From positions 36,672,075-36,736,074 of the forward strand of contig JAQNBH010000002.1 in NCBI GenBank assembly GCA_028752905.1: 64,000 nucleotides of DNA, read 5' to 3'. The notes beneath the pieces were generated by a model. The model was not told the origin of the DNA. It saw only the letters and a list, made by a program, of their open reading frames with translations, and searched no databases. This document shows, piece after piece, positions 1 through 64,000 of the stretch. Each line of letters starts with the position of its first letter. Position 1 is the first letter of the stretch. This DNA comes from Cladorhizidae sp. MBARI D1340-BT2. Lineage: Eukaryota; Porifera; Demospongiae; Poecilosclerida; Cladorhizidae. The position numbers were made by a program, and so were the translations under genes.

Positions 1-149
1 CCCTCTCCCAAATTATATACATTGATTACATTGATTATACCTGAACTTGAATTGACCCCTCGACATTTTGACTAGATGCCTCAGCCTCATCAGCAATAAT
101 GAGATGCTTAAGACTCATGTGTTGATTACTATACTAATGTCATTTGTGC

Positions 150-236
150 ATGCCTATTAGGGCATGCTTATTAGGGCATGCTTATATTAGGGCATGCTTA
201 TTAGGCCATCCTTATTAGGCCATTCTTATTAGGGCG
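150..236. repeat. Short tandem repeat, 14-17 bp units
   Basis: Five to six imperfect copies of a unit around TTAGGGCATGCTTA follow one another, the last ones reading TTAGGCCAT. It lies downstream of the TMEM45-like gene (which is on the minus strand). No coding potential is seen in bases 1-449. Confidence 0.75.
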
Positions 237-449
237 CAATTTCACTTCTTTTGTGCAACTTTACTTTTTTCTCTGCTAACGAGTTAAAAAGCATTCTGAT
301 TGTCTAACAACTATATAAAACAACTATATAAAACAATTCAGGTATGGTAAATGACACAACATGGTGGAACATCCTACTAATAATAATATGTATGATGTTC
401 ATTTGCATTGCAAATGTCATCTAATGTGGCAGCGATAATTACACCTGCC

Positions 450-1400
450 TCAGTTTACTACTTTGAGCTCTAGCATATCAGTTAGCTCAGAGCTGTTGTT
501 ATGAATGAGATCCTCTTCACAATCTTCGATATTCTCTCCTCGAGGCAACTTCAGTATTCCCATTCTGATGATCTTTTCTTTTCGAATCAGCGAAATTATT
601 ATCCAAACGATCAAATTAAAAACACAAATCAATATCATTAGCCATGCAAATGCTACACCAAAAAATAAGAGCATAACATGTTCCCGCCCGCTGGGAATCG
701 TTCCATCTTTTTCCTTTTGCTGCTCAATGAAACCTCCAAACAAGAAGTAGCCTCCCAGTATAAACCAAGTACCTTGAAGCAAAACGCATGTCCCTAAACC
801 CAGGTTTATCAAAAGATTAGTGGCAGACAAAAACCTTAGGATGGAAAACAGGAAGCAGGCACTGATAGCGATAACTAGAATGGCATGAATATATTCATTC
901 GCTCCTGTTTTTGCAGTTTGGTGAAAGTGGAACATTAATCCTTCGATGAAAAATGCCAGTGAGAGGAAGGTGTTGCTGGCATGGCGAGGTAAGTGTATGC
1001 ACATTGCAAGAAGATCCACTACACCAGAGATAATAAAACCGCAGACTATAGTAATGTGAAGTAACTTGGCTTCAATGTAGAACTTGCCATCAGGGTTAAA
1101 GATGTGATAGACAGATGCTGATACCTTTTTATGTCCATCTTCTCCAACAATAATTTTGAAAAATATTTCTATCAGCAAATAGAAAACACACAGGAGTATC
1201 CTCAGCAGTGGCTCCAGTGGTAGATTAGGACAACAACATAGAGGAAGCCAGGAGCGCTGCTGTAGAACTGAGATGTGATTCTGTGTCAATTTCGGCTTTT
1301 TTCGGTTTGTGATATGGTTCCAGATTGAGTTGATAATCCAGTATATCCCCATTACGGAGACGATCACTCCTATAATGATATGAGCAGCAAAATTTCCCAT
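450..1400 (-). CDS. TMEM45/DUF716-family multi-pass membrane protein
   Basis: A 316-residue uninterrupted frame with a true ATG (complement of 1398-1400) and TGA stop. The product starts MGNF, as TMEM45A/B proteins do, and has about seven hydrophobic segments spread over residues 5-270. Around residues 150-215 it carries the family-like stretches FIEGLMFHFHQ, EYIHAIL and LLQGTWF, with histidines placed as in TMEM45 proteins. Human TMEM45 proteins are about 275 residues, so this one is longer, mainly in a loop near residues 30-105 and an acidic C-terminal tail. The family is known as Golgi/endosomal or plasma-membrane proteins without a settled biochemical role, so no precise function is given. 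No intron is needed to explain the frame. No TATA box or poly(A) signal was found with confidence. Family recognition is from memory of the motif pattern, not from a search. Confidence 0.85.
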   Translation of the reverse strand: MGNFAAHIIIGVIVSVMGIYWIINSIWNHITNRKKPKLTQNHISVLQQRSWLPLCCCPNLPLEPLLRILLCVFYLLIEIFFKIIVGEDGHKKVSASVYHIFNPDGKFYIEAKLLHITIVCGFIISGVVDLLAMCIHLPRHASNTFLSLAFFIEGLMFHFHQTAKTGANEYIHAILVIAISACFLFSILRFLSATNLLINLGLGTCVLLQGTWFILGGYFLFGGFIEQQKEKDGTIPSGREHVMLLFFGVAFAWLMILICVFNLIVWIIISLIRKEKIIRMGILKLPRGENIEDCEEDLIHNNSSELTDMLELKVVN

Positions 1401-2059
1401 AGTGATGCGAAGAGTTCCTTGACACTTCCTATAGCAAATAATTAATTTAACATAGTAAAGTCAATCAATACAGAAAAATGCCTTTCACAAAATTAATGGT
1501 GCCAAAAAATTCGACGTTGGTGGAGTTTGAACGAAATTTCTGGAGAAAAATACTCCAAGGAGATATTTTTATTGAATATAACTGATGCAGGATATGGAAG
1601 CAACATTGCATCAAACTTATCAATATTTTGACCTAACTCGCAGCTATATATAGACTCCCACTAACTGATAATGGATGGAAAACTAGAAAACTACAATCAT
1701 ATTGCAGTATAAAGTCTTGTTAAAAATAACATGACATAACCAATAATTATTACAACGACTTCCTAATAATCAACTTTAAATTTACTCTCTCAATATTTGA
1801 GCTATATAGTTGCTTCTGAAGGCTAGAGAGCATCTAACATCGAGAGAGTGGATGATATTGAGAACGTCATTGTTCACAACTGGAGCTAATTTTTATATTA
1901 CTATATATTACTACTGTTATTATTGTTGTTGTGATTATTATTATTATTGTTATTTTTTAATATTTTTTTTCTTCTTTTTTAATTTTTTAATTTTTTTAAA
2001 TTATTATTAATTATTTATTAAAATTACATATGACAGAGAACAACATGCCATACCTCAAG
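1401..2059. other. Intergenic, AT-rich, with T-rich tract
   Basis: No gene is supported. From about 1895 to 2030 the plus strand is a T-rich mix of TTATTG, TTATTA and TTTTTTAA. On the minus strand this is an A-rich tract directly after the stop of the LINE relic at 2060, so it may be that relic's 3' tail. Confidence 0.6.
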
Positions 2060-2683
2060 TTAAAAAGTTAAAAAGTTCATGCGATGACTAGGGAAATGGC
2101 TCGTCCCCAACCCTGATGGCAAAGATCCCATTACTGAGGCTTCATTCCCACGCTGCACAGCCACAGAAATCCGTTGAAGAAGATGTTGATGGGAGTCCTC
2201 TTCATAAGTCACTGACCTCAGGCGGCGTCCCAACTCCCTGAAGAATGCCTTTGCTTGAGGCCCAAAGGATCCACACGTCACTACCGCCACAGGTACAAAC
2301 TTGTATGCCGAGTCCAGGTGGGCGTACTTTTCACCCTTCAAAATCTCCGCCTGGGCTGCCACTGCACCAGCCTCAGTGACTGCAGCCAAAAGGTTGGATG
2401 GGGCAAAGGTGTCACTGCAGGTTGCATCCCATACCAAGAGTCTACCACTTGACCATGGAATGATGGACATGCCATCAGGTCTCTTTCCATCGGACCAAAG
2501 CAGACCTGAGGGCTCCAGCCGGGAAGGGACATTTGCAGCAGTTAATGACCGGTGGATGATGTCATTTAAAGCACCATGGCGAGAAAGCCTTCCCTGACTG
2601 TGCCTACAGCTCAACCCATGTGTACCAAACTGGTTGACATCCGATCTACAGTAACTACAAGAGTCTGGCTGGCTTTTTTGTTG
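2060..2683 (-). pseudogene. 5'-truncated LINE: zinc finger plus restriction-like endonuclease domain
   Basis: The minus-strand frame is open from a stop at 2684-2686 to the TAA at 2060-2062, and has no ATG where an ORF caller would start it (that codon is TTG). Its upstream part encodes a Cys-X2-Cys-X9-His-X3-Cys motif (2606-2659). This is followed by RHSQGRLSRH, then KRPDG and, 15 residues after the Asp, VWDAT. This order (CCHC finger, then RPD-X12-15-D) is the layout of the C-terminal restriction-like endonuclease of R2-type LINEs, which nicks target DNA for target-primed reverse transcription. The reverse transcriptase that should precede it is absent; a microsatellite begins at once. Such 5' truncation is typical of LINE insertion. 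The coding part itself is undamaged, so the insertion may be fairly young. The family call is motif-based. A host gene derived from such a domain is the less likely alternative. Confidence 0.7.
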
Positions 2684-2774
2684 TTATTATGTTGTTATTA
2701 TTCCTGTTGTTATTAATCTTGTTGTTATCATCTTCTTCCTCTTCCTCTTCCTCTTCCTCCTCCTCCTTATTATT
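2684..2774. repeat. Microsatellite (TTG/TTA then CTTCCT)
   Basis: TTGTTATTA-type triplets run into a pyrimidine tract of TCTTCC/TCCTCC. It separates the minus-strand LINE relic from a plus-strand retroelement relic. Open frames across it are low-complexity artefacts. Confidence 0.85.
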
Positions 2775-2780
2775 AATACA

Positions 2781-3065
2781 ACTTTCAAAGCATGTTACAC
2801 AAACCACCACAAGTTCACTTTCAACCATGAAGACAAAAGTAACAGCACTGAGCACATATGGAAACTCTCAGACACCAACACAGAGTACAACATGCAGAAT
2901 GATCTATCATGGACACACCGTCCCACTGAACTATATCAACTTAATTAAGCATCACAGAGAAACTCCACATCAAGTTACTCACAGACAACAACTCTAAACA
3001 AACGATCTTAATTCATCTCAAAGTGTAAACATAACAACAAGTCCATCCTCAAAAACACAGAGTGA
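2781..3065 (+). pseudogene. Decayed C-terminus of a GIY-YIG-type (Penelope-like) retroelement
   Basis: The frame from 2781 translates to a segment containing TFKACYTNHHKF, NHEDKSNSTEHIWKL and DTNTEYN. This resembles the end of the GIY-YIG-like nuclease in elements whose intact copies read roughly TFK-R-NH-SF, NSTELS-IW-LK and NY-I-W. After frame breaks near 2905-2990, another frame (about 2985-3060) gives TLNKR, a stop, then SKCKHNNKSILKN. This matches the usual closing motif (LN-RNELVS-CRH-NKF-L). The zinc-binding cysteine segment between them is lost. It is a dead relic with several frameshifts and stops. Recognition is from remembered family pattern; a translated search against Penelope-like and other GIY-YIG retroelements would settle the clade. 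Confidence 0.55.
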
Positions 3066-3249
3066 AACCTTCATATCTCTCAATGACTCCATCTGTCAAA
3101 CTGTTAATCAAATATCCACCATCCACCTCAATTATCCCTTGTATCAGTTCCTTATGTATGAAACTCTAGTGCCAGCAATCCCAAAATTTCCAGCTCTGCA
3201 TAACATTACGCACTGTTTGTTGTCTACATTGACTAACCTCTTTTCCTAT

Positions 3250-3405
3250 ATTATTATTATTACTATTGTTATTGTTATTATTGTTATTATTGTTATTATT
3301 AAAATAGCCTCATTATTGTTATTATTGTTATTATTAAAATAGCCTCATTATTGTTATTATTATTGTTATTAAAATGCTGTCATTATTGCTATTACTTATT
3401 GTTTT
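3250..3405. repeat. TTATTG/TTATTATTG microsatellite
   Basis: TTATTG and TTATTATTG units repeat, with a ca. 35-bp block containing AAAATAGCCTCATTATTG repeated two to three times. It lies about 190 bp downstream of the GIY-YIG relic and could be its 3' tail expanded. Confidence 0.85.
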
Positions 3406-4660
3406 ATTCACAGCATAAAGCCTACATCAAAACTCGAGGAACTATAAAATAATTATGTCATCAAGGTAATTAGAACAATTGCTTACAATAGTTGTATGTA
3501 TTGTGTTTAAGCAGTCGCTAACCACAGTACATGTAGTACATCCACGAGTTGTTTGTTTCAGGTTATCATGCCTCTTCGTGCATTGCAGAGGTCTCACTCC
3601 TTTAAGACAATCAGTAATGTCGGAAGAACTGCCTGCAGCACTTGGTCTATCTCATCATCAGCACTAGTTGTAACAATAGCTAAAAGTCTTCTCAATCCAA
3701 CAAACTGAACCTCGAAGTGTTTGCTGATACAGTAGGTCCAACTACTCGGGGGGTTAGGGGGAGGTCTATAAAGTTGATGGTCATAATGATTCTACACAAA
3801 CTGAACAACTAGAGTAACTGCATGAGATTGATGACATTGCAGTGTATACTTTGTAAATATATATTTTTCTTATTGCTTTAGAGAAGGGCGAGCAGCACCG
3901 GAGCATGTTATTGCGAGTGGAGTGCAGCTCTCTGTTGTTTAGAGATGGAAGTAAGATTACGAGCAGCCAATTTTGCTGCAAGTCTAGGGAAGAGCCAAGC
4001 AGGAAACCTTACAATCGCCAACATGTCAGACAGAGGTCACCCAATTAACTTTTCAAGATTCAAATGACTTGTGTGTGACACCATGTGCTAGCTAATTGAG
4101 AATGACGATTATAGCTAATGGATAAATTACAAACAGAACAGCTAGGTACTGTTGAGATTTGAAACCATAGAGGAATTAGGCCCTGGGTGGGCTATATGGC
4201 AACCATGGTATTTCATCAGCCATTACTATGGTTTCTAGTGTTGCAATTGCACTAAGTGTTACTCCACACGCTGTTTGCTAGTATATTATAGTAGCCACAG
4301 AGAATGAGTAGCCGCTGCATGATTAGGTGTCTAGGGCAAGGGCTAGACCCTTGCTGGAGTTCCAAATTTCCTATGTCTATAAATATTATATACTTAGAAG
4401 GTAGTTTCCTGATGAAGGCTACAAATAGTGCTCAGTGCTGTGTTAAAGCAGAGCTATTGAATAGTAGTACAGTGTAATAGAAAAGTACTGGGATGGTAAA
4501 GTCCTACTATAGTTTCATGCGAATGCAATCATCAGGGACAATCTATATATACAGTACAGTGTATCTGAGAAAAGGCAGAAATTTATTTTGATAAGAAACA
4601 AAAATTGATGTTCAAGTTTGACCCTCTTGGTATATACTAATACTTAGCATTGTCCTTCAG
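3406..4660. other. Intergenic, no recognisable gene
   Basis: Only short open frames with no recognisable motif. Composition is mixed and AT-leaning. A CCTGATGAAGGCTA motif near 4410 resembles the unit of the 29-bp array at the far end of the window but is not repeated here. Confidence 0.5.
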
Positions 4661-4667
4661 ACTTTAT

Positions 4668-4715
<48 letters not shown>
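4668..4715. repeat. (TG)n followed by a 34-base G run
   Basis: A short TG dinucleotide run ends in an unbroken G tract at 4682-4715. Such a long homopolymer is G-quadruplex-prone, and its length is unreliable in any assembly. Confidence 0.9.
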
Positions 4716-4718
<3 letters not shown>

Positions 4719-5429
4719 TCTGGTAATCATAATTCGACCCAATGTTGGTCATGTTCCTCAAAGTTACTGACTACTAGAAGTAGGTAAGTAGTGTATTGAA
4801 TAAGAACTCACCTTATAGCTTGTCTGGTTTCGCTTGGCTTGAGCACTGTGAATTTTGTGGGGAAAAAGCAGCTTATAGAAGAATGCAATTTCGTTAGTGT
4901 TGAGGAAGTCATGTGACTGAATAATTGCAATGGAATTTGTCCCAAGGAATTTGTCCCAAGGTTGCAGAAATATATACACACAAAAAAAGGAATGCGTGGA
5001 AAAAAATCAAGGGGCACGTTTTTGGTTTACACGTGCCTAATTAATAAGACACTCCTTAGGGGCAACAGCGTAAAACCAACGCAATTGCGTGAGTCCTATT
5101 AGGAGACATACGTAACGTATTGAAAAGGCTGGCGCTAAGCGTCGCGAGAGAATATATAATTTCGTAAATTGATTATTGAGAAGGTTACTGTAATACCAAG
5201 GGCCCACGCTCAGTTCCGAAATTCTATTAGTGGAGCACTCGCTTCTGGGCATTTTTACGTCCTGCCTCTACCAAAAACATCTGTTGTTCGGTTTGCTGGA
5301 GTTCTCCTGTGCTAAAACCTTGTAGCTATCTTACGTGGGTAGCTACAGTCTACACTACCACAAGATCAGGTTTATATATGTGCCGTAGAGATTTTTTTGC
5401 GTAGAGATAGGTAGTTATATAGGGGGATG
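4716..5429. other. Intergenic, no recognisable gene
   Basis: No frame here has a recognisable domain. A local direct duplication of GGAATTTGTCCCAAGG occurs at about 4930-4960. Confidence 0.5.
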
Positions 5430-6340
5430 AGAGGAAATGTTCATTTGGAGAAGAAGAAGGAAAAGACAGAAATGAAGGCAAGAATTGGTTATATGAGCAG
5501 GGTAAACGGATGGAGATGGACAGAAGTAAACTAATATGGGAGTTGCTAGCTAAGCCATGTCTAGAACATGCATCTGAAGTATGGTGGACAGGAGGGAAGA
5601 CAGCCTGAAAGAATTTTGAAAGAATTCAAGAGAGCGTTGGGAGGAAACTGGTTGGAGGGAGTAATACAGTTGCTGGGGTGGCAGTAAGAGGAGACCTTGG
5701 CTGGAGGGGGGTGGAGCAGAGAAGGGAAGAAAAGAAAGTGTTATTTGGATGGAGGTTGCAGAGAATGAGTGAAGATAGGCTAATGAAAAAAGTTTTGGCA
5801 TTGTTAAGTGATTGTCCAGGTTGGTGGGCACAGTTTTGTGAGCTGAAAAGGAAGTTTGGGGGGGAGGAGCGTTGGAGATAGTAGACTCAAGTGCAACATG
5901 GAGGAATTGTGTAAGGGATGTTCATAAGGAAGAGTGGTGGGAAGAAGTAGGAGGGAAATCCAGTCTCAAGTGGTATAAGTTAGCTAAAGAAGAGTTTGGA
6001 CAAGAAAGATATGTAAGAGGATTTAGTAACACAGGGGAAGTGAGGCTGAGATTTAGGTTAAGGAGGGCATCAGTGGGACTCATGGTCAACAGGGTGAGGT
6101 ATGTGCAGGGATGGTAGATGTGAGCTATGTGATGAAGGTGTTGTGGAAGATGTTATGCATTTCTTGTTGCACTGTGGGGAGTTTTCAGGTGATCAAGAAA
6201 GATTGATAATGTTGGAGGCATGAAGGGTCTGAAGAGTTGGTGATGAAGATGATGAAGGAGAGTAGGTCTAATGTTGGGTAGGTCAGTAGCAGGGGCGAAA
6301 GAAGAGGTGCTGGATAGAGTAGACAGAAGACAGACTTAAT
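5430..6340 (+). pseudogene. LINE reverse-transcriptase C-terminal region, frameshifted relic
   Basis: Translated pieces in shifting plus frames read in the order expected for the C-terminal third of an animal LINE ORF2. These are KARIGYMSRVNG (about 5478-5515), PCLEHASEVWW (about 5553-5585), then from 5678 VAVRGDLGWRG and REEKKVLFGWRLQRM, RLMKKV and WWAQF. A frame change near the G run at 5860 leads to ATWRNCVRDVHKEEWWEEV and KSSLKWYKLAKEEFG. A further change near 6110 gives CELCDEGVVEDVMHFLLHC, which is a Cys-X2-Cys-X9-His-X4-Cys zinc-finger-like motif. The end reads LMLGRSVAGAKEEVLDRVDR. There are at least two frameshifts and an internal stop (about 5606). The catalytic RT palm is missing (5' truncation). 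Clade cannot be fixed without a search. Confidence 0.65.
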
Positions 6341-7561
6341 GTTTGGCACCTAGGGTCCTATGTCTTTGGCACTTCCCCCCCCCTCCCCCCTATCGTAATC
6401 CCCAAACAAATCTTTGTAATTCATTATTTTGATTTAATCATTCAGGAGCTTCTAGTGAAAAAGACACTTCACATTAGCCTAGTTCCAGAAGGGAGGACTT
6501 CGCCAGTACCAAGAACATCTATAGAGAAATATAAAGAGTGATGAAAGATAGTATGCAGATTATCTGGAAAAATTTCGATGCCATCTGAGATATTTTTAAC
6601 TCCTGTGGGTGCCACCCAGAGACAGTGAATAGTTAATATGCTACTCTAGACCACATTAAATAATTATATTGACTACACACTACATAAATAGAATTGGAAC
6701 AGGAACATACTGGCAACGGGCCTGGGATAGTTATTTACATGTGAAAAAGTTCAAGTGTGCTATCTGGCTACTAACTCGCTCACGGTTAGAATTCCACAAG
6801 TACGGAAGTACGGCCACTGCTAATGAACGACCCCAGGTATTTCTCCCCAACCTCCGCCCCCCTCTTCCCTGGAAACCCCACCATCCCATCTTTCAAAGGC
6901 GCACAATGGTAAATTTTGTAGACAATATTTTACCTATATGAGCAATCGCTATCAGTGTTCTTAGTTGGAGATATCACTCTAGCGGATGATAAGATAATTT
7001 TCAAAATATATCCATAGGCTAGTACTATTTGTTGAATGTGAGTTAAGAAGTTACTGCCAACCCGCTCACCCCTGTTCTTGCAATCATTGGGCAGGTCTCA
7101 CCAGACCTTTTAGCAATCACTAGACAGTGAAAATGTATAGCCACGGCAACTCTAATAACTAATGCTTGGTCAGCAGAGCAATATCAAATATTGTGAGGAA
7201 ATACATGTTTCAGAACATTAAATATCAGATAAAGAGATTCACATGATACGGTATTGTGTGATGCAGTATGGGATTTATATTGATGGTTTTACAAAAGTCT
7301 AGCTAACTTCAGGATGGTAATTAACCACCAACTTTTGTCTTGACGTCCTGTGCAGCTTCACTATTCAGTCCTGCTGTGCATCTTACCTTTACCAAAATAG
7401 CACCATAAGGAAAGATGTGGTATTGTTTTTCATAGATCTACCTCGACTGCAGTTTTAATTTCTGTAGTGAAAGATGGACGTCCATTATAAATGGCGCACA
7501 TTTTTGTGTCGAGTTTGCAGTAGTTTTAGTACTGCAGATGCTGTGGACTTCATAGTAGCAT
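6341..7561. other. Intergenic, no recognisable gene
   Basis: A C-rich tract (6366-6390) follows the LINE relic. A 90-codon frame at 6669-6941 has no recognisable motif and is not called as a gene. The rest is AT-leaning unique-looking sequence. Confidence 0.5.
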
Positions 7562-8832
7562 GCTGTAGTGTGTTGGAGCATAATGTCTGTGTATTGCTCC
7601 TTGCCTTGTAGAGTGTTGGAGCATAATGTCTGTGTATTGCTCCTTGCCTTGTAGAGTGTTGGAGCATAATGTCTGTGTATTGCTCCTTGCCTTGTAGAGT
7701 GTTGGAGCATAATGTCTGTGTATTGCTCCTCTCCTTGCCTTGTAGAGTGTTGGAGCATAATGTCTGTGTATTGCTCCTTGCCTTGTAGAGTGTTGGAGCA
7801 TAATGTCTGTGTGTTGCTCCTTGCCTTGTAGAGTGATGGAGCATAATGTCTGTGTATTGCTCCTTGCCTTGTAGAGTGTTGGAGCATAATGTCTGTGTAT
7901 TGCTCCTCTCCTTGCCTTGTAGAGTGTTGGAGCATAATGTCTGTGTATTGCTCCTTGCCTTGTAGAGTGTTGGAGCATAATGTCTGTGTATTTCTCCTTA
8001 CCTTGTAGAGTGTAGTAGCATAATGTCTGTGTATTGCTCCTTGTCTTGTAGAGTGTTGGAGCATAATGTCTGTGTATTTCTCCTTACCTTGTAGAGTGTA
8101 GTAGCATAATGTCTGTGTATTGCTCCTTGCCTTGTAGAATGTTGGAGCATAATGTCTGTGTATTGCTCCTCTCCTTACCTTGTAGAGTGTTTGTGAATAA
8201 TATCTTTGTATTGCTCCTTGCCTTGTAGTGTGTTGGAGAATAATGTCTGTGTATTGCTCCTTGCCTTGTAGAGTGTTGGAGCATAATGTCTGTGTATTGC
8301 TCCTTGCCTTGTAGAGTGATGGAGCATAATGTCTGTATATTGCTCCTTGCCTTGTAGAATGTTGGAGCATAATGTCTGTGTATTGCTCCTTGCCTTGTAG
8401 AATGTTGTAGCATAATGTCTGTGTATTGCCCCTTGCCTTGTAGAGTGTTGGAGCATAATGTCTGTGTATTGCTCCTTGCCTTGTAGAGTGTTGGAGCATA
8501 ATGTCTGTGTATTGCTCCTTGCCTTGTAGAGTGATGGAGCATAATGTCTGTGTATTGCTCCTTGCCTTGTAGAATGTTGGAGCATAATGTCTGTGTATTG
8601 CTCCTTGCCTTGTAGAATGTTGTAGCATAATGTCTGTGTATTGCCCCTTGCCTTGTAGAGTGTTGGAGCATAATGTCTGTGTATTGCTCCTTGCCTTGTA
8701 GAGTGTTGGAGCATAATGTCAGTGTATTGCTCCTTGCCTTGTAGAGTGTTGGAGCATAATGTCTGTGTATTGCTCCTCTCCTTGCCTTGTAGAGTGTTGG
8801 AGCATAATGTCTGTGTATTACCTCTCCTTACC
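7562..8832. repeat. 43-bp minisatellite, about 29 copies
   Basis: The unit contains GGAGCATAATGTCTGTGTAT followed by TGCTCCTTGCCTTGTAGA and repeats every 43 bp. Some units carry a 5-bp CTCCT insertion (48 bp). Because 43 is not a multiple of 3, three units (129 bp) cycle through all frames. The result is long minus-strand frames (up to 396 codons) whose product is a 43-residue peptide repeat in three registers. That is a by-product of stop-free repeat DNA, not good evidence of a gene. Confidence 0.95.
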
Positions 8833-8944
8833 ATGTGCTGTAGAGGCTTGACTTGCAATTGAAACTGCAGCTTGAGAATGTTTCTGAAGTCAAAGTCGAA
8901 AGAGATGACTTCAGATGGTTCCTGTAGGTAACTAAGAACTGTCA

Positions 8945-9240
8945 AGTGAGGGCGTATCAATGAAGTGATGAGGCGTGTCCAGAGGGGGAAAGTCAAGCGA
9001 GCGAGTGTGAAGAGAGGGTGTGTCAAGGGGGCATGTCAATTGAGGTCATGTCAAGGGAGGTCATGTCAAGATAGGGTGTGTCAAGAGAATGTGTGTCAAG
9101 TGGGTATGCCCAGAGTAGGCATGTCAACAAGGGAGTGCGTGCATGAGAGGTCATGTCAGTGAAGGTGTGTCAATAATGGGCATGTCAAGAGAGGGTATGT
9201 CCAGCGAAGGTGTGTCAAGATAGGGTGTGTCTAGGGATAG
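8945..9240. repeat. Degenerate ~20-bp tandem repeat (TGTCAAG/GAGGG)
   Basis: Imperfect units built around GTGTGTCAAGAGAGG and CATGTCAAG repeat with variable spacing. It lies directly after the 43-bp array, separated by about 110 bp. Confidence 0.8.
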
Positions 9241-9964
9241 GGCTAAGGTCAGGGTGTTCTAGGGCTAGTTCCAGAGCTAGATGCAGCCAAGGGATGAGGC
9301 TAGGATTATTGTAAGATTTGGGCCAGTGCTAAAACTAGAGGAAGTTTAGGGCTAATGCTAGCTATGTATATGCTAGTGTTTACTGGTGATCTTCATGCAG
9401 GGCCAAGTTCATTCTAGGGTTAATGTTAGTAATAGAGTGCTGCAGCTGAGACCACACCCTAAACTTTGGAGGATTATATGATCACTTCTGTTGTTATAAG
9501 TGAACATTCACCTTGCGAACATTATTAGGCAAACACATCTTCTGTTTGGACTTCGTACATAGATGTACACTATTTCAGGGTGATGATCATTGCAGGAAAT
9601 ACAGTGTATAGTTTAAAACTTTCTCGCTGATTCTCATACAAGTGAATGTACATGACGTGCATTGTGATGTCAAAGTTCTTGGAGGAGGGAGAGTGGGGGA
9701 AAGGCCTGGAGGGGGGTATCCAGGCCACCAAGTTCCTCCTCCCTCAACTGTAGTAGAGTCAATCTCAGGCATCGTGCAATACTATGTGCCTCCATGCTTC
9801 CCAGTCAGTCACCCTCAATAGGGTCACCTCAAGAGAGTCCCGAGTTTCACGGGTCTTCTGAAGTAAGCTTGTGGTGGTGTTGGTGCTCACTCCTCAGCCA
9901 GTTCAGGCATCTTTAGCTCGAGTCTTTCTCTATAAAGCTGTAAAGGGATGATTAAATATGACTA
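9241..9964. other. Intergenic between minisatellites
   Basis: The first 200 bp contain scattered AGGGCTA and TAGGGTTA motifs that look like decayed neighbours of the next array. The remainder holds no recognisable gene. Confidence 0.5.
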
Positions 9965-12665
9965 CTGGTAAGTGCTTGGACAATGATTAGGGTTAGTTCT
10001 GGGAAAATCACTAGGGTTAGGGCTGGACATTGACTAGGGTTAGGACTGGACATTAACTAGGGTTAGGACTGGACATTGACTAGGGTTAGGACTGGACATT
10101 GACTAGGGTTAGGGCTTGGACAATGACTAGGGTTAGGGCTGGACATTGACTAGGGTTAGGGCTTGGACATTGACTAGGGTTAGGACTGGACATTAACTAG
10201 GGTTAGGACTGGACATTGACTAGGGTTAGGACTGGACATTGACTAGGGTTAGGGCTTGGACAATGACTAGGGTTAGGGCTTGGACAATGACTAGGGTTAG
10301 GACTGGACATTGACTAGGGTTAGGACTGGACATTGACTAGGGTTAGGACTGGACATTGACTAGGGTTAGGGCTTGGACAATGACTAGGGTTAGGACTGGA
10401 CATTGACTAGGGTTAGGACTGGACATTGACTAGGGTTAGGGCTTGGACAATGACTAGGGTTAGGGCTTGGACAAGGACATTGACTAGGGTTAGGGCTGGA
10501 CATTGACTAGGGTTAGGGCTGGACATTGGCTAGGGTTAGGGCTTGGACAATGACTAGGGTTAGGGCTAGGACAATGACTATTGTTAGGGCTGGACATTGA
10601 CTAGGGTTAGGACTGGACATTGACTAGGGTTAGGGCTGGACATTGACTAGGGTTAGGGCTAGACAATGACTGGGGTTAGGGCTTGGACAATGACTAGGGT
10701 TAGAACTGGACATTGACTAGGGTTAGACTGGACATTGACTAGGGTTAGGACTTGGACAATGACTAGGGTTAGGGCTTGGACAGTGACTAGGGTTAGGACT
10801 GGACATTGACTAGGGTTAGGGCTGGACAATGACTGGGGTTAGGGCTTGGACAATGACTAGGGTTAGGGCTTGGACAATGACTAGGGTTAGGACTGGACAT
10901 TGACTAGGGTTAGGACTGGACATTGACTAGGGTTAGGGCTTGGACAGTGACTAGGGTTAGGGCTGGACAATGACTGGGGTTAGGGCTTGGACAATGACTA
11001 GGGTTAGGGCTGGACAATGACTGGGGTTAGGGCTTGGACAATGACTGGGGTTAGGGCTTGGACAATGACTAGGGTTAGGACTGGACATTGACTAGGGTTA
11101 GGACTGGACAATGACTAGGGTTAGGACTGGACATTGACTAGGGTTAGGGCTTGGACAATGACTAGGGTTAGGGCTTGGACTGTGACTAGGGTTAGGGCTT
11201 GGACAATGACTAGGGTTAGGGGTTGGAGAATAACTAGTGTTAGGTCTTGGACAATGACTTAGGTTAGGACTGGACAATGACTAGGGTTAGGGCTTGGACA
11301 ATGACTAGGGTTAGGACTGGACAATGACTAGGGTTAGGGCTGGACATTGACTAGGGTTAGGACTGGACATTGACTAGGGTTAGGGCTTGGACAATGACTA
11401 GGGTTAGGGCTTGGACAATGACTTAGGTTATGGCTGGACATTAACTAGGGTTAGGGCTTGGACAATGACATAGGTTAGGACTGGACATTGACTAGGGTTA
11501 GGGCTGGACATTGACTAGGGTTAGGACTGGACATTGACTAGGGTTAGGGCTTGGACAATGACTTAGGTTATGGCTGGACATTAACTAGGGTTAGGGCTTG
11601 GACAATGACTAGGGTTAGGGCTTGGACCTTAACTAGGGTTAGGGATTGGACAATGACTTAGGTTAGGACTGGACATTGACTAGGGTTAGGGCTTGGACAA
11701 TGACTAGGGTTAGGGCTTGGACCATAACTAGGTTTAGGGCTTGGACAATGACTTAGGTTATGGCTGGACATTAACTAGGGTTAGGGCTTGGACAATGACA
11801 TAGGTTAGGACTGGACATTGACTAGGGTTAGGGCTGGACATTGACTAGGGTTAGGACTGGACATTGACTAGGGTTAGGGCTTGGACAATGACTTAGGTTA
11901 TGGCTGGACATTAACTAGGGTTAGGTCTTGGACAATGACTAGGGTTAGGGCTTGGACCTTAATAGGGTTAGGGATTGGACAATGACTTAGGTTAGGACCG
12001 GACATTGACTAGGGTTAGGGCTTGGACAATGACTAGGGTTAGGGCTTGGACCATAACTAGGTTTAGGGCTTGGACAATGACTTAGATTAGGACTGGACAT
12101 TGACTAGAGTTAGGGCTTGGACAATGACTAGGGTTAGGGCTTGGACCATAACTAGGTTTAGGGCTTGGACAATGACTTAGGTTAGGGCTGGACATTGACT
12201 AAGGTTAGGGCTTGGACAATGACTTAGATTAGGACTGGACATTGACTAGGGTTAGGGCTTGGACAATGACTAGGGTTAGGGCTTGGACCATAACTAGGTT
12301 TAGGGCTTGGACAATGACTTAGATTAGGGCTGGACATTGACTAGGGTTAGGACTGGACATTGACTAGGGTTAGGGCTTGGACAATGACTAGGGTTAGGGC
12401 TTGGACCATAACTAGGGTTAGGGCTTGGACAATTACTTATGTAGGTTAGGACTGGACATTGACTAGGGTTAGGACTGGACATTGACTAGGGTTAGGGCTT
12501 GGACATTGACTAGGGTTAGGGCTTGGACAATGACTAGGGTTAGTGCTTGGACAATGGCTAGGGTTAGGGCTTGGACCATGACTAGGGTTAACGCTTGGAC
12601 AATGACTAGACTAGTGTGAGGGCTGGAACCATGACTAGCGTTAGTGCTTGGACAATGACTTGGGA
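9965..12665. repeat. 23/24-bp satellite with telomere-like TTAGGG, over 100 copies
   Basis: Two unit types alternate: GACTAGGGTTAGGACTGG plus ACATT (23 bp), and GACTAGGGTTAGGGCTTGG plus ACAAT (24 bp). Nearly every unit holds TAGGGTTAGG, one and a half animal telomere repeats. Later units (11.2-12.6 kb) are more variable and carry blocks such as ACTTAGGTTATGG that recur together, showing local higher-order duplication (for example 11.40-11.60 kb and 11.74-11.95 kb). Confidence 0.95.
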
Positions 12666-12959
12666 GACTTATTGCAGGAGAGTGTGTGTGTGTGAGTGTT
12701 TTTTGTGTTTGAGCATGTGGAATGTGAAGTGAACCTTGCCCTCAACTGTTAACTATAGTAGCTATGTACTTTCCAGCTTAAGCTTGAGTATATACTAGGT
12801 CAAGCACTTGTAGGTTGGTTGAAAATAAATTTCCATGTACTTGTACTTAGTGCCAAAATAACTCATTGTATAGAGTAGTAGCCACTGGTTATTTCAGCTC
12901 TCTAGCACTTGAGTAAGACTTGGTAAAAAAATCCAGCAATCATGTTTTGAGGTTAGCAC
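12666..12959. other. Intergenic
   Basis: Short TG run at about 12682-12695. No gene seen. Confidence 0.5.
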
Positions 12960-13112
12960 CAGTAACTTGTGTATAGTTATACCTATGAAGAAAAAATATC
13001 AAGAAAGAGTACACAGAGAGACCTATCTTTTGAGTTATACATAATTATATCAAGTTCATATAGTGGAGTGCAGAGAATCTATGCAGTTATGTATAAAGTG
13101 TTACCACAAGTT
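12960..13112. repeat. Relic arm of the 38.5-39.0 kb fold-back element
   Basis: This stretch lines up with the right arm of the fold-back element (about 38,915-39,050). Shared blocks are ATAGTTATACCTATGAA, ACACAGAGAGACCTATC and TTACCACAAG, in the same order and similar spacing. It is a diverged second copy of one arm, showing the element is a dispersed repeat. Confidence 0.7.
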
Positions 13113-13755
13113 ATTAGCACCTATGCTTCCAACATTCTGTCACTCCACAGAGACATGTGCTGCCCCCCACAAACATATTCCTACATGTATTGTACATGTA
13201 TATACAGAATCAGTGTGCAATATTTAGGGAATATCACATTTCATTAGAATCGGTTCTCCTGCAGGTTGATGATAGCAGTGGGTTGCTAAGCAACTACAGA
13301 ATGCAGAATTTCCCACTCACTGCACTCAGGGGTTTGAGCACATGTGTGGGCCTTATAATTATATTCCAATGCTACTGTCCACCTACTCAACCTTCCTCAA
13401 CCCAGTGTGGTGTTGGTCCAGTGTGTGTCCCCATAGAGCTACATATGTCAACCTCCTTGGCAGTGCCTAGGGCTGTGGAAACAGCTGCAGGAGTGTTATG
13501 TGGAGGCCACACTAGGCCAGCCTCATAGAACATGTGCTGGACTAGCATCCATTATGGTGGGTCTACACTACTATTGCCCAATTATATGCTGACCTTGGGT
13601 ATTATCGTCTCTACACACTTGTAAGATGCCCACCCCTCTGAGCTCAGTTCCTGCTTGGAACATCATTGAGCATACATGAGCATGGTGTGCTCCAGTCGGA
13701 CAGCTCAGATGCTTGTCTATGTGCAGAGGTGCTACACACGTGAGCATAGCACTCT
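13113..13755. other. Intergenic, no recognisable gene
   Basis: A 123-codon plus-strand frame (13157-13528) has no recognisable domain and overlaps repeat-derived DNA at its start, so it is not called. Confidence 0.45.
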
Positions 13756-14395
13756 CCTCACACAGGGCACAGAGTTTCATTAGACCTCCACACTCCACAC
13801 ACAGGGCACAGAGTTTCATTAGACCTCCACACTCCTCACACAGGGCACAGAGTTTCACTAGACCTCCACACTCCTCACACAGGGCACAGAGTTTCACTAT
13901 ACCTCCACACTCCTGACACAGGGCACAGAGTTTCACTAGACTTCCACACTCCTCACACAGTGCAGAGAGTTTCACTAGACCTCCACACTCCTCACACAGG
14001 GCACAGAGTTTCACTAGACCTCCACACTCCTCACACAGGGCACAGAGTTTCACTAGACCTCCACACTCCTCACACAGGGCACAGAGTTTCACTAGACCTC
14101 CACACTCCTCACACAGGGCACAGAGAGTTTCACTAGACCTCAACACTCCTCACACAGGGCACAGAGTTTCACTAGACCTCCACACTCCTCACACAGGGCA
14201 CAGAGTTTCACTAGACCTCAACACTCCTAACACAGGGTACAGAGTTTCACTAGACCTCCACACTCCTCACACAGGGCACAGAGTTTCACTAGACCTCCAC
14301 ACTCCTCACACAGGGCACAGAGTTTCACTAGACCTCCACACTCCTCACACAGGGCACAACGTTTCACTAGACCTCCACACTCCTCACACTGGACA
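13756..14395. repeat. 39-bp minisatellite, about 16 copies, cysteine-rich in one frame
   Basis: The unit contains CACACTCCTCACACAGGGCA and repeats every 39 bp, a multiple of three. One minus-strand frame therefore stays open and would encode CALCEECGGLVKL again and again. Against a gene: the open stretch starts at GTG (14144-14146), a 2-bp insertion near 14124 (CAGAGAGTT) shifts the phase, and the flanks lack a domain or signal peptide. A secreted or metal-binding repeat protein with missed exons cannot be wholly excluded. Confidence 0.9.
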
Positions 14396-15080
14396 GAGAA
14401 CTGCCTGGCCATTGCGCCCCTCTAAGTGTACCCCTAGGCTATGGGAACAGGATGTGTGTATGGTGGGCACTATTAGTAATTGAGGAATTTCCACATCCTT
14501 TATGAGGTGACCTCAGATCTGTCTTTTTATGTGGGAGAGGTGGGCTGGCAATACCATTGTTCTAAAAACTTGTGGTTCTTTCTTTAGAGTGCCATATATT
14601 CTGCACACTTGGCTCTATGACCTCGATAGCTCAAATGATACATGTATATTGTTACATAACACATTCCAAGGTAACCCTGTGTGCTTGAGGAGACATCCAG
14701 ACCAGCTGCCCGTGCCCCCATAAATCATGATGACCTCATCTCTCACTAGCAAGAATTATGCAACAATGAGCAGTGGAGCAGGAGACATGAATCAATGGCT
14801 GCATACTCCATCATGAGCTTTGCGTGTGTGTGTGTGTGTGTGTGGTGTGTGTGGGTGGGTGGATGTGTGTTTGACATACTGTAGGTTCAGGACAATGATT
14901 AAAGCTTTAGCTTAGACAATGACTAAGGTTAGGTCTTGGATAATTGCTAAGGTGATATCTCGGGCAATGACTAGGTTAGGCGCCAGTATAATGACTTGGG
15001 CTAGGCATCATGAACGTGTGTGTGTGTGTGTGCACGCATGCGTGCGTGTGTTAGAGATATGTAGAGGGTGTGTGGGCTCC
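14396..15080. other. Intergenic with GT microsatellites and array relic
   Basis: TG/GT runs lie at 14823-14870 and 15016-15050. Between them (14885-15005) are four or five decayed copies of the 23/24-bp unit (ACAATGACTAAGGTTAGG, CAATGACTAGGTTAGG), an outlier of the 10-12.6 kb array. Confidence 0.65.
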
Positions 15081-15180
15081 NNNNNNNNNNNNNNNNNNNN
15101 NNNNNNNNNNNNNNNNNNNNNNNNNNNNNNNNNNNNNNNNNNNNNNNNNNNNNNNNNNNNNNNNNNNNNNNNNNNNNNNN
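15081..15180. other. Assembly gap (100 N)
   Basis: Exactly 100 N, the usual placeholder for a gap of unknown size. Satellite begins immediately after it, so the array is probably longer than shown and collapse is possible. Confidence 0.98.
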
Positions 15181-18100
15181 AGCTACCTAGTATTAGTCTA
15201 AGTCTAACTATATTTAATTCTCAAGGCATTATGAGTCAGCTACCTAGTATTAGGTCTAAGTCTAACTATATTTTAATTCCTCAAAGGGCATTATGAGTCA
15301 GCTACCTAGTATTAGTTCTAAGTCCTAACTATATTTAATTCTCAAAGGCCATTATGAGTCAGCTACCTAGTATTAGTCTAAGTCTAACTATATTTTAATT
15401 CTCAAGGCATTATGAGTCAGCTACCTAGTATTAGGTCTAAGTCTAAACTATATTTAATTCTCAAGGCATTATGAGTCAGCTACCTAGTATTAGGTCTAAG
15501 TCTAACTATATTTAATTCTCAAGGCATTATGAGTCAGCTACCTAGTATTAGGTCTAAGTCCTAACTATATTTAATTCTCAAGGCATTATGAGTCAGCTAC
15601 CTAGTATTAGGTCTAAGTCTAACTATATTTAATTCTCAAGGCATTATGAGTCAGCTACCTAGTATTAGTCTAAGTCTAACTATATTTAATTCTCAAGGCA
15701 TTATGAGTCAGCTACCTAGTATTAGGTCTAAGTCTAACTATATTTAATTCTCAAGGCATTATGAGTCAGCTACCCTAGTATTAGGTCTAAGTCTAAACTA
15801 TATTTAATTCTCAAGGCATTATGAGTCAGCTACCTAGTATTAGTCTAAGTCTAACTATATTTTAATTCTCAAGGCATTATGAGTCAGCTACCTAGTATTA
15901 GGTCTAAGTCTAACTATATTTAATTCTCAAGGCATTATGAGTCAGCTACCTAGTATTAGTCTAAGTCTAACTATATTTAATTCTCAAGGCATTATGAGTC
16001 AGCTACCTAGTATTAGGGTCCTAAGTCTAACTATATTTAATTCTCAAGGCATTATGAGTCAGCTACCTAGTATTAGTCTAAGTCCTAACTATATTTTAAT
16101 TCTCAAGGCATTATGAGTCAGCTACCTAGTATTAGTCTAAGTCTAACTATATTTAATTCTCAAGGCATTATGAGTCAGCTACCTAGTATTAGGTCTAAGT
16201 CTAACTATATTTAATTCTCAAGGCATTATGAAGTCAGCTACCTAGTATTAGGTCTAAGTCTAACTATATTTAATTCTCAAGGCATTATGAGTCAGCTACC
16301 TAGTATTAGGTCTAAGTCTAACTATATTTAATTCTCAAGGCATTATGAGTCAGCTACCTAGTATTAGGTCTAAGTCTAACTATATTTAATTCTCAAGGCA
16401 TTATGAGTCAGCTACCTAGTATTAGTTCTAAGTCTAACTATATTTAATTCTCAAGGCATTATGAGTCAGCTACCTAGTATTAGGTCTAAGTCTAACTATA
16501 TTTTAATTCTCAAGGCATTATGAGTCAGCTACCTAGTATTAGTCTAAGTCTAACTATATTTTAATTCTCAAGGCATTATGAGTCAGCTACCTAGTATTAG
16601 GTTCTAAGTCTAACTATATTTAATTCTCAAGGCATTATGAGTCAGCTACCTAGTATTAGTCTAAGTCTAACTATATTTAATTCTCAAGGCATTATGAGTC
16701 AGCTACCTAGTATTAGGTCTAAGTCCTAACTATATTTAATTCTCAAGGGCATTATGAGTCAGCTACCTAGTATTAGGTCTAAGTCTAACCTATATTTAAT
16801 TCTCAAGGCATTATGAGTCAGCTACCTAGTATTAGTCTAAGTCTAACTATATTTAATTCTCAAGGGCATTATGAGTCAGCTACCTAGTATTAGTTCTAAG
16901 TCTAACTATATTTAATTCTCAAGGCATTATGAGTCCAGCTACCTAGTATTAGGTCTAAGTCTAACTATATTTAATTCTCAAGGCATTATGAGTCAGCTAC
17001 CTAGTATTAGGTCTAAGTCTAACTATATTTAATTCTCAAGGCATTATGAGTCAGCTACCTAGTATTAGGTCTAAGTCTAACTATATTTAATTCTCAAGGC
17101 AATTATGAGTCAGCTACCTAGTATTAGTCTAAGTCTAACTATATTTAATTCTCAAGGCATTATGAGTCAGCTACCTAGTATTAGGTCTAAAGTCTAACTA
17201 TATTTAATTCTCAAGGCATTATGAGTCAGCTACCTAGTATTAGGTCTAAGTCTAACTATATTTAATTCTCAAGGCATTATGAGTCAGCTACCTAGTATTA
17301 GGTCTAAGTCTAACTATATTTAATTCTCAAGGCATTATGAGTCAGCTACCTAGTATTAGGTCTAAGTCTAACTATATTTAATTCTCAAGGCATTATGAGT
17401 CAGCTACCTAGTATTAGGTCTAAGTCCTAACTATATTTAATTCTCAAGGCATTATGAGTCAGGCTACCCTAGTAATTAGGTCTAAGTCTAACTATATTTA
17501 ATTCTCAAGGCATTATGAGTCAGCTACCTAGTATTAGGTCTAAGTCTAACTATATTTAATTCTCAAGGCAATATGAGTCAGCTACCTAGTATTAGATCTA
17601 AGTCTAACTATATTTAATTCTCAAGGCATTATGAGTCAGCTACCCAGTATTAGGTCTAAGTCTAACTATATTTAATTCTCAAGGCATTATGAGTCAGCTA
17701 CCTAGTATTAGGTCTAAGTCTAACTATATTTAATTCTCAAGGCATTATGAGTCAGCTACCTAGTATTAGTCTAAGTCTAACTATATTTAATTCTCAAGGC
17801 ATTATGAGTCAGCTACCTAGTATTAGGTCCTAAGTCTAACTATATTTAATTCTCAAGGCATTATGAGTCCAGCTACCTAGTATTAGGTCTAAGTCTAACT
17901 ATATTTTAATTCTCAAGGCATTATGAGTCAGCTACCTAGTATTAGGTCTAAGGTCTAACTATATTTAATTCTCAAGGCATTATGAGTCCAGCTACCTAGT
18001 ATTAGTCTAAGTCTAACTATATTTAATTCTCAAGGCATTATGAGTCAGCTACCCAATATTAGGTCTAAGTCTAACTATATTTAATTCTCAAGGCATTATG

Positions 18101-21100
18101 AGTCAGCTACCTAGTATTTAGGTCCTAAGTCTAACTATATTTAATTCTCAAGGCATTATGAGTCCAGCTACCTAGTATTAGGTCTAAGTCTAACTAATAT
18201 TTAATTCTCAAGGCATTATGAGTCAGCTACCTAGTATTAGGTCTAAGTCTAACTATATTTAATTCTCAAGGCATTATGAGTCAGCTACCTAGTATTAGGT
18301 CTAAGTCTAACTATATTTAATTCTCAAGGCATTATGAGTCAGCTACCTAGTATTAGGGTCTAAGTCTAACTATATTTAATTCTCAAGGCATTATGAGTCA
18401 GCTACCTAGTATTAGTCCTAAGTCTAACTATATTTTAATTCTCAAGGCATTATGAGTCAGCTACCTAGTATTAGGTCTAAGTCCTAACTATATTTAATTC
18501 TCAAGGCATTATGAGTCAGCTACCTAGTATTAGGTCTAAGTCTAACTATATTTAATTCTCAAGGGCATTATGAGTCAGCTACCTAGTATTAGGTCCTAAG
18601 TCTAACTATATTTAATTCTCAAGGCATTATGAGTCAGCTACCTGGTATTAGTCTAAGTCTAACTATATTTAATTCTCAAGGCATTATGAGTCAGCTACCT
18701 AGTTATTAGGTCTAAGTCTAACTATATTTAATTCTCAAGGCATTATGAGTCAGCTACCTAGTATTAGGTCTAAGTCTAACTATATTTAATTCTCAAGGCA
18801 TTATGAGTCAGCTACCTAGTATTAGGTCCTAAGTCTAACTATATTTAATTCTCAAGGCATTATGAGTCCAGCTACCTAGTATTAGGTCTAAGTCTAACTA
18901 TATTTAATTCTCAAGGCATTATGAGTCACCATTATGAGTCACCTACCCAGTATTAGGTCTAAGTCTAACTACATTTAATTCTCAAGGCATTATGAGTCAG
19001 CTACCTAGTATTAGTCTAAGTCTAACTATATTTAATTCTCAAGGCATTATGAGTCAGCTACCTAGTATTAGGTCTAAGTCTAACTATATTTAATTCTCAA
19101 GGCATTATGAGTCAGCTACCTAGTATATTAGGTCTAAGTCTAAACTATATTTAATTCTCAAGGCATTATGAGTCACCATTATGAGTCACCTACCCAGTGT
19201 TAGGTCTAAGTCTAACTATATTTAATTCTCAAGGCATTATGAGTCAGCTACCTAGTATTAGGTCTAAGTCTAACTATATTTTAATTTCTCAAGGTCAATA
19301 TGAGTCAGCTACCTAGTATTAGGTCTAAGTCTAACTATATTTAATTTCTCAAGGCATTATGAGTCACCTACCCAGTATTAGGTCTAAGTCTAACTATATT
19401 TAATTCTCAAGGCATTATGAGTCAGCTACCTAGTATTAGGTCTAAGTCTAACTATATTTAATTCTCAAGGCATTATGAGTCAGCTACCTAGTATTAGTCT
19501 AAGTCTAACTATATTTAATTCTCAAGGCATTATGAGTCAGCTACCCAATTATTAGGTCCTAAGTCTAACTATATTTAATTCTCAAGGCATTATGAGTCAG
19601 CTACCTAGTATTAGGTCTAAGTCTAACTATATTTAATTCTCAAGGCATTATGAGTCAGCTACCTAGTATTAGTCTAAGTCTAACTATATTTAATTCTCAA
19701 GGCATTATGAGTCAGCTACCTAGTATTAGGTCTAAGTCTAACTATATTTAATTCTCAAGGCATTATGAGTCAGCTACCTAGTATTAGGTCTAAGTCTAAC
19801 TATATTTAATTCTCAAGGCATTATGAGTCAGCTACCTAGTATTAGGTCTAAGTCTAACTATATTTAATTCTCAAGGCATTATGAGTCAGCTACCTAGTAT
19901 TAGTCTAAGTCTAACTATATTTAATTCTCAAGGCATTATGAGTCAGCTACCTAGTATTAGTCTAAGTCTAACTATATTTAATTCTCAAGGCATTATAAGT
20001 CTGCTACCCAGTATTAGGTCTAAGTCTAACTATATTTAATTCTCAAGGCATTATGAGTCAGCTACCTAGTATTAGGTCTAAGTCTAACTATATTTAATTC
20101 TCAAGGCATTATGAGTCAGCTACCTAGTATTAGTCTAAGTCTAACTATATTTAATTCTCAAGGCATTATGAGTCAGCTACCTAGTATTAGGTCTAAGTCT
20201 AACTATATTTAATTCTCAAGGCATTATGAGTCAGCTACCTAGTATTAGGTCTAAGTCTAACTATATTTAATTCTCAAGGCATTATGAGTCAGCTACCTAG
20301 TATTAGGTCTAAGTCTAACTATATTTAATTCTCAAGGCATTATGAGTCAGCTACCTAGTATTAGTCTAAGTCTAACTATATTTAATTCTCAAGGCATTAT
20401 GAGTCAGCTACCTAGTATTAGTCTAAGTCTAACTATATTTAATTCTCAAGGCATTATGAGTCAGCTACCTAGTATTAGTTCTAAGTCTAACTATATTTAA
20501 TTCTCAAGGCATTATGAGTCAGCTACCTAGTATTAGGTCTAAGTCTAACTATATTTAATTCTCAAGGCATTATGAGTCAGCTACCTAGTATTAGTCTAAG
20601 TCTAACTTTATTTAATTCTCAAGGCATTATGAGTCAGCTACCTAGTATTAGGTCTAAGTCTAACTATATTTAATTCTCAAGGCATTATGAGTCAGCTACC
20701 TATTAGGTCTAAGTCTAACTATATTTAATTCTCAAGGCATTATGAGTCAGCTACCTAGTATTAGTCTAAGTCTAACTATATTTAATTCTCAAGGCATTAT
20801 GAGTCAGCTACCTAGTATTAGGTCTAAGTCTAACTATATTTAATTCTCAAGGCATTATGAGTCACCATTATGAGTCACCTACCCAGTATTAGGTCTAAGT
20901 CTAACTACATTTAATTCTCAAGGCATTATGAGTCAGCTACCTAGTATTAGTCTAAGTCTAACTATATTTAATTCTCAAGGCATTATGAGTCAGCTACCTA
21001 GTATTAGGTCTAAGTCTAACTATATTTAATTCTCAAGGCATTATGAGTCAGATACCTAGTATATTAGGTCTAAGTCTAACTATATTTAATTCTCAAGGCA

Positions 21101-22385
21101 TTATGAGTCACCATTATGAGTCACCTACCCAGTGTTAGGTCTAAGTCTAACTATATTTAATTCTCAAGGCATTATGAGTCAGCTACCTAGTATTAGGTCT
21201 AAGTCTAACTATATTTAATTCTCAAGTCAATATGAGTCAGCTACCTAGTATTAGGTCTAAGTCTAACTATATTTAATTCTCAAGGCATTATGAGTCACCT
21301 ACCCAGTATTAGGTCTAAGTCTAACTATATTTAATTCTCAAGGCATTATGAGTCAGCTACCTAGTATTAGTCTAGGTCTAACTATATTTAATTCTCAAGG
21401 CATTATGAGTCAGCTACCTAGTATTAGTCTAAGTCTAACTATATTTAATTCTCAAGGCATTATGAGTCAGCTACCTAGTATTAGGTCTAAGTCTAACTAT
21501 ATTTAATTCTCAAGGCATTATGAGTCAGCTACCTAGTATTAGGTCTAAGTCTAACTATATGTAATTCTCAAGGCATTATGAGTCAGCTACCTAGTATTAG
21601 GTCTAAGTCTAACTATATTTAATTCTCAAGGCATTATGAGTCAGCTACCCAGTATTAGGTCTAAGTCTAACTATATTTAATTCTCAAGGCATTATGAGTC
21701 AGCTACCTAGTATTAGGTCTAAGTCTAACTATATTTAATTCTCAAGGCATTATGAGTCAGCTACCTAGTATTAGGTCTAAGTCTAACTATATTTAATTCT
21801 CAAGGCATTATGAGTCAGCTACCTAGTATTAGGTCTAAGTCTAACTATATTTAATTCTCAAGGCATTATGAGTCAGCTACCTAGTATTAGGACTAAGTCT
21901 AACTATATTTAATTCTCAAGGCATTATGAGTCAGCTACCTAGTATTAGGTCTAAGTCTAACTATATTTAATTCTCAAGGCATTATGAGTCAGCTACCTAG
22001 TATTAGTCTAAGTCTAACTATATTTAATTCTCAAGGCATTATGAGTCTCAGCTACCTAGTATTAGGTCTAAGTCTAACTATATTTAATTCTCAAGGCATT
22101 ATGAGTCAGCTACCTAGTATTAGGTCTAAGTCTAACTATATTTAATTCTCAAGGCATTATGAGTCAGCTACCTAGTATTAGTCTAAGTCTAACTATATTT
22201 AATTCTCAAGGCATTATGAGTCAGCTACCTAGTATTAGGTCTAAGTCTAACTATATTTAATTCTCAAGGCATTATGAGTCAGCTACCCAGTATTAGGTCT
22301 AAGTCTAACTATATTTAATTCTCAAGGCATTATGAGTCAGCTACCTAGTATTAGTCTAAGTCTAACTATATTTAATTCTCAAGGC
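15181..22385. repeat. Homogeneous 57/58-bp satellite, about 125 copies
   Basis: The unit contains TCTAAGTCTAACTATATTTA, then ATTCTCAAGGCATTATGAGT and CAGCTACCTAGTATTAG. The 57/58-bp choice is whether one or two G follow TATTA. Units are nearly identical apart from single-base homopolymer changes that concentrate in the first 4 kb. A rare marker (GAGTCACCATTATGAGTCACC) occurs at about 18,923 and 19,171 and again at about 20,860 and 21,106. This shows a higher-order period of about 1,936 bp. No open frame of note. Confidence 0.97.
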
Positions 22386-25300
22386 AATAGAAATCAGCTA
22401 TATCATATATATTTCTAGGCCTAACCTTATTTAGTCAAATCCATGCCCAAGGTAATAGAAAGTCGGCTAGACATTATATATTTTGAGGCCTAACTACATT
22501 TAGTATATTCCATCCCCAAGGCAATAGAAGTAGGCTACACTCTATATATTTGTAGGCCTAACTCTATTTAATTGCCAAGGCAATAGAAGTCACCTACACA
22601 ATATATATTCAACAGTCCTAACATTATTTAGTGATGTCAAACCCATGGCAACAGAATTCAGTTATAGAGTACATATATATATATTTGTAGACCTCACTTT
22701 ATCCCCCAAGCAACAAAAGTGAGCTACACGGAGTGTATATAGCTAGGCCTAAATTTATTTAGTAAAATCCATCCTCAAGGCAATAAATGTCAGCTTACAG
22801 AGTATATATTCCTAGTCCTAACTTTATTTCGTGAAGTAAAACCCAAGGCAGCTAAACAATATATATTTCTAGGCCTAACTTTATTTAGTAAAATCAATCT
22901 CTAAAGAAGTCCGCTACACAGTAGTCCTCACTTTATTCAGTAAAGTCAAACCCAAGGCGACAGAAGTTAGCTACTCTATAAAGATATTAATTTATTTAGT
23001 GAAGTCAACCCCAAGGCAACAGAAGTCAGATAGACAGTATTTATTTCTAGACCTAACTTAATTTAACAAAATCAACCCCAAAGGCAACAGAAGTAAGCTA
23101 CACTGCTAATATTTATTGGCCTAACATACTTAGTAAAATGAATCCCCAAGGCAATAGAAAACGAGCTACACATTATATATTTCGAGGCCTAATTATATTT
23201 ACCATCCCCGAGGCAATAGAAGTAGGTTACACACAAGTAAAATCCAGCAATAGAAGTCATCTACACAATATTATATTCAATATTTAGTGAAGTCAACTGC
23301 ATGGCAACAGAAGTCAGCTACACTGTATATATATATATATCTAGGCCTAACTCTAGTTAGAAAAATCCACCCCCAAGGCAATAGAAGTCAGCCGTACAAT
23401 ATATAAAGTCCAAACCTATTTAGAGAAGTCAACTCCAAGGCAATAGAAGTCAGCTAAACACTATAATATATTTCTATGCCAACTATATTTAATCTCCTAG
23501 GCAAAAAAAGTCAGCTACACAATATACATTTCAAAATATACATTTCAAGGCCTAACTATATTTAATCTATATTTAATGAAGTCACCACCAAATGAAGAGA
23601 TGTAAAAAATGTGTAATATTTATATGCTTAGTAAAATACATCCAAAAGGCATTAGATTTCAGCAACAGCATATAGCTATATTTCTAGGCCTAACTTTATT
23701 TAGTAAAATCCAACTGCAAGGCAATAGAAATCAGTTAAATAGTATTAGTCTTAAATTAAGTTAAGCCCAGGCAACAGACGTTACCAATATAATATATATT
23801 TATAGTTAAATTAGTAGAGTCCAACCCTAGACAACAGAATTTAGTAACACTATATTCCAATCCAAAAATTGTTAAAAAATTCACACCAAATAAAAATTAG
23901 TAATGTCCACCACAATGCAAAGAAGTTAGTTAGGTACTATATATTCCAAGTCCTTAGTATATATATATATCCGGGCATAACTCTATTTAATAAAATCAAT
24001 CCCACAGGCAATAGAAGTCAGCTACAGATTTAGTAAAATCCACCACAAGGCAAAAGTATTTGGTCCGATATATATACCTTTATTTAGTAAAATCCATCTC
24101 CAAGGCAATAGAAGTCAGTATAATTATGTTAACTTGTAGTAAAATCCACACCAAGGTAACAGAAGTTAGCTATATAGAAAGTCCTAACTTGATTGATTTA
24201 ATTCAACCACAAGGCAACAGAAGTAACTACATTTCTATATAGGCCTAACTTTATTTATCTACCTATCACCAAGGCAATAGAAGTCAGCCACACAGTATAT
24301 ATTCCCAGTCCTAACTTTATTTAGTAAACCGAACCCCAAGGCAACAGTAGTCAACTATGTATTAAAATCCATTCCCAAAACAATAGAAATCAGCTACAGA
24401 GTATATATTTCTAAGCATAACTTTATCTCCTCCTACTCCATATTTTATTCACCTCAAGTAAACATAAATTGATGTTGACTTCACTAAATAAAATTTATTT
24501 ATTGCTAGTCCTAATATTTAGTAATGTTGAACCCAAGGCAATAGAAGTTAGTTACTCAGTATAGTTCTAGACTTTAATTTATTTAGTGAAGTCCAGACAA
24601 AACCAACAGAAATCAGCTCTACAATATATATTTCTCGGCCTAACCATAGTTACTAAAATCCATCGCCAAGGCAATATATAGAACTCGGCTACAAAGTAGT
24701 ATATATTTCTAGGCCTAAATATATATAGTAAATCCATCGCAAAGGGAATAAAAATAAGCTACAATGTATAGATTGCTAATCTAACTATATTTAGTAAAGT
24801 CAATCTCAAGGCAACAGAGTCAGCTATAGAGTATATATTTCTAGTAATAGTAAAGTCCAACCCTTGGGAACAGTAGTTAGGTAGAATTATATTCTGAGTT
24901 CGAACGTTATTTAGTAAAGTCTACTCCAAGGCAACAGAAGTTAGCTATACAATATATATTTCTATTCCTAACTATATTTAGTAAAGTCCACCCCTAGGCA
25001 ACAGAAATTAGGCAAACACTATATATTACTGTAATTAATTTTATTGAATCCTCCCCAAGCAAACATAAATTAGTGTATATTCCTAGGCATAACTTCAATC
25101 CATCACCAAGGCAATATAAGTCAGCTACACTGTTAATAATTATTGGACTAACATACTTAGTAAAATGAATCCCCAAGGCAATAGAAAGTTAGCTACACAT
25201 TATATATTTCGAAGCCTAACTACATTTATTAAAATCCTCCCCAAGGCAATAGAAGTAGGCTACAGAGTATGTATTTGTACTAACTCTATTTAGAAAAATC

Positions 25301-28009
25301 AATTGCCTAGGCAATGATTCAGCTGTACAATATATATATATTTAATAGTTCTAACTTTATTTAGGTATGTCAACCCCATGGTAGCTATACAGTATATATT
25401 TCTAGGCCTATCTTTATTTATTAAATATCATTCTACAAGGCAGTCGAAGTAAGCTACAAGGTAGATATTCCTAGACTTAATTATGTCAATCCCAAGGTAT
25501 ATAACAGAAGTTAACTTTAGAGTATATATTTCTAGTCTTAAATTTATTTAGTCAATTCAACCACAACATATATAGAAATCAGCTACACAGTATATATTTC
25601 TAGTCCTAACTATATTTAGTAATGTCGAACCCAAGGCAATAGATTTAGTAAAATCCGGCGTATAGATTCCTAATGCTAACTATATTTAGTTAAGTTAATC
25701 CCAAGGCAACACAAATGGCTATACACTATACATTTCTAGCTTTAGTAAAGTCCAACCTTGGGCAACAGTAGTTAGGTAGCAGTATATTCTGAGTACGAAC
25801 GTTATTCCAATACAAGTTATATTCCTAGTCCTAACTTTATTTGGTGATGTCAGCTTCCAAGCAAATGAGGTCAGCTATAAAGTATGTATATCTGGGCCTA
25901 ACTATATATAATTCCCAAGGCAATAGAAGTCAGCTACAAAATATATATTCCAAAATCCATCTCCAAGGCAACAGAAGTCAGCTACACAGTACATATTTCT
26001 AGGCCAAACTTTATTTATTCCTACTCCGAACTTACTTAGAAAATTCACCTGAAGTAAACATAAGTTAGCTACATGGTATATATTCCTGGTCCTAAACATA
26101 ATTAGCAATGTTGAACTCAAAGCAATAGAAGTCAGCCACACACTATATAGTTATAGATTTAATGAAGTCAAGCCAAAAGCAACAGAAATCAGCTTTACAG
26201 TATATATTTCTCGGCCTAACTCTATTTAGTAAAATCCATCGCCAAGGCAATAGAACTTAGCTACAAAGTATGTATTTCTAGGCCTAAATATATATAGTAA
26301 ATCCATCATAAAGGCAATAGAAATAACTTATAGAGTATAGATTCCTAGTCTAACTATATTTAGTGAAGTCAATCTGAAGGCAGCTATAGAGTATATAGTT
26401 CTATATAGTCCTAGTAAAGTCCAACCCTGGGCAACAGTAGTTAGGGAGCTTTATATTCTGAGTTTGAACTTTATTTAGTAATGTCGGCAATAGAAGTTAA
26501 TTGCATAATTAATCCAAGTTTATTTAGTGAAGTCAAGCCCCAGGCAAATGATATAGTATATATATATGGGCGTAACTTTATTTAGTAAAATCCATCCCTA
26601 AGGCAATAGAAACAGTATATATTCTTAGTCCTGAATTTAGTCAATCCCCAGGCTACAGAAGTTAGCTATACAATATATATTTATAGTCCAAACTCTATTT
26701 AGTAAAGTCCGACCCTAGGCAATGGAAGTTAGGTAAATGGTGTATTACTACTACGAACTTTATTTAAAAACTTCACCTCAAGCAAACATAAGTTAGCCAC
26801 ATGGTATATACATATTCCTAGACCTAATGTTGAACTCAAGGCAATAGAAGTTAGTTACACTGTATATATTTCTAGACATTAAGCCTAGTCTCAGACAACT
26901 GAAGTCATATAATTCTAGGATTAATTTTATTTGTTTAAATTCATCTCCAAGGAAATAGAAGTCAGTTAAACAGTATATATTCGTAGACTTAACTTAAAAG
27001 TAAAGTCAATCCCAAGGCAACAGAAGTTAGCTTTACAGTATATATTTCTGCTCTTGAATTTACCTAATGAATTCAAGCCCAAGGCAATAGAAATTGGCTA
27101 CACAATATATATATAGGCCTAAATATATTTAGTGCGGCCCCCATCGCAAAGGTAATAGAAGTTAGCAACTGAGTATATATTTCTAGGCTTAATTTTATTT
27201 ATTAAAATGCATTCCCTAGGGAATAGAAGTCAGCTACATAGTATATATTTCTAGTTACTATATGTAGTAAAGTCCAACCCAGCCAAAAGTAGTTAGGTAG
27301 CAGTATATTCCTAGTTCGAACTAATGTCCAGCCCAAGGCAATAGTAGTTAGTTACATACTGTATATTCCTAGTTCTAACTTTATTTAGTGAAGTCAACCC
27401 CAAAGCAAAGGAAGTCAGCTATATAGTATATATATCGTAAAATCCATACCACAGGCAATGGAAGTCAGCTACAGAATAAACTCTATTTAGTAAAATGCAA
27501 CCCTAGGCAACAGAAGTTAGCTACAGTGTATATAGTATATATTCCTAGTCCTAACTATTAAAGTCCACCCCTAGGAAACAGAAATTAGGCAAAACTATAT
27601 TCCTTGAAATAACTTTATTGTATATATATATCCTCCCCAAGCAAACATAATTTAGTGTATATTCCTAGGCCTAACTTTAATCACCAAGGCAATAGAAGTG
27701 AGCTACACAGTAGATATTTCTAGGCCTCTACATAATATATATTGCCCATGTCCTAACTTTATTTATTAAAATCAGTCCCCAAGGCAATAGAAGTCAGCTA
27801 CATAGTATATATTTCAAGGCCACTCCAAGGCAACAGAGGTCAGCTACATGGTATATATTCCTAGTCCTGACTTTATTTATTTAATAACCCCCAAGCCAAC
27901 AGAACTCTGCTCTATATATAAAATCCATCTTGGTCTAACTATATTTAGTATAATCCACCTCCAAGGCAGCTATATAATATATATCTAAGACTAATACACA
28001 CATTCCCAA
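22386..28009. repeat. Diverged ancestral satellite domain (about 60-70 bp units)
   Basis: Repeated but heavily mutated units follow the order CTAACTTTATTTAGTAAA, ATCCATCCCCAAGGCAATAG, AAGTCAGCTACACAG and TATATATTTCTAGGC. They align in part with the 58-bp family (CTAACTATATTTA, CTCAAGGCA, GTCAGCTAC, TAGTATTAGG). The homogeneous family therefore looks like a shorter derivative lacking about 10 bp between TTTA and CAAGG. Frames here (60-80 codons) are chance. Confidence 0.9.
22398..24400. repeat. Segmental duplication copy A (2.0 kb)
   Basis: From CATATATATTTCTAGGCCTA onward this stretch matches 28,577-31,072 almost base for base in the same orientation, ending near GAAATCAGCTACAGAGT. Compared with copy B it has a single copy of a 59-bp block that is four-fold in B and lacks about 370 bp present in B near 29,540-29,890. 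Confidence 0.85.
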
Positions 28010-28572
28010 GGCAATATGAGTCAGCTACCTAGTATTAGGTCTAAGTCTAACTATATTTAATTCTCAAGGCATTATAAGTCAGCTACCTAGTATTAGGTCT
28101 AAGTCTAACTATATTTAATTCTCAAGGCATTATGAGTCAGCTACCTAGTATTAGGTCTAAGTCTAACTATATTTAATTCTCAAGGCATTATGAGTCTCAG
28201 CTACCTAGTATTAGGTCTAAGTCTAACTATATTTAATTCTCAAGGCATTATGAGTCAGCTACCTAGTATTAGGTCTAAGTCTAACTATATTTAATTCTCA
28301 AGGCATTATGAGTCGGATACCTAGTATTAGGTCTAAGTCTAACTATATTTAATTCTCAAGGCATTATGAGTCAGCTACCTAGTATTAGGTCTAAGTCTAA
28401 CTATATTTAATTCTCAAGGCATTATGAGTCAGCTACCTAGTATTAGGTCTAAGTCTAACTATATTTAATTCTCAAGGCATTATGAGTCAGCTACCTAGTA
28501 TTAGGTCTAAGTCTAACTATATTTAATTCTCAAGGCATTATGAGTCTCAGCTACCTAGTATTAGGTCTAAGT
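28010..28572. repeat. Second homogeneous 57/58-bp block, about 10 copies
   Basis: Ten near-identical units of the 15.2-22.4 kb family, including the GAGTCTCAGCTACC variant also seen near 22,045. It joins diverged satellite on both sides. At its right edge (about 28,572) it runs into copy B at the same point where the large block runs into copy A. Confidence 0.95.
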
Positions 28573-28576
28573 CTTA

Positions 28577-31072
28577 TCATATATATTTCTAGGCCTAACC
28601 TTATTTAGTCAAATCCATGCCCAAGGTAATAGAAAGTCGGCTAGACATTATATATTTTGAGGCCTAACTACATTTAGTAAATTCCATCCCCAAGGCAATA
28701 GAAGTAGGCTACACTGTATATATTTGTAGGCCTAACTCTATTTAATTGCCAAGGCAATAGAAGTAGGCTACACTGTATATATTTGTAGGCCTAACTCTAT
28801 TTAATTGCCAAGGCAATAGAAGTAGGCTACACTGTATATATTTGTAGGCCTAACTCTATTTAATTGCCAAGGCAATAGAAGTAGGCTACACTGTATATAT
28901 TTGTAGGCCTAACTCTATTTAATTGCCAAGGCAATAGAAGTCCCTACACAATATACATTCAACAGTCCTAACATTATTTAGTGATGTCAAACCCATGGCA
29001 ACAGAATTCAGTTATAGAGTACATATATATATATTTGTAGACCTCACTTTATCCCCCAAGCAACAAAAGTGAGCTACACGGAGTGTATATAGCTAGGCCT
29101 AAATTTATTTAGTAAAATCCATCCTCAAGGCAATAAATGTCAGCTTACAGAGTATATATTCCTAGTCCTAACTTTATTTCGTGAAGTAAAACCCAAGACA
29201 GCTAAACAATATATATTTCTAGGCCTAACTTTATTTAGTAAAATCCATCTCTAAAGAAGTCCGCTACACAGTAGTCCTCACTTTATTCAGTAAAGTCAAA
29301 CCCAAGGCGACAGAAGTTAGCTACTCTATAAAGATATTAATTTATTTAGTGAAGTCAACCCCAACGCAACAGAAGTCAGATAGACAGTATTTATTTCTAG
29401 ACCTAACTTAATTTAACAAAATCAACCCCAAAGGCAACAGAAGTAAGCTACACTGTTAATATTTATTGGCCTAACATACTTAGTAAAATGAATCCCCAAG
29501 GCAATAGAAAACGAGCTACACATTATATATTTCGAGGTCTAACTACATTTAGTAAAATCCTCCCCAAGGCAATAGAAGTAGGCTACAGAGTATATATTTG
29601 TTGGCCTAACTCTATTTAGAAAAATCAATTGCCAACGCAATGATTCAGCTGTACAATATATATTCAATAGTCCTAACTTTATTTAGTGAAGCCAACTCCA
29701 AGGCAACAGAAGTTAGCTATACAGTATATACTAGTCCTAACTATATTTAGTAGAGTCCACCCTAAGTAAACATATATTCCTATTCATAACTTTATTTAAT
29801 AATGTTGACACCAAGGCAACAGAATAATCAACATATTAAATATTCCTAGTCCAACATTATGTATTAATTCAACTACAAGACAAGAGAAGTCGGCTACACA
29901 TTATATATTTCGAGGCCTAATTATATTTACCATCCCCGAGGCAATAGAAGTAGGTTACACACAAGTAAAATCCAGCAATAGAAGTCATCTACACAATATT
30001 ATATTCAATATTTAGTGAAGTCAACTGCATGGCAACAGAAGTCAGCTACACTGTATATATACAGTATATATATATCTAGGCCTAACTCTAGTTAGAAAAA
30101 TCCACGCCCAAGGCAATAGAAGTCAGCTGTACAATATATAATATTTCTATGCCAACTATATTTAATCTCCTAGGCAAAAAAAGTCAGCTACACAATATAC
30201 ATTTCAAAATATACATTTCAAGGCCTAACTATATTTAATCTATATTTAATGAAGTCACCACCAAATGAAGAGATGTAAAAAATGTGTAATATTTATACGC
30301 TTAGTAAAATACATCCAAAAGGCATTAGATTTCAGCAACAGCATATAGCTATATTTCTAGGCCTAACTTTATTTAGTAAAATCCAACTGCAAGGCAATAG
30401 AAATCAGTTAAATAGTATTAGTCTTAAATTAAGTTAAGCCCAGGCAACAGACGTTACCAATATAATATATATTTATAGTTAAATTAGTAGAGTCCAACCC
30501 TAGACAACAGAATTTAGTAACACTATATTCCAATCCAAAAATTGTTAAAAAATTCACACCAAATAAAAATTAGTAATGTCCACCACAATGCAAAGAAGTT
30601 AGTTAGGTACTATATATTCCAAGTCCTTAGTATATATATATATCCGGGCTTAACTCTATTTAATAAAATCAATCCCACAGGCAATAGAAGTCAGCTACAG
30701 ATTTAGTAAAATCCACCACAAGGCAAAAGTATTTGGACCGATATACCTTTATTTAGTAAAATCCATCTCCAAGGCAATAGAAGTCAGTATAATTATGTTA
30801 ACTTGTAGTAAAATCCACACCAAGGTAACAGAAGTTAGCTATATAGAAAGTCCTAACTTGATTGATTTAATTCAACCACAAGGCAACAGAAGTAACTACA
30901 TTTCTATATAGGCCTAACTTTATTTATCTACCTATCACCAAGGCAATAGAGGTCAGCCACACAGTATATATTCCCAGTCCTAACTTTATTTAGTAAACCG
31001 AACCCCAAGGCAACAGTAGTCAACTATGTATTAAAATCCATTCCCAAAACAATAGAAATCAGCTACAGAGTT
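28577..31072. repeat. Segmental duplication copy B (2.5 kb)
   Basis: Direct copy of 22,398-24,400 with scattered single-base differences. It also carries the 59-bp amplification at 28,704-28,939 and about 370 extra bases at 29,540-29,890. Part of that extra segment matches 25,195-25,345 in the diverged array, so the loss was probably in copy A. Confidence 0.85.
28704..28939. repeat. Local 59-bp tandem quadruplication
   Basis: Four exact or near-exact copies starting GTAGGCTACACTGTATATAT at 28,704, 28,763, 28,822 and 28,881, against one in copy A (about 22,528). A recent expansion of one unit. Confidence 0.9.
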
Positions 31073-32160
31073 TACATTAATAAATTAACTTTATTTAGTA
31101 AAATCAATCCACTTGGCAATATGTCAACTACGGAGTATATAGCTATTCCTTGTCCTAACTTTATTTAGTAAACTCAACCCCATGGCAAAAGAAATTAGAT
31201 AAATTTATTGACCTAACCATATTTAGTGTAGTCTAATCCTAGCCAACAGAAGTTAGGTAAACTGTATATTCCTTTAATAAATTCACTATATGGTATACAT
31301 TTCTAGCCCAAACATTATTTAGTAAAGTCAATTCCAAGGCAATAGAAGTCAGCTACAGAGTATATATTTCTAGGTCAAACTATATTTAGTAAAGTCCACC
31401 CCCAGGCAACAGAAGTTAAGCTACATACAGAGTACATGTATATATTATATCTAGGCAATACTTTATTTAGTAAAATCCATCCCCAAGGCAATAGAAGTCA
31501 GCTACAGAATATTTCTAGTCCTAACTATATTTAGTAAAGTCCACCCCCAGGCAACAGAAGTTAAGCTACATACACAGTATATATTTCTAGGCAATACTTT
31601 ATTTAGTAAAATCCATCCCCAAGGCAATAGAAGTCAGCTACAGAGTATAATTATATTGTTAGTCCTGACTTTATTCAACCCCAACATAAGAGAAGGCAGC
31701 TATACAAATATATTCCTACCCCTAACCTTATTCTAAAGTCCACCCCTAGGCAACAGAAGTTATGTAAATAGCATATTGCTATAGTCCTAACTTTATTTAG
31801 TAAATCCTCCCCAAGTAAACATAAGTTAGCTATATACATGCTATATATTCCTGCATAAATGTATTTAGTGAAGTCCACCCCAGAGCAACAGAAGTCAGCT
31901 AAGCAGTAGATATTTCTAGTCGCCATCCTCTACCTGGTAGTCCTAACTTTATTTAGCGTTCCCAAGACAACAGATATCAGCTACACAGGTTATATTGCTA
32001 GGCCTAACTTTATCCATCCCCTAGGCAAAGTTGGCTATCTTCTTTAGTTAATGAAGTCAACCCCTTTGCCACAGTATATATATTAGGCCAAACTATATTT
32101 AGTAAAATCATCCCCATGGCAGCTACAAAGTATATATTTCTAAGCCTAATTATATTCTAT

Positions 32161-32419
32161 CCCAAAACAAAAAAGGGTTTAGAGCTTGAGCAATGCATCT
32201 TCCACTACAATGATGAACACAATATATTTTTAGGTTTTCAGAGACCTCCATAGTGATAAACCATTGATCAAAACCATTGATCAAAACAACATTTTAGAGT
32301 TTTATATCTCGAGACGTCTTCCTCTCATAACGATGAAACAGAGGTTTTTTTGGCACGAGACATCTTTCACCAGATAATAAAGTAACATTTGGCACACATT
32401 TAAAATAAAAGGTGAAAAT
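32161..32419. other. AT-rich flank of the LTR element
   Basis: No satellite units and no gene. Contains a short direct duplication (ACCATTGATCAAAAC at about 32,261-32,290). Confidence 0.5.
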
Positions 32420-32424
32420 ATTTT
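32420..32424. repeat. Target-site duplication, left (ATTTT)
   Basis: ATTTT directly before the left LTR is matched by ATTTT at 38,031-38,035 directly after the right LTR. Five bases is the usual duplication size for Ty3/Gypsy integrases. Confidence 0.8.
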
Positions 32425-32618
32425 TAGTTAAGTGCAATGCACCATCTCGATGTCAGATCAAAGAGGATTGAATATAGTTATTATCTGCATGAGATGTGTG
32501 CATCAATTGAGTGTATGTCATGGGGCATGCGCGAGGTAAGGGGTCATCAATCGGATGAAGGGCCGTACATAGTGATATGCTATACAGGTATGGGCTAGGT
32601 AAGAGTGAGTATTGTCTA
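32425..32618 (-). repeat. 3' LTR (194 bp)
   Basis: Starts TAG and ends CTA on the plus strand (a 3-bp inverted end), not the common TG...CA. About 98% identical to the other LTR. Contains the TGTGTGCATCAATT segment (plus strand) that is complementary to the primer-binding region. Confidence 0.93.
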
Positions 32619-32629
32619 TCTCCCCCCAA
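32619..32629 (-). other. Polypurine tract
   Basis: On the minus strand TTGGGGGGAGA abuts the 3' LTR without a gap. In LTR elements this RNase H-resistant purine run primes plus-strand DNA synthesis. Position and composition fit exactly. Confidence 0.88.
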
Positions 32630-32651
32630 GTCCTACGTCAGGGGGACTGTG

Positions 32652-35338
32652 TTAGGTTGACCGTTGTCCGTAGCGTATGATCGGCTTAGGCTCTCTCTTG
32701 TTGCGTCTGGGTCCAGGAGCAGGAGTAGGGGTTGTGGGGAAGGAGAGGTTCGGGATCTTCGCCAGGTTCTTCAGGTTGGTTTGGATTGGGCTATGGGGGG
32801 GTGTCGGGGTACCGGCAACGGAGGCGTAAGGACCAGCAGCTCTCACAACACCCGCTGGTGGCTGCCAGCTTGGAGTTGGTGCTGGGGGTCCCATCGGTGT
32901 CGTTGCGCTCATCGGAGGACGCATCGGTGTCGCAGAGCTCATCGGAGACAGGGGGTGGATCTGGGGTGGGATAGGGGTATGGGGTAAAATGGATGGAGCT
33001 GGTGTTGGTGGCAGTGGCTGTTGTGAAGGGAGGAGGTGGTCCGGCAGTCGCCGTTTGAGCGGGTCGTCTGGTGTCGTCGGAGTGGTGACCTGTTTACGTA
33101 GGAAGCGACGGTTGCGCATTGTCAGTCTGCCGTTGCCGTCCATTCTCACTTGGTACTGGTGGTACTGGAGCACCTCGACGATCACTCCTGTTTTGTCCCA
33201 CTTTGTTGGGTGACGGCCTGTTTGGTTCTGTACAAAAACCTTGTCACCACAACGAAGGGGGGAGAGGCCGCCGGAGTGCTCGTCCCATCTTGCTCGGCCG
33301 AGAGATTGGCAGTGGGCTAGTGCCTTGTCTCTGATTTGCAGGCGCGAGTCCATGTTCCTTGGCTGTCGCAGCCTTGCTGGGATTACGGGGAGCAGGTCCC
33401 TGATGGGTCGGCCGTAAAGGCATATGGCCGGCGACATCCTCGTATCAGGGCTGGGGCAGTTTCTGTAGAGGAGTAAAGCTTTAAAGAAGGCCGATTGGAG
33501 GGAGCCCCCAGGGCCGGTGTTGCCCGATATAAGGCGCTTCATGGTCATCACAGCGGTCTCCGCTCGGTTGTTAGCGTGTGGGTGGTACGCTGAGGATACC
33601 CTATGGTGAACACCCCAGGTGGATAGGAGCTCTCTTGTGGAGTGTGCGGCAAACTCTGGCCCGCCATCCGACGTCAGGGTGTCGGGTATGCCATAAGTTG
33701 CAAAAGTGTCCCTGAGTATGGTGGCAAGGCCTGTGGCCCCGTTGGTGGCCGGGGCGACGATGGACCAGCCAGAGTACCGGTCGACCAGCACCAGGTATGC
33801 GGATCCCTCGTGGTGGAAGAAATCCGCACAGAGGTGCTGGAAGGGGTACTCTGGTTCCTCCGGTGTGGTCGAGGGCATCGCTGGCTGGGATGGGGCGTTG
33901 GCGTTGCATGTGGGACAGCTGTTTCTTGTAGCTGATATATCAGTGGTTAGGCCTGGCCAGTACAGTGATGAGGTTGCCCGAGCTGTCATCCCGCTGGTGC
34001 CCTGGTGCGCCGCATGGAGGGCTGCAAGGCATGTTGGTTGTAGGGCGGCAGGAATGATGACACGTTCTCCGTAACAGATGACACCGTCGATGATGGAGAG
34101 GTTGTCTATGATTGGGTAGTATGCCCGGATGGCAGCTGGTAACATGTGCCGGGATTCTGGGGGTCCTTCCTCAACATAGTACATGAGGTCCTGCATTATC
34201 GAGTCGGCCGTAGTGGCGATTTGGAGCTGCTCCCAGCTCACAGGGATTGTTGTGATGGCTGAGCAGATTGCGTGGTGTAGGCCGTCGTCCTCGATGGGCT
34301 GAGGGGAGGCGCAGTGGATTACCTCGTTGGCTGAGTCCTGGCTTCCTGGGCAGGCAGGGCTGGGTGCTGGGATGTCATCTGGGAGGTGGAGTCGTGGTGG
34401 TGTTCGGGTCCCGGATGGGTGGCGTGAGAGGGCATCGCTGGTGTGATTCCTTACGCCAGGGATGTACACCATCCGGAACCTGTACCGGAGCGTCTTCTCC
34501 TTGATATTGCGGAGGAGTGGGTTTGGTATTTCCTCGAGGCAGCGATCACCGAATAGCTTCAGCAGTGGCTTGTGGTCCACTGCTACAACGAGGTCGCTGC
34601 ACCCGAGGACGAAGTGGCGGGCCTTGTCCAAGGCATCGGCTACCGCCAGGGCTTCTCCCTCCACAGGGGCATATCGTGACTCAGCAGCATGGGTGAAGCG
34701 CGAGCCCACCAGGGTGACGCGCCAACCATCCCGGCAACAGAACAAGTCACGGGACGGGCACTGGCAGTGTTTCTGGAACAGCCAGAACCCGATCCCGTCC
34801 TTGCTCCAGTCGGTCGCCAGGCAGGTTGGGCGGTCCTTGTCAAAGATTTCGACACCGACCCTGATGTGCTCGCAGATGTGATGTTTTGAGGTTGCAAAGG
34901 CTTCCGCCAGCTCGCTGGTCCATTCGAAGGGTGTAGATGGTTTCAGGAGAGCCCGGAATGGGAGCATTGAAGTAGTCATTGCAAAGGTGTAAGAAACCTG
35001 GTTCACAAGGCCAAACCAGGCACGTACGTCGGTGATGTTTACTGGGGTTGGAAAGTCAGTGATCAATTGGAGGTATTTGTCAGTGGGTCGTACCTCGGTT
35101 GGTGTGACGGTGAATCCGGCGAACTCGACAGTGTCCTTGGCAAATCGGAATTTGCGTGGGTTTAGGGTGATGCCATTCACGGCACAGATGTGGAGCCACT
35201 CAGTCGCCTGATGGAATGCTCCCGTGATGTCGTCCGACCAGAGCAGTGCATCGTCGATGCACTTGGTCTTGGACGCCACGTTGGCGACGAGGGCATCGTA
35301 CCTGGCCGTGTAGGCATCACCCGAGGCGATGTAGCCTT
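32652..35338 (-). pseudogene. pol: Pol, second part: RT palm end, RNase H, integrase
   Basis: This frame continues the polyprotein after the frameshift at the C7 run (35,339-35,345). The first methionine an ORF caller would use (35,279) is really GTG inside RT, so no separate start is implied. In order: RT active-site motif CIDDALL (variant of YxDD), then RNase H with ATDWS, EGEALAV, VDHKPL and DALSR. Integrase follows, with an HHCC finger (H-X3-H, then CPTC) and the catalytic triad seen as CADFF, SDGGPEF and NNRAET. A C-terminal module (GDKVFVQN through GVIVEV and YQVRMDG) looks like the usual DNA-binding end, followed by a proline-rich tail. Stop TAA at 32,652-32,654, 22 bp from the polypurine tract. 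All catalytic residues I can see are present, so the lesion is confined to the junction with the upstream frame. Confidence 0.9.
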
Positions 35339-37722
35339 GGGGGGGCGGTTAGATATCTGTATCTGCACCATGCGGTAATGAATGTTGTGAAATGCCGATC
35401 TCTCTCGTTGAGTGCTACGGAGTGGTAGCCATTCCACGCGTCGAAAATGGTCTTCTTGGTTTTGCGTGGAATGGCCCGAGCCTGGTGGAATGGAGATGGG
35501 CAGTGATGGGTCTCGCGCGTGGCGTGCTGGTTTAGGGGTTGAAAATTGATGGTCCTCCTGAGTGACCCGTTCTTCTTGGTGCAAATCACCATGCGGTGGC
35601 ACCAAGTGACGGGCGTGCCCAGGGGGACCTTCTCCAACACGCCAAGGTGGACGTCCCGGTCAAGACCAGCCTTCACCTCATCCTGCCAGTGGATGGGGAT
35701 GGCGATGGGATTGTGGCAAGGTTTGGGGATGGCGGTGGGGTCGATGCTCAGGGATAAGGGGGGTCCAGACATCATTGGGAGGGGCTGGTGCTCACAGACG
35801 TTGAACCAACTCGCTGAGTATAGTTCCAGCAAGTGACGCTCAAGTCTGTGGCGGTTTTCCTCAGTGCCGGGGAAGGGCAAGGAGGAGGGTCTGTCTGGGG
35901 GGGGGGGGGGTGCCCTGGTTGGGCATGAGCAAGGTCTGAGGGGGGTGGGTGCAGTGTGCCTCACCATGGGTGGAGTAGTGGTATGGGGTCCTGGAGGTTT
36001 GGCCTGCAGGTCCGCTGTGGTGTTCATCTTGGTAGGTCTGGGCACATGATGGATGGGTCTGGTCTGCAGGTCATCAGTTCTGGTCAGCAGGTTCTCAGGT
36101 CTGGTCAGCAGGTCCTGGGCTGGTGACAGTGGCTGATCAGGGGTCGCCCATGTATTCGTGCCGTTTCCCGAAGGTGGCGTCGACGTACAGAGGGGGAACC
36201 CCTTAGCGATCAGCCCAAGGTCATAGCAGGTGGCCAGGCTCAGGTATAGCTTGGTGGCCAGAGGGCAAAAGTAGACCATCTGCCTGGTCTCTCGAATGGT
36301 GTGGCAAGACTTGATCCGTAGGAGGGCAGCCCCGATGATGATGGGGAGGGCGTTGCCACTTGCTGATGACATGGAGAGGGTGGCCGGGATGAGGTCGTGG
36401 GGGCGGAGGTGGAGTTCGCGCATCAGGAGGGGTCCAGCCAGACAGCTTTGGCAGCCAGTGTCGGCCAGGGCAGTGGTGGTCAGGTTGTGGCGCTCTTCCC
36501 TCAAGGTGTGGCCATGGGCCTGGTAGTCTGCCTTGTAAGTCGAGACCTTCACCTGCATATTCGGTTGGGGTGGAAATCGACGTTGCACCCAGGTGTTAGT
36601 TGACGAGTCCCATGACTGGTGTGGTAGTGAGCCCTCGGATAGTGTGTTGGTTTCCTCCGTGATGGCACTCTCCTGCTCGGCCTGCTTTTGCCAGCAGAGG
36701 TGGGCATAATGGTTGGTGCGGCCACAGGACGAGCAGGTGGAGCCAAAGGCCGGGCATTGGGTGCGCCTGATGGCCGTTCGTGCTCTCTCCCCGTGGCCAT
36801 GGTTGCCACAAAAGCAGCATGTGGCCTTTGGGTTAGTGGGCGGCCTGCCGGTGTTGGGTTGCCCTTTGTGTGGGATGGGCTGGTTCCTTGGTGGTGGCTG
36901 CAGGCGGTTTGGTTTGCTGGTGGGGTCTCGCACGGATGATCGTGGGGTGGGTGGGCGCTGTTGTTGCCTGTAACCACTCCGGAGGGCATCTTCATGGTCA
37001 GCCTCCTCGTCGATAATAAGGTTTGCCGAGGTGGGTGTCGTGATGGTGACCGCGGACCACTTGCCCGCGGCCCTCACCTCAACAAATCTTATTGTCTCCT
37101 CCACGGTCATGGCCTGGTTGGTGTCTTTTAGGAGGTCCTCCTGGATGTCGGGGTCGGCGAGACCAACGCAGAGCTGATCTGCGACCCTCTGTTCCCCCTG
37201 GTTATTTACCACATCGCAACCCGAGCATTTCTTGACGAACATGCAGACTTCCGCTTGGCCGCGGAGGCTGGCAGCAAAGGAACGGATGGGCTCCCCCCGG
37301 TCCTGGACCATTCTGGAGAGCGCAACACGGGCGACCTTCGGGTTTTCCTCCCGGACAGCGAGGGCTTTGATGGCTACCAGGAGGTCTGCTTCGGTATGCT
37401 CCTCTATAGGTAAGGGGCCCACAATGTTCCGTGTGACGTCACGTCTCAGCTTGGAATCTAAGCACTCCAGCAGTTGGATTGCCACGTCGGGGCCAGCCAG
37501 ATGGACGGCGAGGGAGTAGGCCCTCCATCTGGTTAAGAAATAGTGCCACCCCTCAGTGGTCCCTCCGGCTGTGACCTCTGGACGGCGGACAGGCGTTAGT
37601 TTAGTCCTGGCAGCATGACTATGAACCAGCATGTGGCCATTCAGTAGGGCGGCCACCACTAGTGGGGGCGTCCCATCCGGTGTGGCAAAGTCGCAGCCCG
37701 GGTAGGGGCAGTTCACTGCCAT
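35317..37722 (-). pseudogene. gag-pol: Gag, protease and RT N-terminal part
   Basis: The first in-frame ATG is the complement of 37,720-37,722; the longer frame from 37,755 would start with GTG. Near the start is a C2H2-like finger (CPYPGC then HMLVH). A gag-like region follows (about residues 40-230). A basic proline-rich linker leads to zinc knuckles: CCFC with following histidines, and the canonical CSSCGRTNHYAHLC (about 330-343). The aspartic protease motif is ALADTGCQ (about 421). After another proline-rich linker come the RT finger motifs, WCHRMVICTKKNG and RRTINFQPLN, and FDAWNGYHSVAL. The frame ends prematurely just after a seven-C run in RT and reads about eight wrong residues to a stop at 35,317. 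No stop separates gag from pol, so this is a single-frame polyprotein, as in Tf1-like elements. Confidence 0.9.
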
Positions 37723-37823
37723 GAGGGTGGTGGGCAGTAATTGGGATTTCGACACTGGACGATCCCCGAGCCGGTACTTTTGCCGGTGCAGTCTCTAGCA
37801 ACTATCAAATGCTACGCTGACTG

Positions 37824-37837
37824 AATTGATGCACACA
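37824..37837 (-). promoter_or_regulatory. Putative self-priming primer-binding site
   Basis: Directly inside the 5' LTR the minus strand reads TGTGTGCATCAATT, perfectly complementary over 14 nt to AATTGATGCACACA within the same LTR (complement of 37,908-37,921). No TGG-starting tRNA-complementary sequence is at the LTR edge. In Tf1/sushi elements the transcript's own 5' end anneals here and, after RNase H cleavage, primes minus-strand synthesis. This would put the transcript start at about 37,921, giving a U3 of about 109 bp and R-U5 of about 84 bp. Confidence 0.7.
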
Positions 37838-38030
37838 TAGTTAAGTGCAATGCACCATCTCGATGTCAGATCAAAGAGGATTGAATATAGTTATAATCTG
37901 CATGAGATGTGTGCATCAATTGAGTGTATGTCATGGGCATGCGCAAGGTAAGGGGTCATCAATCGGGTGAAGGGCCGTACGTAGTGATATGCTATACAGG
38001 TATGGGCTAGGTAAGAGTGAGTATTGTCTA
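37838..38030 (-). repeat. 5' LTR (193 bp)
   Basis: Direct copy of 32,425-32,618. On the minus strand it begins TAGACAATACTCACTC and ends CACTTAACTA. Contains the self-complementary segment at 37,908-37,921, the predicted start of the element's transcript. Confidence 0.93.
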
Positions 38031-38035
38031 ATTTT
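38031..38035. repeat. Target-site duplication, right (ATTTT)
   Basis: Matches 32,420-32,424 exactly. Evidence of integrase-mediated insertion of the element between them. Confidence 0.8.
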
Positions 38036-38457
38036 ATTAACCACGAAATATTTTTGTACATCCTCCCCTTCCTGGCTCTGGCAATACATCGTAAGCTTTC
38101 TCCTGTAAGCCCGCGTGTTTTTACCTATAGAAGCTAAACAGGGGCTGTAAGCCCTATTTGACTTTTCCCATGTACTTCTAACGACCCTTACCTATTGGCC
38201 TTAAAGCGGGCAATTAAGGCGGGGCTTCAGGTCCAAAAATTTTTTTTGTTTTTGTTTTGGGGTTTTTTCTTTCTTTTCTTTCTTCCCATAAATATGTTAC
38301 CAGGACCTGTAAGATGCTGCATTCCAAATTTGAGAAGATTTGGATGCTCCATTCTGGACTTACAGTGACTTTTGTACATACACCTCCATTCAATTCTTGG
38401 AAAAGAAGACTGTCCGTGGAGGGTGCGTTTCGATGGTATTTTTTTTTTACTTGGATC
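38036..38457. other. Intergenic
   Basis: No gene recognised. T-rich stretch at about 38,238-38,285. A weak continuation of the next inverted repeat may lie in the last 60 bases. Confidence 0.5.
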
Positions 38458-39043
38458 TTACAACTTTAGAGCTCCGTAGATTCTGCAAGCTTCATGGTAT
38501 GGACTTGATATATAAAAGATAGGTCTCTCTGTGTGCTCTCTTTTGATACTAAAATATGTTTCATAGGTATAACTATAGGCAAGTTACTAGACCCTAAAGT
38601 GGAGGCACCTCAAAAACCTGCATCCCAAAGTCCCAATTCAGAATAACTCCAGATTGAAATTGGCTAGAGGAAGCCCTAGAGCATGCAATGACCTTTTTCA
38701 TTAGGCTAAAAAAATGTATTACCTGGTCAAGCGCGCGGGGGGGGGGGGGGGGCGTTGATTGGAAAATTGAGGGCAACGCCCTCAATTTTCTACCCGAGCG
38801 CTGGTCATTGCATGCCACTCGTACCAATTCATTTTTTTTTGCACTTAGCAATCTGGAGTTATTCTGAATGGGGACTTTGGGATGCAGGTCCCTCAACTTT
38901 AGGGTCTAGTAACTTGCCTATAGTTATACCTATGAAATATATTGTAGTATCAGATGAGAGCACACAGAGAGACCTATCGTTTGAGCTATATATCAAGTCC
39001 ATACCATGAAGCTTTCAGAATCAACGGAGCTCTAAAGTTGTAA
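38458..39043. repeat. Fold-back (inverted-repeat) element 1
   Basis: Left arm 38,458-38,693 and right arm 38,803-39,043 are reverse complements with moderate divergence. Shared blocks include TTACAACTTTAGAGCTCCGT, CATGGTATGGACTTGATATA and GGCAAGTTACTAGACCCTAAAG. The spacer holds a G-rich run (about 38,736-38,752) and a perfect hairpin at 38,762-38,790 (13-bp arms, AAC loop). A diverged one-arm copy lies at 12,960-13,112. No transposase; this resembles a non-autonomous inverted-repeat transposon. Confidence 0.85.
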
Positions 39044-39412
39044 CCACAAGTAATATTTTAAAAAGTAAAAAATACACTCGTCCCCCTTTAGAAGGCTGTA
39101 ACCCCTTTTTGTCAAATTCTGGTTTCCAATCGCCATTCACAGCATAACTAGGTTTAAAAAAATTGCTCAAACCTTGTATATCATTTATAAGCTCTTTCTT
39201 TGCTCTTTGTGTTCAATTATCAATTTTTTTAAAAATTCATAATAATAAAAAATTATGTTGCTTAGTGGGCGTGGCATCTATATGAACCCAGCAAACTGGG
39301 AATAAAATTTAAAAAAATTCTGGTCGTCGATAACAAAGAGTAATGCATTATCTATGCATTATCTAAACAAATGCATTATCTAAACAAACAACAAATTTGA
39401 AGTCAAATTTGC
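39044..39412. other. Intergenic, AT-rich
   Basis: No gene. Tandem TGCATTATCTA motifs at about 39,343-39,385. Confidence 0.5.
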
Positions 39413-39912
39413 AAAATGCATGCATCTTCAGAAACAGGGACCCTCCTTCTCTTGGCAGACCCCCACTATATATATACTCTTTTTTTTTTAATCAAAAGCT
39501 GTAAATTGGTTTGTGGCTTGTCAAAGCTAACAGCTGTGATATGAGTCGTTTAACATTGCAATAACTAATAACTTGTTAGGTCTCTTTTGTGTGTATATAT
39601 ATATGTTAGTTTTATCTATGGACAGTGACTTTATTGTGTAGTGTATATATTGTGATGAAATAACTAAAGTGGTTGTTGAATGGCAACGTGCCGTATTTGA
39701 TTACGCGCTAAAATTGTAATTTTAGCGGCGTAATCAAATACGGCACGTTGCCATTCAACAACCACTTTAGTTATTGCAATGTAAAACGACTCATATCACA
39801 GCTGTTAGCTTTGACAAGCCACAAACCAATTTACAGCTTTTGATTTAAAAAAATGAGTAGTGGGGGTCTGCCAAGAGAAGGAGGGTCCCTGTTTCTGAAG
39901 ATGCATGCATTT
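39413..39912. repeat. Fold-back element 2, near-perfect palindrome with nested insertion
   Basis: Arms meet at a 2-bp centre (39,716-39,717). The left arm starts at ATGCATGCATCTTCAGAAAC and the right arm ends with its complement. About 195-200 bp per arm match with few differences. The left arm is interrupted by a 92-bp insertion (39,567-39,658) flanked by AATAACT on both sides (39,560-39,566 and 39,659-39,665). High arm identity suggests a recent origin. No coding capacity. Confidence 0.88.
39567..39658. mobile_element. 92-bp nested insertion with 7-bp duplication
   Basis: Present in the left arm only of the palindrome at 39,413-39,912. Flanking AATAACT repeats are consistent with target-site duplication. 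Contains a GTGTATATATATATG tract. Too short to classify. Confidence 0.55.
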
Positions 39913-40031
39913 CTGCATGCATCTTCTGACAAAACATGCCTCTAGAGATATTTTATATATCATTGGAAAGCACATAGAACAAGCAACAATTTGAGCATAA
40001 CATTATCTACACAAACCAATTATAAAAAATT
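39913..40031. other. Short intergenic between palindrome and NLR-like gene
   Basis: No LRR-like coding sequence is seen. It would lie at the 3' side of the minus-strand NLR-like gene. Confidence 0.5.
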
Positions 40032-42311
40032 TTATGGGCATTCAAAGTCAACAGACGTTTTTTTACCAGTTAAGGGTGAACTACCCCCTAGTTCAGATAA
40101 GTAGAGAGCTGCTAGAAACTCTTGGAAGGTGAGGTGGAGAAATGTATATGTATTATCAAGTCGTTGTAGATAAGCAGTCCTGTCAACAGTAACCAAGCCT
40201 AGGGTAGGCGCATCATTGCAACCAGTACCAGTACCTAGGGAAAGTTGTACTTGGGCGACTCTCTGGCAAACTGATTGTCTGGAGTGAGTAGTCATGTCGA
40301 GGGCCAGTTCACAGATCTTGTTGAAGTATCCTCTGTCATTTCCGCGTAAATCATCTATTGAATCAGGTTGTGCATTTTCATTAGTACGTCTTAGATTATG
40401 CAAGACAATATATTGGGTGAAGTGCTCGTAGATTTTCGTCTCAGTTTGTGGAATGTTGCCTCTCTCCCATTCATATAGGAAGCATATCATTGTAAGATTT
40501 ATCGGCAAATAGCACATGCGCAATAGGTTGGGATGGGAATTTAGATATGCCTTCAGTTGAGCTAGTGAGACATTGGACGTGTCGGAAGAGAAGGGATACG
40601 TGTCGATGTAGTCAAGGATTTGCTGATGAATAAATCCAAGCACTTAGATGCGTCTGGTGACGTGTTGTTTGCACCTTAGTTTGTCAGTGGCAACTGGGCG
40701 TGAGGTCACTATGATCATGGCCGCAGGAAGGTACTTCTGATTTAGTAATTGATGGATTACGGACTTGGTTTCGTCCTGAGGATGGAACTCGTCCAAGCCG
40801 TCAAGTATAAAGCATGTCCCCTTGCCATTAGATTGCTTAATGTCTCTGACAACCTTTTCACACTCTTCTCTGTCATGATAGAGAAGGTCAAGAAGATCTG
40901 ACAAGTCTTGAGTCTTTCTGTTGGCTAACTGTCGGAGTGGAATATGAAGGACCAGCTTTGCACTCGTCAGTACCTCCCCACCTGTGGCCCAGTCTCGACT
41001 GACCTTATGCACTAATGTAGTCTTCCCACTACCAGGCCGACCTTCTACAAGCACCAATGATCCACTCTTATACTCACCAAACACTGTGTCATACTTAACC
41101 TTCTCCTTCGTCTCCAAGATGTCATCCGCATCTCCCCTCACTGAGTATTGATAAGCATGAGTGATCTCCTTCTTCTTTTTGATGAGCACGAGGTTGATGA
41201 AGGTGCTATTCACTTTGGGCGGCCACGAGTCCTCAGGGACATCTGCATCCTGTGCGTATGATGTGATGAGATGCTCCTTTTCTGGAGGGAAGATCACAGT
41301 CAAGGGAACTGCTTCACAAATAAGGACTTTCTCACTGCCTTTGGCTATGTGGCAGGTATACTTCCCTTGAGCTGCTTGCCTGGCTTGGTGGATGAGGAGT
41401 ATGGGTGTTTGTGAACCAGAGTAACGTAGGCTGTCAGTTAAGGTCTGCCCCTCTTTCTTCCACAGGTAACTTGCTCCCTCACCGTCACTGACTTGGACCT
41501 CTATGAGAGTGGAACTGCCTTCTGGTACTTCAGTGCCGCATGATTTGTTGACTATCTTCCAGCCAATGGCTAAATTTGCCGTCCTTGTCTCCAGTATTGG
41601 CACAGATGGTTTCTGAAGCTCTCTAAATTCTTTCCCCAAGCTCAGTGCCACATTGGCTGCTCCAACAGGCCCACTGGCTAGTTTCTGCTCCAGGTATTTC
41701 AGAGTGGCAGGTGTGGTCCCTTTGCACGCTCCTGTTACCCACTTCAAGAGAATGTTTTCCAGTCGGAGTATATTACTGTTGCCATTCTTACAATCTACTC
41801 GTACTGATTTAGACAGACCCAGTGCCAGGTCAAGCTCCTCCCACTTATCGCTAAACACGGCAAGAATCTCCACCAAATCAGCAACATCATGTTCCAAAAG
41901 AGACGTGTCATTTCCTGCGACCTGGCCACTGGCTGCCTCATCACGACCTTCTGCACCTCTCTCAGACCCGCACACAGCCTCACTCAGGCGTCTAGCCAGC
42001 TGTCTCGCACCACCACCATACCCATCCAGGACGTGAACAAACTGATGGAACACAGCTATGTCACTCCTCACCCCCTCACACACGTGTTGAAGTAGGTACC
42101 GCACTTTTAGCTCGGCATCTAGCTTGTCGTCCAGTGCAGCAAACGTGTCCTTCACTGCCTCAGAGATGACCAATGACTTGCACAACTTGACCGAGATATC
42201 GACCAGGCTGATGCCGGACACTTGTGCCACCATGTCAGCTTTGTAGTCCTGCAGGACGTTGTGCTCCTTGCTTTGCTGAGGCCGAGCTTCCTGTTCAGCT
42301 GAAGAAGACAT
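40032..42311 (-). pseudogene. NLR-like NACHT protein: CARD-like, DEATH-like, Ig-like, NACHT; one in-frame stop
   Basis: The first ATG is the complement of 42,309-42,311. Numbered from it: an alpha-helical CARD-like domain (about 33-113, with YLLQHVC and FHQFVHVLDGY); a DEATH-like domain (about 138-226, with KWEELDLALGL and LLKWV); an Ig-like domain (about 238-341, with YLWKKEGQTL and GKYTC, the B-strand cysteine apparently absent); then NACHT. Walker A is GRPGSGKTTL (about 424), Walker B is FILDGLDEF (about 501), and the sensor is IIVTSRP. At residue 556 a TAA (complement of 40,644-40,646) interrupts the frame. The same frame then continues for 203 codons with helical and winged-helix sequence ending in FLHLTFQEFLAALYLSEL, the standard NACHT C-terminal motif. 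Thus one nonsense codon splits an otherwise sound gene. No LRRs follow; a possible splice donor (CTG|GTAAAA) lies near 40,063. NLRs of this type are cytosolic innate-immune sensors. It may be a pseudogene, a null allele, or a base error. Confidence 0.85.
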
Positions 42312-42403
42312 CTTCAAAGAGAGGGAGGGAGGAGGAGGGAGCCAGAGAGAATATGTGATTGGGACAGGGGAGGAAAGGAGGGAGGATTAAATCAGGGAGA
42401 TGA
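42312..42403. other. Purine-rich 5' flank of the NLR-like gene
   Basis: Only about 90 bp (GGGAGGGAGG-type) separates the NLR-like start codon from the 40-bp satellite. No TATA box seen. Any promoter or upstream exon must lie here or beyond an 18-kb array. Confidence 0.5.
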
Positions 42404-43165
42404 TGTAGGCCCCTTTAATAATAGATAACACAACAACACTCACTGTAGGCTCCTTTAATAATAGATAACACAACAACACTCACTGTACGCTCCTTTAATA
42501 ATAGATAACACAACAAGACCCACTTTAGACTCCTTTAATAATAGATAACACAACAACACTCACTGTAGGCTCCTTTAATAATAGATAACACAAAACACTC
42601 ACTGTAGGCTCCTTTAATAATAGATAACACAACAACACTCACTGGAGGCTCCTTTAATAATAGATAACACAACAACACTCACTGTAGGCTCCTTTAATAA
42701 TAGATAACACAACAACACTCACTGTAGACTCCTTTAATAATAGATAACACAACAACACTCACTGTAGGCTCCTTTAATAATAGATAACACAACAACACTC
42801 ACTGTAGGCTCCTTTAATAATAGATAACACAACAACACTCACTGTAGACTCCTTTAATAATAGATAACACAACAACACTCACTGTAGGCTCCTTTAATAA
42901 TAGATAACACAACAACACTCGCTGTAGACTCCTTTAATAATAGATAACACAACAACACTCACTGTAGACTCCTTTAATAATAGATAACACAACAACACTC
43001 ACTGTAGACTCCTTTAATAATATATAACACAACAACACTCACTGTAGGCTCCTTTAATAATAGATAACACAACAACACTCACTGTAGACTCCTTTAATAA
43101 TAGATAACACAACAACACTCACTGTAGACTCCTTTAATAATAGATAACACAACAACACTCACTGT

Positions 43166-46100
43166 AGGCTCCTTTAATAATAGATAACACAACAGCACTC
43201 ACTGTAGACTCCTTTTATAATAGATAACACAACAACACTCACTGTAGACTCCTTTAATAATAGATCACAACAACTCTCACTGTAGGCTCCTTTAATAATA
43301 GATAACACAACAACACTCACTGTAGGCTCCTTTAATAATAGATAACACAACAACACTCACTGTAGGCTCCTTTAATAATAGATAACACAACAACACTCAC
43401 TGTAGACTCCTTTAATAATAGATAACACAACAACACTCACTGTAGACTCCTTTAATAATAGATAACACAACAACACTCACTGTAGGCTCCTTTAATAATA
43501 GATAACACAACAACACTCACTGTAGACTCCTTTAATAATAGATAACACAACAACACTCACTGTAGGCTCCTTTAATAATAGATAACACAACAACACTCAC
43601 TGTAGACTCCTTTAATAATAGATAACACAACAACACTCACTGTAGACTCCTTTAATAATAGATAACACAACAACACTCACTGTAGGCTCCTTTAATAATA
43701 GATAACACAACAACACTCACTATAGACTCCTTTAATAATAGATAACACTACAACACTCACTGTAGGCTCCTTTAATAATAGATAACACAACAACACTCAC
43801 TGTAGACTCCTTTAATAATAGATAACACAACAACACTCACTGTAGACTCCGTTAATAATAGATAACACAACAACACTCACTGTAGACTCCTTTAATAATA
43901 GATAACACAACAACACTCACTATAGACTCCTTTAATAATAGATAACACAACAACACTCACTGTAGGCTCCTTTAATAATAGATAACACAACAACACTCAC
44001 TGTAGACTCCTTTAATAATAGATAACACAACACTCACTGTAGACTCCTTTAATAATAGATAACACAACAACACTCCCTGTAGGCTCCTTTAATAATAGAT
44101 AACACAACAACACTCACTGTAGGCTCCTTTAATAATAGATAACACAACAACACTCACTGTAGACTCCTTTAATAATAGATAACACAACAACACTCACTGT
44201 AGACTCCTTTAATAATAGATAACACAACAAAACTCACGGTAGGCTCCTTTAATAATAGATAACACAACAACACTCACTGTAGACTCCTTTAATAATAGAT
44301 AACACAACAACACTCACTGTAGACTCCTTTAATAATAGATAACACAACAACACTCACTGTAGACTCCTTTAATAATAGATAACACAACACTCACTGTAGG
44401 CTCCTTTAATAATAGATAACACAACAACACTCACTGTAGGCTCCTTTAATAATAGATAACACAACAACACTCACTGTAGGCTCCTTTAATAATAGATAAC
44501 ACAACAACACTCACTGTATGCTCCTTTAATAATAGATAACACAACAACACTCACTGTAGGCTCCTTTAATAATAGATAACACAACAACACTCACTGTAGA
44601 CTCCTTTAATAATAGATAACACAACAACACTCACTATAGGCTCCTTTAATAATAGATAACACAACAACATTCACTGTAGGCTCCTTTAATAATAGATAAC
44701 ACAACAACACTCACTATAGGCTCCTTTAATAATAGATAACACAACAACACTCACTGTAGGCTCCTTTAATAATAGATAACACAACAACACTCACTGTAGA
44801 CTCCTTTAATAATAGATAACACAACAACACTCACTATAGGCTCCTTTAATAATAGATAACACAACAACACTCACTGTAGGCTCCTTTAATAATAGATAAC
44901 ACAACAACACTCACTGTAGACTCCTTTAATAATAGATAACACAACAACACTCACTGTAGACCCCTTTAATAATAGATAACACAACAACACTCACTGTAGA
45001 CTCCTTTAATAATAGATAACACAACAACACTCACTGTAGACTCCTTTAATAATAGATAACACAACAACACTCACTGTAGGCTCCTTTAATAATAGATAAC
45101 ACAACAACACTCACTGTAGACTCCTTTAATAATAGATAACACAACAACACTCACTGTAGACTCCTTTAATAATAGATAACACAACAACACTCACTGTAGA
45201 CTCCTTTAATAATAGATAACACAACAACACTCACTGTAGACTCCTTTAATAATAGATAACACAACAACACTCACTGTAGACTCCTTTAATAATAGATAAC
45301 ACAACAACACTCGCTGTAGGCTCCTCTAATAATAGATAACACAACAACACTCACTGTAGGCTCCTTTAATAATAGATAACACAACAACACTCACTCTAGG
45401 CTCCTTTAATAATAGATAACACAACAACACTCACTGTAGACTCCTTTAATAATAGATAACACAACAACACTCACTGTAGACTCCTTTAATAATAGATAAC
45501 ACAACAACACTCACTGTAGACTCCTTTAATAATAGATAACACTACAACACTCACTATCCTTTAATAATAGATAACACAACAACACTCACTGTAGGCTCCT
45601 TTAATAATAGATAACACAACAACACTCACTGTAGACTCCTTTAATAATAGATAACACAACAACACTCACTGTAGGCTCCTTTAATAATAGATAACACAAC
45701 AACACTCACTGTAGACTCCTTTAATAATAGATAACACAACAACACTCACTGTAGACTCCTTTAATAATAGATAACACAACAACACTCACTGTAGACTCCT
45801 TTAATAATAGATAACACAACAACACTCACTGTAGACTCCTTTAATAATAGATAACACAACAACACTCACTGTAGGCTCCTTTAATAATAGATAACACAAC
45901 AACACTCACTGTAGACTCCTTTAATAATAGATAACACAACAACACTCACTGTAGGCTCCTTTAATAATAGATAACACAACAACACTCACTGTAGACTCCT
46001 TTAATAATAGATAACACAACAACACTCACTGTAGACTCCTTTAATAATAGATAACACAACAACACTCACTGTAGGCTCCTTTAATAATAGATAACACAAC

Positions 46101-47943
46101 AACACTCACTATAGACTCCTTTAATAATAGATAACACTACAACACTCACTGTAGGCTCCTTTAATAATAGATAACACAACAACACTCACTGTAGACTCCT
46201 TTAATAATAGATAACACAACAACACTCACTGTAGACTCCGTTAATAATAGATAACACAACAACACTCACTGTAGACTCCTTTAATAATAGATAACACAAC
46301 AACACTCACTATAGACTCCTTTAATAATAGATAACACAACAACACTCACTGTAGGCTCCTTTAATAATAGATAACACAACAACACTCACTGTAGACTCCT
46401 TTAATAATAGATAACACAACACTCACTGTAGACTCCTTTAATAATAGATAACACAACAACACTCCCTGTAGGCTCCTTTAATAATAGATAACACAACAAC
46501 ACTCACTGTAGGCTCCTTTAATAATAGATAACACAACAACACTCACTGTAGACTCCTTTAATAATAGATAACACAACAACACTCACTGTAGACTCCTTTA
46601 ATAATAGATAACACAACAACACTCACGGTAGGCTCCTTTAATAATAGATAACACAACAACACTCACTGTAGACTCCTTTAATAATAGATAACACAACAAC
46701 ACTCACTGTAGACTCCTTTAATAATAGATAACACAACAACACTCACTGTAGACTCCTTTAATAATAGATAACACAACACTCACTGTAGGCTCCTTTAATA
46801 ATAGATAACACAACAACACTCACTGTAGGCTCCTTTAATAATAGATAACACAACAACACTCACTGTAGGCTCCTTTAATAATAGATAACACAACAACACT
46901 CACTGTATGCTCCTTTAATAATAGATAACACAACAACACTCACTGTAGGCTCCTTTAATAATAGATAACACAACAACACTCACTGTAGACTCCTTTAATA
47001 ATAGATAACACAACAACACTCACTATAGGCTCCTTTAATAATAGATAACACAACAACATTCACTGTAGGCTCCTTTAATAATAGATAACACAACAACACT
47101 CACTATAGGCTCCTTTAATAATAGATAACACAACAACACTCACTGTAGGCTCCTTTAATAATAGATAACACAACAACACTCACTGTAGACTCCTTTAATA
47201 ATAGATAACACAACAACACTCACTATAGGCTCCTTTAATAATAGATAACACAACAACACTCACTGTAGGCTCCTTTAATAATAGATAACACAACAACACT
47301 CACTGTAGACTCCTTTAATAATAGATAACACAACAACACTCACTGTAGACCCCTTTAATAATAGATAACACAACAACACTCACTGTAGACTCCTTTAATA
47401 ATAGATAACACAACAACACTCACTGTAGACTCCTTTAATAATAGATAACACAACAACACTCACTGTAGGCTCCTTTAATAATAGATAACACAACAACACT
47501 CACTGTAGACTCCTTTAATAATAGATAACACAACAACACTCACTGTAGACTCCTTTAATAATAGATAACACAACAACACTCACTGTAGACTCCTTTAATA
47601 ATAGATAACACAACAACACTCACTGTAGACTCCTTTAATAATAGATAACACAACAACACTCACTGTAGACTCCTTTAATAATAGATAACACAACAACACT
47701 CGCTGTAGGCTCCTCTAATAATAGATAACACAACAACACTCACTGTAGGCTCCTTTAATAATAGATAACACAACAACACTCACTCTAGGCTCCTTTAATA
47801 ATAGATAACACAACAACACTCACTGTAGACTCCTTTAATAATAGATAACACAACAACACTCACTGTAGACTCCTTTAATAATAGATAACACAACAACACT
47901 CACTGTAGACTCCTTTAATAATAGATAACACTACAACACTCAC
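43166..47943. repeat. Higher-order repeat, period 2,389 bp (two copies)
   Basis: Variant markers recur 2,389 bp apart: the ACGGTAGG unit (44,238 and 46,627), the TAACACTAC unit (43,749 and 46,138) and the shortened CACTATCCTT unit (45,555 and 47,944). The left limit is set by subtracting one period and is approximate. Confidence 0.85.
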
Positions 47944-50900
47944 TATCCTTTAATAATAGATAACACAACAACACTCACTGTAGGCTCCTTTAATAATAGA
48001 TAACACAACAACACTCACTGTAGACTCCTTTAATAATAGATAACACAACAACACTCACTGTAGGCTCCTTTAATAATAGATAACACAACAACACTCACTG
48101 TAGACTCCTTTAATAATAGATAACACAACAACACTCACTGTAGACTCCTTTAATAATAGATAACACAACAACACTCACTGTAGACTCCTTTAATAATAGA
48201 TAACACAACAACACTCACTGTAGACTCCTTTAATAATAGATAACACAACAACACTCACTGTAGACTCCTTTAATAATAGACAACACAACAACACTCACTG
48301 CCTCTCCTTTAATAATAGATAACACAACAACACTCACTGTAGACTCCTTTTATAATAGATAACACAACAACACTCACTGTAGACTCCTTTAATAATAGAT
48401 CACAACAACTCTCACTGTAGGCTCCTTTAATAATAGATAACACAACAACACTCACTGTAGGCTCCTTTAATAATAGATAACACAACAACACTCACTGTAG
48501 GCTCCTTTAATAATAGATAACACAACAACACTCACTGTAGACTCCTTTAATAATAGATAACACAACAACACTCACTGTAGACTCCTTTAATAATAGATAA
48601 CACAACAACACTCACTGTAGGCTCCTTTAATAATAGATAACATAACAACACTCACTGTAGACTCCTTTAATAATAGATAACACAACAACACTCACTGTAG
48701 GCTCCTTTAATAATAGATAACACAACAACACTCACTGTAGACTCCTTTAATAATAGATAACACAACAACACTCACTGTAGACTCGTTTAATAATAGATAA
48801 CACAACAACACTCACTGTAGACTCCTTTAATAATAGATAACACAACAACACTCACTGTAGGCTCCTTTAATAATAGATAACACAACAACACTCACTGTAG
48901 ACTCCTTTAATAATAGATAACACAACAACACTCACTGTAGACTCCATTAATAATAGATAACACAACAACACTCACTGTAGACTCCTTTAATAATAGATAA
49001 CACAACAACACTCACTGTAGACTCCTTTAATAATAGATAACACAACAACACTCACTGTAGGCTCCTTTAATAATAGATAATAATAGATAACACAACAACA
49101 CTCACTGTGGGCTCCTTTAATAATAGATAACACAACAACACTCACTGTAGACTCCTTTAATAATAGATAACACAACAACACACACTGTAGACTCCTTTAA
49201 TAATAGATAACACAACAACACTCACTCTAGGCTCCTTTAATAATAGATAACACAACAACACTACTCTAGACTCCTTTAATAATAGATAACACAACAACAC
49301 TCACTGTAGACTCCTTTAATAATAGATAACACAACAACACTCACTGTAGAGTCCTTTAATAATAGATAACACAACAACACTCACTGTAGGCTCCTTTAAT
49401 AATAGATAACACAACAACACTCACTGTAGACTCCTTTAATAATAGATAACACAACAACACTCACTGTAGGCTCCTTTAATAATAGATAACACAACAACAC
49501 TCACTGTAGACTCCTTTAATAATAGATAACACAACAACACTCACTGTAGACTCCTTTAATAATAGATAACACAACAACACTCACTGTAGACTCCTTTAAT
49601 AATAGATAACACAACAACACTCACTGTAGGCTCCTTTAATAATAGATAACACAACAACACTCACTATAGACTCCTTTAATAATAGATAACACAACAACAC
49701 TCACTGTAGGCTCCTTTAATAATAGATAACACAACAACACTCACTGTAGACTCCTTTAATAATAGATAACACAACAACACTCACTGTAGACTCCGTTAAT
49801 AATAGATAACACAACAACACTCACTGTAGACTCCTTTAATAATAGATAACACAACAACACTCACTATAGACTCCTTTAATAATAGATAACACAACAACAC
49901 TCACTGTAGGCTCCTTTAATAATAGATAACACAACAACACTCACTGTAGACTCCTTTAATAATAGATAACACAACACTCACTGTAGACTCCTTTAATAAT
50001 AGAACAACACTCACTGTAGGCTCCTTTAATAATAGGTAACACAACAACACTCACTGTAGACTCCTTTAATAATAGATAACACAACAACACTCACTGTAGA
50101 CTCCTTTAATAATAGATAACACAACAACACTCACGGTAGGCTCCTTTAATAATAGATAACACAACAACACTCACTGTAGACTCCTTTAATAATAGATAAC
50201 ACAACAACACTCACTGTAGACTCCTTTAATAATAGATAACACAACAACACTCACTGTAGACTCCTTTAATAATAGATAACACAACACTCACTGTAGGCTC
50301 CTTTAATAATAGATAACACAACAACACTCACTGTAGGCTCCTTTAATAATAGATAACACAACAACACTCACTGTAGGCTCCTTTAATAATAGATAACACA
50401 ACAACACTCACTGTAGGCTCCTTTAATAATAGATAACACAACAACACTCACTGTAGGCTCCTTTAATAATAGATAACACAACAACACTCACTGTAGACTC
50501 CTTTAATAATAGATAACACAACAACACTCACTATAGGCTCCTTTAATAATAGATAACACAACAACATTCACTGTAGGCTCCTTTAATAATAGATAACACA
50601 ACAACACTCACTATAGGCTCCTTTAATAATAGATAACACAACAACACTCACTGTAGGCTCCTTTAATAATAGATAACACAACAACACTCACTGTAGACTC
50701 CTTTAATAATAGATAACACAACAACACTCACTATAGGCTCCTTTAATAATAGATAACACAACAACACTCACTGTAGGCTCCTTTAATAATAGATAACACA
50801 ACAACACTCACTGTAGACTCCTTTAATAATAGATAACACAACAACACTCACTGTAGACTCCTTTAATAATAGATAACACAACAACACTCACTGTAGACTC

Positions 50901-53900
50901 CTTTAATAATAGATAACACAACAACACTCACTGTAGACTCCTTTAATAATAGATAACACAACAACACTCACTGTAGGCTCCTTTAATAATAGATAACACA
51001 ACAACACTCACTGTAGACTCCTTTAATAATAGATAACACAACAACACTCACTGTAGACTCCTTTAATAATAGATAACACAACAACACTCACTGTAGACTC
51101 CTTTAATAATAGATAACACAACAACACTCACTGTAGACTCCTTTAATAATAGATAACACAACAACACTCACTGTAGACTCCTTTAATAATAGATAACACA
51201 ACAACACTTGCTGTAGGCTCCTCTAATAATAGATAACACAACAACACTCACTGTAGGCTCCTTTAATAATAGATAACACAACAACACTCACTCTAGGCTC
51301 CTTTAATAATAGATAACACAACAACACTCACTGTAGACTCCTTTAATAATAGATAACACAACAACACTCACTGTAGGCTCCTTTAATAATAGATAACACT
51401 ACAACACTCACTATAGGCTCCTTTAATAATAGATAACACAACAACACTCACTGTAGACTCCTTTAATAATAGATAACACAACAACACTCACTGTAGACTC
51501 CTTTAATAATAGATAACACTACAACACTCACTATCCTTTAATAATAGATAACACAACAACACTCACTGTAGGCTCCTTTAATAATAGATAACACAACAAC
51601 ACTCACTGTAGACTCCTTTAATAATAGATAACACAACAACACTCACTGTAGGCTCCTTTAATAATAGATAACACAACAACACTCACTGTAGACTCCTTTA
51701 ATAATAGATAACACAACAACACTCACTGTAGACTCCTTTAATAATAGATAACACAACAACACTCACTGTAGACTCCTTTAATAATAGATAACACAACAAC
51801 ACTCACTGTAGACTCCTTTAATAATAGATAACACAACAACACTCACTGTAGACTCCTTTAATAATAGACAACACAACAACACTCACTGCCTCTCCTTTAA
51901 TAATAGATAACACAACAACACTCACTGTAGACTCCTTTTATAATAGATAACACAACAACACTCACTGTAGACTCCTTTAATAATAGATCACAACAACTCT
52001 CACTGTAGGCTCCTTTAATAATAGATAACACAACAACACTCACTGTAGGCTCCTTTAATAATAGATAACACAACAACACTCACTGTAGGCTCCTTTAATA
52101 ATAGATAACACAACAACACTCACTGTAGACTCCTTTAATAATAGATAACACAACAACACTCACTGTAGACTCCTTTAATAATAGATAACACAACAACACT
52201 CACTGTAGGCTCCTTTAATAATAGATAACATAACAACACTCACTGTAGACTCCTTTAATAATAGATAACACAACAACACTCACTGTAGGCTCCTTTAATA
52301 ATAGATAACACAACAACACTCACTGTAGACTCCTTTAATAATAGATAACACAACAACACTCACTGTAGACTCGTTTAATAATAGATAACACAACAACACT
52401 CACTGTAGACTCCTTTAATAATAGATAACACAACAACACTCACTGTAGGCTCCTTTAATAATAGATAACACAACAACACTCACTGTAGACTCCTTTAATA
52501 ATAGATAACACAACAACACTCACTGTAGACTCCTTTAATAATAGATAACACAACAACACTCACTGTAGACTCCTTTAATAATAGATAACACAACAACACT
52601 CACTGTAGACTCCTTTAATAATAGATAACACAACAACACTCACTGTAGGCTCCTTTAATAATAGATAATAATAGATAACACAACAACACTCACTGTGGGC
52701 TCCTTTAATAATAGATAACACAACAACACTCACTGTAGACTCCTTTAATAATAGATAACACAACAACACACACTGTAGACTCCTTTAATAATAGATAACA
52801 CAACAACACTCACTCTAGGCTCCTTTAATAATAGATAACACAACAACACTACTCTAGACTCCTTTAATAATAGATAACACAACAACACTCACTGTAGACT
52901 CCTTTAATAATAGATAACACAACAACACTCACTGTAGAGTCCTTTAATAATAGATAACACAACAACACTCACTGTAGGCTCCTTTAATAATAGATAACAC
53001 AACAACACTCACTGTAGACTCCTTTAATAATAGATAACACAACAACACTCACTGTAGGCTCCTTTAATAATAGATAACACAACAACACTCACTGTAGACT
53101 CCTTTAATAATAGATAACACAACAACACTCACTGTAGACTCCTTTAATAATAGATAACACAACAACACTCACTGTAGACTCCTTTAATAATAGATAACAC
53201 AACAACACTCACTGTAGGCTCCTTTAATAATAGATAACACAACAACACTCACTATAGACTCCTTTAATAATAGATAACACAACAACACTCACTGTAGGCT
53301 CCTTTAATAATAGATAACACAACAACACTCACTGTAGACTCCTTTAATAATAGATAACACAACAACACTCACTGTAGACTCCGTTAATAATAGATAACAC
53401 AACAACACTCACTGTAGACTCCTTTAATAATAGATAACACAACAACACTCACTATAGACTCCTTTAATAATAGATAACACAACAACACTCACTGTAGGCT
53501 CCTTTAATAATAGATAACACAACAACACTCACTGTAGACTCCTTTAATAATAGATAACACAACACTCACTGTAGACTCCTTTAATAATAGAACAACACTC
53601 ACTGTAGGCTCCTTTAATAATAGGTAACACAACAACACTCACTGTAGACTCCTTTAATAATAGATAACACAACAACACTCACTGTAGACTCCTTTAATAA
53701 TAGATAACACAACAACACTCACGGTAGGCTCCTTTAATAATAGATAACACAACAACACTCACTGTAGACTCCTTTAATAATAGATAACACAACAACACTC
53801 ACTGTAGACTCCTTTAATAATAGATAACACAACAACACTCACTGTAGACTCCTTTAATAATAGATAACACAACACTCACTGTAGGCTCCTTTAATAATAG

Positions 53901-55119
53901 ATAACACAACAACACTCACTGTAGGCTCCTTTAATAATAGATAACACAACAACACTCACTGTAGGCTCCTTTAATAATAGATAACACAACAACACTCACT
54001 GTAGGCTCCTTTAATAATAGATAACACAACAACACTCACTGTAGGCTCCTTTAATAATAGATAACACAACAACACTCACTGTAGACTCCTTTAATAATAG
54101 ATAACACAACAACACTCACTATAGGCTCCTTTAATAATAGATAACACAACAACATTCACTGTAGGCTCCTTTAATAATAGATAACACAACAACACTCACT
54201 ATAGGCTCCTTTAATAATAGATAACACAACAACACTCACTGTAGGCTCCTTTAATAATAGATAACACAACAACACTCACTGTAGACTCCTTTAATAATAG
54301 ATAACACAACAACACTCACTATAGGCTCCTTTAATAATAGATAACACAACAACACTCACTGTAGGCTCCTTTAATAATAGATAACACAACAACACTCACT
54401 GTAGACTCCTTTAATAATAGATAACACAACAACACTCACTGTAGACTCCTTTAATAATAGATAACACAACAACACTCACTGTAGACTCCTTTAATAATAG
54501 ATAACACAACAACACTCACTGTAGACTTCTTTAATAATAGATAACACAACAACACTCACTGTAGGCTCCTTTAATAATAGATAACACAACAACACTCACT
54601 GTAGACTCCTTTAATAATAGATAACACAACAACACTCACTGTAGACTCCTTTAATAATAGATAACACAACAACACTCACTGTAGACTCCTTTAATAATAG
54701 ATAACACAACAACACTCACTGTAGACTCCTTTAATAATAGATAACACAACAACACTCACTGTAGACTCCTTTAATAATAGATAACACAACAACACTCGCT
54801 GTAGGCTCCTCTAATAATAGATAACACAACAACACTCACTGTAGGCTCCTTTAATAATAGATAACACAACAACACTCACTCTAGGCTCCTTTAATAATAG
54901 ATAACACAACAACACTCACTGTAGACTCCTTTAATAATAGATAACACAACAACACTCACTGTAGGCTCCTTTAATAATAGATAACACTACAACACTCACT
55001 ATAGGCTCCTTTAATAATAGATAACACAACAACACTCACTGTAGACTCCTTTAATAATAGATAACACAACAACACTCACTGTAGACTCCTTTAATAATAG
55101 ATAACACTACAACACTCAC
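47944..55119. repeat. Higher-order repeat, period 3,588 bp (two copies)
   Basis: The shortened CACTATCCTT unit recurs at 47,944, 51,532 and 55,120, and the ACGGTAGG unit at 50,135 and 53,723; all these spacings are 3,588 bp. Odd units such as AGATAATAATAGATAAC (near 49,080 and 52,670) and CACTGCCTCTCC (near 48,300 and 51,888) repeat at the same distance. 3,588 minus 2,389 is 1,199, about 30 units. Confidence 0.9.
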
Positions 55120-58100
55120 TATCCTTTAATAATAGATAACACAACAACACTCACTGTAGGCTCCTTTAATAATAGATAACACAACAACACTCACTGTAGA
55201 CTCCTTTAATAATAGATAACACAACAACACTCACTGTAGGCTCCTTTAATAATAGATAACACAACAACACTCACTGTAGACTCCTTTAATAATAGATAAC
55301 ACAACAACACTCACTGTAGACTCCTTTAATAATAGATAACACAACAACACTCACTGTAGACTCCTTTAATAATAGATAACACAACAACACTCACTGTAGA
55401 CTCCTTTAATAATAGATAACACAACAACACTCACTGTAGACTCCTTTAATAATAGACAACACAACAACACTCACTGCCTCTCCTTTAATAATAGATAACA
55501 CAACAACACTCACTGTAGACTCCTTTAATAATAGATAACACAACAACACTCACTGTAGACTCCTTTAATAATAGATAACACTACAACACTCACTGTAAAC
55601 TCCATTAATAACACAGCAACACTCACTATAAACTCCTTTAATAATAGATAACACAACAACACTCATTGTAGGCTCCTTTAATAATAGATAACACAACAAC
55701 ACTCACTGTAGGCTCCTTTAATAATAGATAACACAACAACACTCACTGTAGACTCCTTTAATAATAGATAACACAACAACACTCACTGTAGACTCCTTTA
55801 ATAATAGATAACACAACAACACTCACTGTAGACTCTTTTAATAATAGATAACACAACAACACTCACTCTAGGCTCCTTTAATAATAGATAACACAACAAC
55901 ACTCACTGTAGACTCCTTTAATAATAGATAACACAACAACACTCACTGTAGACTCCTTTAATAATAGATAACACAACAACACTCACTGTAGACTCCTTTA
56001 ATAATAGATAACACAACAACACACACTGTAGACTCCTTTAATAATAGATAACACAACAACACTCACTGTAGGCTCCTTTAATAATAGATAACACAACAAC
56101 ACTCACTGTAGACTCCTTTAATAATAGACAACACAACAACACTCACTGTAGGCTCCTTTAATAATAGATAACACAACAACACACACTGTAGACTCGTTTA
56201 ATAATAGATAACACAACAACACTCACTGTAGGCTCCGATAACACTACAACACTCACTGTAGACTCCTTTAATAATAGATAACACAACAACACTCACTATA
56301 AACTCCTTTAATAATAGATAACACAACAACACTCACTGTAGACTCCTTTAATAATAGATAACACAATAACACTCACTGTAGGCTCCTTTAATAATAGATA
56401 ACACAACAACACTCACTGTATTGGCTCCTTTAATAATAGATAATACAAAAACACTGACTGTAGGCTCATTTAATAATAGATAACACTACAACACTCACTG
56501 TAGACTCCTTTAATAATACATAACACAACAACACTCACTGTAGACTCCTTTAATAATAGATAACACAACAACACTCACTGTAGACTCCTTTAATAATACA
56601 TAACACAACCACACTCACTGTAGACTCCTTTAATAATAGATAACACAACAACACTCACTGTAGACTCCTTTAATAATAGATAACACAACAGCACTCACTG
56701 TAGACTCCTTTAATAATAGATAACACAACAACACTCACTGTAGGCTCCTTTAATAATAGATAACACAACAACACTCACTCTAGACTCCTTTAATAATAGA
56801 TAACACAACAACACTCACTCTAGACTCCTTTAATAATTGATAACACAACAACACTCACTGTAGACTCCTTTAATAATAGATAACACAACAACACTCACTG
56901 TAGGCTCCTTTAATAATAGATAACACAACAACACTCACTGTAGACTCCTTTAATAATAGATAACACAACAACACTCACTGTAGGCTCCTTTAATAATAGA
57001 TAACACAACAACACTCACTGTAGACTCCTTTAATAATAGATAACACAACAACACTCACTGTAGACTCTTTTAATAATAGATAACACAATAACACTCACTC
57101 TAGACTCCTTTAATAATAGATAACACAACAACACTCACTGTAGACTCCTTTAATAATAGATAACACAACAACACTCACTGTAGACTCCTTTAATAATAGA
57201 TAACACAACAACACTCACTGTAGACTCCTTTAATAATAGATAACACAACAACACTCACTGTAGACTCCTTTAATAATAGATAACACAACAACACTCACTG
57301 TAGGCTCCTTTAATAATAGATAACACAACAACACTCACTGTAGACTCCTTTAATAATAGATAACACAACAATACTCACTGTAGACTCCTTTAATAATAGA
57401 TAACACAACATCACTCACTGTAGGCTCCTTTAATAATAGATAACACAACAACACTCACTCTAGACTCCTTCAATAATAGATAACACAACAACACTCACTG
57501 TAGTCTCCTTTAATAATAGATAACACAACAACACTCACTGTAGGCTCCTTTAATAATAGATAACACAACAACACTCACTGTAGGCTCCTTTAATAATAGA
57601 TAACACAACAACACTCACTGTAGACTCCTTTAATAATAGATAACACAACAACACTCACTGTAGGCTCCTATAATAATAGATAACACAACAACACTCACTG
57701 TAGACTCCTTTAATAATAGATAACACAACAACACTCACTGTAGACTCCTTTAATAATAGATAATAATAGATAACACAACAACACTCACTGTGGGCTCCTT
57801 TAATAATAGATAACCCACCACCATCACTGTAGGCTCCTTTAATAATAGATAACACAACAACACTCACTCTAGGCTCCTTTAATAATAGATAACACAACAA
57901 CACTCACTCTAGACTCCTTTAATAATAGATAACACAACAACACTCACTGTAGGCTCCTTTAATAATAGATAACACAACAACACTCACTGTAGACTCCTTT
58001 AATAATATATAACACAACAACACTCACTGTAGACTCCTTTAATAATAGATAACACAACAACACTCACTGTAGACTCCTTTAATAATAGATAACACAACAA

Positions 58101-60286
58101 CACTCACTGTAGACTCCTTTAATAATAGATAACACAACAACACTCACTCTAGGCTCCTTTAATAATAGATAACACAACAACACTCACTGTAGACTCCTTT
58201 AATAATAGATAACACAACAACACTCACTGTAGGCTCCTTTAATAATACATAACACAACAACACTCACTCTAGACTCCTTTAATAATAGATAACACAACAA
58301 CACTCACTGTAGACTCCTTTAATAATAGATAACACAACAACACCTACTGTAGGCTCCTTTAATAATAGATAACACAACAACACTCACTGTAGGCTCCTTT
58401 AATAATAGATAACACAACACTCACTGTAGACTCCTTTAATAATAGATAACACAACAACACTCACTGTAGACTCCTTTAATAATAGATAACACAACAACAC
58501 TCACTGTAGACTCTTTTAATAATAGATAACACAACAACACTCACTGTAGACTCCTTTAATAATAGATAACACAACAACACTCACTGTAGACTCCTTTAAT
58601 AATAGATAACACAATAACACTCACTCTAGACTCCTTTAATAATAGATAACACAACAACACTCACTGTAGACTCCTTTAATAATAGATAACACAACAACAC
58701 TCACTGTAGACTCCTTTAATAATAGATAACACAACAACACTCACTGTAGACTCCTTTAATAATAGATAACACAACAACACTCACTGTAGACTCCTTTAAT
58801 AATAGATAACACAACAACACTCACTCTAGACTCCTTCAATAATAGATAACACAACAACACTCACTGTAGACTCCTTTAATAATAGATAACACAACAACAC
58901 TCACTCTAGACTCCTTTAATAATAGATAACACAACAACACTCACTGTAGGCTCCTATAATAATAGATAACACAACAACACTCACTGTAGACTCTTTAATA
59001 ATAGATAACACAACAACACTCACTGTAGACTCTTTAATAATAGATAATAATAGATAACACAACAACACTCACTGTGGGCTCCTTTAATAATAGATAACCC
59101 ACCACCATCACTGTAGGCTCCTTTAATAATAGATAACACAACAACACTCACTCTAGGCTCCTTTAATAATAGATAACACAACAACACTCACTCTAGACTC
59201 CTTTAATAATAGATAACACAACAACACTCACTGTAGGCTCCTTTAATAATAGATAACACAACAACACTCACTGTAGACTCCTTTAATAATAGATAACACA
59301 ACAACACTCACTGTAGACTCCTTTAATAATAGATAACACAACAACACTCACTGTAGACTCCTTTAATAATAGATAACACAACAACACTCACTGTAGGCTC
59401 CTTTAATAATAGATAACACAACAACAGTCACTGTAGACTCCTCTAATAATAGATAACACAACAACACTCACTCTAGGCTCCTTTAATAATAGATAACACA
59501 ACAACACTCACTGTAGACTCCTTTAATAATAGATAACACAACAACACTCACTGTAGACTCCTTTAATAATAGATAACACAACAACACTCACTGTAGGCTC
59601 CTTTAATAATACATAACACAACAACACTCACTGTAGACTCCTTTAATAATAGATAACACAACAACACTCACTCTAGACTCCTTTAATAATAGTTAACACA
59701 ACAACACTCACTGTAGACTCCTTTAATAATAGATAACATAACAACACCTACTGTAGGCTCCTTTAATAATAGATAACACAACAACACTCACTGTAGGCTC
59801 CTTTAATAATAGATAACACAACACTCACTGTAGACTCCTTTAATAATAGATAACACAACAACACTCACTGTAGACTCCTTTAATAATAGATAACACACAA
59901 CACTCACTGTAGACTCCTTTAATAATAGATAAGACAACAACACTCACTGTAGACTCCTTTAATAATAGATAACACAACAACACTCACTGTAGACTCCTTT
60001 AATAATAGATAACACAACAACACTCACTGTAGGCTCCTTTAATAATAGATAACACAACAACACTCACTGTAGGCTCCTTTAATAATAGATAACACAACAA
60101 CACTCACTGTAGGCTCCTTTAATAATAGATAACACAACAACACTCACTGTAGACTCCTTTAATAATAGATAACACAACAACACTCACTGTAGGCTCCTTT
60201 AATAATAGATAACACAACAACACTCACTGTAGGCTCCTTTAATAATAGATAACACAACAACACTCACTGTAGGCTCCTTTAATAAT
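55120..60286. repeat. Less regular part of the 40-bp array
   Basis: Units carry more private changes (CTCTAGACT, AATACATAAC, GATAACCCACC). Two landmark clusters recur at about 1.28 kb (GATAACCCACCACC at about 57,809 and 59,093) and 1.37 kb (CTCCTTCAATAA at about 57,466 and 58,832). This points to an older duplication with later unit gain or loss. Confidence 0.75.
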
Positions 60287-61534
60287 GTGACCAAGGCCGA
60301 TCCCTACCAGATGCCTGTAGTGCAAGACCTCTTGGATGATGTCGCAGAGGCTACCTGGTTGTCGAAACTCGACATGAACAAAGGCTTCTACCAGGTGCTC
60401 ATGCAGACTGGAAGCCAGGAGAAGACTGCTTTCTGTTCACCATGGGGTAAATTTGCATTCACACGCATGCCCTTTGGGTTAACAAATGCACCAGCCACTT
60501 TCCAACGGTGCATGGATCAGCAAGCTGAGTTTAGCTCGACTTACATTGATGACGTTTTAGTCTATTCCAGCTCATGGGAGGAGCACATAGAGCACCTCAG
60601 AGGTGTCTTGGAGGCACTGAGGGAGGCTGGGCTAACTGCTAAACCCGACAAGTTTGTCTGGGGGGCTCAGTCTCTTGAATACCTAGGACATGAGGTAGGG
60701 AATGGACTGGTGAGCGTACCTGAGGCAAGGGTGAATGCCCTTAGATATTTTGCTAGGCCTGTAGACAAGAAAGCGTTAAGGGCATTCTTGGGCACTGCAG
60801 GGTATTACCGGAGGTTTATTCCCGGGTTCGCCCAGATGGCAGGGCCTTTGTATGATGCCCTGAAGAAGGGGGCTGCCAACCTTGTAGGGTGGACTGGGAA
60901 GCATATTGGGGCATTTAATCATCTTATATGTGTTCTTTGTGATGCACACACCCTCACATTGCCGAGGGATGCTGACGCCCTGGCCCTCCACACGGACGCT
61001 TCGCTGGGAGGGGTCGGAGCCGTGCTATCAGTTGTCAGGGACGAAGAGGATCTACCGGTAGCATACTTTTCAAAGAGACTGACACCGGCCGAGCGGAATT
61101 ACAGCGTGACTGAACTGGAATGTCTGGCAGTTGTCAAGGCAATTGATCACTTTGCCATCCACCTGCTGGGACGAGAGTTTACCGTGGTGACTGACCACAC
61201 TGCACTGGCAGCCCTGAAGCATTCTCATAGACTCAATGGTCGATTGATGCGATGGGCACTGGCACTCCAAGCGTACAAGTATAAGGTGGTCTACCGTCCG
61301 GGCGTTCTCCATCAAAATGCTGATGGGTTATCTCGACAATCATGGCCAGAGGCGAACGACTTGCTGGGTAAGGATGCTAGACAGGAAGAGGCGCAGTGCC
61401 TGCAGCTGGGAGCAAGCCCTGCTGACTTACATGCCCAGATGTGGGTGGAACAACGACCTCCAGCCGGTTCCACCTTTAGTGAGGGGAGATGTCAGGGGCC
61501 GCCTGACATGGCCAAGCCTGGCCATAACCCGTAG
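60287..61534 (+). pseudogene. pol: Ty3/Gypsy fragment: RT and RNase H, 5'-truncated by satellite
   Basis: The open frame starts at GTG exactly where the 40-bp array stops, so the start is a truncation point, not a gene start. RT motifs are WLSKLDMNKGFYQV, FTRMPFGLTNAPATFQ and the catalytic YIDDVLVYS; then YLGHEV and FLGTAGYYRRFI. RNase H follows with HTDASLGGVGAVLS, TELECLAVV, VTDHTAL and QNADGLSRQ. The frame then reads about 70 codons through a purine tract (about 61,477-61,489) into an LTR before a TAG. No integrase follows RNase H. Either integrase was deleted or it normally lies upstream of RT, as in Gmr1-type Gypsy elements. It is clearly a different lineage from the 32-38 kb element (YIDD against CIDD). 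Confidence 0.9.
61477..61489 (+). other. Polypurine tract of the second Gypsy element
   Basis: AGTGAGGGGAGA lies immediately before TGTCAGGGG. Position and composition are those of a plus-strand primer site. Confidence 0.7.
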
Positions 61535-61891
61535 CTAGAGGTGGCTTATATCTGTTAGTTCTAATTAGCTAACCATCTTTAATTACTGTTAATTGATGTG
61601 GTTCACACCTGGATTTATACAGGCTTATGTGTCTCTACCTGTCATCTGTATGTTTGACTTTGGACTGTGCATTGTATGGTGTTAGCCATATGTCACTTAC
61701 TGTGTGAGGCTGGGAGTGGTTATAAAAAAACCTGCCAGCCAAACTGTTTTAGTCTACTGTTGTTGCTTTGAGTAATAAAACTTAGTCTAACTTTATACCC
61801 TAAATTTCTCTGGGTAGACTAGGCGACTTACTCCTAGCTGTTAGGCTCTGGTGGTACCATATTGGGACTAGGCAGAAGTTGAACCCCAACA
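61490..61891 (+). repeat. LTR of the second Gypsy element (about 402 bp)
   Basis: Starts TGTCAGGGGCC and ends CCCCAACA, so it has TGT...ACA ends, and sits right after the polypurine tract. It contains a TATA box (TATAAAAAAA at 61,721) and a poly(A) signal (AATAAA at 61,774) about 50 bp apart, as expected of U3 and R. No second copy exists in the window, so the 3' edge is inferred. Confidence 0.7.
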
Positions 61892-62344
61892 CTCAGTTCC
61901 TGGTGCCGTAAAGAGGCCCCTAGTAAAGGGATCATGATCTGCACTATCACTCACAGCTGCTGTGCAGTGTCTTCCATGCAGAGGCTGCTCTCCTATTTGA
62001 GTCCAGGCACGCATGGTGGCCCGCACTTTTTGTCTCACACCTTCGGTCTTGAGTTCCCCTTTCACCATCAGACCTCCGTGGGGGCACTGGGCAGGAAGAC
62101 GGTCATCAGCAGCGATGCTCACAGGGAGAGCTGCACACACACACACACATACATACAGACACACAAGTTATTTTAGGTACGAGGAAAACGGCAGAGATTT
62201 GGGGGGAGGGGGCAAATCAGAATTTGTTAAATTCTGGGGAGGGGGGCAAATGTGCCCCCCCCCCAAACCAAATCACATCCCCTCACACGCTTCTTTCAAG
62301 CTTCATAACATATTATTGTTGGCATGGGTGTACGATTTCCACCC
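61892..62344. other. Unclassified sequence after the LTR
   Basis: Nine bases after the LTR is TGGTGCCGTAAAGAGG, which looks like a tRNA primer-binding site. A CA microsatellite lies at 62,133-62,165. A small palindromic G/C tract (GGGGGGCAAATGTGCCCCCC) is at about 62,241-62,265. Frames here are not recognised. Confidence 0.45.
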
Positions 62345-62833
62345 TGGTAATTGATTAATAATTGATTAAATAATAATAATAATAATAATAAAAATAAAAA
62401 TAAAAATAAAGATTGATGACGACGACGATGATGATGATGATAATAATAATAATAATATTTTTAATGAATGACTCAGTTGACATAATAACATTCAATAACC
62501 TCCTTGAAATTGTATTCTCTCGATGTTTGGACTATAGCCTCATTAATAATGATATTATAATAATAGTGGTAGTAGTAATACAATATTAGCAGTAATAATA
62601 TCAGTACTAATAATAACAATAACATCAATATTAGTAATATTAGTAACAATAACAATAATAAGATGAATAACAACAACAACAATAATAATAATTATTATTA
62701 TTATAGTAGTAGCAGTAGTATAGTAGTAGTAATTAAAAAAATATTAAAAAAATAATAATAATAATAATAATTATTATTATTATTGTAGTAGTAGTAGTAG
62801 TAGTAGTACATAGTAGTAATAAAACAATAAAAC

Positions 62834-62902
<69 letters not shown>

Positions 62903-62905
62903 CAT
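62345..62905. repeat. AAT/GTA-type trinucleotide microsatellite cluster
   Basis: Runs of AAT, AAAAT, GAT, GTA and AAC triplets, with a pure (AAT)n of about 60 bp at 62,835-62,901 and only a short unique island (about 62,465-62,550). Poly-Leu or poly-Tyr frames here are artefacts. Confidence 0.93.
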
Positions 62906-62992
62906 TTCCTCTGCAGATACATCTAAAGACAGAAAGGAAGATAAGTACACCTATACAGGCAGAGAGGGCTCTAAAAGAAGGATCCTACGATA

Positions 62993-63273
62993 GTGATTCC
63001 TTATGCAGCATGGATGAGTGAAGACATCAAGAGGATCTGCAGGAACATCGAAGTCGTCTTCATATCGGAAAGAACTCTGAAGACACAACTGAGCAGAGTG
63101 AAACCAGCTAATATGCACTCATGTGTTGTGTGTACCACATCCCTTGTAGCTGTGGGAAATACTACATTTATAGGGGACAAACCATCAGAAGACTGGAGAC
63201 TAGAGTGAAAGAACATCAAGATGCTTGTAGAAAGTGTGCCAAAGAGAAGTCTGCATTTGCTGAACATGCATGA
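62993..63273 (+). pseudogene. GIY-YIG endonuclease relic of a Penelope-like retroelement
   Basis: The first frame reads IPYAAWMSEDIKRICRN, VVFISERTLKTQLSRVK, the linker that precedes the nuclease in many Penelope-like reverse transcriptases (usual form IPYV-G-SE-I-RI). Near 63,125 the frame shifts and the next frame gives VYHIPCSCGKYYI, RGQTIRRLETRVKEHQDAC and KEKSAFAEHA before a stop. This matches the GIY-YIG core (VY-IPC-CGK-YIG-T-R-L-TR--EH). The start codon seen by an ORF caller is GTG and is not real. RT is missing: microsatellite lies directly upstream. It is a dead 5'-truncated copy of a subtype different from the relic at 2.8 kb. Confidence 0.75.
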
Positions 63274-63308
63274 GACAATGGACCTCCAATTTTGTAGTAA
63301 GAAGCCAG

Positions 63309-64000
63309 CTCCTGATGAAGGCCAGAGCATCGCATAACTCTTGGAGCATCTCATAACACCTGATGAAGGCTAGAGCATCTCATAACTCCTGATGAAGGCT
63401 AGAGCACCTCATAACTCCTGGAGCATCTCATAACTCCTGATGAAAGCTAGAGCATCTCATAACTCCTGGAGCATCTCATAACTCCGATGAAGGCTAGAGC
63501 ATCTCATAACTCCCGATGAAGGCTAGAGCATCTCATAACTCCTGATGAAGGCTAGAGCATCTCATAACTCCTTATGAAGACTAGAGCATCTCATAACTCC
63601 TATGAAGGCTAGAGCATCTCATAACTCCTGATGAAGGCTAGAGCATCTCATAACTCCTGATGAAGGCTAGAGCATCTCATAACTCCTGATGAAGGCTAGA
63701 GCATCTCATAACTCCTGATGAAGACTAGAGCATCTCATAACTCCTATGAAGGCTAGAGCATCTCATAACTCCTGATGAAGGCTAGAGCATCTCATAACTC
63801 CTGATGAAGGCTAGAGCATCTCATAACTCCTGATGAAGGCTAGAGCATCTCATAACTCCTGATGAAGACTAGAGCATCTCATAACTCCTATGAAGGCTAG
63901 AAACTCCTGATGAAGGCTAGAGCATCTCATAACTCCTGATGAAGGCTAGAGCATCTCATAACTCCTGATGAAGGCTAGAGCATCTCATAACTCCTGATGA
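63309..64000. repeat. 29-bp minisatellite, at least 22 copies, runs off the window
   Basis: The unit is CCTGATGAAGGCTAGAGCAT plus CTCATAACT, with 27/28-bp variants (CTATGAAGGC) and short GGAGCATCTC units early on. The first unit (CCTGATGAAGGCCAGAGCAT) is within 40 bp of the GIY-YIG relic. A five-unit block ending in the GAAGACTAGAG plus CTATGAAGG pair recurs about 143 bp apart. Confidence 0.93.

Follow-up and report, generated by a model that had tools for sequence, protein, structure and literature searches.

Covariation between primer binding site and LTR points to self-priming in a group of animal Ty3/Gypsy retrotransposons

The window analysed in this study, a stretch of 64,000 nucleotides from an 857-Mb animal genome, harbors a Ty3/Gypsy LTR retrotransposon on its minus strand (window 32425–38030), and the question raised by this locus is which primer the element uses for reverse transcription. 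Its putative primer binding site (PBS) TGTGTGCATCAATT (37824–37837, read on the minus strand from 37837 to 37824) abuts the 5' LTR and is the exact complement of a segment of 14 nt, AATTGATGCACACA, within that LTR (37908–37921, read from 37921 to 37908). An earlier note on this DNA had pointed to this perfect complementarity, to one additional pair extending into the LTR, and to the lack of a tRNA-type site with TGG at the LTR edge. All three features can be read directly from the sequence of the window copy, the additional pair being formed by the last LTR base (37838) and position 37907.

The limits of the LTRs are supported by the presence of a second LTR, by a 5-bp target site duplication ATTTT at both ends of the element (left copy at 32420–32424, identical to the right copy at 38031–38035), and by a purine tract in front of the 3' LTR. 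While the 5' LTR comprises 193 bp (37838–38030, minus strand, TAGA...CTA), the 3' LTR revealed a size of 194 bp (32425–32618, minus strand) and an identity of 97.4% to the former. The polypurine tract GGACTTGGGGGGAGA (32619–32633, given in minus-strand letters) directly adjoins the 3' LTR, and a similar G-rich tract was also found ahead of the 3' LTR in relatives. Two open frames were identified on the minus strand, one encoding gag, a protease motif (ADTGCQSCLA), and the start of the reverse transcriptase (RT) (35317–37755), the other encoding the end of RT, RNase H, an integrase (H2C2, rve), and a proline-rich tail (32652–35279). Since both are located in different reading frames, the window copy is interrupted inside RT. 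The single gag-pol frame that the earlier note had ascribed to this element therefore holds for many relatives but not for the window copy; in related families, many copies displayed one stop-free frame of about 1,500–1,670 aa, and others contained stops. The order RT, RNase H, integrase expected for Ty3/Gypsy elements was confirmed by Pfam, and the best solved relative of protein P0098 was Ty3 (E 2.6e-35). Support for the protease comes from its motif, found in 35 of 120 listed homologues, and from Pfam hits below the threshold. Cys/His motifs of gag in the first frame were recognised by eye, and Pfam gave no match for this gag.

Several other features were detected in the neighborhood of the element. 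AT-rich degenerate repeats with units of about 60–80 nt are located close to the 3' LTR (30056–32021), and two pairs of inverted repeats (38514–38982 and 39482–39853), with arms of 97 and 87 nt that are 93 and 98% complementary, respectively, have a hairpin or MITE-like appearance. An open frame on the minus strand (40644–42317) revealed immunoglobulin and NACHT domains and possibly encodes an immune receptor, and a further one (450–1400, minus strand) carries a DUF716 domain. A tandem satellite array of 40-bp units extends from 54000 to about 60000, with about 150 units counted from 54000.

Allowing at most one mismatch, the 14-mer was found three times in the window, each time exactly (expected 0.03), the third occurrence being the corresponding segment of the 3' LTR (32495–32508). 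In a set of 200,000 random 14-mers generated with a first-order model of the window, LTR-complementary prefixes did not exceed 12 nt (two cases) and thus never reached 14 nt, and 5,191 other internal positions of the element matched the LTR over 8 nt at most. These controls bear out the earlier judgement that a chance match of 14 nt is very unlikely. Folding of the predicted RNA leader, which the earlier note had proposed, resulted in formation of the whole duplex at -50.7 kcal/mol (z -3.73), and none of 200 shuffled sequences reached a value as low. Chance or a local artefact is, moreover, already refuted by other families, as the match is present in ten families in total, and we regard its probability as negligible.

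These ten families consist of the family of the window element, at least eight more in the same genome (the L010, L013, L018, L019, L039, F9, F1629, and F1662 groups), which was searched with homologous proteins with 31–42 candidates scored per search, and L009, identified on a GTDB contig. The contig carrying L009 had been assigned to the bin of an Escarpia (tubeworm) endosymbiont but is probably host DNA. Forty stretches of GTDB contigs fitted the pattern, of which L009 was the only relative; the pattern scan of IMG/VR for relatives resulted in 21 stretches, none of them a relative, and a scan of IMG/VR for the junction of polypurine tract and LTR gave no match. An apparent "LTR" of 77 nt in L009 turned out to be merely the terminal overlap of the contig, and its true junction was read separately. 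F1662 displayed an LTR of 169 bp and the target site duplication TATAT.

Though the PBS differs between the ten families, each family possessed at least one copy in which it was perfectly complementary over 13–20 nt to its own LTR. In all ten evaluable families the PBS adjoins the LTR end with a gap of 0 nt, and in the seven families measured its partner segment is located 67–86 nt from the LTR end. Comparison of nine families, each with one representative copy, revealed perfect pairing of primer and PBS within every family (9/9), while none of the 72 cross-family pairings had one mismatch or less, the minimum being three mismatches. Eleven of the 13 pair columns displayed at least two Watson–Crick types with pairing kept (nine families). 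The proteins of seven families compared shared 50–72% identity in the best BLAST stretch. The self-priming proposed in the earlier note is thus strongly supported by covariation of the PBS with a segment of the own LTR across ten families, and also by one compensatory pair within the window family (described below).

A conserved stem in the leader of a retroelement can serve packaging, so the paired segments might also be a leader hairpin that is kept for packaging, dimerisation, or translation control, with a tRNA or another RNA acting as primer. However, the 3' arm of the duplex begins exactly at the LTR end in every one of the ten families, which is the place required for a primer, and its 5' arm begins at an A after C, a possible start site. 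In addition, the PBS begins with TG followed by A, T, or C in all ten families, and a TGG start of the tRNA type was found in none. Based on this, a hairpin of other function appears quite improbable. A tRNA site was also rejected, given the missing TGG start and nine PBS that each match their own LTR only. The same observation bears on a tRNA-derived primer, either a fragment or an internal segment, which resembles the LTR by chance: half-tRNA primers are known from some Ty1/copia lineages (PMC6317226), but tRNA use leaves nine different PBS that match only their own LTR unexplained, and we give this possibility practically no weight.

Priming of reverse transcription by the 5' end of the genomic RNA itself is by far the best explanation and very probably the correct one, because PBS and LTR covary, the hairpin in U5 represents a second covarying structure, and TGG starts are missing. 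From the arrangement in these families we infer a start site, a cleavage, the priming step, and copying of the primer, which would proceed as follows. Transcription would begin within the LTR, on the A of a CA dinucleotide (window 37921), and the first 13–20 nt of the RNA would fold back around the U5 hairpin and pair with the PBS beside U5, much as in Tf1. A cut behind ...CA would then provide the 3' end from which DNA synthesis begins opposite the terminal A of the LTR; such a cut is suggested by analogy with Tf1, and the ...CA that closes the primer on its inner side is kept in 9/9 families. Finally, plus-strand DNA would copy the attached primer, giving rise to a new PBS in each cycle. Primer copying of this kind would renew the PBS, and primer and PBS would therefore stay matched while changing together.

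The start of the RNA is placed at 37921 since pairing within the LTR begins at an A that follows a C in 10/10 families (representative copy), with GT coming after the CA in seven of the ten, as in animal initiators. The transcript start at about this position given in the earlier note therefore gains indirect support and remains a prediction from the sequence, and from it derives a putative U3 of 109 bp (37922–38030, minus strand). In the F9 group, two possible start sites exist, leading to 14 or 20 paired nucleotides, and the complementarity extends 6 nt beyond one of them. Shortly ahead of the LTR end, the window element displays a U5 hairpin (37845–37855, minus strand, GTGC-ATT-GCAC), and relatives possess a stem made of other bases at this position. 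In the list of 10 LTRs, picked by eye and not comprising F1662, the 4-bp stem was perfectly paired in all 10 with varying bases, including GTGC/GCAC, AGGC/GCCT, GATC/GATC, and GCGC/GCGC; folding of the single F1662 sequence did not form the hairpin. The U5 hairpin of these families is comparable to the U5-IR stem-loop of Tf1, which is reportedly required by that element.

Covariation was also followed within families, as the earlier note had suggested for other genomic copies of the window element. For the window family, 40 of 430 candidates were scored, and 28 of these 40, including the window copy, extend at least into the PBS region. Pairing of primer and PBS was perfect in 23 of the 28, affected by one mismatch in three, and unscorable in two, one lacking most of the PBS (L059) and one gapped at the first primer base (L052). 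In copy L058, a C-to-T change in the LTR is mirrored by a G-to-A change at the paired PBS position, representing a compensatory pair inside the window family. Examination of 30 loci from one genome search with homologous proteins led to 27 accepted LTR pairs; for L014 and L037 no pair was obtained, and that of L036 was wrong. A complementary run of at least 12 nt was found in 14 of these 27 loci; the remaining 13 belong to the L019 group and score a run of 7 nt because they share one internal A.C mismatch. Within the F9 group, F7 and F16b deviate by a single mismatch apiece, the duplex of L010 and L011 contains one G.U pair, and of six additional copies, F14 and F16a revealed no 5' LTR within the fetched stretch. 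L017 was excluded from the family comparison since its PBS is followed by the LTR end in inverted orientation. This order, PBS followed by inverted LTR end and PBS, resembles a snap-back product of reverse transcription.

The mismatch of the L019 group deserves a separate description. The group comprises 17 near-identical copies (L019–L035) of one family encoding 1574 aa, of which 13 carry an A in the LTR, in the context TAG, facing a C in the PBS, and the remaining four have a T at the mismatch position. The mismatch possibly reflects RNA editing or the use of two templates during copying. A-to-I editing was considered as a cause of the internal A.C mismatches of both the L019 group and F16b, but the independent events are too few for a decision.

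The outer edge of the PBS may bear on how the primer is copied. With self-priming, the nucleotide next to the PBS on its 3' side would lie against the RNA cap. A C at this position, noticed in the families read first, was followed in further families with a mixed outcome. It is a C on the minus strand of the window copy (37823), and C is the main base in seven of the ten families (window, L009, L013, L018, L019, L039, and F1662), or in eight if the F9 group starts at the upstream A; sequence further downstream contains 23% C. However, G was found in four of five readable copies of the L010 group (L010, L011, L015, and L016, not L012, with L017 omitted) and in 30 of 33 F1629 copies, the other three having C, which argues against a simple rule of a cap-facing C. 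An alignment of the 33 near-identical F1629 copies over 282 columns, in which coverage drops to 18 copies in upstream LTR columns, revealed only two columns with more than one odd copy. Opposite +1 of the RNA, 24 copies have T and nine have C, and in the cap-facing column 30 have G and three have C. Eight other columns contain a single odd copy each. Read together, the two bases result in the edge forms TG (21 copies), CG (9), and TC (3). All three forms are repeated in the L010 group, with TG in L010 and L011, TC in L012, and CG in L015 and L016. The edge TC is invariant in the L019 group (17/17) and in F1662 (13/13). In the window family, the cap-facing base is C in 25, G in one, and T in one of 27 readable copies, and the base opposite +1 is C in two of the 27.

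Reverse transcriptase of MMLV favours addition of C at template ends, while that of HIV favours A (PMC3877366). As a tentative reading, the PBS might be written from a capped primer and might thereby record each insertion. Plus-strand DNA would reach the 5' end of the primer and add a C opposite the m7G cap, and the base after the PBS would therefore become C; with transcription starting one base later (+2), the added C would fall opposite +1. We lean somewhat towards the explanation that the edge forms represent old subfamilies diverged through point mutations, or products of RNA editing, without any copying of the cap. The nine CG and three TC copies of F1629 could share descent, the main cap-facing base of this family is G and not C, and T-to-C changes in the PBS also occur inside the duplex as internal A.C mismatches (L019 group, F16b). 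In the window family, where LTR columns contain 0.23 odd copies on average, at least two odd copies were also found in 10 of 193 LTR columns and in one inner PBS column. On the other hand, subfamilies do not readily account for edge bases being the only columns among 282 with more than one odd copy in 33 F1629 copies, or for recurrence of the forms TG, TC, and CG in the L010 group, and editing of +1 leaves the change from G to C opposite the cap unexplained. If cap copying were true, the genome would store, for each insertion, the start position and the capped state of the parental RNA. The variable PBS edge of near-identical copies would also make the copying of the self-primer, an old question, partly answerable from genome sequence alone.

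With respect to known systems, the ten families are most similar in their priming to Tf1 of Schizosaccharomyces pombe, in which the first bases of the RNA are likewise complementary to the PBS. According to PMC7175516, the first 11 bases of the Tf1 RNA pair with the PBS and the RNA is cut between bases 11 and 12, with cleavage by RNase H generating the primer and RNA structures joining both segments. Like many relatives of the window element, Tf1 has one large gag-pol frame. In contrast to the 11 nt of Tf1, the families of our study pair over 13–20 nt, and they differ from it in LTRs of the form TA...TA; neither a chromodomain nor a Tf2-1 SH3 domain was detected in them. A chromodomain was detected in none of nine proteins at E <= 1 and in neither of the window frames at E <= 0.001, and the SH3 domain similar to Tf2-1 (PF24626) in none of the nine proteins at E <= 1. 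Based on the predicted proteins, the classification as Tf1/sushi-like given in the earlier note therefore stands in part: the element appears to work like Tf1, but as neither domain was found, it is not filed as Tf1/sushi. The scan with PF24626 matched two proteins, P0122 (above the cut-off) and P0128 (just below it), which are relatives of another Gypsy element of the window. This second element is represented by an RT/RNase H frame with the motif YIDD (60287–61534, plus strand), and in P0122, its nearest homologue, the C-terminal domains of integrase precede RT, an order similar to that of Gmr1.

Self-priming has been reported in fungi, vertebrates, and plants (PMC6317226, PMC4600332), and predicted self-primers include Tf1/sushi elements of vertebrates, Tcn1 of moss, and the TAR lineage of plant Ty1/copia elements (PMC6317226) as well as Tcn1 of Cryptococcus (PMC7175516). 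In Tf1/sushi, Tcn1, and TAR, the PBS is complementary to the own 5' LTR and not to a tRNA, as is the case in the families of our study. While these predicted self-primers belong to the chromoviruses or to Ty1/copia and come from fungi, vertebrates, and plants, the elements described here are of animal origin, lack a detected chromodomain, and possess a C(I/V)DD reverse transcriptase. A narrow pattern for the RT motif matched 81 of 121 proteins, with CIDD in 44 and CVDD in 37. Few of the 120 listed homologues bear the name of an organism, namely Mytilus, Batillaria, Thiodiazotropha MAGs, and a MAG of the Escarpia endosymbiont. The clade may be one of MolGy/PolGy or LGF, which are Ty3/Gypsy clades of molluscs and annelids (PMC6238403, PMC8556966, PMC8220671). 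The main texts of PMC6238403 and PMC8556966 on MolGy/PolGy and LGF do not treat priming, and PMC8220671 mentions the PBS solely in the introduction and in one legend. In the open-access literature, with subscription papers largely outside its scope, we noticed no case of self-priming in a Gypsy group of animals without chromodomain.

According to the sources cited above, known self-priming comprises the Tf1/sushi chromoviruses and one plant copia lineage. If it is also true for a group of animal elements with many families and no detected chromodomain, the mechanism would have arisen repeatedly or would be older than thought, and elements of this kind would be freed both from primers supplied as tRNA by the host and from defences based on tRNA fragments.
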